The notes under the pieces are model-generated. The model was given only the letters and a program-made list of their open reading frames with translations, ran no database searches and was not told the origin of the DNA. Below are positions 1-45,090 of a DNA stretch of 45,090 nucleotides, one piece after another (the stretch's first letter is position 1; the number at the start of each line of letters is the position of its first letter). This stretch comes from a virus: positions 1-45,090 of the IMG/VR virus record IMGVR_UViG_3300030101_001354; one strand, 5' to 3'. The position numbers and the translations under genes are program-made.

Positions 1-161
1 TCAGTAACAGCAGTTTGTAATTTACTTCCAGGATTTTGTCTTCTATATTTAGCTACACCTTTAGCTGTTAATCCTGCTCCTTGTTTAGTGGGTCTTTTAT
101 CTCCACTTTTAATTGACATGCCTTTCATGCCTTTGCCTTTTATTTTTTTCTTTCTAGGCAT
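1..161 (-). CDS. Small basic phage protein, 3' end cut by window edge (DUF6321-like)
   Basis: The ATG at 161 overlaps the TAA of the LysM gene upstream (TAATG). The reading frame stays open to the window edge, giving 53 codons. The visible part is rich in Lys, Arg and Gly and contains GLTAKGVAKYRRQNPGSKL. This resembles the start of small basic proteins annotated as DUF6321 in many marine phages, which I recall from the family rather than from any search. The C-terminal half with the usual Arg/Cys-rich segment would lie outside the window. Its function is unknown. It sits at the downstream end of the visible part of the leftward structural operon. Confidence 0.6.
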   Translation of the reverse strand, partial: MPRKKKIKGKGMKGMSIKSGDKRPTKQGAGLTAKGVAKYRRQNPGSKLQTAVT

Positions 162-1102
162 TATACTCTACGAACTGCTCCTAATCCTCTAAGTGCAACT
201 CCACCACCAACAGCTCGTTTAACTACTCTACCACCTCTTTTCTTAAAACCCATTTTATTTCTAACAGGTGTTGGTAAATTAGGTAGTCCTTTATTTCCTG
301 CAGGTATAGGTCTTAATGGTCCACCTGCTTTTTTCTTTTGAGGTGGAATATAAGAATCACTAATAATTTCTTTACCTAACTTAGAAAGTTCTCCTTTAGC
401 ATCAGCATCTAAAGCTTCCATTTGTTTTTTATTAAAACCTTCATATACAGATTTTCTTTTTTCTTCTTTTGGTTTATCAATATTAATTTTTTGTCCTATT
501 TTAATTTGATTAGGATTTTTAATATTAGTATTAAGTTCTAATAAATCTTTTATTGTTAAATTTTTTGTTCGTTTTGCTATTTCAGAAAGAGTATCACCTT
601 TTTTAACAGTTACAGTTTTAGCTTTAGTTGATGATGCTACTTCATTATTTTTAGTTTCTTTTTTATTAGTATCTACAGGTTTGTCTTCTTTTTTAGGTTT
701 GTCTTCTTTTTTAGGTCTTTTAATTAAAGAAAGAGCAGCAGTTCTTGCTGTAAGGTCTGCAGTAGCTTTTGCTCTATTTTTTCTAGCTTCTTTTCTTTTT
801 GCTATAGCAGTTTTTTCTTTTTGTAATTTTGTTTCTTTCTTTTTTAATCTTTGAGCTTGTCTCATACTAGGACCTGCTTCTACATTTTTAGGTCCTTTTT
901 GTCTACCTATTTTTTTTATTTCTTGATTAATATTTTCTAATCTTTTAGTGTCTTTACTCTTTATTGCATTTTTAACTTTATTTACAATTTTTGTAACTTG
1001 ACCTCTATCCATTTTCTTTAAAGCTGATATAGCTCTAGGACCTAATTTACTAGCAACTTGTGCTCCTACTCTAACTCCTAATATAACTAAAGGTAGTGCC
1101 AT
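161..1102 (-). CDS. LysM-domain structural or lysis-associated protein
   Basis: This 313-aa protein has an N-terminal hydrophobic/basic segment, a long Lys/Arg-rich helical region (about residues 30-150, including a repeated KKEDKP motif) and one LysM domain at about residues 163-208 (VKKGDTLSEIAKRT ... NPNQIKIGQKINI). LysM domains bind N-acetylglucosamine in peptidoglycan. The C-terminus is Gly/Arg-rich and very basic. No catalytic lysin domain is visible, so it more likely anchors or guides a virion part at the cell wall than cuts it. AGGAGA precedes the ATG. Its stop and start overlap both neighbours as TAATG, which indicates translational coupling in the late operon. Confidence 0.7.
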   Translation of the reverse strand: MALPLVILGVRVGAQVASKLGPRAISALKKMDRGQVTKIVNKVKNAIKSKDTKRLENINQEIKKIGRQKGPKNVEAGPSMRQAQRLKKKETKLQKEKTAIAKRKEARKNRAKATADLTARTAALSLIKRPKKEDKPKKEDKPVDTNKKETKNNEVASSTKAKTVTVKKGDTLSEIAKRTKNLTIKDLLELNTNIKNPNQIKIGQKINIDKPKEEKRKSVYEGFNKKQMEALDADAKGELSKLGKEIISDSYIPPQKKKAGGPLRPIPAGNKGLPNLPTPVRNKMGFKKRGGRVVKRAVGGGVALRGLGAVRRV

Positions 1103-1299
1103 TATCCTTCTCCTTGTGTTTTATATTCTCTAGGCTCTTCTTTAACTTGAGCTTCGATTGGTCCTCTTACTCCAGGTCCTTTTCTAGCAGCACCATAACC
1201 TTGACCAGTAGGTTTACCACTTGTATCGTGACCAGTTGAGTGATTAATAGTTCTTGCATTAGCTCCTACTATTAAAGTTTTTTGTTTAGTATAATGCAT
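1102..1299 (-). CDS. Small conserved-type phage protein, unknown function
   Basis: This is a 65-aa ORF, Gly-rich in the middle (GKPTGQGYGAARKGPGVRG) and without a membrane segment. It has a GAGG-type ribosome binding site, and both its start and stop overlap adjacent genes as TAATG. The tight coupling within the head/tail operon supports a real gene. It is probably a minor virion or assembly protein, but no family is recognised. Confidence 0.6.
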   Translation of the reverse strand: MHYTKQKTLIVGANARTINHSTGHDTSGKPTGQGYGAARKGPGVRGPIEAQVKEEPREYKTQGEG

Positions 1300-1388
1300 T
1301 ATTTTTTTCCTCTCTTTCTTTTTTTCTTTTTCTTTTTATTATTTATTTTTGTAATTTGTTGTATTACATTTATTCTACTAATAGCCAT
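1299..1388 (-). CDS. Very small lysine-rich ORF (29 aa)
   Basis: The ORF starts with ATG at 1388, overlapping the stop of the adaptor gene, and ends with a TAA that overlaps the ATG of the next gene (TAATG on both sides). The protein is MAISRINVIQQITKI followed by a tail of almost only Lys and Arg. On the plus strand this region looks like a pyrimidine tract, which may hide the gene. The exact tiling between neighbours is the evidence that it is translated. A nucleic-acid-binding or capsid-interior role would fit its charge but is only a guess. Confidence 0.5.
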   Translation of the reverse strand: MAISRINVIQQITKINNKKKKKKRKRGKK

Positions 1389-2086
1389 TATTGTGCTCCT
1401 TGTAATACTGGATTAGGACCACCTGATGGATTATTTGCTGATTGCATATCATCTTGTCTTGTTCTTCTAGATTGATTACGTAAGGCATCTATTGAATTTT
1501 TATATTTACCTTCCCAATTAGCTAATGTTTGAAAATCTTTTATAAAATATGTAGCTTCTACCATACATGCTGCAAAAAGAGCATTATAGCAAAACTCACT
1601 AAAATAGTTTGATGTTGTTACACTTGTGCCTGTAGCACTAGCTAAAGCTAAAGGTCTACGTGTAAATTGTATTTCACCTGATACTGCAGATGCAGGTGTT
1701 GGTACAATATAAATTTGTGTATTAGTTTTTCTTGAATAATATCTTGGAGTTCCTGTTGATGCACTAGCAAAAGGAAAATAATCTATTGCATACTCATAAG
1801 GTCTTTGTAATAAATTTATTTTTGAATTAGCAGGAACTGCTGTGGTTGAAACACTTGTAGTAAAGTTTACATTTCTTACAACTAATGTATCAGCAGGTAA
1901 ACTAACTACTGGGTCAGAAGCTGTAAATGAAAAAGTAGAGTAGTTATCTAAACCAGAATCATCTAGTTCTTTTACTATTCTACCTTCAGCTTTCTCTACA
2001 AAGTAAGGAATATGTTCCTCAAACTCTGATGAGTTATTTTCTATAGTATTTATTATATCAGTTTTAAGAAATGAATAATTAGGCAC
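1388..2086 (-). CDS. Head-tail adaptor / connector protein (SU10-adaptor-like)
   Basis: This 232-aa protein starts with GTG after AGGATAATATA. Residues 1-45 are helical (DIINTIENNSSEFEEHIPYFVEKAEGRI), the middle is beta-rich, and a C-terminal helical part contains CYNALFAACMVEATYFIKD followed by EGKYKNSIDALRNQSRRT. This order is typical of phage adaptor proteins that dock under the portal (gp24/SU10 adaptor type in short-tailed phages). Its position downstream of portal and capsid genes fits. The assignment rests on recalled family pattern. Confidence 0.65.
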   Translation of the reverse strand: MPNYSFLKTDIINTIENNSSEFEEHIPYFVEKAEGRIVKELDDSGLDNYSTFSFTASDPVVSLPADTLVVRNVNFTTSVSTTAVPANSKINLLQRPYEYAIDYFPFASASTGTPRYYSRKTNTQIYIVPTPASAVSGEIQFTRRPLALASATGTSVTTSNYFSEFCYNALFAACMVEATYFIKDFQTLANWEGKYKNSIDALRNQSRRTRQDDMQSANNPSGGPNPVLQGAQ

Positions 2087-2090
2087 TATA

Positions 2091-2372
2091 TTATCCTACA
2101 AATAAAGTGCATGAACTACCATCAGAAGGCATAGATACACTTATTGATGCACTAAATTTTATACCTTGGTCACCTATATAAATATCTGCCATGCTACTTG
2201 CAGGAACTGAAAATTTTATTCTATCTCCTCCTGTAGCATCTTTTAATGCAAAAGTACCTGTAGCAGAAACTGCTGTTGCATGAATAGCAACAACTCTAGT
2301 AACATCTGATGTAGTTACAATAACTCCATTAGTTGCACCAGTAAAAAATTTTGATGTTATATTATTAGCCAT
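2091..2372 (-). CDS. Small beta-rich structural protein
   Basis: This is a 93-aa protein of mostly beta-type sequence (Val/Thr/Ser-rich) with no Cys motif apart from one near the C-terminus. It starts with ATG after AAGGA. It lies between the major capsid gene and the adaptor, where phages often encode a decoration or head-completion protein. The family is not recognised. Confidence 0.55.
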   Translation of the reverse strand: MANNITSKFFTGATNGVIVTTSDVTRVVAIHATAVSATGTFALKDATGGDRIKFSVPASSMADIYIGDQGIKFSASISVSMPSDGSSCTLFVG

Positions 2373-2388
2373 TTTAAATCCTTATAGT

Positions 2389-2414
2389 AGGGAGAGTATA
2401 TTTCAACCCTCCCT
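2389..2414 (-). other. Hairpin between capsid gene and next gene
   Basis: In the minus-strand transcript AGGGAG pairs with CTCCCT, extended by a G-U and two further pairs, giving about 9 bp with a short AU-rich loop. There is no U-run behind it, so it is probably a transcript-stabilising or attenuating element rather than a full terminator. Such an element just downstream of the most highly expressed gene is common in phages. Confidence 0.5.
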
Positions 2415-2426
2415 AATTATTAATGG

Positions 2427-3326
2427 TTAGGCACCTTCGTTACCAAACCAACCTCTCCAGTCAGATACTCCAAATGAATATCTTTCTCTGGCTTTAAATC
2501 TAAGGTTACCAGTATCAAAATCTGGTTCCATTTTAGTTTGTAAAGGTGTTCTGTTAAACATCTTTGAACCATTAGGAACATCAGTTTTAATAAAGAAAGC
2601 ATTAGTATCAGTAAACCTTCTGTTAGTCATATATCCACTTGGAAATACTCCTAAGTTTCTAACAGAGTTTATGTCGTTATCTGCACTTCCTACAATTCCT
2701 GGTGTATTTAATAATACATCACATGTAAACATTAAGTCTACAGGTACGTGTAAAGATACAGCAGATGAACCAATTAAGATTCCTCTGTCATCTTTAAACT
2801 TTTGAATTGCAATTACTGCAGATTCCAAACTAGCTTCTGATATTGCTGCTGCTGTACCTACATTACTTTGGTTACCATCTCCAACAGTTGGATGTGAAGT
2901 ATTAAATAAACTTACTCCATCACCTTGTGCTGTAGTGAATCCTTCGTTATATAGCTTTGCAGCTTTTACTTGTTTGGTATTAGCCATAGCTCTAGCTAAT
3001 CCTTTTGCTCTTAATTTAGCAAAAGTATCATAAAGATTATCTTCCATTGCTTCTTCTGTGATTGCAAAAGCTAAAGCAATAGTCTCGTTTGTATAACGAG
3101 CTGTAAAGCTTTCGCCTGCATCATCATAAACAACAGCAGCACCTTCATTTTTAGTTGGAGCAGTACCAAATCCTGTGAAAAGGACTTCCTCTTCAAAAGA
3201 CCTATCTGAATTTTCTACTTCATATAGTGGTTCATGCTCATTATTAACTTCTCCATACTCCATCCCAAAGACAGCATTTAATCCTGGAAGGAGTTCTTTG
3301 CTTATCGCAGCTCTATTTATTGGCAT
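2427..3326 (-). CDS. Major capsid protein (HK97-fold, Mu-like head type)
   Basis: This 299-aa protein begins MPINRAAISKELLPGLNAVFG. It contains segments typical of Mu/marine-podovirus major head subunits: an acidic E-loop-like region (about 25-60), FAITEEAMEDNLYDTFAKLRAKGLARAM (spine-helix-like), LFNTSHPTVGDG, and a C-terminal FKARERYSFGVSDWRGWFGNEG. A strong AAAAGGAGAATAATAA precedes the ATG. It lies downstream of a scaffold-like gene and another structural gene, the usual head-gene order. No protease gene is visible in the window, so head maturation may lack cleavage. The call comes from pattern and position and is fairly secure. Confidence 0.8.
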   Translation of the reverse strand: MPINRAAISKELLPGLNAVFGMEYGEVNNEHEPLYEVENSDRSFEEEVLFTGFGTAPTKNEGAAVVYDDAGESFTARYTNETIALAFAITEEAMEDNLYDTFAKLRAKGLARAMANTKQVKAAKLYNEGFTTAQGDGVSLFNTSHPTVGDGNQSNVGTAAAISEASLESAVIAIQKFKDDRGILIGSSAVSLHVPVDLMFTCDVLLNTPGIVGSADNDINSVRNLGVFPSGYMTNRRFTDTNAFFIKTDVPNGSKMFNRTPLQTKMEPDFDTGNLRFKARERYSFGVSDWRGWFGNEGA

Positions 3327-3346
3327 TTATTATTCTCCTTTTATGA

Positions 3347-3973
3347 TTAAGATGTTGATAGAGTACAAGTTACATAGTTGTCAAAATGTTTATTTATTCT
3401 GACTTCATACCAAGGATAAGTATCTGTCTCACCTACTGATGAGCTAGTACCTGTATCCCAAGGTGCTCTACGTATTACTCTTAAGTGTTGGTCTGTAACA
3501 ACAGGTGCACTTGCGTCTCCTGTGTAGCCACTTTGTCCTGTTTTATGACTACCTGTTCCTGTTACAATATTAGTATTTAGTATACCAAATCCTAAACCTG
3601 CAGCAGCAGTTACTGGACCATCCATTTGAATAAAATAAGTTTGTGCAGGGTCACTTGCAATGTGAACCTTTACGTCTGTAGCTGTGGTTCCACCTGTAAA
3701 ACTTCTTGCGAACTTTTGCTCTCCACTAGCATTAACGAACTGTATTCCTTGAAAAACACCTGCAATCTTAATATTATTATTAGTGCTTGGTTTTATTGTA
3801 CCTGCTGATTCAATAAACACAGGGTCTCCTGTAAACAAATCTGAAGGTATTAATGCAGAAGCCACAGCAGGGCTTGCTCCATTCAAATCAATAGTTCTTA
3901 TACCAGTAGAGTTAGAACCATCACCATTTTTTTTTGCGAGTTGTAATCCTCTTGGGGCATTTACACTTGCCAT
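3347..3973 (-). CDS. Capsid-associated structural protein (decoration type)
   Basis: This 208-aa protein is beta-rich and starts MASVNAPRGLQLAKKNG. It has GDPVFIESAGTIKPS and a C-terminal TYPWYEVRINKHFDN. In related marine phages, proteins of this look lie immediately upstream of the major capsid gene and are found in the virion. It probably decorates or stabilises the head. No enzymatic motif is visible. The ATG follows AAGGAGATTGAACT. Confidence 0.6.
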   Translation of the reverse strand: MASVNAPRGLQLAKKNGDGSNSTGIRTIDLNGASPAVASALIPSDLFTGDPVFIESAGTIKPSTNNNIKIAGVFQGIQFVNASGEQKFARSFTGGTTATDVKVHIASDPAQTYFIQMDGPVTAAAGLGFGILNTNIVTGTGSHKTGQSGYTGDASAPVVTDQHLRVIRRAPWDTGTSSSVGETDTYPWYEVRINKHFDNYVTCTLSTS

Positions 3974-4013
3974 AGTTCAATCTCCTTTATTGTTAATAAA
4001 AGCAACAAAAGAT

Positions 4014-4505
4014 TTACTTCTGAAAACTAGCTTGTCTACCTTTTGTTACTGTGGTTTTACTAGAATTAGAAATGGGCATACTAGAATTATTTCCTCTCAT
4101 TAATTGACTATTAACTGCTTCCATTAATTGGTCAGATTTATTTCTATAATACTCACTTCTACTTTGGAATAACTTGGTAGGTATTTTACCTAACGCAATG
4201 TCTCCACGACAGACAGCTCCAGAGTATCTTCCATCCACCTTCACGACTGATGTTTGTTCCATCTCAGGTACTTCTTTTATCTCAACGAATTGCCATCCCT
4301 CTTGCATTTTTTTACCAATATATTTAAAATCATCTTGACCTTTAAGAGTTATTCTTAACCATCCAAGAGTCATTCCTTCGTTTTTGAAACGATTTTTTAC
4401 TGCTTCTGGTATGTGTAAACTATCTTGCTCTTCAAACTGATAATTCATTTCTTCGTTAGTATTATTTTCTCTAAGTTGAGAACTACGTGTATTGATTCGT
4501 GTCAT
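4014..4505 (-). CDS. Structural-operon protein, unknown function
   Basis: This 163-aa protein begins MTRINTRSSQLRENN. I chose the ATG at 4505 because GGAGGT lies seven bases upstream; a start 15 bases earlier has no such site. The central part (NEGMTLGWLRITLKGQDDFKYIGKKMQEGWQFV) is well formed, and the C-terminus is Ser/Thr/Lys-rich and probably disordered. It lies between scaffold and capsid genes, so a head-assembly role is likely. The family is not recognised. Confidence 0.55.
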   Translation of the reverse strand: MTRINTRSSQLRENNTNEEMNYQFEEQDSLHIPEAVKNRFKNEGMTLGWLRITLKGQDDFKYIGKKMQEGWQFVEIKEVPEMEQTSVVKVDGRYSGAVCRGDIALGKIPTKLFQSRSEYYRNKSDQLMEAVNSQLMRGNNSSMPISNSSKTTVTKGRQASFQK

Positions 4506-4506
4506 A

Positions 4507-5469
4507 TTATTTACCTCCACGTTGCATGTTTATTGTTGTATACTCACCTTCAGCATTAGTTGCTTTAAGTTTTTCTTGAGCATACTGTTCAAGTGGTATA
4601 TTCCATTTATTAGCTAATCTTACATCTTCTTTTGAAAGTTTAACTTTTTTATTAGAATTAGGAGTGCTACGTGTACCTCCTGCAACTACTTGAGCAGGTG
4701 ACGTTTCCTGCATACGATTTTCCTCTTTTGGTTCTACTTCTTTAGTTTGATACCTATGAGGAAATGCTTCTTTTAATCTATTATCGATTTCTGTATAATA
4801 ATCGTCATCAGTTGGATTAAAACCTTCTTCTTTTAAATCTGCATCTATTGCTAGAGCAGCAGCAGTTCTTATTTTATCTTCACCAAACCAATCATTTTGT
4901 TCTGCCCAACTTTGTGCTTTAGGGTCAGGAGTTGGTTGTTGTACTTGTTGTTGAGGTTGTTGCACTTGTTGTTGTGTTTGAACCTCTGGCTCTTTAAACT
5001 GCTGTTTTGTTGCACCTACTGATTTTAAATCATTTTGTGCATCATTAAGAAACTCTTGAGCTTTTAATATTTTATCTGTATCACCTTCTTGATGTGCAGT
5101 TTTATAATTTGTTCTTGCAAGCTCTAATTTATCTTTTAATTGTTTTTCTGTTGCATCTAAATTTAATTTACTTATATTTGTAAATTCTTTTTGTGTATTA
5201 TTTAATTTAGATGTTAGTTCTTCATTTTGTTTAATTAATCTAGCAACTTCTTCATCTCTATCTTTTCTTTGCTTAATTAACTGTCTAATTCTTTTTTCTG
5301 CACCTTTTGTATTTATACCTTCAAGTTCTTTAGGTTCTTCTTTTTTTACTTTAGGTTCTGGTGTTTTTACTTCTTCTTTTTTTGGTTCGTCTTTTTCTAC
5401 TTCAAATTCTATTTTTTCTTTTTCTGGTTTTTCAGTTTGAACTTCACTCCACTCTTGTTGTTGTTCCAT
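4507..5469 (-). CDS. Probable capsid scaffolding protein
   Basis: This protein has about 320 aa. Residues 1-60 are very acidic and Lys/Glu-repetitive (EKEKIEFEVEKDEPKKEE), then comes a long coiled-coil region (RIRQLIKQRKDRDEEVARLIKQ ...), a Gln-rich linker with a repeated QQPQQQVQQPT type pattern, and a folded C-terminal part. High charge, coiled coil and position directly before capsid genes match phage scaffolds. The ATG at 5469 follows AAAGGAATAAAG; a longer GTG start at 5496 is less likely. A dedicated promoter lies upstream. Confidence 0.6.
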   Translation of the reverse strand: MEQQQEWSEVQTEKPEKEKIEFEVEKDEPKKEEVKTPEPKVKKEEPKELEGINTKGAEKRIRQLIKQRKDRDEEVARLIKQNEELTSKLNNTQKEFTNISKLNLDATEKQLKDKLELARTNYKTAHQEGDTDKILKAQEFLNDAQNDLKSVGATKQQFKEPEVQTQQQVQQPQQQVQQPTPDPKAQSWAEQNDWFGEDKIRTAAALAIDADLKEEGFNPTDDDYYTEIDNRLKEAFPHRYQTKEVEPKEENRMQETSPAQVVAGGTRSTPNSNKKVKLSKEDVRLANKWNIPLEQYAQEKLKATNAEGEYTTINMQRGGK

Positions 5470-5519
5470 CTTTATTCCTTTCGTTGCTAACGACACATAC
5501 GAGTTACGTTATAATTAAT

Positions 5520-5548
5520 ATTATACTATATTATTTTAAAGTATGCAA
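5520..5548 (-). promoter_or_regulatory. Leftward sigma70-like promoter before scaffold/capsid genes
   Basis: On the minus strand TTGCAT (5548-5543) and TATAAT (5525-5520) are separated by 17 bases. It lies in the short gap between groES and the scaffold-like gene, about 50 bases upstream of the start codon. It would add extra transcripts for scaffold and capsid, the gene products needed in largest amounts. Confidence 0.6.
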
Positions 5549-5554
5549 GTGCTA

Positions 5555-5980
5555 TTACATACTATATTTAGATAAATTAAAGGTTGGGTCTAATGTCTTA
5601 GGACTTTCTACCTTCATAATTATCTGGTCATCATATAAAAGAATATATTTTATTCCTTTATATTGTATCTTTTGACCTGCATGTTTACCATAACATACAT
5701 AGTCATTTAATTCACACCAAGGTCCTTTAGGAAACTTTTCCATATCATGATAAGCTAAATCACCCATAGCAACAACTTGTCCTACTGTAGTAAGATAAGC
5801 CATATCATCTCTAGTAGAGTCTGGTAATAATATACCACCTTTAGTTTTTTCTTTTACTGAAACAGGTCGCACTAAAATATGATACCCAGGTAAATCTGGT
5901 AACATATCTGGATTAGGTATTTCTTCTTTAGAAATCCAAGCATCATTTTTAATACTTTTTGCCATGTTTACTTGTTGCAT
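5555..5980 (-). CDS. groES: Co-chaperonin GroES-like protein
   Basis: This 141-aa protein has the GroES core from about residue 32: GYHILVRPV, then the mobile-loop region KEKTKGGILLPDS (43-55) with the GroEL-contacting GGIL, then VGQVVAMG and a C-terminal YKGIKYILLYDDQIIMKV. Cellular GroES is about 95 aa; this one has an N-terminal extension of about 30 residues and a short C-terminal tail. It would cap the host GroEL ring for folding phage proteins, as T4 gp31 does for the T4 capsid protein. Its place next to the capsid genes fits. Start and stop overlap the upstream gene (TAATG). Confidence 0.88.
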   Translation of the reverse strand: MQQVNMAKSIKNDAWISKEEIPNPDMLPDLPGYHILVRPVSVKEKTKGGILLPDSTRDDMAYLTTVGQVVAMGDLAYHDMEKFPKGPWCELNDYVCYGKHAGQKIQYKGIKYILLYDDQIIMKVESPKTLDPTFNLSKYSM

Positions 5981-6171
5981 TATTCTTCTTCTCCTTCATA
6001 CATTTTTTTAATTATATTTTTCATAACATCAATAGACCATTCAATACCTTGAATACGACCTACTAGAAGTTTATAATTAGCGAATGAATCTGCTTGTCCA
6101 TTCGCTAAATTAAGTCTTAATAAATTTAACTCTTCTTCAAACTTACGAAGAGCTTCACTAGATACTTCCAT
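5980..6171 (-). CDS. Small coiled-coil protein, unknown function
   Basis: This 63-aa acidic helical protein (SEALRKFEEELNLLRLNLANG ... IQGIEWSIDVMKNIIKKM) is probably one coiled coil. It is coupled to groES by a TAATG overlap and follows the beta-rich structural gene by a few bases. It is possibly a small head-assembly factor. No family is recognised. Confidence 0.55.
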   Translation of the reverse strand: MEVSSEALRKFEEELNLLRLNLANGQADSFANYKLLVGRIQGIEWSIDVMKNIIKKMYEGEEE

Positions 6172-6176
6172 TTATC

Positions 6177-6698
6177 TTACTGGTCTGCAAATGCAGGTGG
6201 GGTAGTTGAAGTTACATTTCCAAAGACTTGATAGTTTGTGCTATCAAGACCAATAAATGTTACATCAAAAGCAGCAGGTACATTTAATTGTAAACTACTA
6301 TTAGAACTACCATTTGGATATACTGCAGCATTATCAGCATTAGTATCTAAATGTACAATATTACCTTTGTAAAAATTTGTATTACCTGGTGTTATAAATA
6401 TTGCATCAGTTGCATCAGTAGCTAAACCACCATAAACAAATCTATAAGCTACACCTGCTTCTGGTGCAGGAAGTGTATAAGTATTATCTTGTCCACCATC
6501 TGGTACTAAATTAATTCTACCACCATGAGTTGTATTTACAATAGTAATATCACCATCTGCTAATACTACAGGTGTAACAACTTCACCTTTATTACCAAAA
6601 GTAATATTTTCTGTTATTGCTCCTGTAGAAGAGTTTTTTGTGATTCCAATAAAACCATTCTCAGACCTAATTGGACCACTAAAAGTTGTATTTGCCAT
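6177..6698 (-). CDS. Beta-rich virion protein
   Basis: This 173-aa Gly/Thr/Asn-rich protein begins MANTTFSGPIRSENGFIG and ends in a Pro-rich tail. The pattern (FSGPIRSENGF, DGDITIVNTTHGG, YRFVYGG) resembles structural proteins of marine phages that precede or follow capsid genes. A decoration or tail-associated role is likely. A strong TTAAGGAGAATAAAA site precedes the ATG. Confidence 0.6.
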   Translation of the reverse strand: MANTTFSGPIRSENGFIGITKNSSTGAITENITFGNKGEVVTPVVLADGDITIVNTTHGGRINLVPDGGQDNTYTLPAPEAGVAYRFVYGGLATDATDAIFITPGNTNFYKGNIVHLDTNADNAAVYPNGSSNSSLQLNVPAAFDVTFIGLDSTNYQVFGNVTSTTPPAFADQ

Positions 6699-6723
6699 TT
6701 TTATTCTCCTTAAATAAAATTAA

Positions 6724-6761
6724 CTTGTCGTCTTGGCATGTCTGCTAGGGCAGTCGACAAG
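6724..6761 (-). other. Branched hairpin after the portal gene
   Basis: CTTGTCG and CGACAAG form a 7-bp outer stem, and inside it CTGC and GCAG can form a second small hairpin with a CCTA loop. It lies between the end of the portal frame and the ribosome binding site of the next gene. There is no U-run, so it is more likely a processing or stability element than a terminator. Confidence 0.45.
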
Positions 6762-6773
6762 CATAAAATATCC

Positions 6774-8237
6774 CTAGTTACTTTCTTGTTGAGCATCTTG
6801 TAAAATAGCTTTAGACATTATATCTAATAGTTTCATACTTCTTTCTCTATCATCTAAAGTTTCCATACTAGCTACTTTTTCTAAAGACTGTGCTCTTATT
6901 TTTTCTAAATCTATTTGTGTTTTTTGTTCTGCTATTTCTGACTTTGCAATTAAATCTAATAGCTTCATAGTTTCTTTACTTTGTCTATCAAGGTCAGCTT
7001 TTTCTTTTCTTAACATAGCAGATTGTCCTGCAACTCCTGCATCTTTCATTAACTTAGCTTCTTCAAGCTGTAGCTTTTGAGCATCTAATGAAGATTCTAC
7101 AGATAGTTTTGCTTCTTCCATTTTTAATTCTTTTTCTTTTAATCCTACTTCAGCTTGTTTTAACGCAACTAATTGTTGTTCAGGTGATTGTGCCTGACCT
7201 AAAGCTTGATTAGCATTTAATACTTGTTGTGCTGCTTGAGCCATAGCCATCTCTGCTATTGTAGGAACTTGTGCTTGTTCTGGTGGTAACTGTTCTAGTC
7301 CCATTCTTGTAATACCATTTACTTGTTCTTGATAACGCATTACAGAATGTTCTTGAATATTAGCTTCTAATATTGGTTTTAATCTAGCCATAATAGGATT
7401 AGCACCATTCTTAGGGTCTTGTAAATATGCCATCTTTGTTTGAATATGAGCATCATGATTTTGACCTTCAAAAGCTTTTATTGGAATACCTTTTGTTGCT
7501 GCCATAATATCTGATATTGGGTCCATAGGTTGTGGTTCTTTTTTAGGTGGTAATATCTGTTCTATATTAGGCATATTAGCAGCATTTAAAATTGTTCTAT
7601 TTAATGCTTCTATATTAAACATACCAGGAGGGGATTGCTGTGCCATTTGGAGAGCCATTTGAGCTAGCATCATCCTATGTGCATTAGAAGGAATGTTAGG
7701 GTCTGAGACAGGGATTACATCAACCCTTCCATCAAAATCTTTCTTAAACACACTTTGTTCAGCATAAGGTACTTCATAAGGATACTGCATAGGTAAATAT
7801 TCTGAATCTATACGAGCAAGAATTTTAAATTCTTCTCTTTGTGATTTATGTAATCGTTTATGTATAGCTGAGAAAAATTTACTAGAAGCTTCTAATAAAG
7901 CCATAGTGGTTCCAACAGGACCATAAGATGCTGCATCAGAAACAATTTGTTCTGTGCTATCAGCAAACTTTTGACCTGCTGCTGTAACGAAACCTAGCAT
8001 CTGAAATAGAGTAGAGGAAGGCTCTTTATAGGGGAGAGGAATAATTGCCTTACTAAGGTCTACTCCAGTTGCTTCGATTTCTTTAAATTCACCAGGACTT
8101 ATTGGTTCATTATCGCCAACAAGTCTAACACCTTTTGCTTTAAAACCTCCTGGTAAGTTTGCAAATTGACCTGCGTCTACTAAGCTTCTCATAGCTGCTG
8201 TTGCAGTCATAGTTAAGTTGCCTAGAAAGTGCATCAA
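6774..8237 (-). CDS. Portal protein, C-terminal part (shifted frame)
   Basis: This frame continues the portal gene after an apparent frameshift near 8296-8299. Read in this frame from just before the listed ATG, the sequence gives KISHFVHYRFVPGFGFYGFG and then MHFLGNLTMTATAAMRSLVD, a typical portal core. The later part is an acidic, Gln-rich coiled coil (EQQLVALKQAEVGLKEKELK). The ATG at 8237 is most likely not a real start. Joined with the upstream part the portal would have about 842 aa. Portals form the dodecameric DNA entry ring at one head vertex. Confidence 0.75.
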   Translation of the reverse strand: MMHFLGNLTMTATAAMRSLVDAGQFANLPGGFKAKGVRLVGDNEPISPGEFKEIEATGVDLSKAIIPLPYKEPSSTLFQMLGFVTAAGQKFADSTEQIVSDAASYGPVGTTMALLEASSKFFSAIHKRLHKSQREEFKILARIDSEYLPMQYPYEVPYAEQSVFKKDFDGRVDVIPVSDPNIPSNAHRMMLAQMALQMAQQSPPGMFNIEALNRTILNAANMPNIEQILPPKKEPQPMDPISDIMAATKGIPIKAFEGQNHDAHIQTKMAYLQDPKNGANPIMARLKPILEANIQEHSVMRYQEQVNGITRMGLEQLPPEQAQVPTIAEMAMAQAAQQVLNANQALGQAQSPEQQLVALKQAEVGLKEKELKMEEAKLSVESSLDAQKLQLEEAKLMKDAGVAGQSAMLRKEKADLDRQSKETMKLLDLIAKSEIAEQKTQIDLEKIRAQSLEKVASMETLDDRERSMKLLDIMSKAILQDAQQESN

Positions 8238-9301
8238 GCCAAACCCATAAAATCCAAATCCAGGAACAAATCTGTAGTGGACAAAATGGGAAATCTTTTG
8301 TTGTAGTTTCTTCTAATACTTAAAACAGTTTTAGATTGCTCTTCCACAGTAACAATGTAGGGAAGAGCATAGTCTTCATCTATCTCTAAATAACAATGTT
8401 GTTCTAGTAATGTATATTGTGGGTCACTATTATCTGTAGGAGATAATCCTAAAATAGTATCCATCTTTTCTGATAAAGATGTAGGACTAGGATAAGTTGC
8501 TTCAGGTAAATCTATATCATCATAAATACCTGTACGCATATCTTTTGCTAAATCTACTGGACTTCTATAAATAACATGTGTATATCTGTCTGCTTTATTT
8601 AGATTAGAAGCATAGTAAGAAACATAAAATTGGTCTATGGGAATAAACTCTGATACTGGTCTTTTTAAATTAGCATCATAGTAAACTTTTTTAAATGCAG
8701 AACCTATTAAAGGTAAATGAAATAACATTCTTTCAAACTCATCAAAGTATTCTGGCATCTGCTCAGTTACTTGATAGTTCATAAAATCTTTTACTCTATT
8801 AGATTGTAATTCTCTTTCAGGAGTTACCTTTCCTAATATCTGTGTTTTAACTGGACCATTTGCAGGAAACATTTCTTGTATAGCTTTAGATTGAAACTTA
8901 ACTGCTGATTCAATTAACATAGGATGTACTGCTGTACATGCACCTTCAAAAGGTTCAGAGGTATCTTGTATTTTTAATCCTAATAAATCAAATCCTCTTT
9001 CAAACATAGACTCCCATTCTGCTCTAGAATCTTTATCTGCTGTATAATTATTAACAACATCTTCTGCTATTTTTACTAACTCATCTTCTTCTAAAGTATC
9101 TGCAATGTTACCATACCATTCTTTCATTTCACCTTCAGGTTCCATCTCTATATTTACTTCAGTAAAATCTACAGTAACTCCTCCATCTTCATCTGCTTCA
9201 AAAGTAGGAGACCCTGCTGCTTCTTTAAGTTGTTCTGGAAGTTTTACTACGTTTGATATTGTTTCCTCTATTTTATCAAATGGATTTTTTTCTATTGCCA
9301 T
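8234..9301 (-). CDS. Portal protein, N-terminal part (ends at apparent frameshift)
   Basis: The reading frame has 355 codons, of which about the first 335 look like portal (RAEWESMFERGFDLLGLK, EPFEGACTAVHPMLIESAV, IGSAFKKVYYDANLKRP, PIDQFYVSY). The final residues after NYNKR are out of frame: the conserved continuation lies in the -1 frame and starts at the A-run 8296-8299. One extra A there would restore one continuous ORF from 9301 to 6774. The start overlaps the stop of the upstream gene (TAATG). Confidence 0.78.
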   Translation of the reverse strand: MAIEKNPFDKIEETISNVVKLPEQLKEAAGSPTFEADEDGGVTVDFTEVNIEMEPEGEMKEWYGNIADTLEEDELVKIAEDVVNNYTADKDSRAEWESMFERGFDLLGLKIQDTSEPFEGACTAVHPMLIESAVKFQSKAIQEMFPANGPVKTQILGKVTPERELQSNRVKDFMNYQVTEQMPEYFDEFERMLFHLPLIGSAFKKVYYDANLKRPVSEFIPIDQFYVSYYASNLNKADRYTHVIYRSPVDLAKDMRTGIYDDIDLPEATYPSPTSLSEKMDTILGLSPTDNSDPQYTLLEQHCYLEIDEDYALPYIVTVEEQSKTVLSIRRNYNKRFPILSTTDLFLDLDFMGLA

Positions 9302-11442
9302 TATATTGCCCTTTGTGTATTATAATTATTATAGTAGTTTTTCATAACTCTTCCACCTTCTTTTAATTTTTCTATTCCTTCATTTAAAAGTTTTGTTCTC
9401 ATCTCTGGTGTAATTATTAATCTATATGCTTCTGCTTTATCTCCTTTTACTTTTCCTTTAAAATAACCATACTCTTGAATATTATTTATTAAATGAGAAT
9501 CTACTCTTGTTTTATCCACATTTGTATTATATTTTTTTGCTAATTTTTCTAAATATTTTTTATATTCATTATCATATTTATTAGCTACATATATAGCATC
9601 ATCTATATCAAACATATTATCAATATGAAATTGTTGTATTTTTTCTATTCTTCCTCTATCTAATGCACTTTCAAGTTCCATTAATCTATTTAATTGACCT
9701 TCATTTAAATTATGTTTAGATAATATATCTTTATATTTATTCATAAATTTAGATGAAGCTTCATTTCTAGCTTGTCGTCTTAGTAAATCATCAGCACTTC
9801 CTTTTTTAACAGCAGGTAATTGACCACTTTTATTTATTATAGAATTTGCAAAAGCTTCTCTATATTGTTTTACATCAGAAATTATATCTTTTAAATTATT
9901 TTTTATATATGCTTTAGTTTTTAATTTATTTAATTCTTCTTCATATAATTTATTAGGAGCATATCTATTAAACTGAACTTGTCCTGTTGTTAAACTTAAA
10001 CTTCCTTTACCTTCTTGTGCAGCTTCTAATAACATTCTACGTAAAGGATATTTATATTCATTACCTTTTTTTGTATAAGGTAGTTCTGGTAAAATATTTT
10101 TATATTTTCTCATTAAGTTAAAAGATTTTTTTTCTAAAGGAGAAATTTTATTTTCATAAAATTTTATTTCTTCTATTATATCTTTTAATATTTCTTCATT
10201 TCGTGTTTTTTGAAGTGGAGAAAAATTTGGAAACTCTGCAATCGTTAAATTTAATCTATCATATCTTTCTCTAGCTCTATTTAATTTTTCTGCATAAGGA
10301 GCTTTTTCTGTTTCTAATGCACTTAATTTATCTAAATATTTTTTTTGATATTCTTCTTCACTTATAAGTTCTTTACCTACTTTATCTCTAGCATATTCTG
10401 ATTGAAGTTCTTCAATATGTTTTGTAGAATTACCATCTAAATCTGTTCTATCTGCACTACGTACTCTTCCAATAACATTTCTTAAATCTTTATAATGCTC
10501 TTGATAATATGCTCTTCCTGGAACTTGAAAATTTGTTTCTTTATAATTTCTATCTGGTCCTGGTACAAGTTTTTCTAATTCTTCATCAAATCTTCCTGTT
10601 ATTGTAAGTGAAGGATATCTATATGTACGACCAAATTGATTAAGTCTTTTATTTAATATTTGATAATGTTTCTTTTTTAAATCAGCAAGTTCTTTACTAT
10701 CAGTTTTTAAAACTGATAAATTAAGACTATCCATGTCTCCTTTATATTCTTTAGAATGTAACTTTTCTATTTTTTTGTAAATATTATTTTGCTCATTAGT
10801 TAATTCTTTAATTAAATCTGGTGATGTATCTAAATCTATTTTTTCTATAGGGACTTCATTCATGGACATAAAATCTTTTAACTCTTCTTTAGATATTTTT
10901 TCATTTTTACTTTTATTTAAAAGAGAAGATAAACCTGAACTTTTAAATTCATCAGGAGAAACATCTTTAAGTCTACTTATATAAGCAGCTCCTGTTCCTC
11001 TTTTTTGTTGTAAATCATTTACAGCTTTTGTTAATCTTGAATAAGGTTTTCCATCTTTTGGAGGAGATAACAAAAGAGTTTCTTTATCTATTGGAGCATC
11101 TTTACCTAATCGTTTACTTAAAACTTTAGCAGCTCCTTTTAATCCTCTAGCTCCCATACCTATTAAAGGTAAAGAACCTAAAGCAGCTAATCCAGTAAGA
11201 GCTCCTTTGCCTAATGTTTTAAGATAATCTCCTTCTTTAAATGCTTCTTTAGTTTCTCTTGCAAAGATAGGAGTTTCATAAGCAGAAATAGTTTCACCCA
11301 CAACAGGAGTAAAACCTAAAGCTAATTGTTCTACTAAAGGTAAGTCTTCATATTTTTCATATAGACGTGCAGCAGCAGAATCATCATCATTAATAACATC
11401 TGTTGATAATTCATTATAAAGCTTTTCTTGTGTTGCTGTCAT
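9301..11442 (-). CDS. Large helical virion-type protein, unknown function
   Basis: This 713-aa protein lies between terL and portal. The N-terminus (about 1-110) has LPLVEQLALGFTPVVGETISAYETPIFARET and a Gly/Ala/Leu-rich hydrophobic stretch (GALTGLAALGSLPLIGMGARGLKGAA) that could insert in a membrane. The remaining 600 residues are charged, mainly helical and Lys/Glu/Tyr-rich with no catalytic motif that I recognise. The layout resembles large internal or ejected virion proteins of marine phages. A leader toxin or effector carried in the virion is an alternative. AGGGGAATT precedes the ATG. Confidence 0.5.
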   Translation of the reverse strand: MTATQEKLYNELSTDVINDDDSAAARLYEKYEDLPLVEQLALGFTPVVGETISAYETPIFARETKEAFKEGDYLKTLGKGALTGLAALGSLPLIGMGARGLKGAAKVLSKRLGKDAPIDKETLLLSPPKDGKPYSRLTKAVNDLQQKRGTGAAYISRLKDVSPDEFKSSGLSSLLNKSKNEKISKEELKDFMSMNEVPIEKIDLDTSPDLIKELTNEQNNIYKKIEKLHSKEYKGDMDSLNLSVLKTDSKELADLKKKHYQILNKRLNQFGRTYRYPSLTITGRFDEELEKLVPGPDRNYKETNFQVPGRAYYQEHYKDLRNVIGRVRSADRTDLDGNSTKHIEELQSEYARDKVGKELISEEEYQKKYLDKLSALETEKAPYAEKLNRARERYDRLNLTIAEFPNFSPLQKTRNEEILKDIIEEIKFYENKISPLEKKSFNLMRKYKNILPELPYTKKGNEYKYPLRRMLLEAAQEGKGSLSLTTGQVQFNRYAPNKLYEEELNKLKTKAYIKNNLKDIISDVKQYREAFANSIINKSGQLPAVKKGSADDLLRRQARNEASSKFMNKYKDILSKHNLNEGQLNRLMELESALDRGRIEKIQQFHIDNMFDIDDAIYVANKYDNEYKKYLEKLAKKYNTNVDKTRVDSHLINNIQEYGYFKGKVKGDKAEAYRLIITPEMRTKLLNEGIEKLKEGGRVMKNYYNNYNTQRAI

Positions 11443-11470
11443 AATTCCCCTATTAATTCATATTATAACA

Positions 11471-13015
11471 TTAAGTTCGCCAGTATGCAACCTTTTTTTT
11501 CATAGGTGGGTCATCCCACTCTGGGTCTTCAGGATGTTCTAAATGCCAAGACTCTTTCATATAATGTATTGCCATAGTCATAGCATCTACTTGGTCATCA
11601 TGAGCTGCATTTGGAAAACGTAATAGTTCTTCTAATAAGTCTTCTGACCATTTTCTATTGCTAGGTATCCATACTCTTCCTGCTTCTATCATAGGAGTTG
11701 CAGAATATACTCTAGCTACTTTATCTCTATCAGGTAAATATTCTAAAACAGGTAATCCTGCTCTTCGCATATCCTGTATGAGTGATTGACCAGATGCTTT
11801 CTTTTCTATCATACAAACATCAGGTCTATGTTCATCATATAACTGTTGTGCTATACGTCTTAATTCTGGATATTCAAATCTACCTTTTATATTTCCTAAT
11901 AATATTAATTGAGCTACATATTGTTCGTAGCCATCTTCTGTTTCTTCATAGGTATGAAAGATTCCCCAAGTTTGTACTACACTATAGTCTGCAGTTCTTG
12001 ATGTGGAGAACGCAGTATCATAAGTTTGTATTATAAATTCACAAGGTGGTGGGTCATCTTGTTCCCAATACTGTATCCATTTCTTTTTTATTATTCCTCC
12101 TTCATCAGGAGTTGGGTCTTGCATATAAAGTGCATTCCAATATCTAGCTCCATTGGATGCTTTTATCTCTGCTTCGTCTACCTTGAGAACATTATCAGGT
12201 TTCCACTCTGGAAAATAGCTTGAACCCACAGGCAACTGCAGTAACGAAGCTGACTCCTCGTCTAACCATGCAGGTATACGCACTACATCCCAGGGAGTTA
12301 CAGCATAATCACCCACATTCTCTTCTTGTTTTAGTAACCATCCACATAAATCGTCATAATGGTACCTTGTATTAATAATAAGAATAGAACCATTAGGCAT
12401 AATACGTGTTCGTAGTCCTGATGGGTACCATTCTTTTACATATCTTCTACCTGCTGCAGAGAATGAGTCCTCTTCAGACATTACATCATCTAATATGGCT
12501 ATGTGAGCTCCTCGACCTGCTATCTGTGACCTAACACCTGCTGCATAGTACGTACCATTGTGGTTTGTCTTCCATTTACCTGCAGCTCTTACGTCACTTC
12601 TTAGGGAAACACCTCTAAATATGTTTTGAAAGTCTTCTGTATTTACAATATCTCTAACACTTCTACCAAAATCACTAGATAATTGGTCACTATGAGAAAC
12701 AGTTAGTATTTCATGCTCTGGATTTCTACCAATATACCATGCAGGAAACAGTTTAGAACAGATTACAGACTTAGAACTACGTGGAGGTAGAAAGACCATA
12801 AGCCTTTTTATCTCTCCAGACTCTAGTTTCTGTAGTTTTTCACTTATTACTTCTATATGTCTACCCATTCTCCAATCAGAAACAAGTGTTGGAGCCATTT
12901 TTCTAACAAAAGTAATAAAATTTAGATTGGAATCCTGTTGAACTTTTTGAGATAACAAGCTATCTAGGGTAACAAGAGGAGAAATAGTCTCTATAGTCTC
13001 TATAGTTTGATTCAT
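11471..13015 (-). CDS. terL: Terminase large subunit (packaging ATPase and nuclease)
   Basis: This 514-aa protein has the usual terL size. The ATPase part shows a deviant Walker A (FLPPRSSKS, about 75-83), VSHSDQLSSDFGRSVRD, and Walker B HIAILDDVMSEED (about 170-182). The RNase H-like nuclease part has YDTAFSTSRTADYS, VCMIEKKASGQ and a C-terminal HDDQVDAMTMAI with the metal-binding Asp residues. It cuts and pumps phage DNA into the prohead through the portal. It is the first gene of the leftward operon, behind a near-consensus promoter, and lacks a clear Shine-Dalgarno sequence. Confidence 0.93.
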   Translation of the reverse strand: MNQTIETIETISPLVTLDSLLSQKVQQDSNLNFITFVRKMAPTLVSDWRMGRHIEVISEKLQKLESGEIKRLMVFLPPRSSKSVICSKLFPAWYIGRNPEHEILTVSHSDQLSSDFGRSVRDIVNTEDFQNIFRGVSLRSDVRAAGKWKTNHNGTYYAAGVRSQIAGRGAHIAILDDVMSEEDSFSAAGRRYVKEWYPSGLRTRIMPNGSILIINTRYHYDDLCGWLLKQEENVGDYAVTPWDVVRIPAWLDEESASLLQLPVGSSYFPEWKPDNVLKVDEAEIKASNGARYWNALYMQDPTPDEGGIIKKKWIQYWEQDDPPPCEFIIQTYDTAFSTSRTADYSVVQTWGIFHTYEETEDGYEQYVAQLILLGNIKGRFEYPELRRIAQQLYDEHRPDVCMIEKKASGQSLIQDMRRAGLPVLEYLPDRDKVARVYSATPMIEAGRVWIPSNRKWSEDLLEELLRFPNAAHDDQVDAMTMAIHYMKESWHLEHPEDPEWDDPPMKKKVAYWRT

Positions 13016-13106
13016 ATTAATTGTATTTAATTATATTTCTAATAAAAAATAAAAAAAGAAAAACAAAAGTACCTAATATCTTTAATATCTTTATATATTA
13101 TATATA

Positions 13107-13135
13107 ATTATACATAACTCCCCCATGTTTGTCAA
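13107..13135 (-). promoter_or_regulatory. Near-consensus leftward sigma70 promoter for the terL operon
   Basis: On the minus strand TTGACA (13135-13130) and TATAAT (13112-13107) are exactly 17 bases apart, a perfect match to the bacterial consensus. It lies about 90 bases upstream of terL and would drive the leftward structural operon with host RNA polymerase. Confidence 0.8.
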
Positions 13136-13160
13136 GTATTATTTTATATTTTTATTATAA

Positions 13161-13235
13161 AGCCTAGGTTTTTGGTCTATATATGGGGGTGGGGTATATA
13201 TATATACAGCACAGCACAGTTTTTTTTGCTAGGCT
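13161..13235. repeat. Inverted repeat AGCCTAG / CTAGGCT around G-rich and TA-repeat tract
   Basis: The arms AGCCTAG (13161-13167) and CTAGGCT (13229-13235) enclose 61 bases holding GGGGGTGGGG, an alternating TA run, CAGCACAGCACAG and an eight-T run. It lies about 26 bases upstream of the leftward -35 box. It could be a regulator site, a DNA-unwinding element or a terminus-like structure. Confidence 0.4.
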
Positions 13236-13457
13236 ATACAATATTATACAAGCTAATCAGATTTTTAGAAAAAAAAGATACCTTTAAAACAAAAAAGACA
13301 ATTAAAAAAATAATTATGATTAGAAAGACTATATTTTTAATTATGATTATGTCTTTTAATATTCTTTTCATTAATAAACTACTACTTTTAATTAATCTTA
13401 ATAAGTCGTTACTAATTATTTTAAATTACTTTTAATTATCTTACTTAATACTAATGA

Positions 13458-13495
13458 TTATAATTCTCGCAGTCCTGCGAAAAAACTAATTATAA
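13458..13495. repeat. Palindrome copy 1 (TCGCAG-TC-CTGCGA) in a larger hairpin
   Basis: The 14-bp palindrome is at 13467-13480. It is enclosed by TTATAATT (13458-13465) and AATTATAA (13488-13495), giving a nested hairpin. It lies 22 bases upstream of the -35 box at 13503. Confidence 0.6.
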
Positions 13496-13502
13496 AAAAG
13501 AC

Positions 13503-13530
13503 TTGCATTTTAAAATCATGGTATTAAAAT
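13503..13530 (+). promoter_or_regulatory. Candidate rightward promoter before structured RNA
   Basis: TTGCAT (13503-13508) and TAAAAT (13525-13530) are 16 bases apart. Transcription would start near 13537, exactly where a run of predicted RNA hairpins begins. It is weaker than the other promoters in the window. Confidence 0.4.
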
Positions 13531-13536
13531 TAATTT

Positions 13537-13682
13537 GTTATTGACCAACAGCGAGATAACTTCACTTTAAAAAGTGATAAGGTTTAGACAGCTAGAGAAA
13601 TCCACGAGATGTATTCGACTGTCTATGAGTAAGGTAGAAATAAAAAGATAAAATCTTTTATGTAGTAAATGCTTACTTAAAT
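13537..13682 (+). ncRNA. Predicted structured RNA (leader or small RNA)
   Basis: Four stems follow each other: GTTAT/ATAAC (13537-13541 with 13556-13560); CACTTT/AAAGTG (13563-13576); TAGACAG/CTGTCTA, 7 bp (13585-13591 with 13619-13625); and AGTAAG/CTTACT (13628-13633 with 13672-13677), which encloses AAAAGAT/ATCTTTT (13643-13659). There is no ORF. A weak hairpin with eight Ts follows at about 13700-13718. It could be a free small RNA or the 5' leader of the 226-aa gene. It does not look like a tRNA, and I recognise no known RNA family. Confidence 0.4.
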
Positions 13683-13741
13683 ATTTGTTATATCATTTTT
13701 GGTTAATAACTTTTTTTTAACTTAACTATGAAAGTAATATT

Positions 13742-14422
13742 ATGAAAAAATTATTAATTAAAGACACTCAAAAAGAATATAACTCAATGCTTAATGCTTA
13801 TGATGTAGCGACTGAAAGAAAACTAAATGTACATTGTTTCCATATTAGTATTGTTTTAAAATATGGTTTAAAGAAAGACCAATTTGTAGACCATATAACC
13901 AAAGCGATAGAAGGTTTAAATTTGGTTAATAATCCAATACTTAATGATAGTGCAATTACAAGGTTTAAAAGTTTAAACACTAATAAGAAATTATTAGAAA
14001 TGTTTATAAAGTCTAAACCTAAAGACTTGACTTCAAAAAGTGTAAAAGAGTTTTTAAAATCTTTTAATATTGATAGTCAAGAATTGTTGCAAGTCGCTTG
14101 TTATGATGGGGGAATTTTTTCTAAAAATGTACTACATAAAGACGCAAAAAAAGTGCAAGAGATTAAAAAGAAAAAATCAAAAAAACCATCTGGAAAGACT
14201 AATCAAACTTTTGAAAGTAAATTGGACGCTTCAAATTTAGACGATAAAAATGTAGAAGAGTTTATTGTAAATACTTTAAAAGGTTTAGAAATAATTAAGG
14301 TAAAAAAATCTAAGCATTATAAAGCATTTCAACAATTAAATGAATTGCAATCTAAAGGCGAAAGCGAGTTATACAATATTCAATTTTCTAATTATAAGAA
14401 AAATGGTATTAAAGCGAGTTAA
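13742..14422 (+). CDS. Orphan 226-aa protein, unknown function
   Basis: This protein is basic and mostly helical. Residues 1-130 form one predicted helical domain (ending ELLQVACYDGGIFSKNVLH), then comes a Lys-rich linker (KKVQEIKKKKSKKPSGK, about 138-155) and a second small helical domain (LDDKNVEEFIVNTLKGLEIIK). No known motif is seen. It is the first rightward gene, is set apart from the following genes by a strong terminator, and follows a structured leader. The isolated, separately controlled position suits an immediate-early host-takeover or regulatory protein. Two-domain build with a basic linker would allow nucleic-acid binding, but this is inference. Confidence 0.6.
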   Translation: MKKLLIKDTQKEYNSMLNAYDVATERKLNVHCFHISIVLKYGLKKDQFVDHITKAIEGLNLVNNPILNDSAITRFKSLNTNKKLLEMFIKSKPKDLTSKSVKEFLKSFNIDSQELLQVACYDGGIFSKNVLHKDAKKVQEIKKKKSKKPSGKTNQTFESKLDASNLDDKNVEEFIVNTLKGLEIIKVKKSKHYKAFQQLNELQSKGESELYNIQFSNYKKNGIKAS

Positions 14423-14431
14423 ACTTTCAAG

Positions 14432-14464
14432 CCCTGCCAGAGAAATCTGGTGGGGTTTTTTTTT
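14432..14464 (+). terminator. Strong intrinsic terminator
   Basis: A 10-bp stem CCCTGCCAGA/TCTGGTGGGG (14432-14441 with 14446-14455, two G-U pairs) is closed by a GAAA tetraloop and followed by nine Ts. It ends transcription after the 226-aa gene. Confidence 0.9.
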
Positions 14465-14477
14465 GGCTTTTTTTAGC

Positions 14478-14505
14478 TTGACATAACTTTTTAAGCCAAT
14501 ACGAT
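14478..14505 (+). promoter_or_regulatory. Rightward promoter with repeats overlapping its start
   Basis: TTGACA (14478-14483) and TACGAT (14500-14505) have a 16-base spacer. An 18-bp direct repeat begins within the -10 box, so a bound regulator there would block transcription. Confidence 0.55.
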
Positions 14506-14546
14506 AGAAACAAGATTGGCATAATAATATAGAAACAAGATTGGCA
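14504..14546 (+). repeat. Tandem 18-bp direct repeat, probable operator
   Basis: ATAGAAACAAGATTGGCA occurs at 14504-14521 and again at 14529-14546, a 25-base period. A third, inverted half (GCCAAT, 14495-14500) lies in the promoter spacer and runs into the -10 box. The arrangement resembles operator sites. Confidence 0.6.
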
Positions 14547-14562
14547 CAGTCCTAGCATAATC

Positions 14563-14576
14563 TCGCAGGACTGCGA
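14563..14576. repeat. Palindrome copy 2 (TCGCAG-GA-CTGCGA)
   Basis: The palindrome is flanked by near-identical copies of CACAGTCCTAGCA and CACAATCCTAGCA, and GCAT/ATGC can extend the stem. It lies 34 bases upstream of the -35 box at 14611. Confidence 0.6.
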
Positions 14577-14610
14577 AAAAATGCACAATCCTAGCAGACA
14601 AAAATACTAC

Positions 14611-14638
14611 TTGACACAACATATAGTGGTGGTATAGT
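14611..14638 (+). promoter_or_regulatory. Rightward promoter for the early small-gene operon
   Basis: TTGACA (14611-14616) and TATAGT (14633-14638) have a 16-base spacer. The first gene begins 42 bases behind the -10 box with a GGAGGT site. It would drive the run of small genes to about 17291. Confidence 0.65.
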
Positions 14639-14680
14639 GGTAACATACTAAATAACTTAACTTTTAAATGGAGGTTTACT

Positions 14681-14908
14681 ATGGCAAATAGGAAACAGTT
14701 TAGAGATAATGCAATACGAAATAGCATTATAGATAATTCGCAGGACTGCGAAAAACGAAGAAAGCAACGAGGTTATCCAGATTTGAAATCAGAAGTAAGA
14801 AACAGATTAGGAATGAATCAAGCTTCAAATATTTGGCGAACTGTAGAGAATACAAAAAGAGTAACAATATACAGAACAGGAGGTATTTATCATGGATACA
14901 AATACTAA
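14681..14908 (+). CDS. Small basic early protein
   Basis: This 75-aa Arg/Lys/Asn-rich protein begins MANRKQFRDNAIRNSIIDN and has a strong GGAGGTTTACT before the ATG. The palindrome copy 3 lies inside the gene and encodes SQDCE. It may bind nucleic acid by charge, but no family is recognised. Its end overlaps the next gene by 17 bases in another frame. Confidence 0.6.
   Translation: MANRKQFRDNAIRNSIIDNSQDCEKRRKQRGYPDLKSEVRNRLGMNQASNIWRTVENTKRVTIYRTGGIYHGYKY
14738..14751. repeat. Palindrome copy 3 (TCGCAG-GA-CTGCGA) inside a coding region
   Basis: It has the same 14 bases as copy 2 but lies within the 75-aa gene at codons 20-24, about 100 bases downstream of the promoter at 14611. In that position it could act as a roadblock or downstream operator, or as an RNA hairpin. 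Confidence 0.55.
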
Positions 14909-15029
14909 ACAAAACGAACACAAACAAGACCAAGATGAAGATGAAAATATATTACTAGAAGAAAGTCCAATAACACAGACTGATGAAGATGATGTAATTA
15001 AAGAATATGTAGGAAATAACAATGGTTAG
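14892..15029 (+). CDS. Very acidic 45-aa early protein
   Basis: The protein is MDTNTKQNEHKQDQDEDE followed by more Asp/Glu. An AGGAGG-type site lies inside the preceding gene about ten bases upstream. Its stop overlaps the next start (ATGGTTAG). Acidic mini-proteins in phage early regions often mimic DNA or inhibit host factors, but there is no direct sign of this here. Confidence 0.55.
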   Translation: MDTNTKQNEHKQDQDEDENILLEESPITQTDEDDVIKEYVGNNNG

Positions 15030-15174
15030 ACTGTGTGATTGTTGCAGTAGCAAAGCTCTCATATACCAATGGTATAAGTGGCTATGCCACAAACATTGGA
15101 GAGAAGAGAGAGATAGACACGAAGAAAAAGAACAACAATATCAACAACTTATAAAGGAGAGTAACAATGGCTAG
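15022..15174 (+). CDS. Small Cys/His protein, probable zinc knuckle
   Basis: This 50-aa protein has C-x-C-C near residues 5-8 and C-x-x-H near residues 23-26 (CDCC ... LCHKHW), a spacing compatible with one zinc site, followed by a Glu/Gln/Arg-rich helix. It overlaps both neighbours by eight bases. It is probably a small nucleic-acid-binding or regulatory protein. Confidence 0.55.
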   Translation: MVRLCDCCSSKALIYQWYKWLCHKHWREERDRHEEKEQQYQQLIKESNNG

Positions 15175-15388
15175 TATACAATTAATACCTTGTCAAAGTG
15201 AGTTTGAAGAAGGTGCAGATTATATTTTAATACCTATAAATGATTATAGTCATTTAAGAATTAGAAAAGAATATGGAACTAATGAAGATGGTAAGAGATA
15301 TGAAATTATATATGTAGCCCATTATAAAAGAGAAATATCTGAAACCTCTTGGGCAAAAGTATCTCAAACATCTTATGTTTGTTTTTAG
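15167..15388 (+). CDS. Small early protein, unknown function
   Basis: This 73-aa protein has a mixed alpha/beta pattern (ADYILIPINDYSHLRIRKEYG ... EIIYVAHYKREI). AAAGGAGAGTAACA precedes the ATG. It has no membrane segment or Cys motif. It belongs to the coupled early operon. Confidence 0.55.
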   Translation: MASIQLIPCQSEFEEGADYILIPINDYSHLRIRKEYGTNEDGKRYEIIYVAHYKREISETSWAKVSQTSYVCF

Positions 15389-15397
15389 GAGAAAATA

Positions 15398-15604
15398 ATG
15401 TTTGACACAACTAAAGATTTGCGTAGAGTAATAATAGATACACAACAAAGGGAGAAACTAGTGAACAATTACAGATATAGAAGACAACACAATGGTGCAG
15501 ATATACAATGGTGGCAGATACTATGTGGTTTAATATGTTTAGCACTCATTAGTGTATTAGGAATGTGGGGAATACATATAATTGAAGGAGTATGCTATGG
15601 CTAA
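15398..15604 (+). CDS. Small membrane protein, one transmembrane helix
   Basis: This 68-aa protein has an N-terminal charged part of about 38 residues followed by one hydrophobic helix (WWQILCGLICLALISVLGMW). The positive N-terminal part suggests it faces the cytoplasm. AGGAGAAAATA precedes the ATG. The role is unknown; early inner-membrane proteins may alter host functions. Confidence 0.55.
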   Translation: MFDTTKDLRRVIIDTQQREKLVNNYRYRRQHNGADIQWWQILCGLICLALISVLGMWGIHIIEGVCYG

Positions 15605-16334
15605 TGGATATATATTCTACGAAGACAATGACAAAGTAGGAATTGTTACATTCAGTTCTAACAATAGCAAGACAGGTGATATGCCACAGACTTGGATACT
15701 TGTTAAGAATGTCAATCCTATTGAAGCAGTCAACACAGGTGCAGACAAACTTATCTGTGGAGATTGTAAACACAGAGGTACAGTTGTATCAGTAGATGAG
15801 AAAAGAGATAAGAAGTCTTACTCTGTGCGTAATGGATTGAAGACAATCAACAAACAGAGAAAGTGTTATGTGAAATTATTTCAAGCACCTTATGCTGTGT
15901 GGAAATCTTACAAGAAAGGTAATTACAAGAAGATTAGTTTACAGAAACTATCCAAGTTACTTGCATTTAGAATTGTAAGAGTAGGTAGCTATGGCGACCC
16001 TGCAGTTATACCTAGTGAAGTGTGGGATAAGATGTTAAGTAGAACACTAGGTAACACAGGTTACACACACCAATGGCAGAAGTGTGATAGTACAAATTCT
16101 AGATTCAACATGGCGAGTGTTGATTCGTTAGAAGAGAAACGACAGGCAAACAAGCTAGGGTATAGAACCTTTAGAACCAGACTAGCTAGTGAACCTATCG
16201 AACCAGACGAGGTAGTATGCTTGTCTGATAAGAAGGCAAGAGAAGGTAAGAAGTTAGTATCTTGTGCAGACTGTATGATGTGTAGTGGGACAAGTAGCAA
16301 AGTTAAGAAAAACATTACCATCATTATTCATTAA
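15597..16334 (+). CDS. Cys-containing phage protein (conserved marine-phage type)
   Basis: The 245-aa product begins MANGYIFYEDNDKVGIVTFSS. The ATG at 15597 follows AAGGAG by six bases, so I prefer it to the in-frame TTG at 15582. It has a CGDCKHRG motif near residue 55 and a C-terminal CADCMMC, together a possible metal site, and a central FRIVRVGSYGDPAVIPSEVWD. Proteins of this look are widespread in marine phages (I recall DUF7227) and have no proven function. It is the largest gene in the early small-gene cluster. Confidence 0.6.
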   Translation: MANGYIFYEDNDKVGIVTFSSNNSKTGDMPQTWILVKNVNPIEAVNTGADKLICGDCKHRGTVVSVDEKRDKKSYSVRNGLKTINKQRKCYVKLFQAPYAVWKSYKKGNYKKISLQKLSKLLAFRIVRVGSYGDPAVIPSEVWDKMLSRTLGNTGYTHQWQKCDSTNSRFNMASVDSLEEKRQANKLGYRTFRTRLASEPIEPDEVVCLSDKKAREGKKLVSCADCMMCSGTSSKVKKNITIIIH

Positions 16335-16351
16335 CCATAAGGAGAATAAAA

Positions 16352-16549
16352 ATGACAAAAGCATTTAAAAAAGTGGGAGATATAAGTAAGCATAGTGCTT
16401 ATCAAGTTAGACATTCGCATGGCGACCCTATGGATTTAGCTTGGAAGTCTATAGAATTTATATCTAATGAAGTAGAAGGTGCAGAAGAAGAAGCAGAAAT
16501 ATTATTAAACACTTGGTACAACATAGCAAAAGCAAGGAGAACAAAATGA
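16352..16549 (+). CDS. Small early protein, unknown function
   Basis: This 65-aa acidic helical protein contains EFISNEVEGAEEEAEILLNTWYNIAKAR. Its stop overlaps the next ATG (ATGA), and AAGGAGAATAAAA lies upstream. No family is recognised. Confidence 0.55.
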   Translation: MTKAFKKVGDISKHSAYQVRHSHGDPMDLAWKSIEFISNEVEGAEEEAEILLNTWYNIAKARRTK

Positions 16550-16740
16550 CTACTAAAATAGAGTTAGTTATAGAAAATGGAACAGGTGGTTTTCTAGACA
16601 CAGATGTTTCTATCACTAGAACTGTTGATAGTCCAACAGGAAAGAAAGGTACACCTCATAACAATAGAGGTTATCTAGGACTGATGTCAAAAGGTGGTAG
16701 AGATAAAGATGGTAGATTTCAAAAACAAAAGGAGAAATAG
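16546..16740 (+). CDS. Small early protein, unknown function
   Basis: The 64-aa product begins MTTKIELVIENGTGG. The ATG at 16546 is coupled to the preceding stop and follows AAGGAGA, so it is preferred over an in-frame TTG at 16513. The C-terminus is Gly/Lys/Arg-rich and looks flexible. Confidence 0.5.
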   Translation: MTTKIELVIENGTGGFLDTDVSITRTVDSPTGKKGTPHNNRGYLGLMSKGGRDKDGRFQKQKEK

Positions 16741-16744
16741 AATT

Positions 16745-16897
16745 ATGAATAAAAAAGATAAATGTTTATATGCAGACCATAAAGAATATGGTACAAGAAA
16801 TATAACTAAAAGTTTTGCAGGGTTATGTAGTGGCAGAAGATTGCCACCAAGACAAACATTAAGATTACTTGGATACTTTAACTTTAGGAGAATATAA
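16745..16897 (+). CDS. Small basic Cys-containing early protein
   Basis: This 50-aa protein begins MNKKDKCLYADHKEYG. The ATG at 16745 follows AAAGGAGAAATAGAATT. It is strongly basic (RRLPPRQTLRLLGYFNFRR) with two Cys residues. A longer in-frame start at 16694 would overlap the previous gene and lacks a site. Confidence 0.45.
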   Translation: MNKKDKCLYADHKEYGTRNITKSFAGLCSGRRLPPRQTLRLLGYFNFRRI

Positions 16898-16899
16898 CT

Positions 16900-17130
16900 A
16901 TGAATATTTCAGAATTAAAAAAGAATGATATAATTTTATCTAAACAATTAGGTGTGCCTATAAAAGGTAAGATTATGGAAAGTCCAATACAAGGAAAAGG
17001 TGTTAAGAAAACTATATTAATATATGCTTATGGCGAAGATATAGGTATGTTCAATGAGCATGGTAGTATATACACTACAGATATATTAAAAGTAAAAAGA
17101 AATGATAACTGGATTGATGTGGAGGTTTAA
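16900..17130 (+). CDS. Small beta-rich early protein
   Basis: This 76-aa protein has an SH3-like beta pattern (LKKNDIILSKQLGVPIKGKIMES ... KKTILIYAYGEDIGMFNEHGS). TAGGAGAATATAACT precedes the ATG. No family is recognised. Confidence 0.55.
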   Translation: MNISELKKNDIILSKQLGVPIKGKIMESPIQGKGVKKTILIYAYGEDIGMFNEHGSIYTTDILKVKRNDNWIDVEV

Positions 17131-17132
17131 TA

Positions 17133-17291
17133 ATGAGTAATGTTATAAAAGGTTTGTTTAAACCTAAACAAAAGAATTTGAGTAAATTTTTCTACAACAC
17201 ATTAGTGAATGTATTAAAGTTCTCAGATGAAGAAGCTAAAGTGCTTATGGATAAATATGGGTACGATAGTAAGAATGCAGATAAAAGTTAA
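17133..17291 (+). CDS. Small early protein, end of first early gene run
   Basis: This 52-aa protein is basic in the N-terminal half and acidic/helical in the second (VIKGLFKPKQKNLSKFF ... DEEAKVLMDKYGY). GGAGGTTTAATA precedes the ATG. A large hairpin starts ten bases behind the stop. Confidence 0.5.
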   Translation: MSNVIKGLFKPKQKNLSKFFYNTLVNVLKFSDEEAKVLMDKYGYDSKNADKS

Positions 17292-17301
17292 GTTAATAAA
17301 A

Positions 17302-17348
17302 GAGAAGCTATATTTTATTCGCAGTTCTGCGATAATTTATAGCTTCTC
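17302..17348. repeat. Palindrome copy 4 (TCGCAG-TT-CTGCGA) in an 11-bp outer stem
   Basis: GAGAAGCTATA (17302-17312) pairs with TATAGCTTCTC (17338-17348), and the inner palindrome at 17319-17332 forms the tip, giving a nearly continuous 47-base hairpin. On the minus strand TTTTATT follows the hairpin, so it could terminate leftward transcripts. It lies 26 bases upstream of the -35 box at 17359. Confidence 0.65.
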
Positions 17349-17358
17349 AAAAAATAAC

Positions 17359-17386
17359 TTGACACACTTTTATAAGTATGTATAAT
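17359..17386 (+). promoter_or_regulatory. Rightward sigma70 promoter for second early gene run
   Basis: TTGACA (17359-17364) and TATAAT (17381-17386) have a 16-base spacer. The gene at 17410 has GAGAGGA before its ATG. Confidence 0.75.
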
Positions 17387-17409
17387 CTATATAGAAATGA
17401 GAGGATAAT

Positions 17410-17688
17410 ATGATAGAAGAAGAAACATTAACAAAAGAAGAAAAACAAGAACTAAAAGATAATCCTAAAAGTTTTGTAGTGTATATTACAAAAACAATTA
17501 CTGAAGAGTTTGTTGTAGACGCAGATACACAAGAACAAGCAGAACAAGAAGGACTATGTAAAGCAGAAAACTTTTCAGACCCAGATGGTTCAGAGTTAGA
17601 AGATGTAACTGTTAATTCATCTGAACTTAACACAGGTTTATATACTCCAGATGAGATAGATTATTTAGAGGAGGTATTAGATGAGTAA
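17410..17688 (+). CDS. Acidic early protein, 92 aa
   Basis: This Glu/Asp-rich protein has a central strand-helix part (KSFVVYITKTITEEFVVDAD then TQEQAEQEGL) and an acidic tail. It is the first gene behind the promoter at 17359 and overlaps the next by eight bases. Function is unknown; high acidity would suit a protein-binding or DNA-mimic role. Confidence 0.55.
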   Translation: MIEEETLTKEEKQELKDNPKSFVVYITKTITEEFVVDADTQEQAEQEGLCKAENFSDPDGSELEDVTVNSSELNTGLYTPDEIDYLEEVLDE

Positions 17689-17959
17689 CTTACAGAATGA
17701 ACAATGTATGGAAAATGCGTTTGAAGAGATAGTAGAAGATAATATTACTAAGAGAGATTTAGTTGGTGTTATAGAATATATACAACATTATCTGAAAAAA
17801 AATATTATGTCAGATATGGTTGATGACTTTGTTAAAGTAGATAATATGGCATTACTAAAAACAATCTTACGAGAGGTGCGTAAGATAGATGATAAAGCAA
17901 GAAGTAAAGCAGAACATTTTTGTGAAAAGAATAAAGACTTTTGGATTAAAGGAGATTAA
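17681..17959 (+). CDS. Helical early protein, 92 aa
   Basis: It is predicted all-helical (TKRDLVGVIEYIQHYLKKN ... LLKTILREVRKIDD) without known motifs. GAGGTATTAG lies before the ATG within the preceding gene. Confidence 0.5.
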   Translation: MSNLQNEQCMENAFEEIVEDNITKRDLVGVIEYIQHYLKKNIMSDMVDDFVKVDNMALLKTILREVRKIDDKARSKAEHFCEKNKDFWIKGD

Positions 17960-17960
17960 T

Positions 17961-18149
17961 ATGAGCAAAGAAAAAGAATTAAAAAAACAGTTAATAAATT
18001 TAGCTAACGAATATGAGCATACTGTTTCTGTAGGTTCACTACGAACAGAACAAGAGATACATTCTGATATTCAGAAAGTATGCAACAAACTTGGTTGGTC
18101 TATTGAGCAAGGACACGAGTATGTTGATTTTTTAGAAGAACGATATTAA
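17961..18149 (+). CDS. Small helical early protein
   Basis: The 62-aa product begins MSKEKELKKQLINLANEYE. The ATG at 17961 follows AAAGGAGATTAAT; an upstream in-frame ATG at 17889 would lie in the preceding gene. No family is recognised. Confidence 0.5.
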   Translation: MSKEKELKKQLINLANEYEHTVSVGSLRTEQEIHSDIQKVCNKLGWSIEQGHEYVDFLEERY

Positions 18150-18169
18150 CCATAACAAAGGAGAGGATA

Positions 18170-18520
18170 ATGGCGACCAGAGTAATAACATTACAAGAAC
18201 CATCTGGAGAAATGTTAGATGAGATTTTTAGAAAGAAACCTACCTTTAAAGAAATCTATCCTAAAATAGATGCAAATCTTATTCAGATAGTAAAAGGTAT
18301 TATTGAGATAGATACTAATCAAGGTATTAAAAGAAAAACTGTGGAGATGTGGACAGATGAAGAAGCTAAACTTACAGGTAAACCTGTGAATGTACAAGCA
18401 ACTATGGCATATCAGATGTATAATAAAAAGAAGTTTGGTCATGCAGGTAGGAGTACCATCAATGGTAGTGTTGCAGTTATTATTCCTAACTACGAACAGT
18501 TTGAAGTAGAATCATTATGA
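18170..18520 (+). CDS. Early protein, 116 aa, unknown function
   Basis: This is a mixed alpha/beta protein with EPSGEMLDEIFRKKPTFKEIYPKI and KKKFGHAGRSTINGSVAVIIPNY. AAAGGAGAGGATA precedes the ATG. Its end overlaps the next start. I see no motif that gives a function. Confidence 0.5.
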   Translation: MATRVITLQEPSGEMLDEIFRKKPTFKEIYPKIDANLIQIVKGIIEIDTNQGIKRKTVEMWTDEEAKLTGKPVNVQATMAYQMYNKKKFGHAGRSTINGSVAVIIPNYEQFEVESL

Positions 18521-18762
18521 AAAAATATATACACATAAACCAACACAAGATAAAATCTAATCACAAGCATAACAAACGAGAGCCTGTGATTACTGTGAAG
18601 ACATACAATAGTAATACCTATGGACATCAGGTACAAATACTTGGAGAGTGTAAGGTTGTGTATAGTCCAGACAAACCTCTGTCCTGTGGTGCTAAAGTAT
18701 GGATAGAAACAGATGCAGAGGTTATAGTAATTCCTGATTTTGCTGATGTGAAAGAGGGATAA
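18517..18762 (+). CDS. Small basic/beta early protein
   Basis: This 81-aa protein is His/Lys-rich at the N-terminus (YIHINQHKIKSNHKHNKRE) and then beta-rich with two Cys residues. Its start is coupled to the preceding stop (ATGA overlap). Behind it 105 bases follow without a convincing gene. Confidence 0.5.
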   Translation: MKKYIHINQHKIKSNHKHNKREPVITVKTYNSNTYGHQVQILGECKVVYSPDKPLSCGAKVWIETDAEVIVIPDFADVKEG

Positions 18763-18867
18763 AACTGTGGTGTGTAAAGGTAATACTAGTTTAGTACACT
18801 TAATTAGGAACGAACAATACGCAGACCAGATTCCTAGCCACAATATCACATAACAAGGAGAATAAAA

Positions 18868-19140
18868 ATGAGTAAAAGATTTAAACAAGTAAATGTGCAA
18901 CACTTTGCTACACTTGTGCAAGATATAGATGTATCCAAGTATACTCAAAAAGAATATGTAGATATTGTAGAAGAAATATACATGAGTATATTCAGACACA
19001 ATACAAGTGGGGATTTTGTTGTAGAAACATTACCTAACGAAAAAGGTAATTGGAAGGTGCATAAGTCTTCTGCAACCAAAGAAGAAGTAATGAAATTAAT
19101 CAAGGAAGGAAAAGTTATATGGGACAAAACAGTAATCTAA
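18868..19140 (+). CDS. Early protein, 90 aa, unknown function
   Basis: This helical protein has SKYTQKEYVDIVEEIYMSIFRH and a C-terminal SSATKEEVMKLIKEGKVIW. ACAAGGAGAATAAAA precedes the ATG. It overlaps the next gene by 22 bases. Confidence 0.5.
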   Translation: MSKRFKQVNVQHFATLVQDIDVSKYTQKEYVDIVEEIYMSIFRHNTSGDFVVETLPNEKGNWKVHKSSATKEEVMKLIKEGKVIWDKTVI

Positions 19141-19328
19141 CACCAACACAACATTGGGAACTGCATCAAGGACTGTGGCATATGCTAGGTTGTGATATGG
19201 AACTCAAACATAAAGATAAAACTACTGCTATATATGTAGATAACAAAGCAAGGTTGAAGTATACATATTCAACAAAAGGTTTTATAAAATGGTTTCCTAT
19301 ATCGAAGGAGAATGAAGATGCCAACTAA
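19119..19328 (+). CDS. Small early protein, 69 aa
   Basis: The protein has TQHWELHQGLWHMLGCDMEL and a beta-type second half. AAGGAAGGAAAAG lies before the ATG inside the preceding gene. No family is recognised. Confidence 0.45.
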   Translation: MGQNSNLTPTQHWELHQGLWHMLGCDMELKHKDKTTAIYVDNKARLKYTYSTKGFIKWFPISKENEDAN

Positions 19329-19476
19329 AGATAAAAAGAAACCTACTTGGGCATGGATATATGGAGATGAAATGCCAGAGTTATGGGAACACTTTGGCTT
19401 TACAAATCCAGACCCAGACGATAGGATGAAAGTAAAGTTTGTTAAATATGAATCAAAGGATATGCAAGATGGCTAA
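19318..19476 (+). CDS. Small Trp-rich early protein, 52 aa
   Basis: It begins MPTKDKKKPTWAWIYGDEMP and continues with an acidic/aromatic part. GAAGGAGAATGAAG lies before the ATG. It overlaps both neighbours by a few bases, as do most genes of this run. Confidence 0.5.
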   Translation: MPTKDKKKPTWAWIYGDEMPELWEHFGFTNPDPDDRMKVKFVKYESKDMQDG

Positions 19477-19654
19477 GTTTATCATATATGCACAGAAAGT
19501 TTTGCACTATAAGAAAGAAATAAATTCTAAAGATATGAGTAGTGCAGAAGATAGGGGTCGCACTTATGAAGCAGACAACAATCCAGAAAGATTGTTTATA
19601 CATAATGGCGAGGAGTTTTATATAACAAGTATAGAGGAGAGTGAAGATGAATAG
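19469..19654 (+). CDS. Small early protein, 61 aa
   Basis: It begins MAKFIIYAQKVLHYKKEINS and ends in an acidic tail after a short beta pair. I chose the ATG at 19469, which is coupled to the upstream stop; the in-frame ATG at 19439 has no binding site. Confidence 0.5.
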   Translation: MAKFIIYAQKVLHYKKEINSKDMSSAEDRGRTYEADNNPERLFIHNGEEFYITSIEESEDE

Positions 19655-19814
19655 TAATATTAACTGCTATAGTATAAAAGAATTACAAACAGAAATAAAA
19701 GAAAATTTCTTTCAATTAAGTAAAGATGAATTAAAAGCTGTACTTGAATTGATACAAGATATAATTAACCAAAGAGTTATAATACCAGAATTAGAGGAGA
19801 ATGAAGATGAGTGA
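19647..19814 (+). CDS. Small helical early protein, 55 aa
   Basis: It is predicted helical (IKELQTEIKENFFQLSKDEL then KAVLELIQDIINQRVI). GAGGAGAGTGAAG lies before the ATG. Start and stop overlap neighbours. Confidence 0.5.
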   Translation: MNSNINCYSIKELQTEIKENFFQLSKDELKAVLELIQDIINQRVIIPELEENEDE

Positions 19815-19953
19815 TAAAGAAAAGTATGAAGAACTATGTGAAGCATTAGTGGGTATAGATGCTACTGAAAGATATACTCACGAAGATATACTTTCATATG
19901 TTTATAACTTAAAAAAGATAGAGGAGAGATTTTATGACAGTAAGAAAACTTAA
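19807..19953 (+). CDS. Small acidic early protein, 48 aa
   Basis: This helical protein (MSDKEKYEELCEALVGIDAT) is preceded by GAGGAGAATGAAG. It overlaps the following gene by 20 bases. Function is unknown. Confidence 0.5.
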   Translation: MSDKEKYEELCEALVGIDATERYTHEDILSYVYNLKKIEERFYDSKKT

Positions 19954-20176
19954 TGATGAAGGTCAGATAGACTTAGCAAGAGAATATATTACTGATATGT
20001 TCGAAGAGTTACAGGACAGAGTATCTGTACCTAATATGGTAATGGCTATGCAGATGCAAACAACAGACCTTGCATATGATACTGCACCTAGTCGTACTGT
20101 AGCTACAAGTATGTTGCTAGAGGTTATTAATATGAAACTTAAAATGGAAACAGAAAAGGAGTTTGCAGATGAGTAA
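19934..20176 (+). CDS. Small helical early protein, 80 aa
   Basis: It has LAREYITDMFEELQDRVSVP and a Met-rich middle (NMVMAMQMQTTDLAYD). GAGGAGAGATTTT precedes the ATG. No family is recognised. Confidence 0.5.
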   Translation: MTVRKLNDEGQIDLAREYITDMFEELQDRVSVPNMVMAMQMQTTDLAYDTAPSRTVATSMLLEVINMKLKMETEKEFADE

Positions 20177-20420
20177 AGAATATAAATACACATATAGATT
20201 TAGTGAGCAGACAGTAGATACTAGATACTACAAAGTAGAATCTAATACTAAACTTACCAAGAGTGAGATGCAAGATTTAGCTTGGTCAGTAGAGCAGACA
20301 GAAGGAGAAACCTTTACATGTAATGAAGGTAAAGCTACCTTTGAAGGTACTGAGTATGGAGATGATGCACAGTATCAAATGGAAGAAGGAGAGGAGGACT
20401 TAGCTGATGATAGCCTATAA
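20169..20420 (+). CDS. Small acidic early protein, 83 aa
   Basis: It begins MSKEYKYTYRFSEQTVDTRY. The ATG at 20169 follows AAAGGAGTTTGCAG; an in-frame TTG six bases upstream is less likely. The C-terminal half is very acidic (QYQMEEGEEDLADDSL). Confidence 0.5.
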   Translation: MSKEYKYTYRFSEQTVDTRYYKVESNTKLTKSEMQDLAWSVEQTEGETFTCNEGKATFEGTEYGDDAQYQMEEGEEDLADDSL

Positions 20421-20694
20421 AATAAAGTCTATTAACAATAAAACAGGTAAGGTTAGATACTTGTATGAAGAATGTGATGGTAGAAAACACTATACAGTAA
20501 CTAAGAAGAAAGATGCTATGCTTACATTAAGTATAGTTAAGAATCAAATGTGGGACTTAGATGAGTTTGATAATCCAGATATAGACCCAACCATCTATGG
20601 TGAGCCAGACCATTTGTATTGGAAAAGAGGTACAAAAGATACTGAGAATACTTGGGCTATTGATACAGTATTTATTAAGGAGGATAGAGTATGA
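20407..20694 (+). CDS. Early protein, 95 aa, unknown function
   Basis: This mixed alpha/beta protein has KIKSINNKTGKVRYLYEECD and PTIYGEPDHLYWKRGTK. GAGGAGGAC lies upstream of the ATG. Its end overlaps the glutaredoxin start (ATGA), so the two are translated together. Confidence 0.5.
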   Translation: MIAYKIKSINNKTGKVRYLYEECDGRKHYTVTKKKDAMLTLSIVKNQMWDLDEFDNPDIDPTIYGEPDHLYWKRGTKDTENTWAIDTVFIKEDRV

Positions 20695-21008
20695 TTAAAT
20701 ATATTATATACACACAAAAGAACTGTGAGTATTGTGCCAAAGCAAAGAAAAGACTAGCTAAAGAAAAAGCACATGTTGAAGAAAGATTATTAGATACAAC
20801 TGAAAAAATTAAAAGATTTAAAAAGGCAGGGTATAATACTGTCCCACAAGTATTTTTACACATAGGTGGAGATGAAGAATTAAAAAGTTTTTTAAATAAT
20901 GAAGAAGTATCTTTTAAACCAGATATAAAGCTAGTAGAAGAAACAAAACCTACTGCAAAGATAATACCACTAGTAGGTGCTATTTCAGGAGATAAGGAGG
21001 AAGAATGA
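20691..21008 (+). CDS. Glutaredoxin
   Basis: This 105-aa protein is a thioredoxin-fold glutaredoxin. It has the redox site CEYC (Cys12, Cys15) after the first strand and NTVPQVFLHIGG (about 49-60) with the cis-proline. The C-terminal 25 residues form an acidic extension. Glutaredoxins reduce disulfides with glutathione and can recharge the C-terminal cysteine pair of ribonucleotide reductase; this phage has a reductase at 29139-31064. AAGGAGGATAGAGT precedes the ATG. Confidence 0.85.
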   Translation: MIKYIIYTQKNCEYCAKAKKRLAKEKAHVEERLLDTTEKIKRFKKAGYNTVPQVFLHIGGDEELKSFLNNEEVSFKPDIKLVEETKPTAKIIPLVGAISGDKEEE

Positions 21009-21181
21009 AGTACAAAATAGAAATGGAGATTAACTTTGATAAAAGACCTACAAAGAGAGATGTATTAAACAAACTGTTTGATATGTTAAGAGATAACAAA
21101 GTTGAATATAAATTACATAAGTATAACAATAACTTATGGTCACAAATTAAAAGGAGTATTGCAAATGATAAATATAGATAA
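21005..21181 (+). CDS. Small basic early protein, 58 aa
   Basis: It has MKYKIEMEINFDKRPTKRDV and a Lys/Asn-rich tail. It overlaps the glutaredoxin stop (ATGA) and the next gene. Function is unknown. Confidence 0.5.
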   Translation: MKYKIEMEINFDKRPTKRDVLNKLFDMLRDNKVEYKLHKYNNNLWSQIKRSIANDKYR

Positions 21182-21257
21182 AGAAATGTTACAAATATTT
21201 GGAGGTATTTTAGTGTGGTATTTTTTATGTTTTATTGTACCTTATGTTGGGTATTGA
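21165..21257 (+). CDS. Tiny membrane protein, 30 aa
   Basis: It is MINIDKEMLQ followed by a hydrophobic helix (IFGGILVWYFLCFIVPYVG). AAAGGAG lies eight bases before the ATG. A single-span peptide of this kind could act on the host membrane. Confidence 0.5.
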   Translation: MINIDKEMLQIFGGILVWYFLCFIVPYVGY

Positions 21258-21282
21258 CTAGATTAAAAATCTAATGTATAAT
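21254..21282 (+). promoter_or_regulatory. Rightward sigma70 promoter
   Basis: TTGACT (21254-21259) and TATAAT (21277-21282) have a 17-base spacer. The -35 box overlaps the stop codon of the tiny membrane gene. Transcription would start near 21289. Confidence 0.65.
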
Positions 21283-21495
21283 AAAAATAATATGAGAAAA
21301 GATATGTATGTTTTAGCTTTACCTTATCCTAATAATATAGAATTACCTGACATTCTAGAAGAGGAAAATGGTAAAGTTATGTATTTTAAAGATAAACAAG
21401 AAGCAAAAGTTTTTATGCAAGAACTTTATGATGAAAGAGGAATAATATTAAAACCCTTTGTAGATGATTGGGTTCAAATAATGACAGTACAATGA
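21274..21495 (+). CDS. Small early protein, possibly leaderless
   Basis: The 73-aa frame contains MYVLALPYPNNIELPDILEE and later MQELYDERGIILKP. The start is uncertain. The ATG at 21274 would lie inside the promoter's -10 region, so if the promoter is used the start must be the ATG at 21292 or 21304. With a transcript starting near 21289 the mRNA would be almost leaderless. No clear Shine-Dalgarno sequence precedes any of the three. Confidence 0.5.
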   Translation: MYNKNNMRKDMYVLALPYPNNIELPDILEEENGKVMYFKDKQEAKVFMQELYDERGIILKPFVDDWVQIMTVQ

Positions 21496-21650
21496 ATGAA
21501 ATAGAAATATTAAAAAAAAATGTTAGAGATTTACAAGAACAACTTCGTTATGCTTACATAAAAATTAAGCAGTTACGAGAAGAGTTGGATAAAAATAAAC
21601 CTAATAAAGGTTTATATAATCCAGATGCAAGTCATATTAAAGATGAGTAA
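21492..21650 (+). CDS. Small coiled-coil protein, 52 aa
   Basis: It begins MNEIEILKKNVRDLQEQLRY and is a coiled coil over about 35 residues. The start overlaps the preceding stop (ATGA). Confidence 0.5.
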   Translation: MNEIEILKKNVRDLQEQLRYAYIKIKQLREELDKNKPNKGLYNPDASHIKDE

Positions 21651-21780
21651 AGACAGGGAAAGAAGATTAAAAGCTACAGGTAAGTGGTTTAAAAAAAGCA
21701 AAGAAAAAAAATTATGGGTCAATCATATTTTTCCTGTAATTTTATTTATTAGTTTTTTATTTTATTTAATTTCATTATAA
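21643..21780 (+). CDS. Small membrane protein, 45 aa
   Basis: It has a basic N-terminal half (MSKDRERRLKATGKWFKKSK) and one hydrophobic C-terminal helix (HIFPVILFISFLFYLISL). It overlaps the preceding gene by eight bases. Confidence 0.5.
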   Translation: MSKDRERRLKATGKWFKKSKEKKLWVNHIFPVILFISFLFYLISL

Positions 21781-21790
21781 GAGAAGAAAG

Positions 21791-21970
21791 ATGAATTTGT
21801 TAAAACAAGAAATGAAAGAGTTAATTAAAGAAAGATACTATGAATATCTAGAAGAAGGCTATGAACCTTTTGAAGCTATGGAGTTAGCTAAAAAAGATAT
21901 AGAAGAAAGAGCAGAGTCTGATATAGGTGCATACAAAAGATTATACAATAGTTCTTTTGATATTGACTAA
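21791..21970 (+). CDS. Small helical protein before primase, 59 aa
   Basis: It is predicted helical and acidic (ELIKERYYEYLEEGYEPFEA then MELAKKDIEERAESD). GAGAAGAAAG precedes the ATG. It ends 30 bases before the primase-helicase. Confidence 0.5.
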   Translation: MNLLKQEMKELIKERYYEYLEEGYEPFEAMELAKKDIEERAESDIGAYKRLYNSSFDID

Positions 21971-22000
21971 ATACATTTTATAATATAAGATAGGGGAATT

Positions 22001-23644
22001 ATGGAAAAAAGATGGCTAGACAGGGGTGCTTGTCCTAAATGTGGTTCAAGTGATGGAAATGTTAAACATTCTGAAGGTTACAGTTATTGTTTTTCCTGTA
22101 ACACTAGATTTGGAGAGAATATGAAACAAGAAAAAGTAGTGCCTATGCCTACAGAAAGTGCTATAAAAACTGTAGGTACAACAGGTGCATTGACAGAAAG
22201 AAATATTAGCAAAGAAACTGCACAGAAATATAATACAAGTGTAAAAGTAAATGGTAATATGAATACACACCACATTTATAAATACTACAATGAAAGTGGT
22301 GCTAACATAGGAAACAAAGTAAGAGATGTTGCCACTAAGAATATGTGGGTAGAAGGAAATATAACTGAAGCTACTTTGTTTGGACAGAATTTGTTCACAG
22401 GTGGTGGTAAATATGTAACCATAACTGAAGGTGAAGTAGATGCTATGTCTGCTTATGAATTATTAGGTAGTAAGTGGGCATGTGTTTCTGTTAAGACAGG
22501 AGCAGGTTCAGCATTAAGAGATTGTAAAAAAGCATTTGAATATTTAGATAGTTTTCAGAACATAGTCATATCATTTGATATGGATAAACAAGGTAGAGAA
22601 GCTAGTGAAAAAGTAGCACAGTTGTTTAGTCCTAACAAATGTAAGATTATGAATATGGAGTTCAAAGATGCAAATGAATATTTAAAGATGGGTAAAAGAG
22701 AAAAATTTTCACAAGCATGGTGGAACGCACAATCTTACACACCTGCAGGTATTATTAATCTGAGAGATTTAGGTGACAAGTTATATACAGAAGATTTTTG
22801 TGAAACTGTACCATATCCCTGGGCTAAGTTAAATGATAAGACTTATGGGTTAAGAACAGGTGAGTTAATTACATTTACTTCTGGTGCAGGTATGGGTAAG
22901 TCTTCTATCATGCGAGAGATGATGCACCACTTACTCAAGAATACAAATCATAATATAGGTATACTTGCATTAGAAGAAGGTATAAAGAATACTGCATTTA
23001 ATATTATGTCAGTAGAAGCAGATGCTAGATTGTATATCAAAGAGATTAGAGAAAAATTTAGTATAGAACAGTTAAAAGAATATGAGAAAAACACTATAGG
23101 TTCTGGAAGGTTCTTTGCTTTTGACCACTTTGGTTCAATAGACAATGATGAGATACTATCCAGAGTTAGATTCATGGCACAGGCATTAGAATGTAAGTGG
23201 ATATTTGTAGACCATTTATCTATCCTTGTATCTGGTCAAGAAGAAGGAGATGAAAGAAAGTCTATTGATATTCTTATGACTAAGCTGCGAAGTCTTGTAG
23301 AGCAAACAGGTATTGGTATGCTATTGGTATCACATTTACGTAGACCTGCAGGAGATAGAGGACACGAAGATGGTAAAGAAATTACACTTTCACATTTACG
23401 TGGTAGTGCAAGTATTGCTCACCTATCTGATGGTGTGATTGGGTTAGAAAGAAATCAACAAGATACTGATGATGTAAAAGCTAATACAACAACACTAAGA
23501 ATATTAAAGAACAGATACACAGGAGATACAGGTATAGCTACACATTTACATTACAATAAAGATACAGGTCGTATGAAAGAGATTGACAACCCTTACGAAG
23601 TAGACTATAATGCAGAAGATAATAAAAAGGAGGTACCTTTCTAA
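22001..23644 (+). CDS. DNA primase-helicase (T7 gp4 type)
   Basis: This 547-aa bifunctional replication protein matches T7 gp4 in layout and size (566 aa). It has an N-terminal zinc ribbon (Cys11, Cys14, Cys30, Cys33), a TOPRIM primase core with ITEGEVDAMSAYEL and VISFDMDKQGREA, then a RecA-like DnaB-type helicase with Walker A TSGAGMGKSS (about 292-301), LALEEG, Walker B WIFVDHLSIL and a later SHLRRPAGDRG loop. It unwinds the fork and makes primers for the phage polymerase. TAGGGGAATT precedes the ATG. Its stop overlaps the next gene (TAATG). Confidence 0.93.
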   Translation: MEKRWLDRGACPKCGSSDGNVKHSEGYSYCFSCNTRFGENMKQEKVVPMPTESAIKTVGTTGALTERNISKETAQKYNTSVKVNGNMNTHHIYKYYNESGANIGNKVRDVATKNMWVEGNITEATLFGQNLFTGGGKYVTITEGEVDAMSAYELLGSKWACVSVKTGAGSALRDCKKAFEYLDSFQNIVISFDMDKQGREASEKVAQLFSPNKCKIMNMEFKDANEYLKMGKREKFSQAWWNAQSYTPAGIINLRDLGDKLYTEDFCETVPYPWAKLNDKTYGLRTGELITFTSGAGMGKSSIMREMMHHLLKNTNHNIGILALEEGIKNTAFNIMSVEADARLYIKEIREKFSIEQLKEYEKNTIGSGRFFAFDHFGSIDNDEILSRVRFMAQALECKWIFVDHLSILVSGQEEGDERKSIDILMTKLRSLVEQTGIGMLLVSHLRRPAGDRGHEDGKEITLSHLRGSASIAHLSDGVIGLERNQQDTDDVKANTTTLRILKNRYTGDTGIATHLHYNKDTGRMKEIDNPYEVDYNAEDNKKEVPF

Positions 23645-23844
23645 TGAAGTGTTGGCATTGTGGAACAGAATTAATATGGGGTGGTGACCATGATATTGAC
23701 CATGAAGATGAGGAATATTGTATGGAAACAAATTTATCTTGTCCTAACTGTAATTCTTTTCATATGGTTTACTTACCAAAAGATAAACCAAAAAAAAAAG
23801 TAAGTTGGTTAGAGGGTTATAAAAAATGGTTAAAGATAAAATAG
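23644..23844 (+). CDS. Small zinc-ribbon protein
   Basis: This 66-aa protein has two Cys pairs, CWHC (residues 3-6) and CPNC (about 33-36), separated by an acidic His/Asp-rich part (GGDHDIDHEDEEYC), then a basic tail. It is coupled to the primase-helicase and may work at the fork, but function is unknown. Confidence 0.6.
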   Translation: MKCWHCGTELIWGGDHDIDHEDEEYCMETNLSCPNCNSFHMVYLPKDKPKKKVSWLEGYKKWLKIK

Positions 23845-24056
23845 TTTATAAGCCAAGAGAATTAACATTTAAAGAAAAGAGAATAATAGTGAAAGCAAAA
23901 AAAAATTTATTTAATAATGAAGAAGGTAAACTAACTAAACATGATGGACATTGGATGTGGTATCATTATTGTTCAATAGAAAAAATGGAAATGTTTGTTG
24001 GCAAAGGAGAAGCATGTAGTTGGTGTGGAAAGGAGCAAAATGAAAGTCGTACTTGA
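23826..24056 (+). CDS. Small basic protein with C-terminal CxxC
   Basis: This 76-aa protein has a basic helix (FKEKRIIVKAKKNLFNNEEG), a Trp/His/Tyr-rich strip (HDGHWMWYHYCS) and a C-terminal CSWC. It overlaps both the zinc-ribbon gene and the polymerase start. It is possibly a small DNA-binding replication accessory. Confidence 0.5.
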   Translation: MVKDKIVYKPRELTFKEKRIIVKAKKNLFNNEEGKLTKHDGHWMWYHYCSIEKMEMFVGKGEACSWCGKEQNESRT

Positions 24057-25674
24057 TATAGAAACAGATACAATAGATGCTTCAGTAGTTAATTGTATTG
24101 TAGCTAAAGATATTAAGACAAATATATCAACAGTATTTGAACCAGATAATATGCATATATTTAAAAATTGGTCTAAAAATATTGAACAATATATTATGCA
24201 CAATGGTTTATCTTTTGATGCTCCTGTATTAAATAAATTATTAGGAACTTCTATTAAACCTTCACAAGTATTAGATACATTAATACTATCACAGTTATTT
24301 AATCCTATGCGAGATGGTGGTCATGGATTAAGAGCTTGGGGTGATAGATTTAATTTTCCTAAAGGAGACATAGCTTCTTTTGGTAAGTATACAGAAGAAT
24401 TAAAAAGATATTGTATGCAAGATGTAGATATAACACATAAGTTATACAATCATTTAAAAACAGAGGGTAAAGGTTTTTCTAAATCCTCTATTCACATGGA
24501 ACATCAAGTAAGAGTTATTATAGACCAACAAGAAAAGAATGGTTTTTATCTTGATGTAAAAAAAGCTATGTGTTTACACAATACTTTACTAGATGAAGCT
24601 AATGATTTAGAAAAATGGGGTCGCATACATTTTGACCCAACAAGAAAAGATTTAAAAACAAAAACAAAATATATACCTTTCAATATAGGTTCACGACAAC
24701 AGATAGCTGATAGACTTATGGAGATAGGTTGGAAACCAAAAAAACATACAGATAAAGGTAATGTAATTGTTAATGAAGAAGTATTAGATGGTATTAATTT
24801 ACCAGAAGCTAAAAAGATTTCTAGGTACTTGTTACTTCAGAAAAGAATAGCACAAATCAAGTCATGGATAGAAGCTTGTGATGATAAAGATGGTAGAGTA
24901 CATGGTCGAGTACATACCTTAAAAACCATAACTGGTCGTATGGCACATCACAGTCCTAACATGGCTCAGATTCCTGCTGTTCGTTCTCCTTATGGGAAAG
25001 AGTGTAGAGATTGTTGGACAGTCGAGAATCCCTACACTCACTCTATTGTAGGAACAGATGCTAGTGGATTAGAATTACGCTGTTTAGCACATTTAATGAA
25101 TGATGCTAATTTTACTGAAGAAGTTTTGAATGGAGATATACATACTGCTAATATGAGAATGGCAGGTATATCAGATAGAGACCAAGCTAAAACATTTATC
25201 TATGCTTTTATGTATGGTGCAGGTGCTAGTAAGATAGGTAAGATAGTGGGTAAAGGTGCTAAAGAAGGACAAGAACTTATGAATAGATTTTTATCTAACA
25301 TGCCTGCTCTGAAAAGAGTTAGAGATAGTGTAACAAACTCAGCATCAAAAGGTAAGATAAGAGGTATTGATGGTAGATTACTGCATGTGCGTTCTCCACA
25401 TAGTGCATTAAATACTTTATTACAAGGAGCAGGTGCAGTTGTGTGTAAGCTATGGTTAATTAATATGAATAAAAGAATACAAGCATCTGGAGTAGATGCT
25501 AAGTTAGTTGCTTCAATACATGATGAATACCAATATGAAGTTTCTAAAAAAGATGTACAGAAATTTGGTAGTATTACCAAAAATGCAATGAAGGATACAG
25601 AACAACAGTTGCAAATGAAATGTCCATTAGACAATGAATGGAAGGAAGGTACGACATGGGCACAAACACATTAG
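24040..25674 (+). CDS. Family A DNA polymerase with 3'-5' exonuclease
   Basis: This 544-aa polymerase is shorter than T7 gp5 (704 aa). The exonuclease has DIETDT (Asp6, Glu8), HNGLSFDAP and YCMQDVD. The polymerase has motif A GTDASGLELR (from 338), motif B RDQAKTFIYAFMYGAG (Arg380, Lys384, Tyr388) and motif C HDEY (494-497). The residue matching E. coli Phe762 is Tyr388, as in T7. I chose the ATG at 24040 because GGAGCAAAA lies directly upstream and the exonuclease motif begins there; the frame extends upstream to 23995. It copies the phage genome. Confidence 0.93.
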   Translation: MKVVLDIETDTIDASVVNCIVAKDIKTNISTVFEPDNMHIFKNWSKNIEQYIMHNGLSFDAPVLNKLLGTSIKPSQVLDTLILSQLFNPMRDGGHGLRAWGDRFNFPKGDIASFGKYTEELKRYCMQDVDITHKLYNHLKTEGKGFSKSSIHMEHQVRVIIDQQEKNGFYLDVKKAMCLHNTLLDEANDLEKWGRIHFDPTRKDLKTKTKYIPFNIGSRQQIADRLMEIGWKPKKHTDKGNVIVNEEVLDGINLPEAKKISRYLLLQKRIAQIKSWIEACDDKDGRVHGRVHTLKTITGRMAHHSPNMAQIPAVRSPYGKECRDCWTVENPYTHSIVGTDASGLELRCLAHLMNDANFTEEVLNGDIHTANMRMAGISDRDQAKTFIYAFMYGAGASKIGKIVGKGAKEGQELMNRFLSNMPALKRVRDSVTNSASKGKIRGIDGRLLHVRSPHSALNTLLQGAGAVVCKLWLINMNKRIQASGVDAKLVASIHDEYQYEVSKKDVQKFGSITKNAMKDTEQQLQMKCPLDNEWKEGTTWAQTH

Positions 25675-26213
25675 TCAAAGAATTTGTGGGTAGAAAAGAC
25701 CACAAAGACTATATTAAACGTGGTACTGCAGTAGAAAATTTACTTGTAGAGGAAGGTTTACAAAGAGGATATACTGTAAAACCTTCTTCAGAAAAACAAA
25801 ATATGTATGACCACATTGATTTAATTTTAACGAAAGGAGATAAAAAATTTACAGTAGATGTAAAAGCTAGAAGAACAGGAACAGATAAGTCAAAAGGATT
25901 TGATGACTTATGGACTGTAGTGGAGTTCAAAAATACTATGGGTGATTCAGGTTGGCTATATAGTAAATCTGACTACATTGCTTTTGAACGTAAAGAAGAC
26001 TTTGTATTTGCAGATACTAAACAACTTAGAGATATGTGTGAAAGTATTGTTGACGTAACAAAGAGAGTTGCTTCATTTAAAAATGCAAATTATAAAGTTT
26101 GGGGTAGGAGTTATCAAGGTAAGAAAGATTTAATATCAAGAATAGAAATGTCTAAAGTTGTTTCATTAGATAAGACATTTATTTGGTTAAAAAATCTTGA
26201 CAACAATGAATAA
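25656..26213 (+). CDS. PD-(D/E)XK-type endonuclease, probable
   Basis: This 185-aa protein has helix Glu27, then DHIDLIL (Asp55) and FTVDVKARR (Asp68-x-Lys70), the D ... (D/E)-x-K pattern of the nuclease superfamily. A Trp/Ser-rich part follows (GDSGWLYSKSDYIAFERKE). It lies between polymerase and ssDNA-binding genes, where T7-like phages encode endonuclease I, so a junction-resolving or DNA-degrading role is likely. The ATG at 25656 is preceded by GGAAGG. Type of substrate cannot be told from sequence. Confidence 0.65.
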   Translation: MGTNTLVKEFVGRKDHKDYIKRGTAVENLLVEEGLQRGYTVKPSSEKQNMYDHIDLILTKGDKKFTVDVKARRTGTDKSKGFDDLWTVVEFKNTMGDSGWLYSKSDYIAFERKEDFVFADTKQLRDMCESIVDVTKRVASFKNANYKVWGRSYQGKKDLISRIEMSKVVSLDKTFIWLKNLDNNE

Positions 26214-26225
26214 CTCTGATATACT
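26197..26225 (+). promoter_or_regulatory. Rightward sigma70 promoter before ssDNA-binding gene
   Basis: TTGACA (26197-26202) and TATACT (26220-26225) have a 17-base spacer. It overlaps the end of the nuclease gene and lies 25 bases before the ssDNA-binding gene's ATG. With the terminator behind that gene it makes a separate high-level transcript. Confidence 0.65.
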
Positions 26226-26250
26226 TTTATTTTTAGAAAGGAAAAATACT

Positions 26251-26727
26251 ATGAGTGTATTAAAAGGAAATGCTTATTGGGCGAGCATAACAAGCCCTAA
26301 CACAACATTTGATTCTGATGGTGTGTGGACTATTGACGTGGGTAATCTTGACGCAAAGAACAAAAAGATGGCTCAAGAAGATGGTCTTAATGTTAAGAAT
26401 AAAGGTGATGACAGAGGAGACTTTGTCACCATTAAAAGAAAAGTTAAGAACAAACGTGGTGATTTAAACAAAGCACCAGAGGTCGTAGATGCACAGAAAA
26501 GAGCTATGATTAATACTTTAATTGGTAATGGCTCAGAGGTTAATGTGTTGTACTCTACATATGACTGGGAGTTTGGTGGTAAGTCTGGAGTGTCTGCTGA
26601 TTTAAGGGCAGTACAGGTTACTAACTTAATTCCTTACAACGCAGACGCAGATGCTGATAACGCATTTGATGTTGTACCTGATGGTTTTGTTTCTAATGAA
26701 GATGCAGATGCAAGGTTTGCTTCTTAA
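26251..26727 (+). CDS. Single-stranded DNA-binding protein (T7 gp2.5-like)
   Basis: This 158-aa protein has an OB-fold-like pattern: LKGNAYWASITSPNTTFDSD, GDFVTIKRKVKNKRGD, GSEVNVLYSTYDWEFGG and VSADLRAVQVTNLIPY. An acidic tail (about 140-158) ends DADARFAS, with a Phe near the end, as in gp2.5 tails that contact polymerase and helicase. The ATG at 26251 follows AGAAAGGAAAAATACT. It has its own promoter and terminator, consistent with the large amounts needed. Confidence 0.75.
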   Translation: MSVLKGNAYWASITSPNTTFDSDGVWTIDVGNLDAKNKKMAQEDGLNVKNKGDDRGDFVTIKRKVKNKRGDLNKAPEVVDAQKRAMINTLIGNGSEVNVLYSTYDWEFGGKSGVSADLRAVQVTNLIPYNADADADNAFDVVPDGFVSNEDADARFAS

Positions 26728-26739
26728 CTAAGAAAGGGT

Positions 26740-26790
26740 AATAGAAGACCTAACATCCTCCCAATATTTTGTTAGGTCTTTCTATTATAT
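26740..26790 (+). terminator. Intrinsic terminator after ssDNA-binding gene
   Basis: AATAGAAGACCTAAC (26740-26754) pairs with GTTAGGTCTTTCTATT (26771-26786), a 15-bp stem with one bulged base, followed by ATATTTTT. Confidence 0.8.
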
Positions 26791-26794
26791 TTTT

Positions 26795-27658
26795 ATGAAA
26801 TCAATAGATACATTAGTAGAAGATATATACAACTTATTTGAACCAAGTATTATTAATAAAATAAGTGAAGAAGATTTAGAAAAACATTTAAAAGAATTTA
26901 CAAAAAGTGTAACTAATAATATTAAAATTGTTTTAAATGAACAACCTAAAAAACAAAGAAAATTATCTTTATCTTCTATAGGTAAACCTACAAGACAGTT
27001 ATGGTATGACAAACATTCTAATTCAGAAGCTAGACCTTTATCTCCATCAACAAGAATTAAATTTTTATATGGACATCTACTAGAAGATTTACTTATACTT
27101 TTATCTAGAGTAGCAGGACATACAGTCACAGAAGAGCAAAAACAGGTAGAGGTAGAAGGTATTAAAGGACATCAAGATTGTAAAATAGATGGTGTATTAG
27201 TAGATTGTAAGAGTGCAAGTGGTTATTCTTTTAAAAAGTTTGCTAATAATAGACTAGCTGATGATGACCCTTTTGGATATATAGCACAAATATCTGCATA
27301 CTCTGCAGGTAATAATGTTAAAGAAGCATACTTTTTAGCTATAGATAAACAGCATGGCAATATTGCCTTAACAAGAGTGCATGATATGGAGATGATAAAT
27401 GCAAAAGAAAGAGTACAGTATCTCAAAGGTGCTTTGGATTCTAAAACAGTTCCTAATAGATGTTATAGTGATATTCCTGAAGGTGTTTCTGGTAATAGGA
27501 AGCTTGCTATTGGTTGTGTTTTTTGTGCTCATAAAAGAGAGTGTTGGTCTGATGCTAACCAAGGTAAAGGACTTCGTGCTTTCAAGTATGAAAAAGGTCC
27601 AACGTATTTTACAAACATTGCAAAAGAACCTAGAGTAGAAGAAATAATAAATTGGTAA
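26795..27658 (+). CDS. PD-(D/E)XK exonuclease (RecB/Cas4-like)
   Basis: This 287-aa protein has the RecB-type nuclease order: GHLLED (His94, Glu97), GHQDCKIDG (Asp132) and VLVDCKSAS (Asp137-x-Lys139), then YIAQISAYSAG, which matches the Q-x-x-x-Y motif. Cysteines near 242-250 (IGCVFCAHKREC) could bind metal or an iron-sulfur cluster as in Cas4. In T7-like phages an exonuclease at this point recycles host DNA and processes recombination ends. The start has no strong Shine-Dalgarno sequence and lies just behind the terminator. Confidence 0.8.
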   Translation: MKSIDTLVEDIYNLFEPSIINKISEEDLEKHLKEFTKSVTNNIKIVLNEQPKKQRKLSLSSIGKPTRQLWYDKHSNSEARPLSPSTRIKFLYGHLLEDLLILLSRVAGHTVTEEQKQVEVEGIKGHQDCKIDGVLVDCKSASGYSFKKFANNRLADDDPFGYIAQISAYSAGNNVKEAYFLAIDKQHGNIALTRVHDMEMINAKERVQYLKGALDSKTVPNRCYSDIPEGVSGNRKLAIGCVFCAHKRECWSDANQGKGLRAFKYEKGPTYFTNIAKEPRVEEIINW

Positions 27659-27668
27659 AGGAAAAAAA

Positions 27669-28235
27669 ATGATTGAAGAAATATTTAAACCATTATACAT
27701 AGTTAAAGATGGTAGTCTTTTTAGAGCAAAAGGCTATGAGATTAGTAATCATGGTAGATTAAAAAGTTTAAAGATAAATAAAATAAGAAAAAGAAGTCAC
27801 GAAAAAGATGTTAATAGACCTAACAATAAAGGATATATTAAGTATGGTATTTCATTAGATGGTTATATAAACAATCAAGCTAAGAGTAAAAAAAATTATA
27901 ATATAAGAGAGCATAGAGTAGTAGCTATAAACTTTATACCTTTTGATTTATATGATAAATATGATTGGTGGCATGCTATACCTAAACATTTTCAAATACA
28001 GTTTGGTATATTAAATCATCAAGTCAATCATATTGATGGGAATATACATAATAATTTAGTAACTAATTTAGAGTGGGTTACTCCTCAACAAAATACTAAA
28101 CATGCCTATTCTCTTTTTGATTATAAAAAACATTCAGAAAGAATGAAAGAACATATAAAAAAAGTAGTAGAAGAAGGAACATTTAAAGGTAAAAATAATC
28201 CTATGTACAGACATGGAAAAAATACATTAAATTAA
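27669..28235 (+). CDS. HNH homing endonuclease (free-standing)
   Basis: This 188-aa protein has an N-terminal NUMOD4-like segment (YEISNHGRLKSL), a central HNH core (NHQVNHIDGNIHNNLVTNLEW, about 115-136) and a C-terminal NUMOD3-like FKGKNNPMYRHG. Free-standing enzymes of this type cut phage genomes that lack the gene and so spread. It lies between exonuclease and small genes without splitting any, and has AAAGGAAAAAAA before the ATG. Confidence 0.88.
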   Translation: MIEEIFKPLYIVKDGSLFRAKGYEISNHGRLKSLKINKIRKRSHEKDVNRPNNKGYIKYGISLDGYINNQAKSKKNYNIREHRVVAINFIPFDLYDKYDWWHAIPKHFQIQFGILNHQVNHIDGNIHNNLVTNLEWVTPQQNTKHAYSLFDYKKHSERMKEHIKKVVEEGTFKGKNNPMYRHGKNTLN

Positions 28236-28247
28236 TAAAGGAAAAAT

Positions 28248-28469
28248 ATGGCAATAAAAACACATATATTAGAAGCAGTTATGTCTCACTATACAGCAGA
28301 GAGAGATAAAGCTTTAACAAATATTAAGATACATCTTAACAATCCTGTAGGTGTAGGTGAACATCCTAAGATTGTAGAAGATGTTATTGAATTAGTACAT
28401 AAAGCATCTGAAGCAAAAGATGCAATAGATATGTTACATAATATAGTAAATAATGAAAAAGACCATTGA
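28248..28469 (+). CDS. Small helical protein, 73 aa
   Basis: It is predicted helical with an internal loop (TNIKIHLNNPVGVGEHPK). AAAGGAAAAAT precedes the ATG. It overlaps the next gene by 17 bases. No function is known. Confidence 0.5.
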   Translation: MAIKTHILEAVMSHYTAERDKALTNIKIHLNNPVGVGEHPKIVEDVIELVHKASEAKDAIDMLHNIVNNEKDH

Positions 28470-28755
28470 TATATTTTTAGATGTAGAATTTAACAATAAA
28501 GAATCTCCTGAAAGAGGTTTATTTTTATCAGTTATACTACAAGCTTTACTAGATGCTACAAGTAAAAAAAGTAAAGTAAATAAAGACAGAGCCATATCAT
28601 GGTTTTTTTGTAGTGTTGGTGTTACGTGTGATAATTTTGAGCAGATTTGTCAGCATGCAGGATTAAGTCCTTCATACACAAGAAGTTTTGCGTATAAAGT
28701 TATTCATTCGCCAGACATAAAATATGTTAGACAAAGAATAAAAAAGATGTTATAA
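28453..28755 (+). CDS. Phage protein of 100 aa, unknown function
   Basis: This helical protein has GLFLSVILQALLDATSKKSK and then RAISWFFCSVGVTCDNFEQI, CQHAGLSPSYTRSFAYKV. The second half looks like a helix-turn-helix-type fold. Similar proteins occur in marine phages near replication genes; the exact family is not certain. DNA binding is possible. Confidence 0.5.
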   Translation: MKKTIDIFLDVEFNNKESPERGLFLSVILQALLDATSKKSKVNKDRAISWFFCSVGVTCDNFEQICQHAGLSPSYTRSFAYKVIHSPDIKYVRQRIKKML

Positions 28756-28756
28756 T

Positions 28757-28846
28757 ATGGAATTTAATTTATTAACATGTTTTATTATAGGAATATTATT
28801 AGGTATGTTTATTATTTTAGTAGCATACTTTTTAACTAAATTATAG
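28757..28846 (+). CDS. Tiny membrane protein, 29 aa
   Basis: It is almost one hydrophobic helix (LLTCFIIGILLGMFIILVAY). The start overlaps nothing but follows the previous stop by one base. Evidence is the fit in the gap and the clear membrane pattern. Confidence 0.45.
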   Translation: MEFNLLTCFIIGILLGMFIILVAYFLTKL

Positions 28847-28855
28847 GAGAGGATT

Positions 28856-29152
28856 ATGGGATTAATGGATAAAGCTATTGCAGATACAGTTAAAGATAAA
28901 AAAGGTTTTAAGAAGATTAACTTAGAAAAAGAAGCTAGATTAGCTACAGAAAGACAAGTAGGTGGAGACCATTACAAATCATGTAAGATACAACCTGTTG
29001 ATTATATTGTAGAAAATAATCTTACTTTTCTTGAAGGTAATGTAGTAAAATATATTACAAGGCATAGAAGAAAAGGTGAAGGAGCTAGTGATATAGAAAA
29101 AGTTATACATTATTGTGAATTAATATTGGAGAAAGATTATGGCAGGAAATAA
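28856..29152 (+). CDS. DUF3310 protein (T7 gp1.7 nucleotide kinase type)
   Basis: This 98-aa protein has the family signature VGGDHYKSCKIQPVDYIVE (35-53) and EGNVVKYITRHRRKG (60-74). The family includes T7 gp1.7, shown to be a nucleotide kinase for dGMP/dTMP. The place directly before ribonucleotide reductase fits a dNTP supply role. AGGAGAGGATT precedes the ATG. It overlaps the reductase start by 14 bases. Confidence 0.85.
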   Translation: MGLMDKAIADTVKDKKGFKKINLEKEARLATERQVGGDHYKSCKIQPVDYIVENNLTFLEGNVVKYITRHRRKGEGASDIEKVIHYCELILEKDYGRK

Positions 29153-31064
29153 TTATTTACCAACAGAATATCAGACGTTTATACATGCATCTAGATATGC
29201 ACGTTGGTTACCTGATGAGGGTAGAAGAGAAACATGGATAGAAACAGTATCTAGATTTAGTAATTTTATGCAGATACATTTAAAAAAAAATTTAGATGTT
29301 GAAATAGATAGTGAGGTATGGAGAAAAATAGAAGATAGTATTATAGGTTTATCTGTTATGCCATCTATGAGAGCATTAATGACTGCAGGTCCTGCTTTAG
29401 AAAGAGAAAACATAGCAGGATATAATTGTTCTTACATACCTATTGATAATCCAAAAGCATTTGATGAAGTATTATACATACTTATGAATGGTACAGGTGT
29501 AGGGTTTTCTGTTGAAAGACAATACATAGATAAACTACCCACTATACCAGATAGAGAGTTTGAAAAAACAGATGATGTTGTTTCTGTTAGTGATTCAAAA
29601 GAAGGTTGGGCAAGAGCATTTAAAGATTTAATATCTTATCTTTATACTTGTAGAATACCAAAGATAAATGTTAGTAAGGTGAGACCTGCAGGAGATAGAT
29701 TAAAAACATTTGGTGGTAGAGCAAGTGGTCCTCAACCCTTAGTTAATCTATTTGATTTTACTATTGAGAAGTTTAAAAATGCTAGAGGTAGAAAGTTATC
29801 CTCTATGGAGTGTCACGATATTGTGTGTAAGACTGGTGAAGTTGTGGTTGTAGGTGGTGTTCGTAGGTCAGCTCTTATATCTCTGTCTAACTTATCAGAC
29901 CAGAGATTAAGAGTTGCTAAGTCTGGTGCATGGTGGGAAACTAATCCAGAAAGAGCATTAGCTAATAACTCTGTAGCATACACAGAGAAACCAGATGCAG
30001 GTATCTTTATGAAAGAATGGTTAGCATTATATGAAAGTAAATCTGGTGAACGTGGTATCTTTAATAGAAAGTCTGCTCAAGAAAAAGCTAGAGAAAATGG
30101 TAGACGTAATGGTGATTGGGACTTTGGTACTAATCCTTGTAGTGAAATTATATTAAGACCTAATCAGTTTTGTAATTTAACAGAAGTTGTATGTAGACCA
30201 AGCGACACAGAAGATATGCTGCATAATAAAATAGAGGTAGCTACTATATTAGGAACAATACAAGCTACTCTAACAGATTTTGGTTATCTTAGAAAAAGAT
30301 GGCAAACAAATACAGAAGAAGAAAGATTATTAGGTGTATCTCTCACAGGTATTATGGACAATAGTTTATTATCTAGAATGAGAACTCCTTTACCAGAATT
30401 TTTACAAAAGATGAGACAAAAAGCTGTAATAGTAAATAAAGAATGGGCTAAAAAATTAGGTATACCACAGTCAACAGCTATTACATGTGTTAAACCTTCT
30501 GGTACAGTTAGTCAATTAGTTGATAGTGCTAGTGGTATTCATGCTAGACATAATCCTTATTACATTAGAACAGTAAGAGGAGATAAAAAAGACCCATTAA
30601 CACAATTTATGGCAGAGCAGGGTATACCTTGTGAAGATGATGTTATGCAACCTAATAACTCTGTATTTTCTTTTCCTATGAAGACAGAACCTGGTGCTAT
30701 ATACAGATATACTATGACAGCTATTGAACAATTAGAGATATGGAAGTGTTATGCACAGCATTGGTGTGAACATAAACCATCTGTGACTATATCTGTTAAA
30801 GAACATGAATGGATTAATGTGGGTAACTGGTGTTGGGATAATTTTGAAACATTATCTGGTATATCTTTCTTACCTTTTTCAGACCATACATATCAACAAG
30901 CACCTTATCAAGACATAGATGAAATGCAATATAAAGAATTAGAATCTAAGATGCCTAAGAATATTGATTGGTCTTTATTACAGAAGTATGAAACAGAAGA
31001 TAATACAAGAGGTTCACAAGAGTTAGCATGTAAAGCAGGTTCATGTGAATTGGTTGATATATAA
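29139..31064 (+). CDS. nrdJ: Ribonucleotide reductase, class II (adenosylcobalamin-dependent)
   Basis: This 641-aa protein makes deoxyribonucleotides from ribonucleoside triphosphates or diphosphates. Cys97 (GYNCSY), Cys334 and Cys345 (NPCSEIILRPNQFCN) fit the redox and thiyl cysteines, and the 11-residue spacing matches Cys408/Cys419 of the Lactobacillus enzyme. The C-terminal CKAGSC (Cys631, Cys636) matches its mobile redox pair. No small subunit gene is present, which fits class II. The N-terminus (RYARWLPDEGRRETW) is typical and shows no ATP cone. It needs host or environmental B12. Confidence 0.92.
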   Translation: MAGNNYLPTEYQTFIHASRYARWLPDEGRRETWIETVSRFSNFMQIHLKKNLDVEIDSEVWRKIEDSIIGLSVMPSMRALMTAGPALERENIAGYNCSYIPIDNPKAFDEVLYILMNGTGVGFSVERQYIDKLPTIPDREFEKTDDVVSVSDSKEGWARAFKDLISYLYTCRIPKINVSKVRPAGDRLKTFGGRASGPQPLVNLFDFTIEKFKNARGRKLSSMECHDIVCKTGEVVVVGGVRRSALISLSNLSDQRLRVAKSGAWWETNPERALANNSVAYTEKPDAGIFMKEWLALYESKSGERGIFNRKSAQEKARENGRRNGDWDFGTNPCSEIILRPNQFCNLTEVVCRPSDTEDMLHNKIEVATILGTIQATLTDFGYLRKRWQTNTEEERLLGVSLTGIMDNSLLSRMRTPLPEFLQKMRQKAVIVNKEWAKKLGIPQSTAITCVKPSGTVSQLVDSASGIHARHNPYYIRTVRGDKKDPLTQFMAEQGIPCEDDVMQPNNSVFSFPMKTEPGAIYRYTMTAIEQLEIWKCYAQHWCEHKPSVTISVKEHEWINVGNWCWDNFETLSGISFLPFSDHTYQQAPYQDIDEMQYKELESKMPKNIDWSLLQKYETEDNTRGSQELACKAGSCELVDI

Positions 31065-31375
31065 TGACTAATAATAATTTAAAAGAAAATATTATAGATG
31101 TATTACAAAAAGTATATGACCCTGAGATACCTATTTCTATATATGATTTAGGTTTAATATATGATGTAGATATAAAAGAAAATAATAATGTTGACATTCT
31201 TATGACTCTTACTACACCACATTGTCCAGTTGCTCAAGATTTACCAAAGCAAATAGAAGATGAAGTAGCAAAGTTAGAAAAGGTTAATATAGTTAGAGTT
31301 GGTATTACTTGGGACCCACCTTGGACACAAGATATGATTTCAGAAAGTGGTAAACTAGAATTAGGATTAATGTAA
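31064..31375 (+). CDS. SufT / MIP18-family iron-sulfur assembly protein
   Basis: This 103-aa protein matches the DUF59/MIP18 family along its whole length: DPEIPISIYDLGLIYD (19-34), TLTTPHCPVAQ with the conserved Cys54, and VGITWDPPWTQDMISESG with LELGLM at the end. Cellular members (SufT, PaaD, MIP18) help to insert iron-sulfur clusters into target proteins. It overlaps the reductase stop (TAATG), so the two are translated together. Likely clients are the Cas4-like exonuclease or host iron-sulfur proteins; the reductase itself is not an iron-sulfur enzyme by sequence. Confidence 0.85.
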   Translation: MTNNNLKENIIDVLQKVYDPEIPISIYDLGLIYDVDIKENNNVDILMTLTTPHCPVAQDLPKQIEDEVAKLEKVNIVRVGITWDPPWTQDMISESGKLELGLM

Positions 31376-31498
31376 ATGACTTTATTAGATGTAATATGTA
31401 AATTAATAATTAATATATTAGCTATATGTGTAGGTATGTGGGTTGTATATATAATACTTATGGCTATATTAAACACCTTTGGTTTATTAAATATATAA
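31376..31498 (+). CDS. Small membrane protein, 40 aa
   Basis: It is hydrophobic over nearly its full length (LLDVICKLIINILAICVGMW then VVYIILMAILNTF). The start follows the sufT-like stop directly. One or two membrane helices are possible. Confidence 0.5.
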   Translation: MTLLDVICKLIINILAICVGMWVVYIILMAILNTFGLLNI

Positions 31499-31505
31499 AA
31501 AGTTC

Positions 31506-31534
31506 TTGACTTTCATATATTTATAATGTATAAT
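31506..31534 (+). promoter_or_regulatory. Rightward sigma70 promoter for hsp20
   Basis: TTGACT (31506-31511) and TATAAT (31529-31534) have a 17-base spacer, in the only larger gap (about 95 bases) in this region. The leader before the gene is about 55 bases. Confidence 0.7.
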
Positions 31535-31594
31535 TACATAAATGAGTGCCAGAAATGGACTCTTTTTTAACTTGCTTAACAAGGAGATAAATAT

Positions 31595-32032
31595 ATGTTT
31601 GAAGTAGATACATTTTCAAGACAAGCTATTGGCTTTGATAGATTGTTTGATGTAATGAATAATATAAAAGGGACAGATACAAACTATCCACCTTATGATA
31701 TTATAAAAGAAGATGAAGAAACTTTCTTGATAGATTTTGCTCTATCAGGATTTAAAAAAGATGATTTGAATATAGTTGTAAAAGAAAATCATTTAACTAT
31801 AGAAGGTACTTATGGTAGAACTTTTTCTCAAATGTATTTAGACGATTCAAAAGGAAAAGAGGAGCCAGAATACTTATATAAAGGTATTGCTAAGAGGTCT
31901 TTTACTAGGGACTTTGTTCTAGCAGACACGTTACACGTTGAAGACGTTACATTCAGCGAAGGTATATTGAGAATAACTCTCAAACAGATTGTACCTGAAG
32001 AACAAAAACCTAAAAAGATTAAGATTAATTAA
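31595..32032 (+). CDS. hsp20: Small heat shock protein (Hsp20 family)
   Basis: This 145-aa protein has the alpha-crystallin domain: PPYDIIKEDEETFLIDFALS, GFKKDDLNIVVKENHLTIEG, IAKRSFTRDFVLADTLHV and the final GILRITLKQIVPEE. An I-x-I type KKIKIN ends the chain. Such proteins hold unfolded proteins without ATP. Similar genes occur in T4-like cyanophages. Here it is a single-gene unit with its own promoter and terminator. AAGGAGATAAATAT precedes the ATG. Confidence 0.92.
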   Translation: MFEVDTFSRQAIGFDRLFDVMNNIKGTDTNYPPYDIIKEDEETFLIDFALSGFKKDDLNIVVKENHLTIEGTYGRTFSQMYLDDSKGKEEPEYLYKGIAKRSFTRDFVLADTLHVEDVTFSEGILRITLKQIVPEEQKPKKIKIN

Positions 32033-32039
32033 GTTATAA

Positions 32040-32071
32040 GGGGAGTTGTAAAAGGCTCCCCATTTTTTTTT
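32040..32071 (+). terminator. Intrinsic terminator after hsp20
   Basis: GGGGAG (32040-32045) and CTCCCC (32056-32061) form a stem with a ten-base loop, followed by A and nine Ts. Confidence 0.85.
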
Positions 32072-32080
32072 GGAGAAGAA

Positions 32081-32875
32081 ATGCACGTGTTATTAAAGAA
32101 TCAAATGGTAAACACAGTTTACGTAGGGTATGACCCTAAAGAACATACTGCTTATGAGGTATTAAAATTTTCATTAGAAAGAATATCCACTAAACCTGTT
32201 AGAGTTATACCTTTGAGAAGAGATATACTTACAAAGATAGGTATATATACTAGAAAACATAATAGTATAAGTGGTCAAGATTATGACGAGATAGATGGTA
32301 AACCTTTTTCTACACAGTTTAGTTTTAGCAGATTTTTAATACCTGCATTAAATATGTATGAAGGTTTAGCTTTGTATATGGATTCTGATATGTATGTAAG
32401 GTCAGATATATCAGAACTATTTGATATGTGTAGTGATAATTATTATGCTATACATGTAGTTAAACATAAGTATGAACCTAAAGATAAAGTTAAAATGGAT
32501 GGTAAAGAACAACATATATATCCTAGAAAAAACTGGTCTAGTTTAATTATGTTTAATTGTGGTCATGAGTTAAATCAAAAACTTACACCACAAGAAGTAA
32601 ATACTAAATCAGGTAGATGGTTACATACATTTCAATGGCTTCCAGAAAAAGAAGCAGATATAGGTTCAATACCAGAAGAATGGAATTGGTTAGATAATCA
32701 TTCATCTGCTGATTTAAATGCAAAGAATGTTCACTTTACTACAGGTGGTCCTTGGTTTAAAAACTGGGGTTCTAAAAGAGATATAGATAATAAGTATGCT
32801 ATTGAGTGGAGTAATGATGCTCAATGGCTTCAAATGCAAGGTATACTAGATGTTAATAAGGACTATGTAATATGA
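32081..32875 (+). CDS. Glycosyltransferase, GT8-like
   Basis: This 264-aa protein has the GT-A pattern: VYVGYDPKEHTAYEVLKFSL, FSFSRFLIPALNMYEGLALY and MDSDMYV with the metal-binding DSD (Asp101, Asp103), then IMFNCGHEL and a late HFTTGGPWFKNW. It would move a sugar from a nucleotide sugar to an unknown acceptor. GGAGAAGAA precedes the ATG directly behind the hsp20 terminator. It overlaps the next gene by four bases and forms a cassette with two further glycan/methyl-type proteins. Confidence 0.8.
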   Translation: MHVLLKNQMVNTVYVGYDPKEHTAYEVLKFSLERISTKPVRVIPLRRDILTKIGIYTRKHNSISGQDYDEIDGKPFSTQFSFSRFLIPALNMYEGLALYMDSDMYVRSDISELFDMCSDNYYAIHVVKHKYEPKDKVKMDGKEQHIYPRKNWSSLIMFNCGHELNQKLTPQEVNTKSGRWLHTFQWLPEKEADIGSIPEEWNWLDNHSSADLNAKNVHFTTGGPWFKNWGSKRDIDNKYAIEWSNDAQWLQMQGILDVNKDYVI

Positions 32876-35169
32876 AAATAAATTTTGTTACATCTTTTAA
32901 TGAAGATTTATACAACAGATTTGGTTCTTTATTTTTTAAATCTATTTATGAAAATTGGGAACCTACTTTAAAAGTAAAAGCTTATTATCATAATTTTCCT
33001 GCTGATAAATATTCATTAGAGAAACATATTAGTTATACAAATCTTGAAGACCATAGAAAGTATAAAAGATTTGTAGAAGAAAATGCTGTTCATAATGGTA
33101 CAGAAGATGGACAGATACCTTATAATGATAAACTTGATGCTATTAAATGGTCACATAAAATGTTTGCTTTAACTGACCATGCTTTTACATTAGCAGAAAA
33201 AGATAAAGAACCAGGTTGGTTAGTATGGATTGACGTTGACTCTTATGCTACTAAAAGATTAACACAAAAAGATTTAGAAAAAATATTAACTGATAATGTA
33301 GATATAGTGCATACAGGTAATCATTCTTTTATCGCTTTTAATTTAAATAAAAAACCACCACTAGATTTACTGTGGGATTTAAGAAGAACTTATATGAATG
33401 GTGAGGTTATACAGTATAGAGAATGGACAGATAGTTTTATTCTTGAAAGACTTTTAAATATATATAAAGCTCATGGTTTAAAAATAGAAGATGTTAGAGA
33501 CATTATACCTACTTATATACTACATATGGCAGGAGCATCTAGCTCTAGTATATTACCACTTAGAGATTCTAAAGGTAATCGTGTGTTTGAGTTATCAAAA
33601 GATAAAGTATCACAAGATATTAGACCTGCAAGATATGAAAGAAATGCAGAGCTTATAAGACATTTTAAACCTAAAACTATATTAGAAACAGGTACATGGA
33701 ATGGTGGTCGTGCTATTGAAATGGCATTAGCTGCTTTTGAAAATACAGATAAAGTAGAATACTATGGTTTTGATTTGTTTGAAGATGCTACAATAGAAAC
33801 AGATAAAGAAGAGTTTAACGTTAAAGCACATAATACTTTAGAAGCTGTAGAAAAAAGATTAAAAGATTTTGCTGAGAAGATGAAAGAAAAAAATAAAACA
33901 TTTAATTTTGTTTTAACTAAAGGTAATACAAGAGAAACATTAAAAGCTGAAAACTTATTTAATTTTTTACCAGACATTGACTATGCTTTTATAGGTGGTG
34001 GCGATAGTATAACTACAAAACAAAGTGATTATAATTGTTTAAAACATATATCTGTTATTGTATTAGATAATTACTTCTCTAAAGATAAAGATGGTAACAC
34101 AGTTAAACCAGAATATTGTGGAACAAATAAAGTAAAAGATAATTTATCTAAAACTATTAAAAATAATATTATACCTAGTGAAGATAAAGTTAGAGATGGT
34201 GGTAATACACATTTATTATTAATAGTGAATGATAGTAAATTACCATCTCCACCTAGACATTTATTTAGTGTACCTATTAAGGTAAATCCTAGAGATTGTG
34301 TACCTAAAGATTACATAAGAACTAATATTAAAACTAATTTTAAATTAATAGATAGATGGTTAGGTAAGTTCCCTATGCATGATACAAAATGTATTATAGT
34401 ATCAGGTGGACCTTATACAGATTATGCAGAATTACATGCATTAATTAAAGCTAATCCTACAGCAAAGATAGTAGCTGTTAAACATTCTTATCCTAAACTA
34501 TTAGAACATAATATAAAACCTTGGGCATGTGTAGTATTAGACCCTAGACCTATTACAGGCACAAGTACACATGGTGTAGTAAGAAAAGATTTATTTAAAA
34601 ATATAGACCCAAGCACTAAATTTTTTGTAGCTTCTATGACAGACCCTTCTGTTACTAATTATTTAATAGAAAGAAAAGCAGATATATGGGGATGGCATGC
34701 ATTTACAGAATCATTACGTGACCCTGAAGAACAAAAAAAAGGTATACATAATAACACAGTAACTCTTAATAAAGATTTAGGATTACCTGAAGGCACTACA
34801 TTAATAACAGGTGGTACGTGTGCAGCTATGAGAGCATTAGGTATTATGCATACTATGGGTTTTAGATTTTTTGAATTATTTGGTTACGATTCTAATATGA
34901 AGGAACCAACAGAAGAACAAAAGAAAGAAACAACAGGTGCTGAAGATGAAGAACCAAGACCAAAGTATTTTAAAGTGTCTGTTGGTAAAGAAGAGTTTTG
35001 GACTACAGGTGAATTACTTGCTTTAGCTCAAGACTGTGAAAAATATTTTAATGAATCACCTATGGAGATGGATATTAATTTTCATGGTAAAGGAACTTTA
35101 GTTTCTGCTTTATGGAAATTATCTAGTAGATATAAATTAAAACAACAATCATTTAAGGGAGATTTGTAA
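32872..35169 (+). CDS. Three-part fusion: glycosyltransferase-like, methyltransferase-like, MptE/DUF115-like
   Basis: This 765-aa protein has three regions. Residues 1-250 are GT-A-like with WIDVDSYATK (Asp121, Asp123). Residues about 255-460 look like a class I methyltransferase with ETGTWNGGRAIEMAL (272-286), YYGFDLFE and DYAFIGGGDS, where families of this type more often have DGGH. Residues about 500-700 match MptE/DUF115 and flagellin-glycosylation (Maf) proteins: CIIVSGGPYTDYAELHAL (507-524), HNIKPWACVVLDPRP, and GGTCAAMRALGIMHTMGFR followed by FFELFGYD. All parts point to sugar or nonulosonate chemistry on a surface or virion target; the reaction is not known. Start and stop overlap neighbours. 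Confidence 0.65.
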   Translation: MKINFVTSFNEDLYNRFGSLFFKSIYENWEPTLKVKAYYHNFPADKYSLEKHISYTNLEDHRKYKRFVEENAVHNGTEDGQIPYNDKLDAIKWSHKMFALTDHAFTLAEKDKEPGWLVWIDVDSYATKRLTQKDLEKILTDNVDIVHTGNHSFIAFNLNKKPPLDLLWDLRRTYMNGEVIQYREWTDSFILERLLNIYKAHGLKIEDVRDIIPTYILHMAGASSSSILPLRDSKGNRVFELSKDKVSQDIRPARYERNAELIRHFKPKTILETGTWNGGRAIEMALAAFENTDKVEYYGFDLFEDATIETDKEEFNVKAHNTLEAVEKRLKDFAEKMKEKNKTFNFVLTKGNTRETLKAENLFNFLPDIDYAFIGGGDSITTKQSDYNCLKHISVIVLDNYFSKDKDGNTVKPEYCGTNKVKDNLSKTIKNNIIPSEDKVRDGGNTHLLLIVNDSKLPSPPRHLFSVPIKVNPRDCVPKDYIRTNIKTNFKLIDRWLGKFPMHDTKCIIVSGGPYTDYAELHALIKANPTAKIVAVKHSYPKLLEHNIKPWACVVLDPRPITGTSTHGVVRKDLFKNIDPSTKFFVASMTDPSVTNYLIERKADIWGWHAFTESLRDPEEQKKGIHNNTVTLNKDLGLPEGTTLITGGTCAAMRALGIMHTMGFRFFELFGYDSNMKEPTEEQKKETTGAEDEEPRPKYFKVSVGKEEFWTTGELLALAQDCEKYFNESPMEMDINFHGKGTLVSALWKLSSRYKLKQQSFKGDL

Positions 35170-35774
35170 TGAAACCCTCACAAGAGTATCATGATTTAAT
35201 TGATTCATATAAAGTATTACATCAAGAAGAAGGTAAATTTAAAGGTATTAGTTTAGTACCTCTTGTTCCTACTCTTATACATCTTATTAAAGAAAATAAA
35301 TGTAAAACATTATTAGATTATGGTTGTGGTAAAGCTATACCATATGATAAAGAAAGATGTAAAGAAGTAGATTTAAGAAATCCTATACAAGAATTATGTA
35401 ACTTAAAATCATTTAATTTATATGACCCTGCATATGAAAAATATGCAACACTACCTGATAAAAAATATGATATTGTAGTATGCACAGATGTACTAGAACA
35501 TATAGCAGAACAAGATATAGATTATGTATTAACTGAAATATTATCTCGTAGTAAAAAAATAGTATTTTTAAATATATCTTGTCAACCTGCATTAAAACAT
35601 TTTAAAGAAGGTAAATTTAAAGGCAAAAACGTACATATATCTGTGTTTGACCCTTCATGGTGGATGCATAAGATAGGAAATATTTGGAATAAATTTAATC
35701 ATTTAAAAGTATACACTTTATGTGAGACTAAAGAAGGAACACATGCTACGTGTATTAAAAAGGAGAAAGAATAA
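35169..35774 (+). CDS. Class I SAM-dependent methyltransferase
   Basis: This 201-aa protein has LLDYGCGKAIPYDKE (motif I), then DIVVCTDVLEHIAEQDIDYV (motif IV region, typical of methyltransferases acting on small molecules or sugars) and KIVFLNISCQPA. It is not a DNA methyltransferase by motif (no NPPY/DPPY). TAATG overlap with the fusion gene and with the holin gene makes it part of the same operon. Confidence 0.78.
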   Translation: MKPSQEYHDLIDSYKVLHQEEGKFKGISLVPLVPTLIHLIKENKCKTLLDYGCGKAIPYDKERCKEVDLRNPIQELCNLKSFNLYDPAYEKYATLPDKKYDIVVCTDVLEHIAEQDIDYVLTEILSRSKKIVFLNISCQPALKHFKEGKFKGKNVHISVFDPSWWMHKIGNIWNKFNHLKVYTLCETKEGTHATCIKKEKE

Positions 35775-36181
35775 TGGCACTAACTGCACTAATAGGACCT
35801 GCTAGTAAATTACTTGGCAAGTTTATAAAAGATAAAGATAAGCAGATGCAACTTGCTCATGACCTATCCACTATGGCAGAGAAGCATGCACAAGAATTAG
35901 CTAAATCACAAATAGAAGTAAATAAAGAACAAGCAAAACATCCTAGTTTATTTGTATCAGGAGCACGACCTGCAATAATGTGGGTATGTTGTCTTGGTTT
36001 ATTATGGCAATTTTTTGTAGGACCAATTTTAACATGGGGTACAGGTATATGGATGCCTGATGTTGTACCTCCACAGCTAGAAGTAGAAGGATTAATTACA
36101 TTAGTAATGTCACTTTTAGGACTTGGAGCAATGAGGTCTTTTGAAAAATCAAAGAATGTAGCAAGAGATAATTTAAAGTGA
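35774..36181 (+). CDS. Holin, 3-TM GTA type
   Basis: This 135-aa protein has an N-terminal amphipathic helical part and then SLFVSGARPAIMWVCCLGLL, WQFFVGPILTWG and LEVEGLITLVMSLLGLGAMRSFEK. This matches the three-helix holin family known from gene transfer agents and marine phages (PF11351 type). It forms lesions in the inner membrane to let the lysin out and end infection. AAAAGGAGAAAGA precedes the ATG. It is on the plus strand while the likely lysin is on the minus strand. Confidence 0.82.
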   Translation: MALTALIGPASKLLGKFIKDKDKQMQLAHDLSTMAEKHAQELAKSQIEVNKEQAKHPSLFVSGARPAIMWVCCLGLLWQFFVGPILTWGTGIWMPDVVPPQLEVEGLITLVMSLLGLGAMRSFEKSKNVARDNLK

Positions 36182-36381
36182 CAACAGTATTTTTATTAGT
36201 ATTATACTTAGGACAAGTACAACAGGAAAGTAACATGGTATTTGCAGATATTAACAGATGTAGATATTTTGCAAGAACATTAATGAGACAACCTTCTGTA
36301 CCTGGTGGTGCTAGATATAAAGCTATATGTAAGCCTATAGAAGTAGATGCTAATAATCCTAAAGTAAGGATATATAGATGA
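36178..36381 (+). CDS. Small protein with N-terminal hydrophobic segment
   Basis: The 67-aa frame starts with GTG, overlapping the holin stop (GTGA). Residues 1-15 are hydrophobic (TTVFLLVLYLGQV) and could be a signal or anchor. The rest is basic with two Cys residues (INRCRYFARTLM ... YKAICKP). A periplasmic lysis accessory is possible from position alone. Confidence 0.5.
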   Translation: MTTVFLLVLYLGQVQQESNMVFADINRCRYFARTLMRQPSVPGGARYKAICKPIEVDANNPKVRIYR

Positions 36382-36515
36382 ATTTTTTAAAGACAATATT
36401 AAATATAAAAACTTTTTTTAGAAATATAGATTCTATGTATTATGAAGTAGTTGCTTATGCAATAATAACTGGTTTAGTTTGTGGTGGTTTTCATTGGATT
36501 ATAGGCTTATTTTAA
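36378..36515 (+). CDS. Small membrane protein, 45 aa
   Basis: It has one C-terminal hydrophobic helix (YEVVAYAIITGLVCGGFHWI then IGLF). The start overlaps the previous stop (ATGA) and the stop touches the TerS-like start. Lysis accessory is possible by position. Confidence 0.5.
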   Translation: MNFLKTILNIKTFFRNIDSMYYEVVAYAIITGLVCGGFHWIIGLF

Positions 36516-37001
36516 ATGGCACTAAAAGAAAAATATGAAAAGTTTGCACAAGGTATGATTATTCATAACAATGCTACAGAAGCAGCTAGATATGCAGGAT
36601 ATACAGCAAACTCTTCTCAAGCATTAGCAAACACAGGTCATAGATTAAAAAATTTACCTGAAATACAAGATAGAATAAAAGAGTTAGAAGAAAATCTTGA
36701 AACAAATGTTGATGTTATTACTGAGATAGAAAGACAATATGATTTTGCTAAAACAAATGGTCATACTAATAGTGCTATTAAAGCATTAGAATTATTATCT
36801 AAAATTAGAGGAGCAAAAAGTAACAAAGAAGTAAATACTTCTCCTGAAATATTAGAACAAAATATAATAAATTGTCTTAATATATTAGGTAAAAAAAAGG
36901 TAGAGGAAATAATTAGTAAATGTGATTTTACTTTACAGTTAAAATTAGATACAGAACAGCACCAACAGCACCAAGAAAAAACAAAAGAAGAACTCCAATA
37001 A
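36516..37001 (+). CDS. terS: Terminase small subunit-like protein
   Basis: This 161-aa protein has the TerS helix-turn-helix pattern NATEAARYAGYTANSSQALAN followed by TGHRLKNLPEIQDRIKELEE, then a coiled-coil oligomerisation part. TerS recognises the packaging site and guides TerL. Unusually it lies on the other strand and about 23.5 kb from terL in this window. It begins directly after the preceding stop without a clear Shine-Dalgarno sequence. Its last 74 bases overlap the convergent minus-strand gene. Confidence 0.75.
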   Translation: MALKEKYEKFAQGMIIHNNATEAARYAGYTANSSQALANTGHRLKNLPEIQDRIKELEENLETNVDVITEIERQYDFAKTNGHTNSAIKALELLSKIRGAKSNKEVNTSPEILEQNIINCLNILGKKKVEEIISKCDFTLQLKLDTEQHQQHQEKTKEELQ

Positions 37002-37377
37002 TAAGATTTTCTATCATTTGAGCTTGTTTTCTTTTAGCTTCTTCTATTGCTTCTTTCTTTTTCTTTCTTATATTTACTTGGATTCTAATTACTTCATTCC
37101 AAGCATTTGGTCCATAATTTAAGTTAACAAAGTTACGAAGTTCGTTCTCCATTTGTTGTGCTTTTTTAAGAGCAGCAAATGATTCTAAAGCTTCCTCTTC
37201 AACAGAACCAAAAGACCTACCTTTTGCTTTATTATGACCCTCCTTAACCTGTTGAATAGCACCCATCCATCTGCCAAGGTCTTTGGACATACCTTCAATT
37301 TCTTTCCCAACTTGAAATCCTCTTTTAATCGCATTATATGCAGTCGTAGCAACACCAATAGCTGATATAGGGTCCAC
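36928..37377 (-). CDS. Membrane-anchored coiled-coil protein
   Basis: This 149-aa protein is helical with a charged coiled coil (about 75-120; RIQVNIRKKKKEAIEEAKRK) and a C-terminal membrane helix (LIIGVLLLFFLGAVGAVLYL). The GTG start follows GGAGATGAT. Proteins like this occur in marine phages between structural and lysis genes. A spanin-like or virion-membrane role could fit. It overlaps the TerS-like gene tail to tail. Confidence 0.6.
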   Translation of the reverse strand: MDPISAIGVATTAYNAIKRGFQVGKEIEGMSKDLGRWMGAIQQVKEGHNKAKGRSFGSVEEEALESFAALKKAQQMENELRNFVNLNYGPNAWNEVIRIQVNIRKKKKEAIEEAKRKQAQMIENLIIGVLLLFFLGAVGAVLYLILTVK

Positions 37378-37386
37378 ATCATCTCC

Positions 37387-37776
37387 TTATTTATAAGACC
37401 ATATCCAAGGTCTTGGACTCGTTATTGATTTTCTAGGCATAGTATCTAAATGTATAAATCTTTTTTCATGTACTCCATTTTGTTTTACTCCAATACCTGT
37501 AAAACCTAATTCCATAGCTAAACGTACTATTTCAAAAGCTTTATGTCCAGAGCATACAACATCAACAGCACAACCTTTTAAATGAGCTGACCTTTTACTA
37601 CCACCTATAGCTATATTGTGTGTTTTACTTCTATAACCAGAACTAATAGTCATAGGTTGTTTTAATTTATCTCTTAACTCATTAAGCTTTTTCATAAAGG
37701 TTTCATCCATATTTATTTCACCTGTACCTTTACATCTTAATTCATCTTCAGAAAAGTATTTCCATCTTTTATGCAT
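37387..37776 (-). CDS. Endolysin, peptidase M15 type (D-Ala-D-Ala/L-Ala-D-Glu peptidase fold)
   Basis: This 129-aa protein has TISSGYRSKTHNIAIGGSKR, SAHLKGCAVDVV (His65 and Asp72) and RFIHLDTMP (His109), the zinc ligands of the M15 family. It would cut peptide cross-links in the cell wall at lysis. No signal peptide is visible, so it needs the holin. Its start overlaps the next minus-strand gene's stop region. Confidence 0.88.
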   Translation of the reverse strand: MHKRWKYFSEDELRCKGTGEINMDETFMKKLNELRDKLKQPMTISSGYRSKTHNIAIGGSKRSAHLKGCAVDVVCSGHKAFEIVRLAMELGFTGIGVKQNGVHEKRFIHLDTMPRKSITSPRPWIWSYK

Positions 37777-38018
37777 TACTGTTGTCTCCTTATCATATCA
37801 TCTATCTTGCTTTCTAGTCTATCAAATCTTTGTAAGAGTTGTTGCATGTCATCTTTAACATCTTCTTTAGTAGCATACATAAGAGCCATCTTTTCTCTAG
37901 CTTGTGCAGCTTCTTCTTTTACTTTACTAATAGCAGCAGATGTAGAACGTATCCACCATAGAAATCCACCTATTGCCATTGTTAGTATTGCGTTCCATAT
38001 CATTGTCATATCTGCCAT
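37776..38018 (-). CDS. Small membrane/coiled-coil protein
   Basis: This 80-aa protein has one N-terminal membrane helix (MIWNAILTMAIGGFLWWI) and a coiled coil (SKVKEEAAQAREKMALMYAT then DMQQLLQRFDRLESKI). The layout fits an i-spanin or a lysis regulator placed next to the lysin, but a proof is lacking. AAAGGGACTAAT precedes the ATG. Confidence 0.6.
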   Translation of the reverse strand: MADMTMIWNAILTMAIGGFLWWIRSTSAAISKVKEEAAQAREKMALMYATKEDVKDDMQQLLQRFDRLESKIDDMIRRQQ

Positions 38019-38019
38019 A

Positions 38020-41000
38020 TTAGTCCCTTTCGATTGATTTGTTTTTTATTCTATCTTGTATTTCATTTATTTCTTGTTGAGGTAATTCAATACCTAAAGG
38101 AGATAAAAACTTTTTATAATTTCTTATATCTTGTGTTGTAATAGGATTTATTATATGTTGGTCATTAATAATTTTTTTTAATACATTAAATTTACTTCCT
38201 CCTATACCTTTTTCTTTAGATATTTTTAAAAGTTCTATAACATCTGTTAAACTATATCCTAAATTTAAATACTGTTTTAACACAAACTGTAATTCTCTTT
38301 CCTCAAATATTTTTTTCTTTTCATCATCTATTTTAGAATTAATTAAATCTTGTTTTGTTATTTGTGGACTAAATAATTTTTCTGTAAATCCAGATTTTTT
38401 ACCTTTTAATAAATCATTAAATTTATTTCCACTACCTCTACTAATACTATTTAATAAAGGTGTTATTTTAAACTGAGCCTGTGCATCTAAATCTAATCTA
38501 TCTACCTTAAATCCTAATTGAGATGCTATATCCATTTCACCAGGAATAGATAAATGATTTAAATTTTGTCTTGTTGAATATAATGCTCTAGAAGGATAAC
38601 CTTTATTAATTAAAGAAGCATCCCTACTAGCTAATTGTTTTTCATAAGCATCTCTTTTTAATATAAACTTAGCAATACCAGGAGTAAAAGTACCATATAA
38701 AAATTGTAAAAGGACATCAAACTCAGTTTGGTTTTCATCTCTAATATTATCAAGTCCTTTTATAATTTCTTTGGTAGCCATAGAAGGAGCTATGAAAGTA
38801 GAAAACAAACTATCAAATGTTGCTAATTTTACTTTATCTAGTTCAGGACTTTTACCCCATTGCATTAAATTTTCTTTATTAAATTTAGGGTCATTAGCTA
38901 ATCTGTGTATTACACGACCAAAGTTTTTAGGATAATTAAAAGGGTCAAAAGCACTTAAAGAAAGTCTATCTACAACATTACGATTTAATACTTTTTTAAT
39001 AGGGCTAAGATAAAGATGTTTATTTAAAAAATCATATGTTGGTCCCAAGTTTCTAATAGCATTATCATCTTTATCAGTTATACCCATTAACATCTTTGAT
39101 TTTTCTGCAAGAACATCAGCACCTAAACCTGCTATAGTAATACCTGCCATTCTTTTTGCAGCTTCTCCTGTTAATACAGTATTACCACTTATAGCATCAT
39201 CAATAGTATATTTAATTAAATTTTTTGCTACTCTTGTAGATTCAGCAGCAAAGGTAGCAAAGTCTCCTATAGGTGCTAATCGTAGACCTTTTATTATTCT
39301 AGGAGCCATACTATAATTAGGTAATAAATCTCTTGTTCTTCTTGCTGCTAATTTTTCTAATTCAGTATCACTAATATTTGGATAAGCTTTTCTTAAATAT
39401 TTTTTTGTATTTTCAAAATGCATTATCTTAAATATATCATCTTCTAATTGATATACATCTCTTAGTTTTCTAAAAGGAAATTTAGCTATTTCTCTTGGAG
39501 TAAATCGTCTATTAAAATATGCATCAGGGTCATCTGCAAATGTACCTAGATTTCTTTTCAAAGTGCTTGTTACTATATCAGTATTTGTAATACCTAACTC
39601 TCTATACTTATTAAATTGTTCAGCTAACTTTCTATTATTTAAATTACCTAATTTAGCAATAGCATATTTACCTGCATCATAAGTTCCTTTAGCACCTGGT
39701 AACATTCCATTAGAAATCATAAAGGTTACGTTACCTAAAACATTTCTTGCATGAGTAATAGGATTACCTACAGTAGCCATAAATTGTGCACTTGTTTTTA
39801 CAGGAGCCCAAAGGTTTCTTACAAAAAAACTATTTTGTTTGTATAAATCATTTATTCCTTCACCTAATATTTTTCTATAGTTAGGGTCAGCATATAATTG
39901 TTCTAGAGGATTTTTTACTTTTCCAGATGCAACAGAACCTCTACCAAATACTTTTTCTAATCTTTCTGTAGTAATATCTGTTAAATTATCTAGTCCTCTA
40001 GCTGCTGTAGGAACTTCACCTTTTACTCCTCTAACTGCTCCACCACTTGTTATTAAATCTTCTGCTATTTTTTCTAAGTAATCTACTTCAGCTTTATAAG
40101 TAGATAGTTTTTCAATAGTTTTTATATAATTTTGGTCTGCTTCTTTAACCTCTCCTAATAAAGCTCTTATTTGTTTTGGAACAGGTTTTTTCTTTTTTAA
40201 GTTTTTTACAGTATCTGCTGACCTAGAATTTTGTATAAAAAAATCAGCTATATCATCTATAGAATTATTATCACCTACATATTTATTCATAATATTAGCA
40301 GTTTTTTCTAAGTCACCACCATATTGTTTTAATAAATATTGAGAAGCATCTTTAACAACACTATCTGATATTTCATCTATTCTTCCTGATTCAATTTTAG
40401 GAATAGCTTTTTTAATTTTCTTTTGAATTTGTTTTTTTATAATAGGATTATCATAATAGTTGTAACTACGTTGTACATAATTTTCTAAGTTATTATCAAA
40501 TTGACTAATTAAATTTTGAGATATACGAGGTGATTCAACATTAGCTATATCACTAGAACTTGTAAGAAATTTAGATAACTCATCTATATTACCTCTCATT
40601 TCTTTTATTAATTCTTCTAGTTTAGGAGAGTTACTAATACCTAATCTTGCTAATACTCTTCCTATTCTATTTGGAGGAGTTCTTAATGCTTCATTTACTA
40701 TCTCTCTTTGTTCTTGATTAAATCCACGCATTAATCTTTTTAATTCTCTAGCTAATGCATCAGCACTTTGCACAGCATTAGCAGGAGCATTTTCACGTTT
40801 AAGAGTTTCTTCAATAATATTATCTTTTACACCTCTACGTGCAGTTACATATGCTTTAGCTCCTTTAACTAAATTACCTAAATAAGTTCTTTCTGCTCCA
40901 CTTGCTATATACTTTAATCCTTTATATGCATTGGTTAATCCTAAATAACCACCAACAAGTGTTGCTTCTAATCCTAAGTTATTAAGAAAAGCATCTAATC

Positions 41001-41748
41001 TTTGTTTAGCAGGGGTATCATTAGGGTCTATTTCTAATCTTTCTAAAAACTCTGTTGATTCAGGAAAATATTCACGTAATAAATTAACAGCATTTTCACT
41101 AGGATTTTCTACCATAGTAGCACTACCTGCACCAATACCAAGAAAGCCTGCAACTTTAGCAGCTTTTCTTCCTTTTCTTCCTAATGCTCTATTTACATTT
41201 GCTAAACCACCTCTAATAGTTCTATTAGTTTTAGCTAAAGCATTAGCTCCTTTAGCAATTTTAACCATTGCTCCTGCAGGAACTAAATAAGAACCTATGT
41301 TACCTACCATGTTTTCAGCTTCACCATAAATTCCTTCACCATGATAAGGGTCAAATAATTCATCAGTAAAATCTTTTATAGATTCAGGTATATATTCACC
41401 AGTTTTATCTGCAACTTCATTAAAAATATTTTTAACTTTATCAGTTGTAACAGGAGCAACATCTTCAAAAAAATCTACAGTTTCTCTACCTGCTTCTCCA
41501 AAGGCTCTACCTGTAGCACGTATAATAGGGTCAACAACAGGAAGTCCAGTTATTTCTGTTGGTTGTATTAATTCTTCTTCAGGTGTTTGAATATATTCAT
41601 TATATGTTTTTTTAAATTCTTCTTCATCAAAACCCTCTTCTTCAAGAATTTTTTGATACATATCTTTTGTTAATTGATTTTCAGCAGCTAAATTATCTAA
41701 CTTTTTAGCTGCATCTCTAAATGATTTTGAATCTAAAGTAATTGTCAT
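38020..41748 (-). CDS. Large internal virion / DNA-ejection-type protein, 1242 aa
   Basis: This very large protein has an N-terminal charged part (about 1-140), a hydrophobic Gly/Ala-rich part (about 145-290: NIGSYLVPAGAMVKIAKGAN and AFLNNLGLEATLVGGYLGLT), a long helical charged region and more hydrophobic segments further on (GNPITHARNVLGNVTFMISN). This mixture is typical of ejected inner-core proteins that build a channel through the envelope, such as T7 gp16. No lytic transglycosylase motif is recognised. Its ATG overlaps the upstream stop (ATGA). Confidence 0.6.
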   Translation of the reverse strand: MTITLDSKSFRDAAKKLDNLAAENQLTKDMYQKILEEEGFDEEEFKKTYNEYIQTPEEELIQPTEITGLPVVDPIIRATGRAFGEAGRETVDFFEDVAPVTTDKVKNIFNEVADKTGEYIPESIKDFTDELFDPYHGEGIYGEAENMVGNIGSYLVPAGAMVKIAKGANALAKTNRTIRGGLANVNRALGRKGRKAAKVAGFLGIGAGSATMVENPSENAVNLLREYFPESTEFLERLEIDPNDTPAKQRLDAFLNNLGLEATLVGGYLGLTNAYKGLKYIASGAERTYLGNLVKGAKAYVTARRGVKDNIIEETLKRENAPANAVQSADALARELKRLMRGFNQEQREIVNEALRTPPNRIGRVLARLGISNSPKLEELIKEMRGNIDELSKFLTSSSDIANVESPRISQNLISQFDNNLENYVQRSYNYYDNPIIKKQIQKKIKKAIPKIESGRIDEISDSVVKDASQYLLKQYGGDLEKTANIMNKYVGDNNSIDDIADFFIQNSRSADTVKNLKKKKPVPKQIRALLGEVKEADQNYIKTIEKLSTYKAEVDYLEKIAEDLITSGGAVRGVKGEVPTAARGLDNLTDITTERLEKVFGRGSVASGKVKNPLEQLYADPNYRKILGEGINDLYKQNSFFVRNLWAPVKTSAQFMATVGNPITHARNVLGNVTFMISNGMLPGAKGTYDAGKYAIAKLGNLNNRKLAEQFNKYRELGITNTDIVTSTLKRNLGTFADDPDAYFNRRFTPREIAKFPFRKLRDVYQLEDDIFKIMHFENTKKYLRKAYPNISDTELEKLAARRTRDLLPNYSMAPRIIKGLRLAPIGDFATFAAESTRVAKNLIKYTIDDAISGNTVLTGEAAKRMAGITIAGLGADVLAEKSKMLMGITDKDDNAIRNLGPTYDFLNKHLYLSPIKKVLNRNVVDRLSLSAFDPFNYPKNFGRVIHRLANDPKFNKENLMQWGKSPELDKVKLATFDSLFSTFIAPSMATKEIIKGLDNIRDENQTEFDVLLQFLYGTFTPGIAKFILKRDAYEKQLASRDASLINKGYPSRALYSTRQNLNHLSIPGEMDIASQLGFKVDRLDLDAQAQFKITPLLNSISRGSGNKFNDLLKGKKSGFTEKLFSPQITKQDLINSKIDDEKKKIFEERELQFVLKQYLNLGYSLTDVIELLKISKEKGIGGSKFNVLKKIINDQHIINPITTQDIRNYKKFLSPLGIELPQQEINEIQDRIKNKSIERD

Positions 41749-43667
41749 GGTTTATTAATTAATTGAGATGCAGAACCTATATTACTAAGAGCTCCACTTT
41801 GACTTGTATTAGTTCCTAAACTACTACTTCCTGTAACTTTATTAGGAGTTATGTTAAAACTTATATTTCCTTGACTTGCAAAATTTCTAATAGCATCTTC
41901 ATATAATTTTCTATAAACATCATCTGCATTAGCTCCTTGTTTAAAAAATTCCTTTTCATTAGCAGCAAATATAGCAAGTCGTGAAAGAGCTGACTTTCTA
42001 GCTGCTTGATGTACTTGTAATAAATTTGATGTGGTTGTTGTAGTTCCTCCTTTACCATCAGGAACAGTAATAGTAATAGGAGTATTTTCATTTAATGCAG
42101 TTATATCAGCTTCTCTTCCTAATACAGCAGCTAAAGTATTTTTAGCATCTTTTACTTCTAAAGCTTCTTTAGGTATAAATTTAGCACCTGCTTTAGCTAA
42201 TGCTGCTGCTGATTTAGCATCTATTTCAGCAAGTTTTTCTGAAGCAGCTACTGCAGTTGTTGCAGCAGTTACATCATCAGCAACAGCTCCTTTAACTAAT
42301 GCAGCTTCTCTTTCTGTTACACTTCTTTCAGCATCTCTTGCTTTTTTATCTGCTTCTTTAACTTTTTTACTAACTTTAGGTAATTGTCCTAATGCAGCTA
42401 ATATTTGTCTACCTGTGCTTCCTGCTTCTGTAACTTCAGGATTAAATATATTTTCTGCAACACCTTCAAACAATGCTCCCTCTCTAGCTACTTGTGGGTC
42501 AACTAAAGCTGCTCTATCTTTTTTAATTTGTTCGTTTAATAAATTTCCTATTTCTGTATTTGATACACCTTGTCTTTGTAAAGTTTCTATTAAAGAACCT
42601 ATAGAACCTCTTAAAGCTTCGCCACCAGTTGTGCCACTATCTATTGTAGGAAAAGTTATAGGTTTTCTTGTTGCCATAAAACTATCATAAGCAGTACCAC
42701 CACCTTGTCTTTTAACTAATCCTGCAATACCACCACCAGTTTTACTTTGAGTAGGTTGACCAAATACAGGTTTACCAGTAAAGGTTCCATATAAACTACC
42801 TATACCTGCTAGTCCACCTATAAGTTGTTGACCTAAACTAGGTTGTGGAGGTGGAGGAGCTGCAAACTGTGTTGTAGTTAATGGAGCACCTGTTACTACT
42901 GCTTGATATTTTTGCATATCTGTATAAGGTTGTTCTCTTTCTTGTAAGAACTGTCTATATGCTTCATCTAATGCAACCTGTGTTTGTGCCTGTCTTTGTT
43001 CACCTACAGACTGTTGAGCACCTAGTTCTGCTAATCCTGTTTTTAAAGCTTGTGGAGCAATATTAGCTAATTGTGTAGCACCTTGTCCTTGTCTAGTTCT
43101 TTCAGCTTCTAATGCTGCTCTAGCATCTTGAAATGCTGCAGCACTACCTTTAGTTTGTATATCACTTAATAGTCTAGCTTGGTCAGCAAGTGTTTGTGCT
43201 TCTAATAATGTACCTCTAGTTCCACCAAAAGAACCTGCAGCTATTTGTGCTTGTCTAACTTTAGGTAATATATTTTGTTCAAAAGCTTTTTGTGCTTCTC
43301 TTTTTTCTATATCTACAACAGCTTGTTGATATGGTGACATAGCTTCTTGTATTTGTTCACCTGTAATAGGAGAAATAGCTTCTCTTGTTATCTGTTCTGC
43401 TTCTGCAAACTTAGGTGCAACCTGTCCTTGTAAACCTGCTATACCTGTAAATGCTTGTTCTTGTTCTGGAGTAAATTGTGCAATCGTTGGACCTTCATAA
43501 GGAACAAAACCTTCTTCTGTTCTTTTATCATATAGTGCTTGAGCTTTACTTAATATATCTGAATAGTAAGGTTTTAACTCTGCAGGTATTTCTCCAGATG
43601 CTATTGGTTGTGCACCTACTGCAGGTTGTTGTTGTTGTGCTCCAAATAATGAAGATAATATTGCCAT
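41745..43667 (-). CDS. Virion protein, helical, probable ejection or tail component
   Basis: This 640-aa protein begins MAILSSLFGAQQQQPAVG, has ELKPYYSDILSKAQALYDKR, the phrase QIAAGSFGGTRGTLLEAQTL and a long Ala/Gln/Glu-rich helix; then a Gly/Pro linker (PPPPQPSLGQQLIGGLAGIG) and an Ala-rich helical second half. The first 270 residues resemble a protein common in marine short-tailed phages next to the large internal virion gene. GGAGTATAGA precedes the ATG. Confidence 0.6.
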   Translation of the reverse strand: MAILSSLFGAQQQQPAVGAQPIASGEIPAELKPYYSDILSKAQALYDKRTEEGFVPYEGPTIAQFTPEQEQAFTGIAGLQGQVAPKFAEAEQITREAISPITGEQIQEAMSPYQQAVVDIEKREAQKAFEQNILPKVRQAQIAAGSFGGTRGTLLEAQTLADQARLLSDIQTKGSAAAFQDARAALEAERTRQGQGATQLANIAPQALKTGLAELGAQQSVGEQRQAQTQVALDEAYRQFLQEREQPYTDMQKYQAVVTGAPLTTTQFAAPPPPQPSLGQQLIGGLAGIGSLYGTFTGKPVFGQPTQSKTGGGIAGLVKRQGGGTAYDSFMATRKPITFPTIDSGTTGGEALRGSIGSLIETLQRQGVSNTEIGNLLNEQIKKDRAALVDPQVAREGALFEGVAENIFNPEVTEAGSTGRQILAALGQLPKVSKKVKEADKKARDAERSVTEREAALVKGAVADDVTAATTAVAASEKLAEIDAKSAAALAKAGAKFIPKEALEVKDAKNTLAAVLGREADITALNENTPITITVPDGKGGTTTTTSNLLQVHQAARKSALSRLAIFAANEKEFFKQGANADDVYRKLYEDAIRNFASQGNISFNITPNKVTGSSSLGTNTSQSGALSNIGSASQLINKP

Positions 43668-43668
43668 T

Positions 43669-45090
43669 CTATACTCCTTGTATCATTGGTTTTAAAGCAG
43701 CTAAACCATCTATTTCTTTAGGTTGCTTTGTATTACCAAATGCTTTTTGTCTAACTTGTTTAATTGTTTCATCCATAACTTTTGCTCCTTCTTCAGGATT
43801 ACCATCACCTAATGCTGCCATTGTATAACTATCTACTACATATTCTGTGGGACTTACTGCTAATGTTCCTACCTGTTCTCTACCTTCTTTAATTGGCATA
43901 TATACATTATCATCCATACCACCACCTTTACCAGGAACCATACCACTAAACTCACCACCTGCAGCTAAATTAATTAATCCACCTTCTTTAGTTTCTACTG
44001 TTTCAAAAGTAGTTCTAGGTGTAAATTGAAAAGAACCACCACCTACTGCTCTATCTAAAATTTGTTGTGCTGTAAGTGTTGCAGGTACTGTAACTCCACT
44101 TGGGTCTGTAATAACTCTTTGTGTACCAAAACCAGTAATAGTATAACCCATATTTTCTAACTCATTAAGAGCTTCTTCTTCAGGTTGATTTTGCATATTT
44201 CCTATTTCAACAACTGATGCTCCTAAATCTGCAGTAGCTCCTTTTGTTAATAAATTTATAGCTCCTTGTTTAGTAAAAGGATTAAAATCTTGACCTATAG
44301 CACTACCTATCTGTTTTACAGACTCAGGTAAAGCTTCTCCTGCTTTTGCAATTCCTCTTTTAAATAAATTAGGTGATGTTTTTGTTACATCAACAGCATC
44401 TGTATAAGTATCTAAACCTGTAAATCTATCTATTGCTGCTATATCTTTTCCTACTTTAGTTTGTTCAAAAGGTGTTGGTATAACATCTGTAGATACTCCT
44501 TCATTTAAAGAAAATCTAGGGTCAGCAGCCAACTCTTTCAATTTAGCATCAAAAGCTTGTGCTTCAGTTTGATTACCCATGAATGTTTTACCTGCCATCT
44601 TATTAGAAACACCTCGTAAAGCACCTGCAGTTCCACCAGTTATTAAAGCAGCTTTAGCAGAATCTTTAAAATTTCTACCTGCTAATAAATTACCTACAAG
44701 AGAACCAACACCTGTTGAACCACCAAAAAAGTATGGATTCATAGCAGCTACTTTTGCTTTTAAACTTAAAGCTGAAGCACCAGTAGGAACTCCAAATCCC
44801 ATATAAGCACCTGCATATGGAGCAGCTATAGCTAATGCAATAGGTGCTAATGTTTTAAATGCTTTTGACTTTGTTACCCTACTTACAGCTCTTCTTAATC
44901 CTTTTAAGAAAGCTTCTGGCATACCTGTTTCTGGATTAACAGTAATAGTAAGCATGGAAGCTAAACCTTGTAATTCATCAGGTCTAATATGTAATAAAGA
45001 TTTATCACCACCTCTACCATAACTAGCTACTTGTTGTGCCATAGCCATAGCTTCAGGATTAGGTTGTCTTGGGTCTTGTTGTTCTACCTG
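43669..45090 (-). CDS. Virion protein, 5' end cut by window edge
   Basis: The frame is open to the window edge; the ATG at 45048 is internal or only possible, since 14 further in-frame codons lie upstream (VEQQDPRQPNPEA). The visible part has about 473 aa: a hydrophobic Ala/Gly segment (FKTLAPIALAIAAPYAGAYM), GGSTGVGSLVGNLLAGRNFK, then acidic and Gly-rich parts with GGGMDDNVYMPIKEGREQVG and LAVSPTEYVVDSYTMAALGD. The C-terminal piece resembles proteins found with the 640-aa type in marine phages. It is probably a virion or tail assembly part. Confidence 0.6.
   Translation of the reverse strand, partial: QVEQQDPRQPNPEAMAMAQQVASYGRGGDKSLLHIRPDELQGLASMLTITVNPETGMPEAFLKGLRRAVSRVTKSKAFKTLAPIALAIAAPYAGAYMGFGVPTGASALSLKAKVAAMNPYFFGGSTGVGSLVGNLLAGRNFKDSAKAALITGGTAGALRGVSNKMAGKTFMGNQTEAQAFDAKLKELAADPRFSLNEGVSTDVIPTPFEQTKVGKDIAAIDRFTGLDTYTDAVDVTKTSPNLFKRGIAKAGEALPESVKQIGSAIGQDFNPFTKQGAINLLTKGATADLGASVVEIGNMQNQPEEEALNELENMGYTITGFGTQRVITDPSGVTVPATLTAQQILDRAVGGGSFQFTPRTTFETVETKEGGLINLAAGGEFSGMVPGKGGGMDDNVYMPIKEGREQVGTLAVSPTEYVVDSYTMAALGDGNPEEGAKVMDETIKQVRQKAFGNTKQPKEIDGLAALKPMIQGV

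Follow-up and report, generated by a model that had tools for sequence, protein, structure and literature searches.

What would a phage do with a single protein in which three enzyme-like parts, usually found separately, are joined? The question is raised by a 765-aa ORF in IMG/VR record IMGVR_UViG_3300030101_001354, an uncultured virus with 31% G+C whose whole sequence of 45,090 bases is hereafter called the window. An initial annotation, made from the sequence alone, had read this ORF as a fusion of glycosyltransferase-, methyltransferase- and MptE/DUF115-like parts. On its minus strand the window carries head, portal, terminase and ejection-protein genes, and on its plus strand genes for a primase/helicase, a family A polymerase, a ribonucleotide reductase, Hsp20, a holin and a small terminase. 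Among cultured phages, pelagiphages are the closest, HTVC027P by its large terminase (40%) and HTVC103P/104P/115P by their polymerase (47%). The virus is thus a podovirus-like phage, perhaps with a SAR11-like host, as judged from terminase and polymerase relatives that are too distant for naming a host.

Several other genes of this genome deserve mention. The portal gene occupies two adjacent ORFs (6774-9301, minus strand) that match successive parts of phrog_1216 and therefore looks frameshifted, either by sequencing error or genuinely. A GroES-like (Cpn10) gene (5555-5980, minus strand) lies within the structural module, and together with the Hsp20 gene (31595-32032), found 5' of the candidate glycan cassette, it brings to two the chaperones of this small phage. 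An HNH_3 endonuclease ORF (27669-28235, plus strand), probably a homing endonuclease, sits amid the replication genes, and a small iron-sulfur assembly protein, FeS_assembly_P (31064-31375, plus strand), is encoded 3' of the ribonucleotide reductase gene and was missing at some of the related loci.

The fusion gene (32872-35169, plus strand) begins with ATG, has no internal stop and contains the motifs WIDVDSYAT, ETGTWNGG, GGGD, SGGPYTDYAELHAL and WACVVLDPRP. Domain 1 (residues 1-235; 32872-33576) is of the GT-A glycosyltransferase type, domain 2 (residues 249-455; 33616-34236) is a class I SAM methyltransferase resembling Methyltransf_24, and domain 3 (residues 467-750; 34270-35121) is MptE-like/DUF115 according to Pfam, a model of its own and Foldseek. 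An AlphaFold model of the whole protein, built with 25 aligned relatives, reached a mean pLDDT of 82, with confidence dips near residues 221-245 and 461-480 that coincide with the domain borders. When this model was compared with the PDB by Foldseek, matches were obtained to Maf (5MU5), to O-methyltransferases and to GT6 or LARGE1 glycosyltransferases. Since domain 3 alone yields neither of the last two kinds of match, these arise in the first 460 residues, within which their exact position is presumptive. No convincing PHROG family was found for any of the three domains.

This layout is widespread. Among the IMG/VR loci fetched, at least 219 complete ORFs (122 distinct sequences, forming 35 clusters with as many representatives at 85% identity) display the same glycosyltransferase-methyltransferase-MptE order. 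In disjoint close pairs, copies with the changed sites described below included, dN/dS was 0.08-0.16 in each of the three domains, so that none is decaying and all are under purifying selection. These values and the 219 homologues rule out a chance ORF; the probability that the fusion is an assembly artefact is negligible, as complete copies in the same order came from many independent metagenomes. The ORF, its motifs and its homologues in other viral contigs thus confirm that three kinds of part are joined in one phage protein, and the expectation that structure prediction would separate them is borne out by the confidence dips and by the three kinds of Foldseek match. Profile searches proved less even: the MptE-like part scored above its Pfam cut-off, while Methyltransf_24 stayed below its own in the window and the glycosyltransferase part matched no family.

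Domain 3 is the most conserved of the three, with 61% mean identity and 72 of 284 positions invariant. Pfam MptE-like (PF01973) matches residues 484-674 at 47.8 bits (cut-off 34.6), and all other fusion copies tested are above this cut-off too. Modelled alone (pLDDT 87), the domain was matched by Foldseek to Maf 5MU5 (E 2e-8) and to the M. jannaschii MptE kinase 8SD5 (E 1.8e-5), GT6 enzymes and O-methyltransferases having no meaningful E-values. By profile and fold, the fusion is therefore a DUF115/MptE-like protein, and its C-terminal part does not belong to an unrelated fold. The further comparison with Maf flagellin-glycosylation proteins does not extend to the whole protein. Maf 5MU5, a flagellin nonulosonic acid transferase from Magnetospirillum, shares its fold with domain 3 and is weakly similar by profile, but the fusion has GT-A and methyltransferase domains in place of Maf_flag10_N and of the C-terminal helical domain. 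Maf_flag10_N (PF20157) gave no Pfam match in the fusion, against 145.6 bits in a cellular Maf control, and the fusion ends directly after its MptE-like domain. The Maf N domain has been reported as weakly methyltransferase-like (PMC11339370); the idea that the methyltransferase and MptE-like parts together make up a Maf was rejected, as hhalign against Maf N domains returned 0.5%. With both flanking Maf domains absent and a methyltransferase part unlike Maf N, the fusion is not a Maf.

A pterin diphosphokinase (8SD5) has the DUF115 fold as well, so domain 3 could have a chemistry other than sugar transfer. PF01973 is named for MptE, the 6-hydroxymethyl-dihydropterin diphosphokinase with which domain 3 shares both Pfam family and fold, and the M. 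jannaschii enzyme was the second PDB fold match. That domain 3 would make an activated pterin or another diphosphate unrelated to glycans is nevertheless improbable: Maf 5MU5 ranks first by structure and also, non-significantly, by profile, and domain 3, unlike MptE 8SD5, is fused to glycosyltransferase and methyltransferase domains in a phage cassette with glycosyltransferases, where another such gene nearly always lies beside it.

The glycosyltransferase part is the least conserved (46% mean identity, 21 of 235 positions invariant) and found no glycosyltransferase family in Pfam and no significant sequence match in the PDB. Its assignment comes from structure: GT6 alpha-1,3-galactosyltransferase and LARGE1 are among the full-model Foldseek matches and absent from those of domain 3 alone, so that domain 1, as modelled, has a GT-A fold, the aligned residues being putative. 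The WIDVDSYAT motif, from which a GT-A part had been proposed, does contain a DxD motif (D121-V-D123; 33232-33240, plus strand), which is kept in most copies and changed in two clades, to NTN and to DP[HML]. In the two clades devoid of the glycosyltransferase DxD (L126, L133, L137 and L149; L147, L219 and L223), dN/dS is still low.

Domain 2 presents a different situation. Methyltransf_24 matched residues 271-391 of the window copy at 19.5 bits, below the cut-off of 26.3, versus 40.2 and 43.8 bits in copies of the sister clade that retains the DGGH site described below. SAM-binding motif I, ETGTWNGGRAI (residues 272-282; 33685-33717, plus strand), is conserved with minor changes in all 122 distinct sequences, across which the pattern E[TVI]G[TA]WN[GA]G and the acidic residue of G[FY]DLF are kept. 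With O-methyltransferases among the full-model matches, the methyltransferase assignment first made from ETGTWNGG is upheld. So is the suspicion that a metal-site-like DGGH had become GGGD: the change, at residues 375-378 (33994-34005, plus strand), is real and clade-wide. DGGH occurs in 7 of the 35 representatives, always with D-D at 399-400, and GxG[ND] (GGGN, GSGN or GGGD) in the other 28, with D-N or D-H. The metal-site combination of DGxH with DD or DN is thus missing from domain 2 of the window, which has GGGD for DGGH and DN as the second pair. In cation-dependent O-methyltransferases the Asp at this place binds the metal, and the residue three places on is the catalytic base in COMT. 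Residue 375, which aligns onto the metal-binding Asp of PDB O-methyltransferases, is Gly in the window. On a tree built solely from the MptE-like part, DGGH and GxG[ND] are separated by one change, and DGGH is taken as ancestral because the wider Methyltransf_24 family matches it, a polarity that comes from the family and not from the tree. Judged by sequence criteria, the methyltransferase part is a full family member solely in the DGGH clade.

The genes adjoining the fusion shed light on this change. Upstream lies a GT8-like glycosyltransferase gene (32081-32875, plus strand; Pfam Glyco_transf_8, 25.2 bits; PHROG 28018), which overlaps the fusion by 4 bases. Where the sequence reached far enough to tell, it was found at this place in 100 of 111 distinct loci, among them 87 of the 89 that belong to the altered-site clade, and it mostly overlaps or abuts the fusion. 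A terminator-like hairpin (32040-32061, plus strand) lies between the Hsp20 gene and this cassette, a weak signal as four such sites occur in the region versus 3.0 expected by chance. Downstream, a separate class I methyltransferase gene (35169-35774, plus strand; Methyltransf_23, PHROG 24759) shares 1 base with the stop codon of the fusion and is followed by a holin gene (GTA_holin_3TM; 35774-36181, plus strand). All 86 distinct altered-site loci that extend far enough downstream have such a separate methyltransferase gene 3' of the fusion, in most cases with an overlap, while none of 21 DGGH loci has it, a small terminase gene or short ORFs standing there instead. The simplest reading of these sequences is that the separate enzyme may have taken over methylation while the fused domain changed its role; as the site and the gene content each changed once, on one shared branch, the swap counts as one event and carries no statistical proof.

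A fused methyltransferase that is still active, through a metal site rebuilt from N/D378 and H/N400, would account for the co-variation of the two positions, DGGH always going with D-D and GxG[ND] with D-N or D-H, and would agree with the conserved SAM motif and acidic residue and with a dN/dS of about 0.16 for this domain. We regard it as rather unlikely, given the Gly at the position of the metal-binding Asp and the separate methyltransferase gene in every altered-site locus checked.

Homologues in which the parts occur apart indicate that they are real, separable domains. A two-domain form of about 540 aa, with glycosyltransferase and MptE-like parts and no methyltransferase, was found at 28 loci (23 complete), and the glycosyltransferase part is encoded alone in Mosig_00189 and L299-L303 and, as a cut copy, in L304. 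At two loci the fusion gene is split in two, frameshifts being the simplest reading, and at one further locus a 179-aa piece of the C-terminal part is encoded separately. Pelagibacter phage Mosig EXVC030M belongs to the Kyanoviridae; there, the stand-alone homologue of domain 1 adjoins a homologue of the GT8-like gene, as separate genes, and the DUF115 part was not found in the cassette. Located 3' of the two-domain fusion (L270:8827-9738 and L153:5644-6474) are members, about 300 aa long, of an uncharacterised and possibly GT-B-like family that by eye resembles a gene of the Mosig cassette.

Scans of IMG/VR recovered at least 531 relatives of the C-terminal part in marine viral contigs. In contrast, tblastn of the whole protein against 50,697 phage records gave no match at the thresholds used, nor did an outgroup C-terminal part against phage records, and a first genome scan found no cellular relative. 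The sole yield of a second genome scan, two phage-like contigs in MAGs, was excluded from host assignment as probable misbinning. One database entry, A0A6J7X5Q0 (BFVD; uncultured Caudovirales phage, 714 aa), is 27% identical in a full-length alignment of 783 columns (E 1.7e-53) and most likely shares the three-domain layout of the window fusion.

Drawing on the observed domain composition, conservation, genomic context, site change and gene swap, we infer, with a probability of about one half, a glycan-assembly enzyme that works together with its two neighbours, the GT8-like transferase and the separate methyltransferase, and probably decorates the virion, its activity, donor and acceptor being predicted. 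The GT-A domain and the DUF115 domain, the latter with a Maf/sialyltransferase-like fold, would each transfer a sugar, the GT8-like neighbour would add a further one, and a SAM methyltransferase would cap or modify what they make. The fused methyltransferase of the window lineage keeps its SAM pocket and has lost the canonical metal and base residues; methylation was probably passed to the separate enzyme of the adjacent gene, so that the fused domain would now serve as an altered enzyme or a scaffold. Stepwise building of a short glycan, in whatever order of steps and from whatever donor sugars, is suggested by overlapping genes that encode a methyltransferase along with two or three transferases belonging to distinct fold classes. 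Several points count against this reading: no gene for making a donor sugar was recognised in the window, the glycosyltransferase part lacks a sequence match to a curated glycosyltransferase family, and in the window clade the replication strand ends with the cassette, which lies outside the structural strand. To these are added the pterin diphosphokinase within the DUF115 fold and the single occurrence of the gene swap, both noted above.

The likeliest acceptor would be a virion protein. The closest single-domain relatives found for domain 3 (L319/L331 and L322/L332; profile probability 99.5%, E 3e-23) are unfused genes of about 270 aa, with sulfotransferase neighbours in one case, and in prophages such genes lie between terminase, sulfotransferase and head-tail adaptor genes, or between portal and tail genes. 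A virion acceptor is favoured because these relatives sit in prophage head/tail modules, and also because the two-domain cassette sits between a very large ORF (1,400-1,900 aa) and the holin gene, on the strand opposite to the ribonucleotide reductase gene. This large ORF has no PHROG match, which makes a virion role for it a guess. In one alphaproteobacterial prophage (L331:4650-13078), two sulfotransferase genes and the DUF115 gene are located between the terminase and the head-tail adaptor, a gene content which suggests that the virions of this prophage may be sulfated or glycosylated.

The main rival is that the cassette alters a host-surface glycan (LPS or capsule), either blocking superinfection or freeing progeny from receptors. 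Its position on the replication strand, beside the holin gene and away from the structural strand, is in line with such a role, as is the comparable cassette with methyltransferase, sulfotransferase and glycosyltransferase genes of a cultured Pelagibacter myophage. With the closest single-domain DUF115 relatives lying within prophage head/tail modules, and no membrane-anchoring or acyltransferase gene recognised adjoining the fusion, we hold this alternative as possible and tentative. Within virion decoration, a more specific proposal is a so far undescribed machine for glycosylating virions. It would join a sugar transferase of the Maf fold to a GT-A enzyme, and its own methyltransferase would have turned into a non-catalytic scaffold after a separate methyltransferase gene assumed the task; we consider this proposal unlikely as a whole.

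The three kinds of domain and phage glycan cassettes are already known, and A0A6J7X5Q0 is an unannotated entry of the same layout, described solely as 'Methyltransferase domain containing protein'. In the literature searched, open-licence papers on DUF115, MptE-like proteins and phages, no description was found of the fusion family, its spread, its two-domain form or the methyltransferase swap. The fusion gene occurs in hundreds of marine viral contigs, yet escaped tblastn in the phage records. The intact-site clade, the altered-site clade and the two-domain form provide natural controls for the role of each domain. If the scaffold proposal were true, it would represent a natural replacement of an enzyme by a pseudoenzyme in a very common group of marine viruses, of which no cultured member is known with the fusion. 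If virions or hosts are indeed decorated, a common modification of ocean phages goes unstudied.
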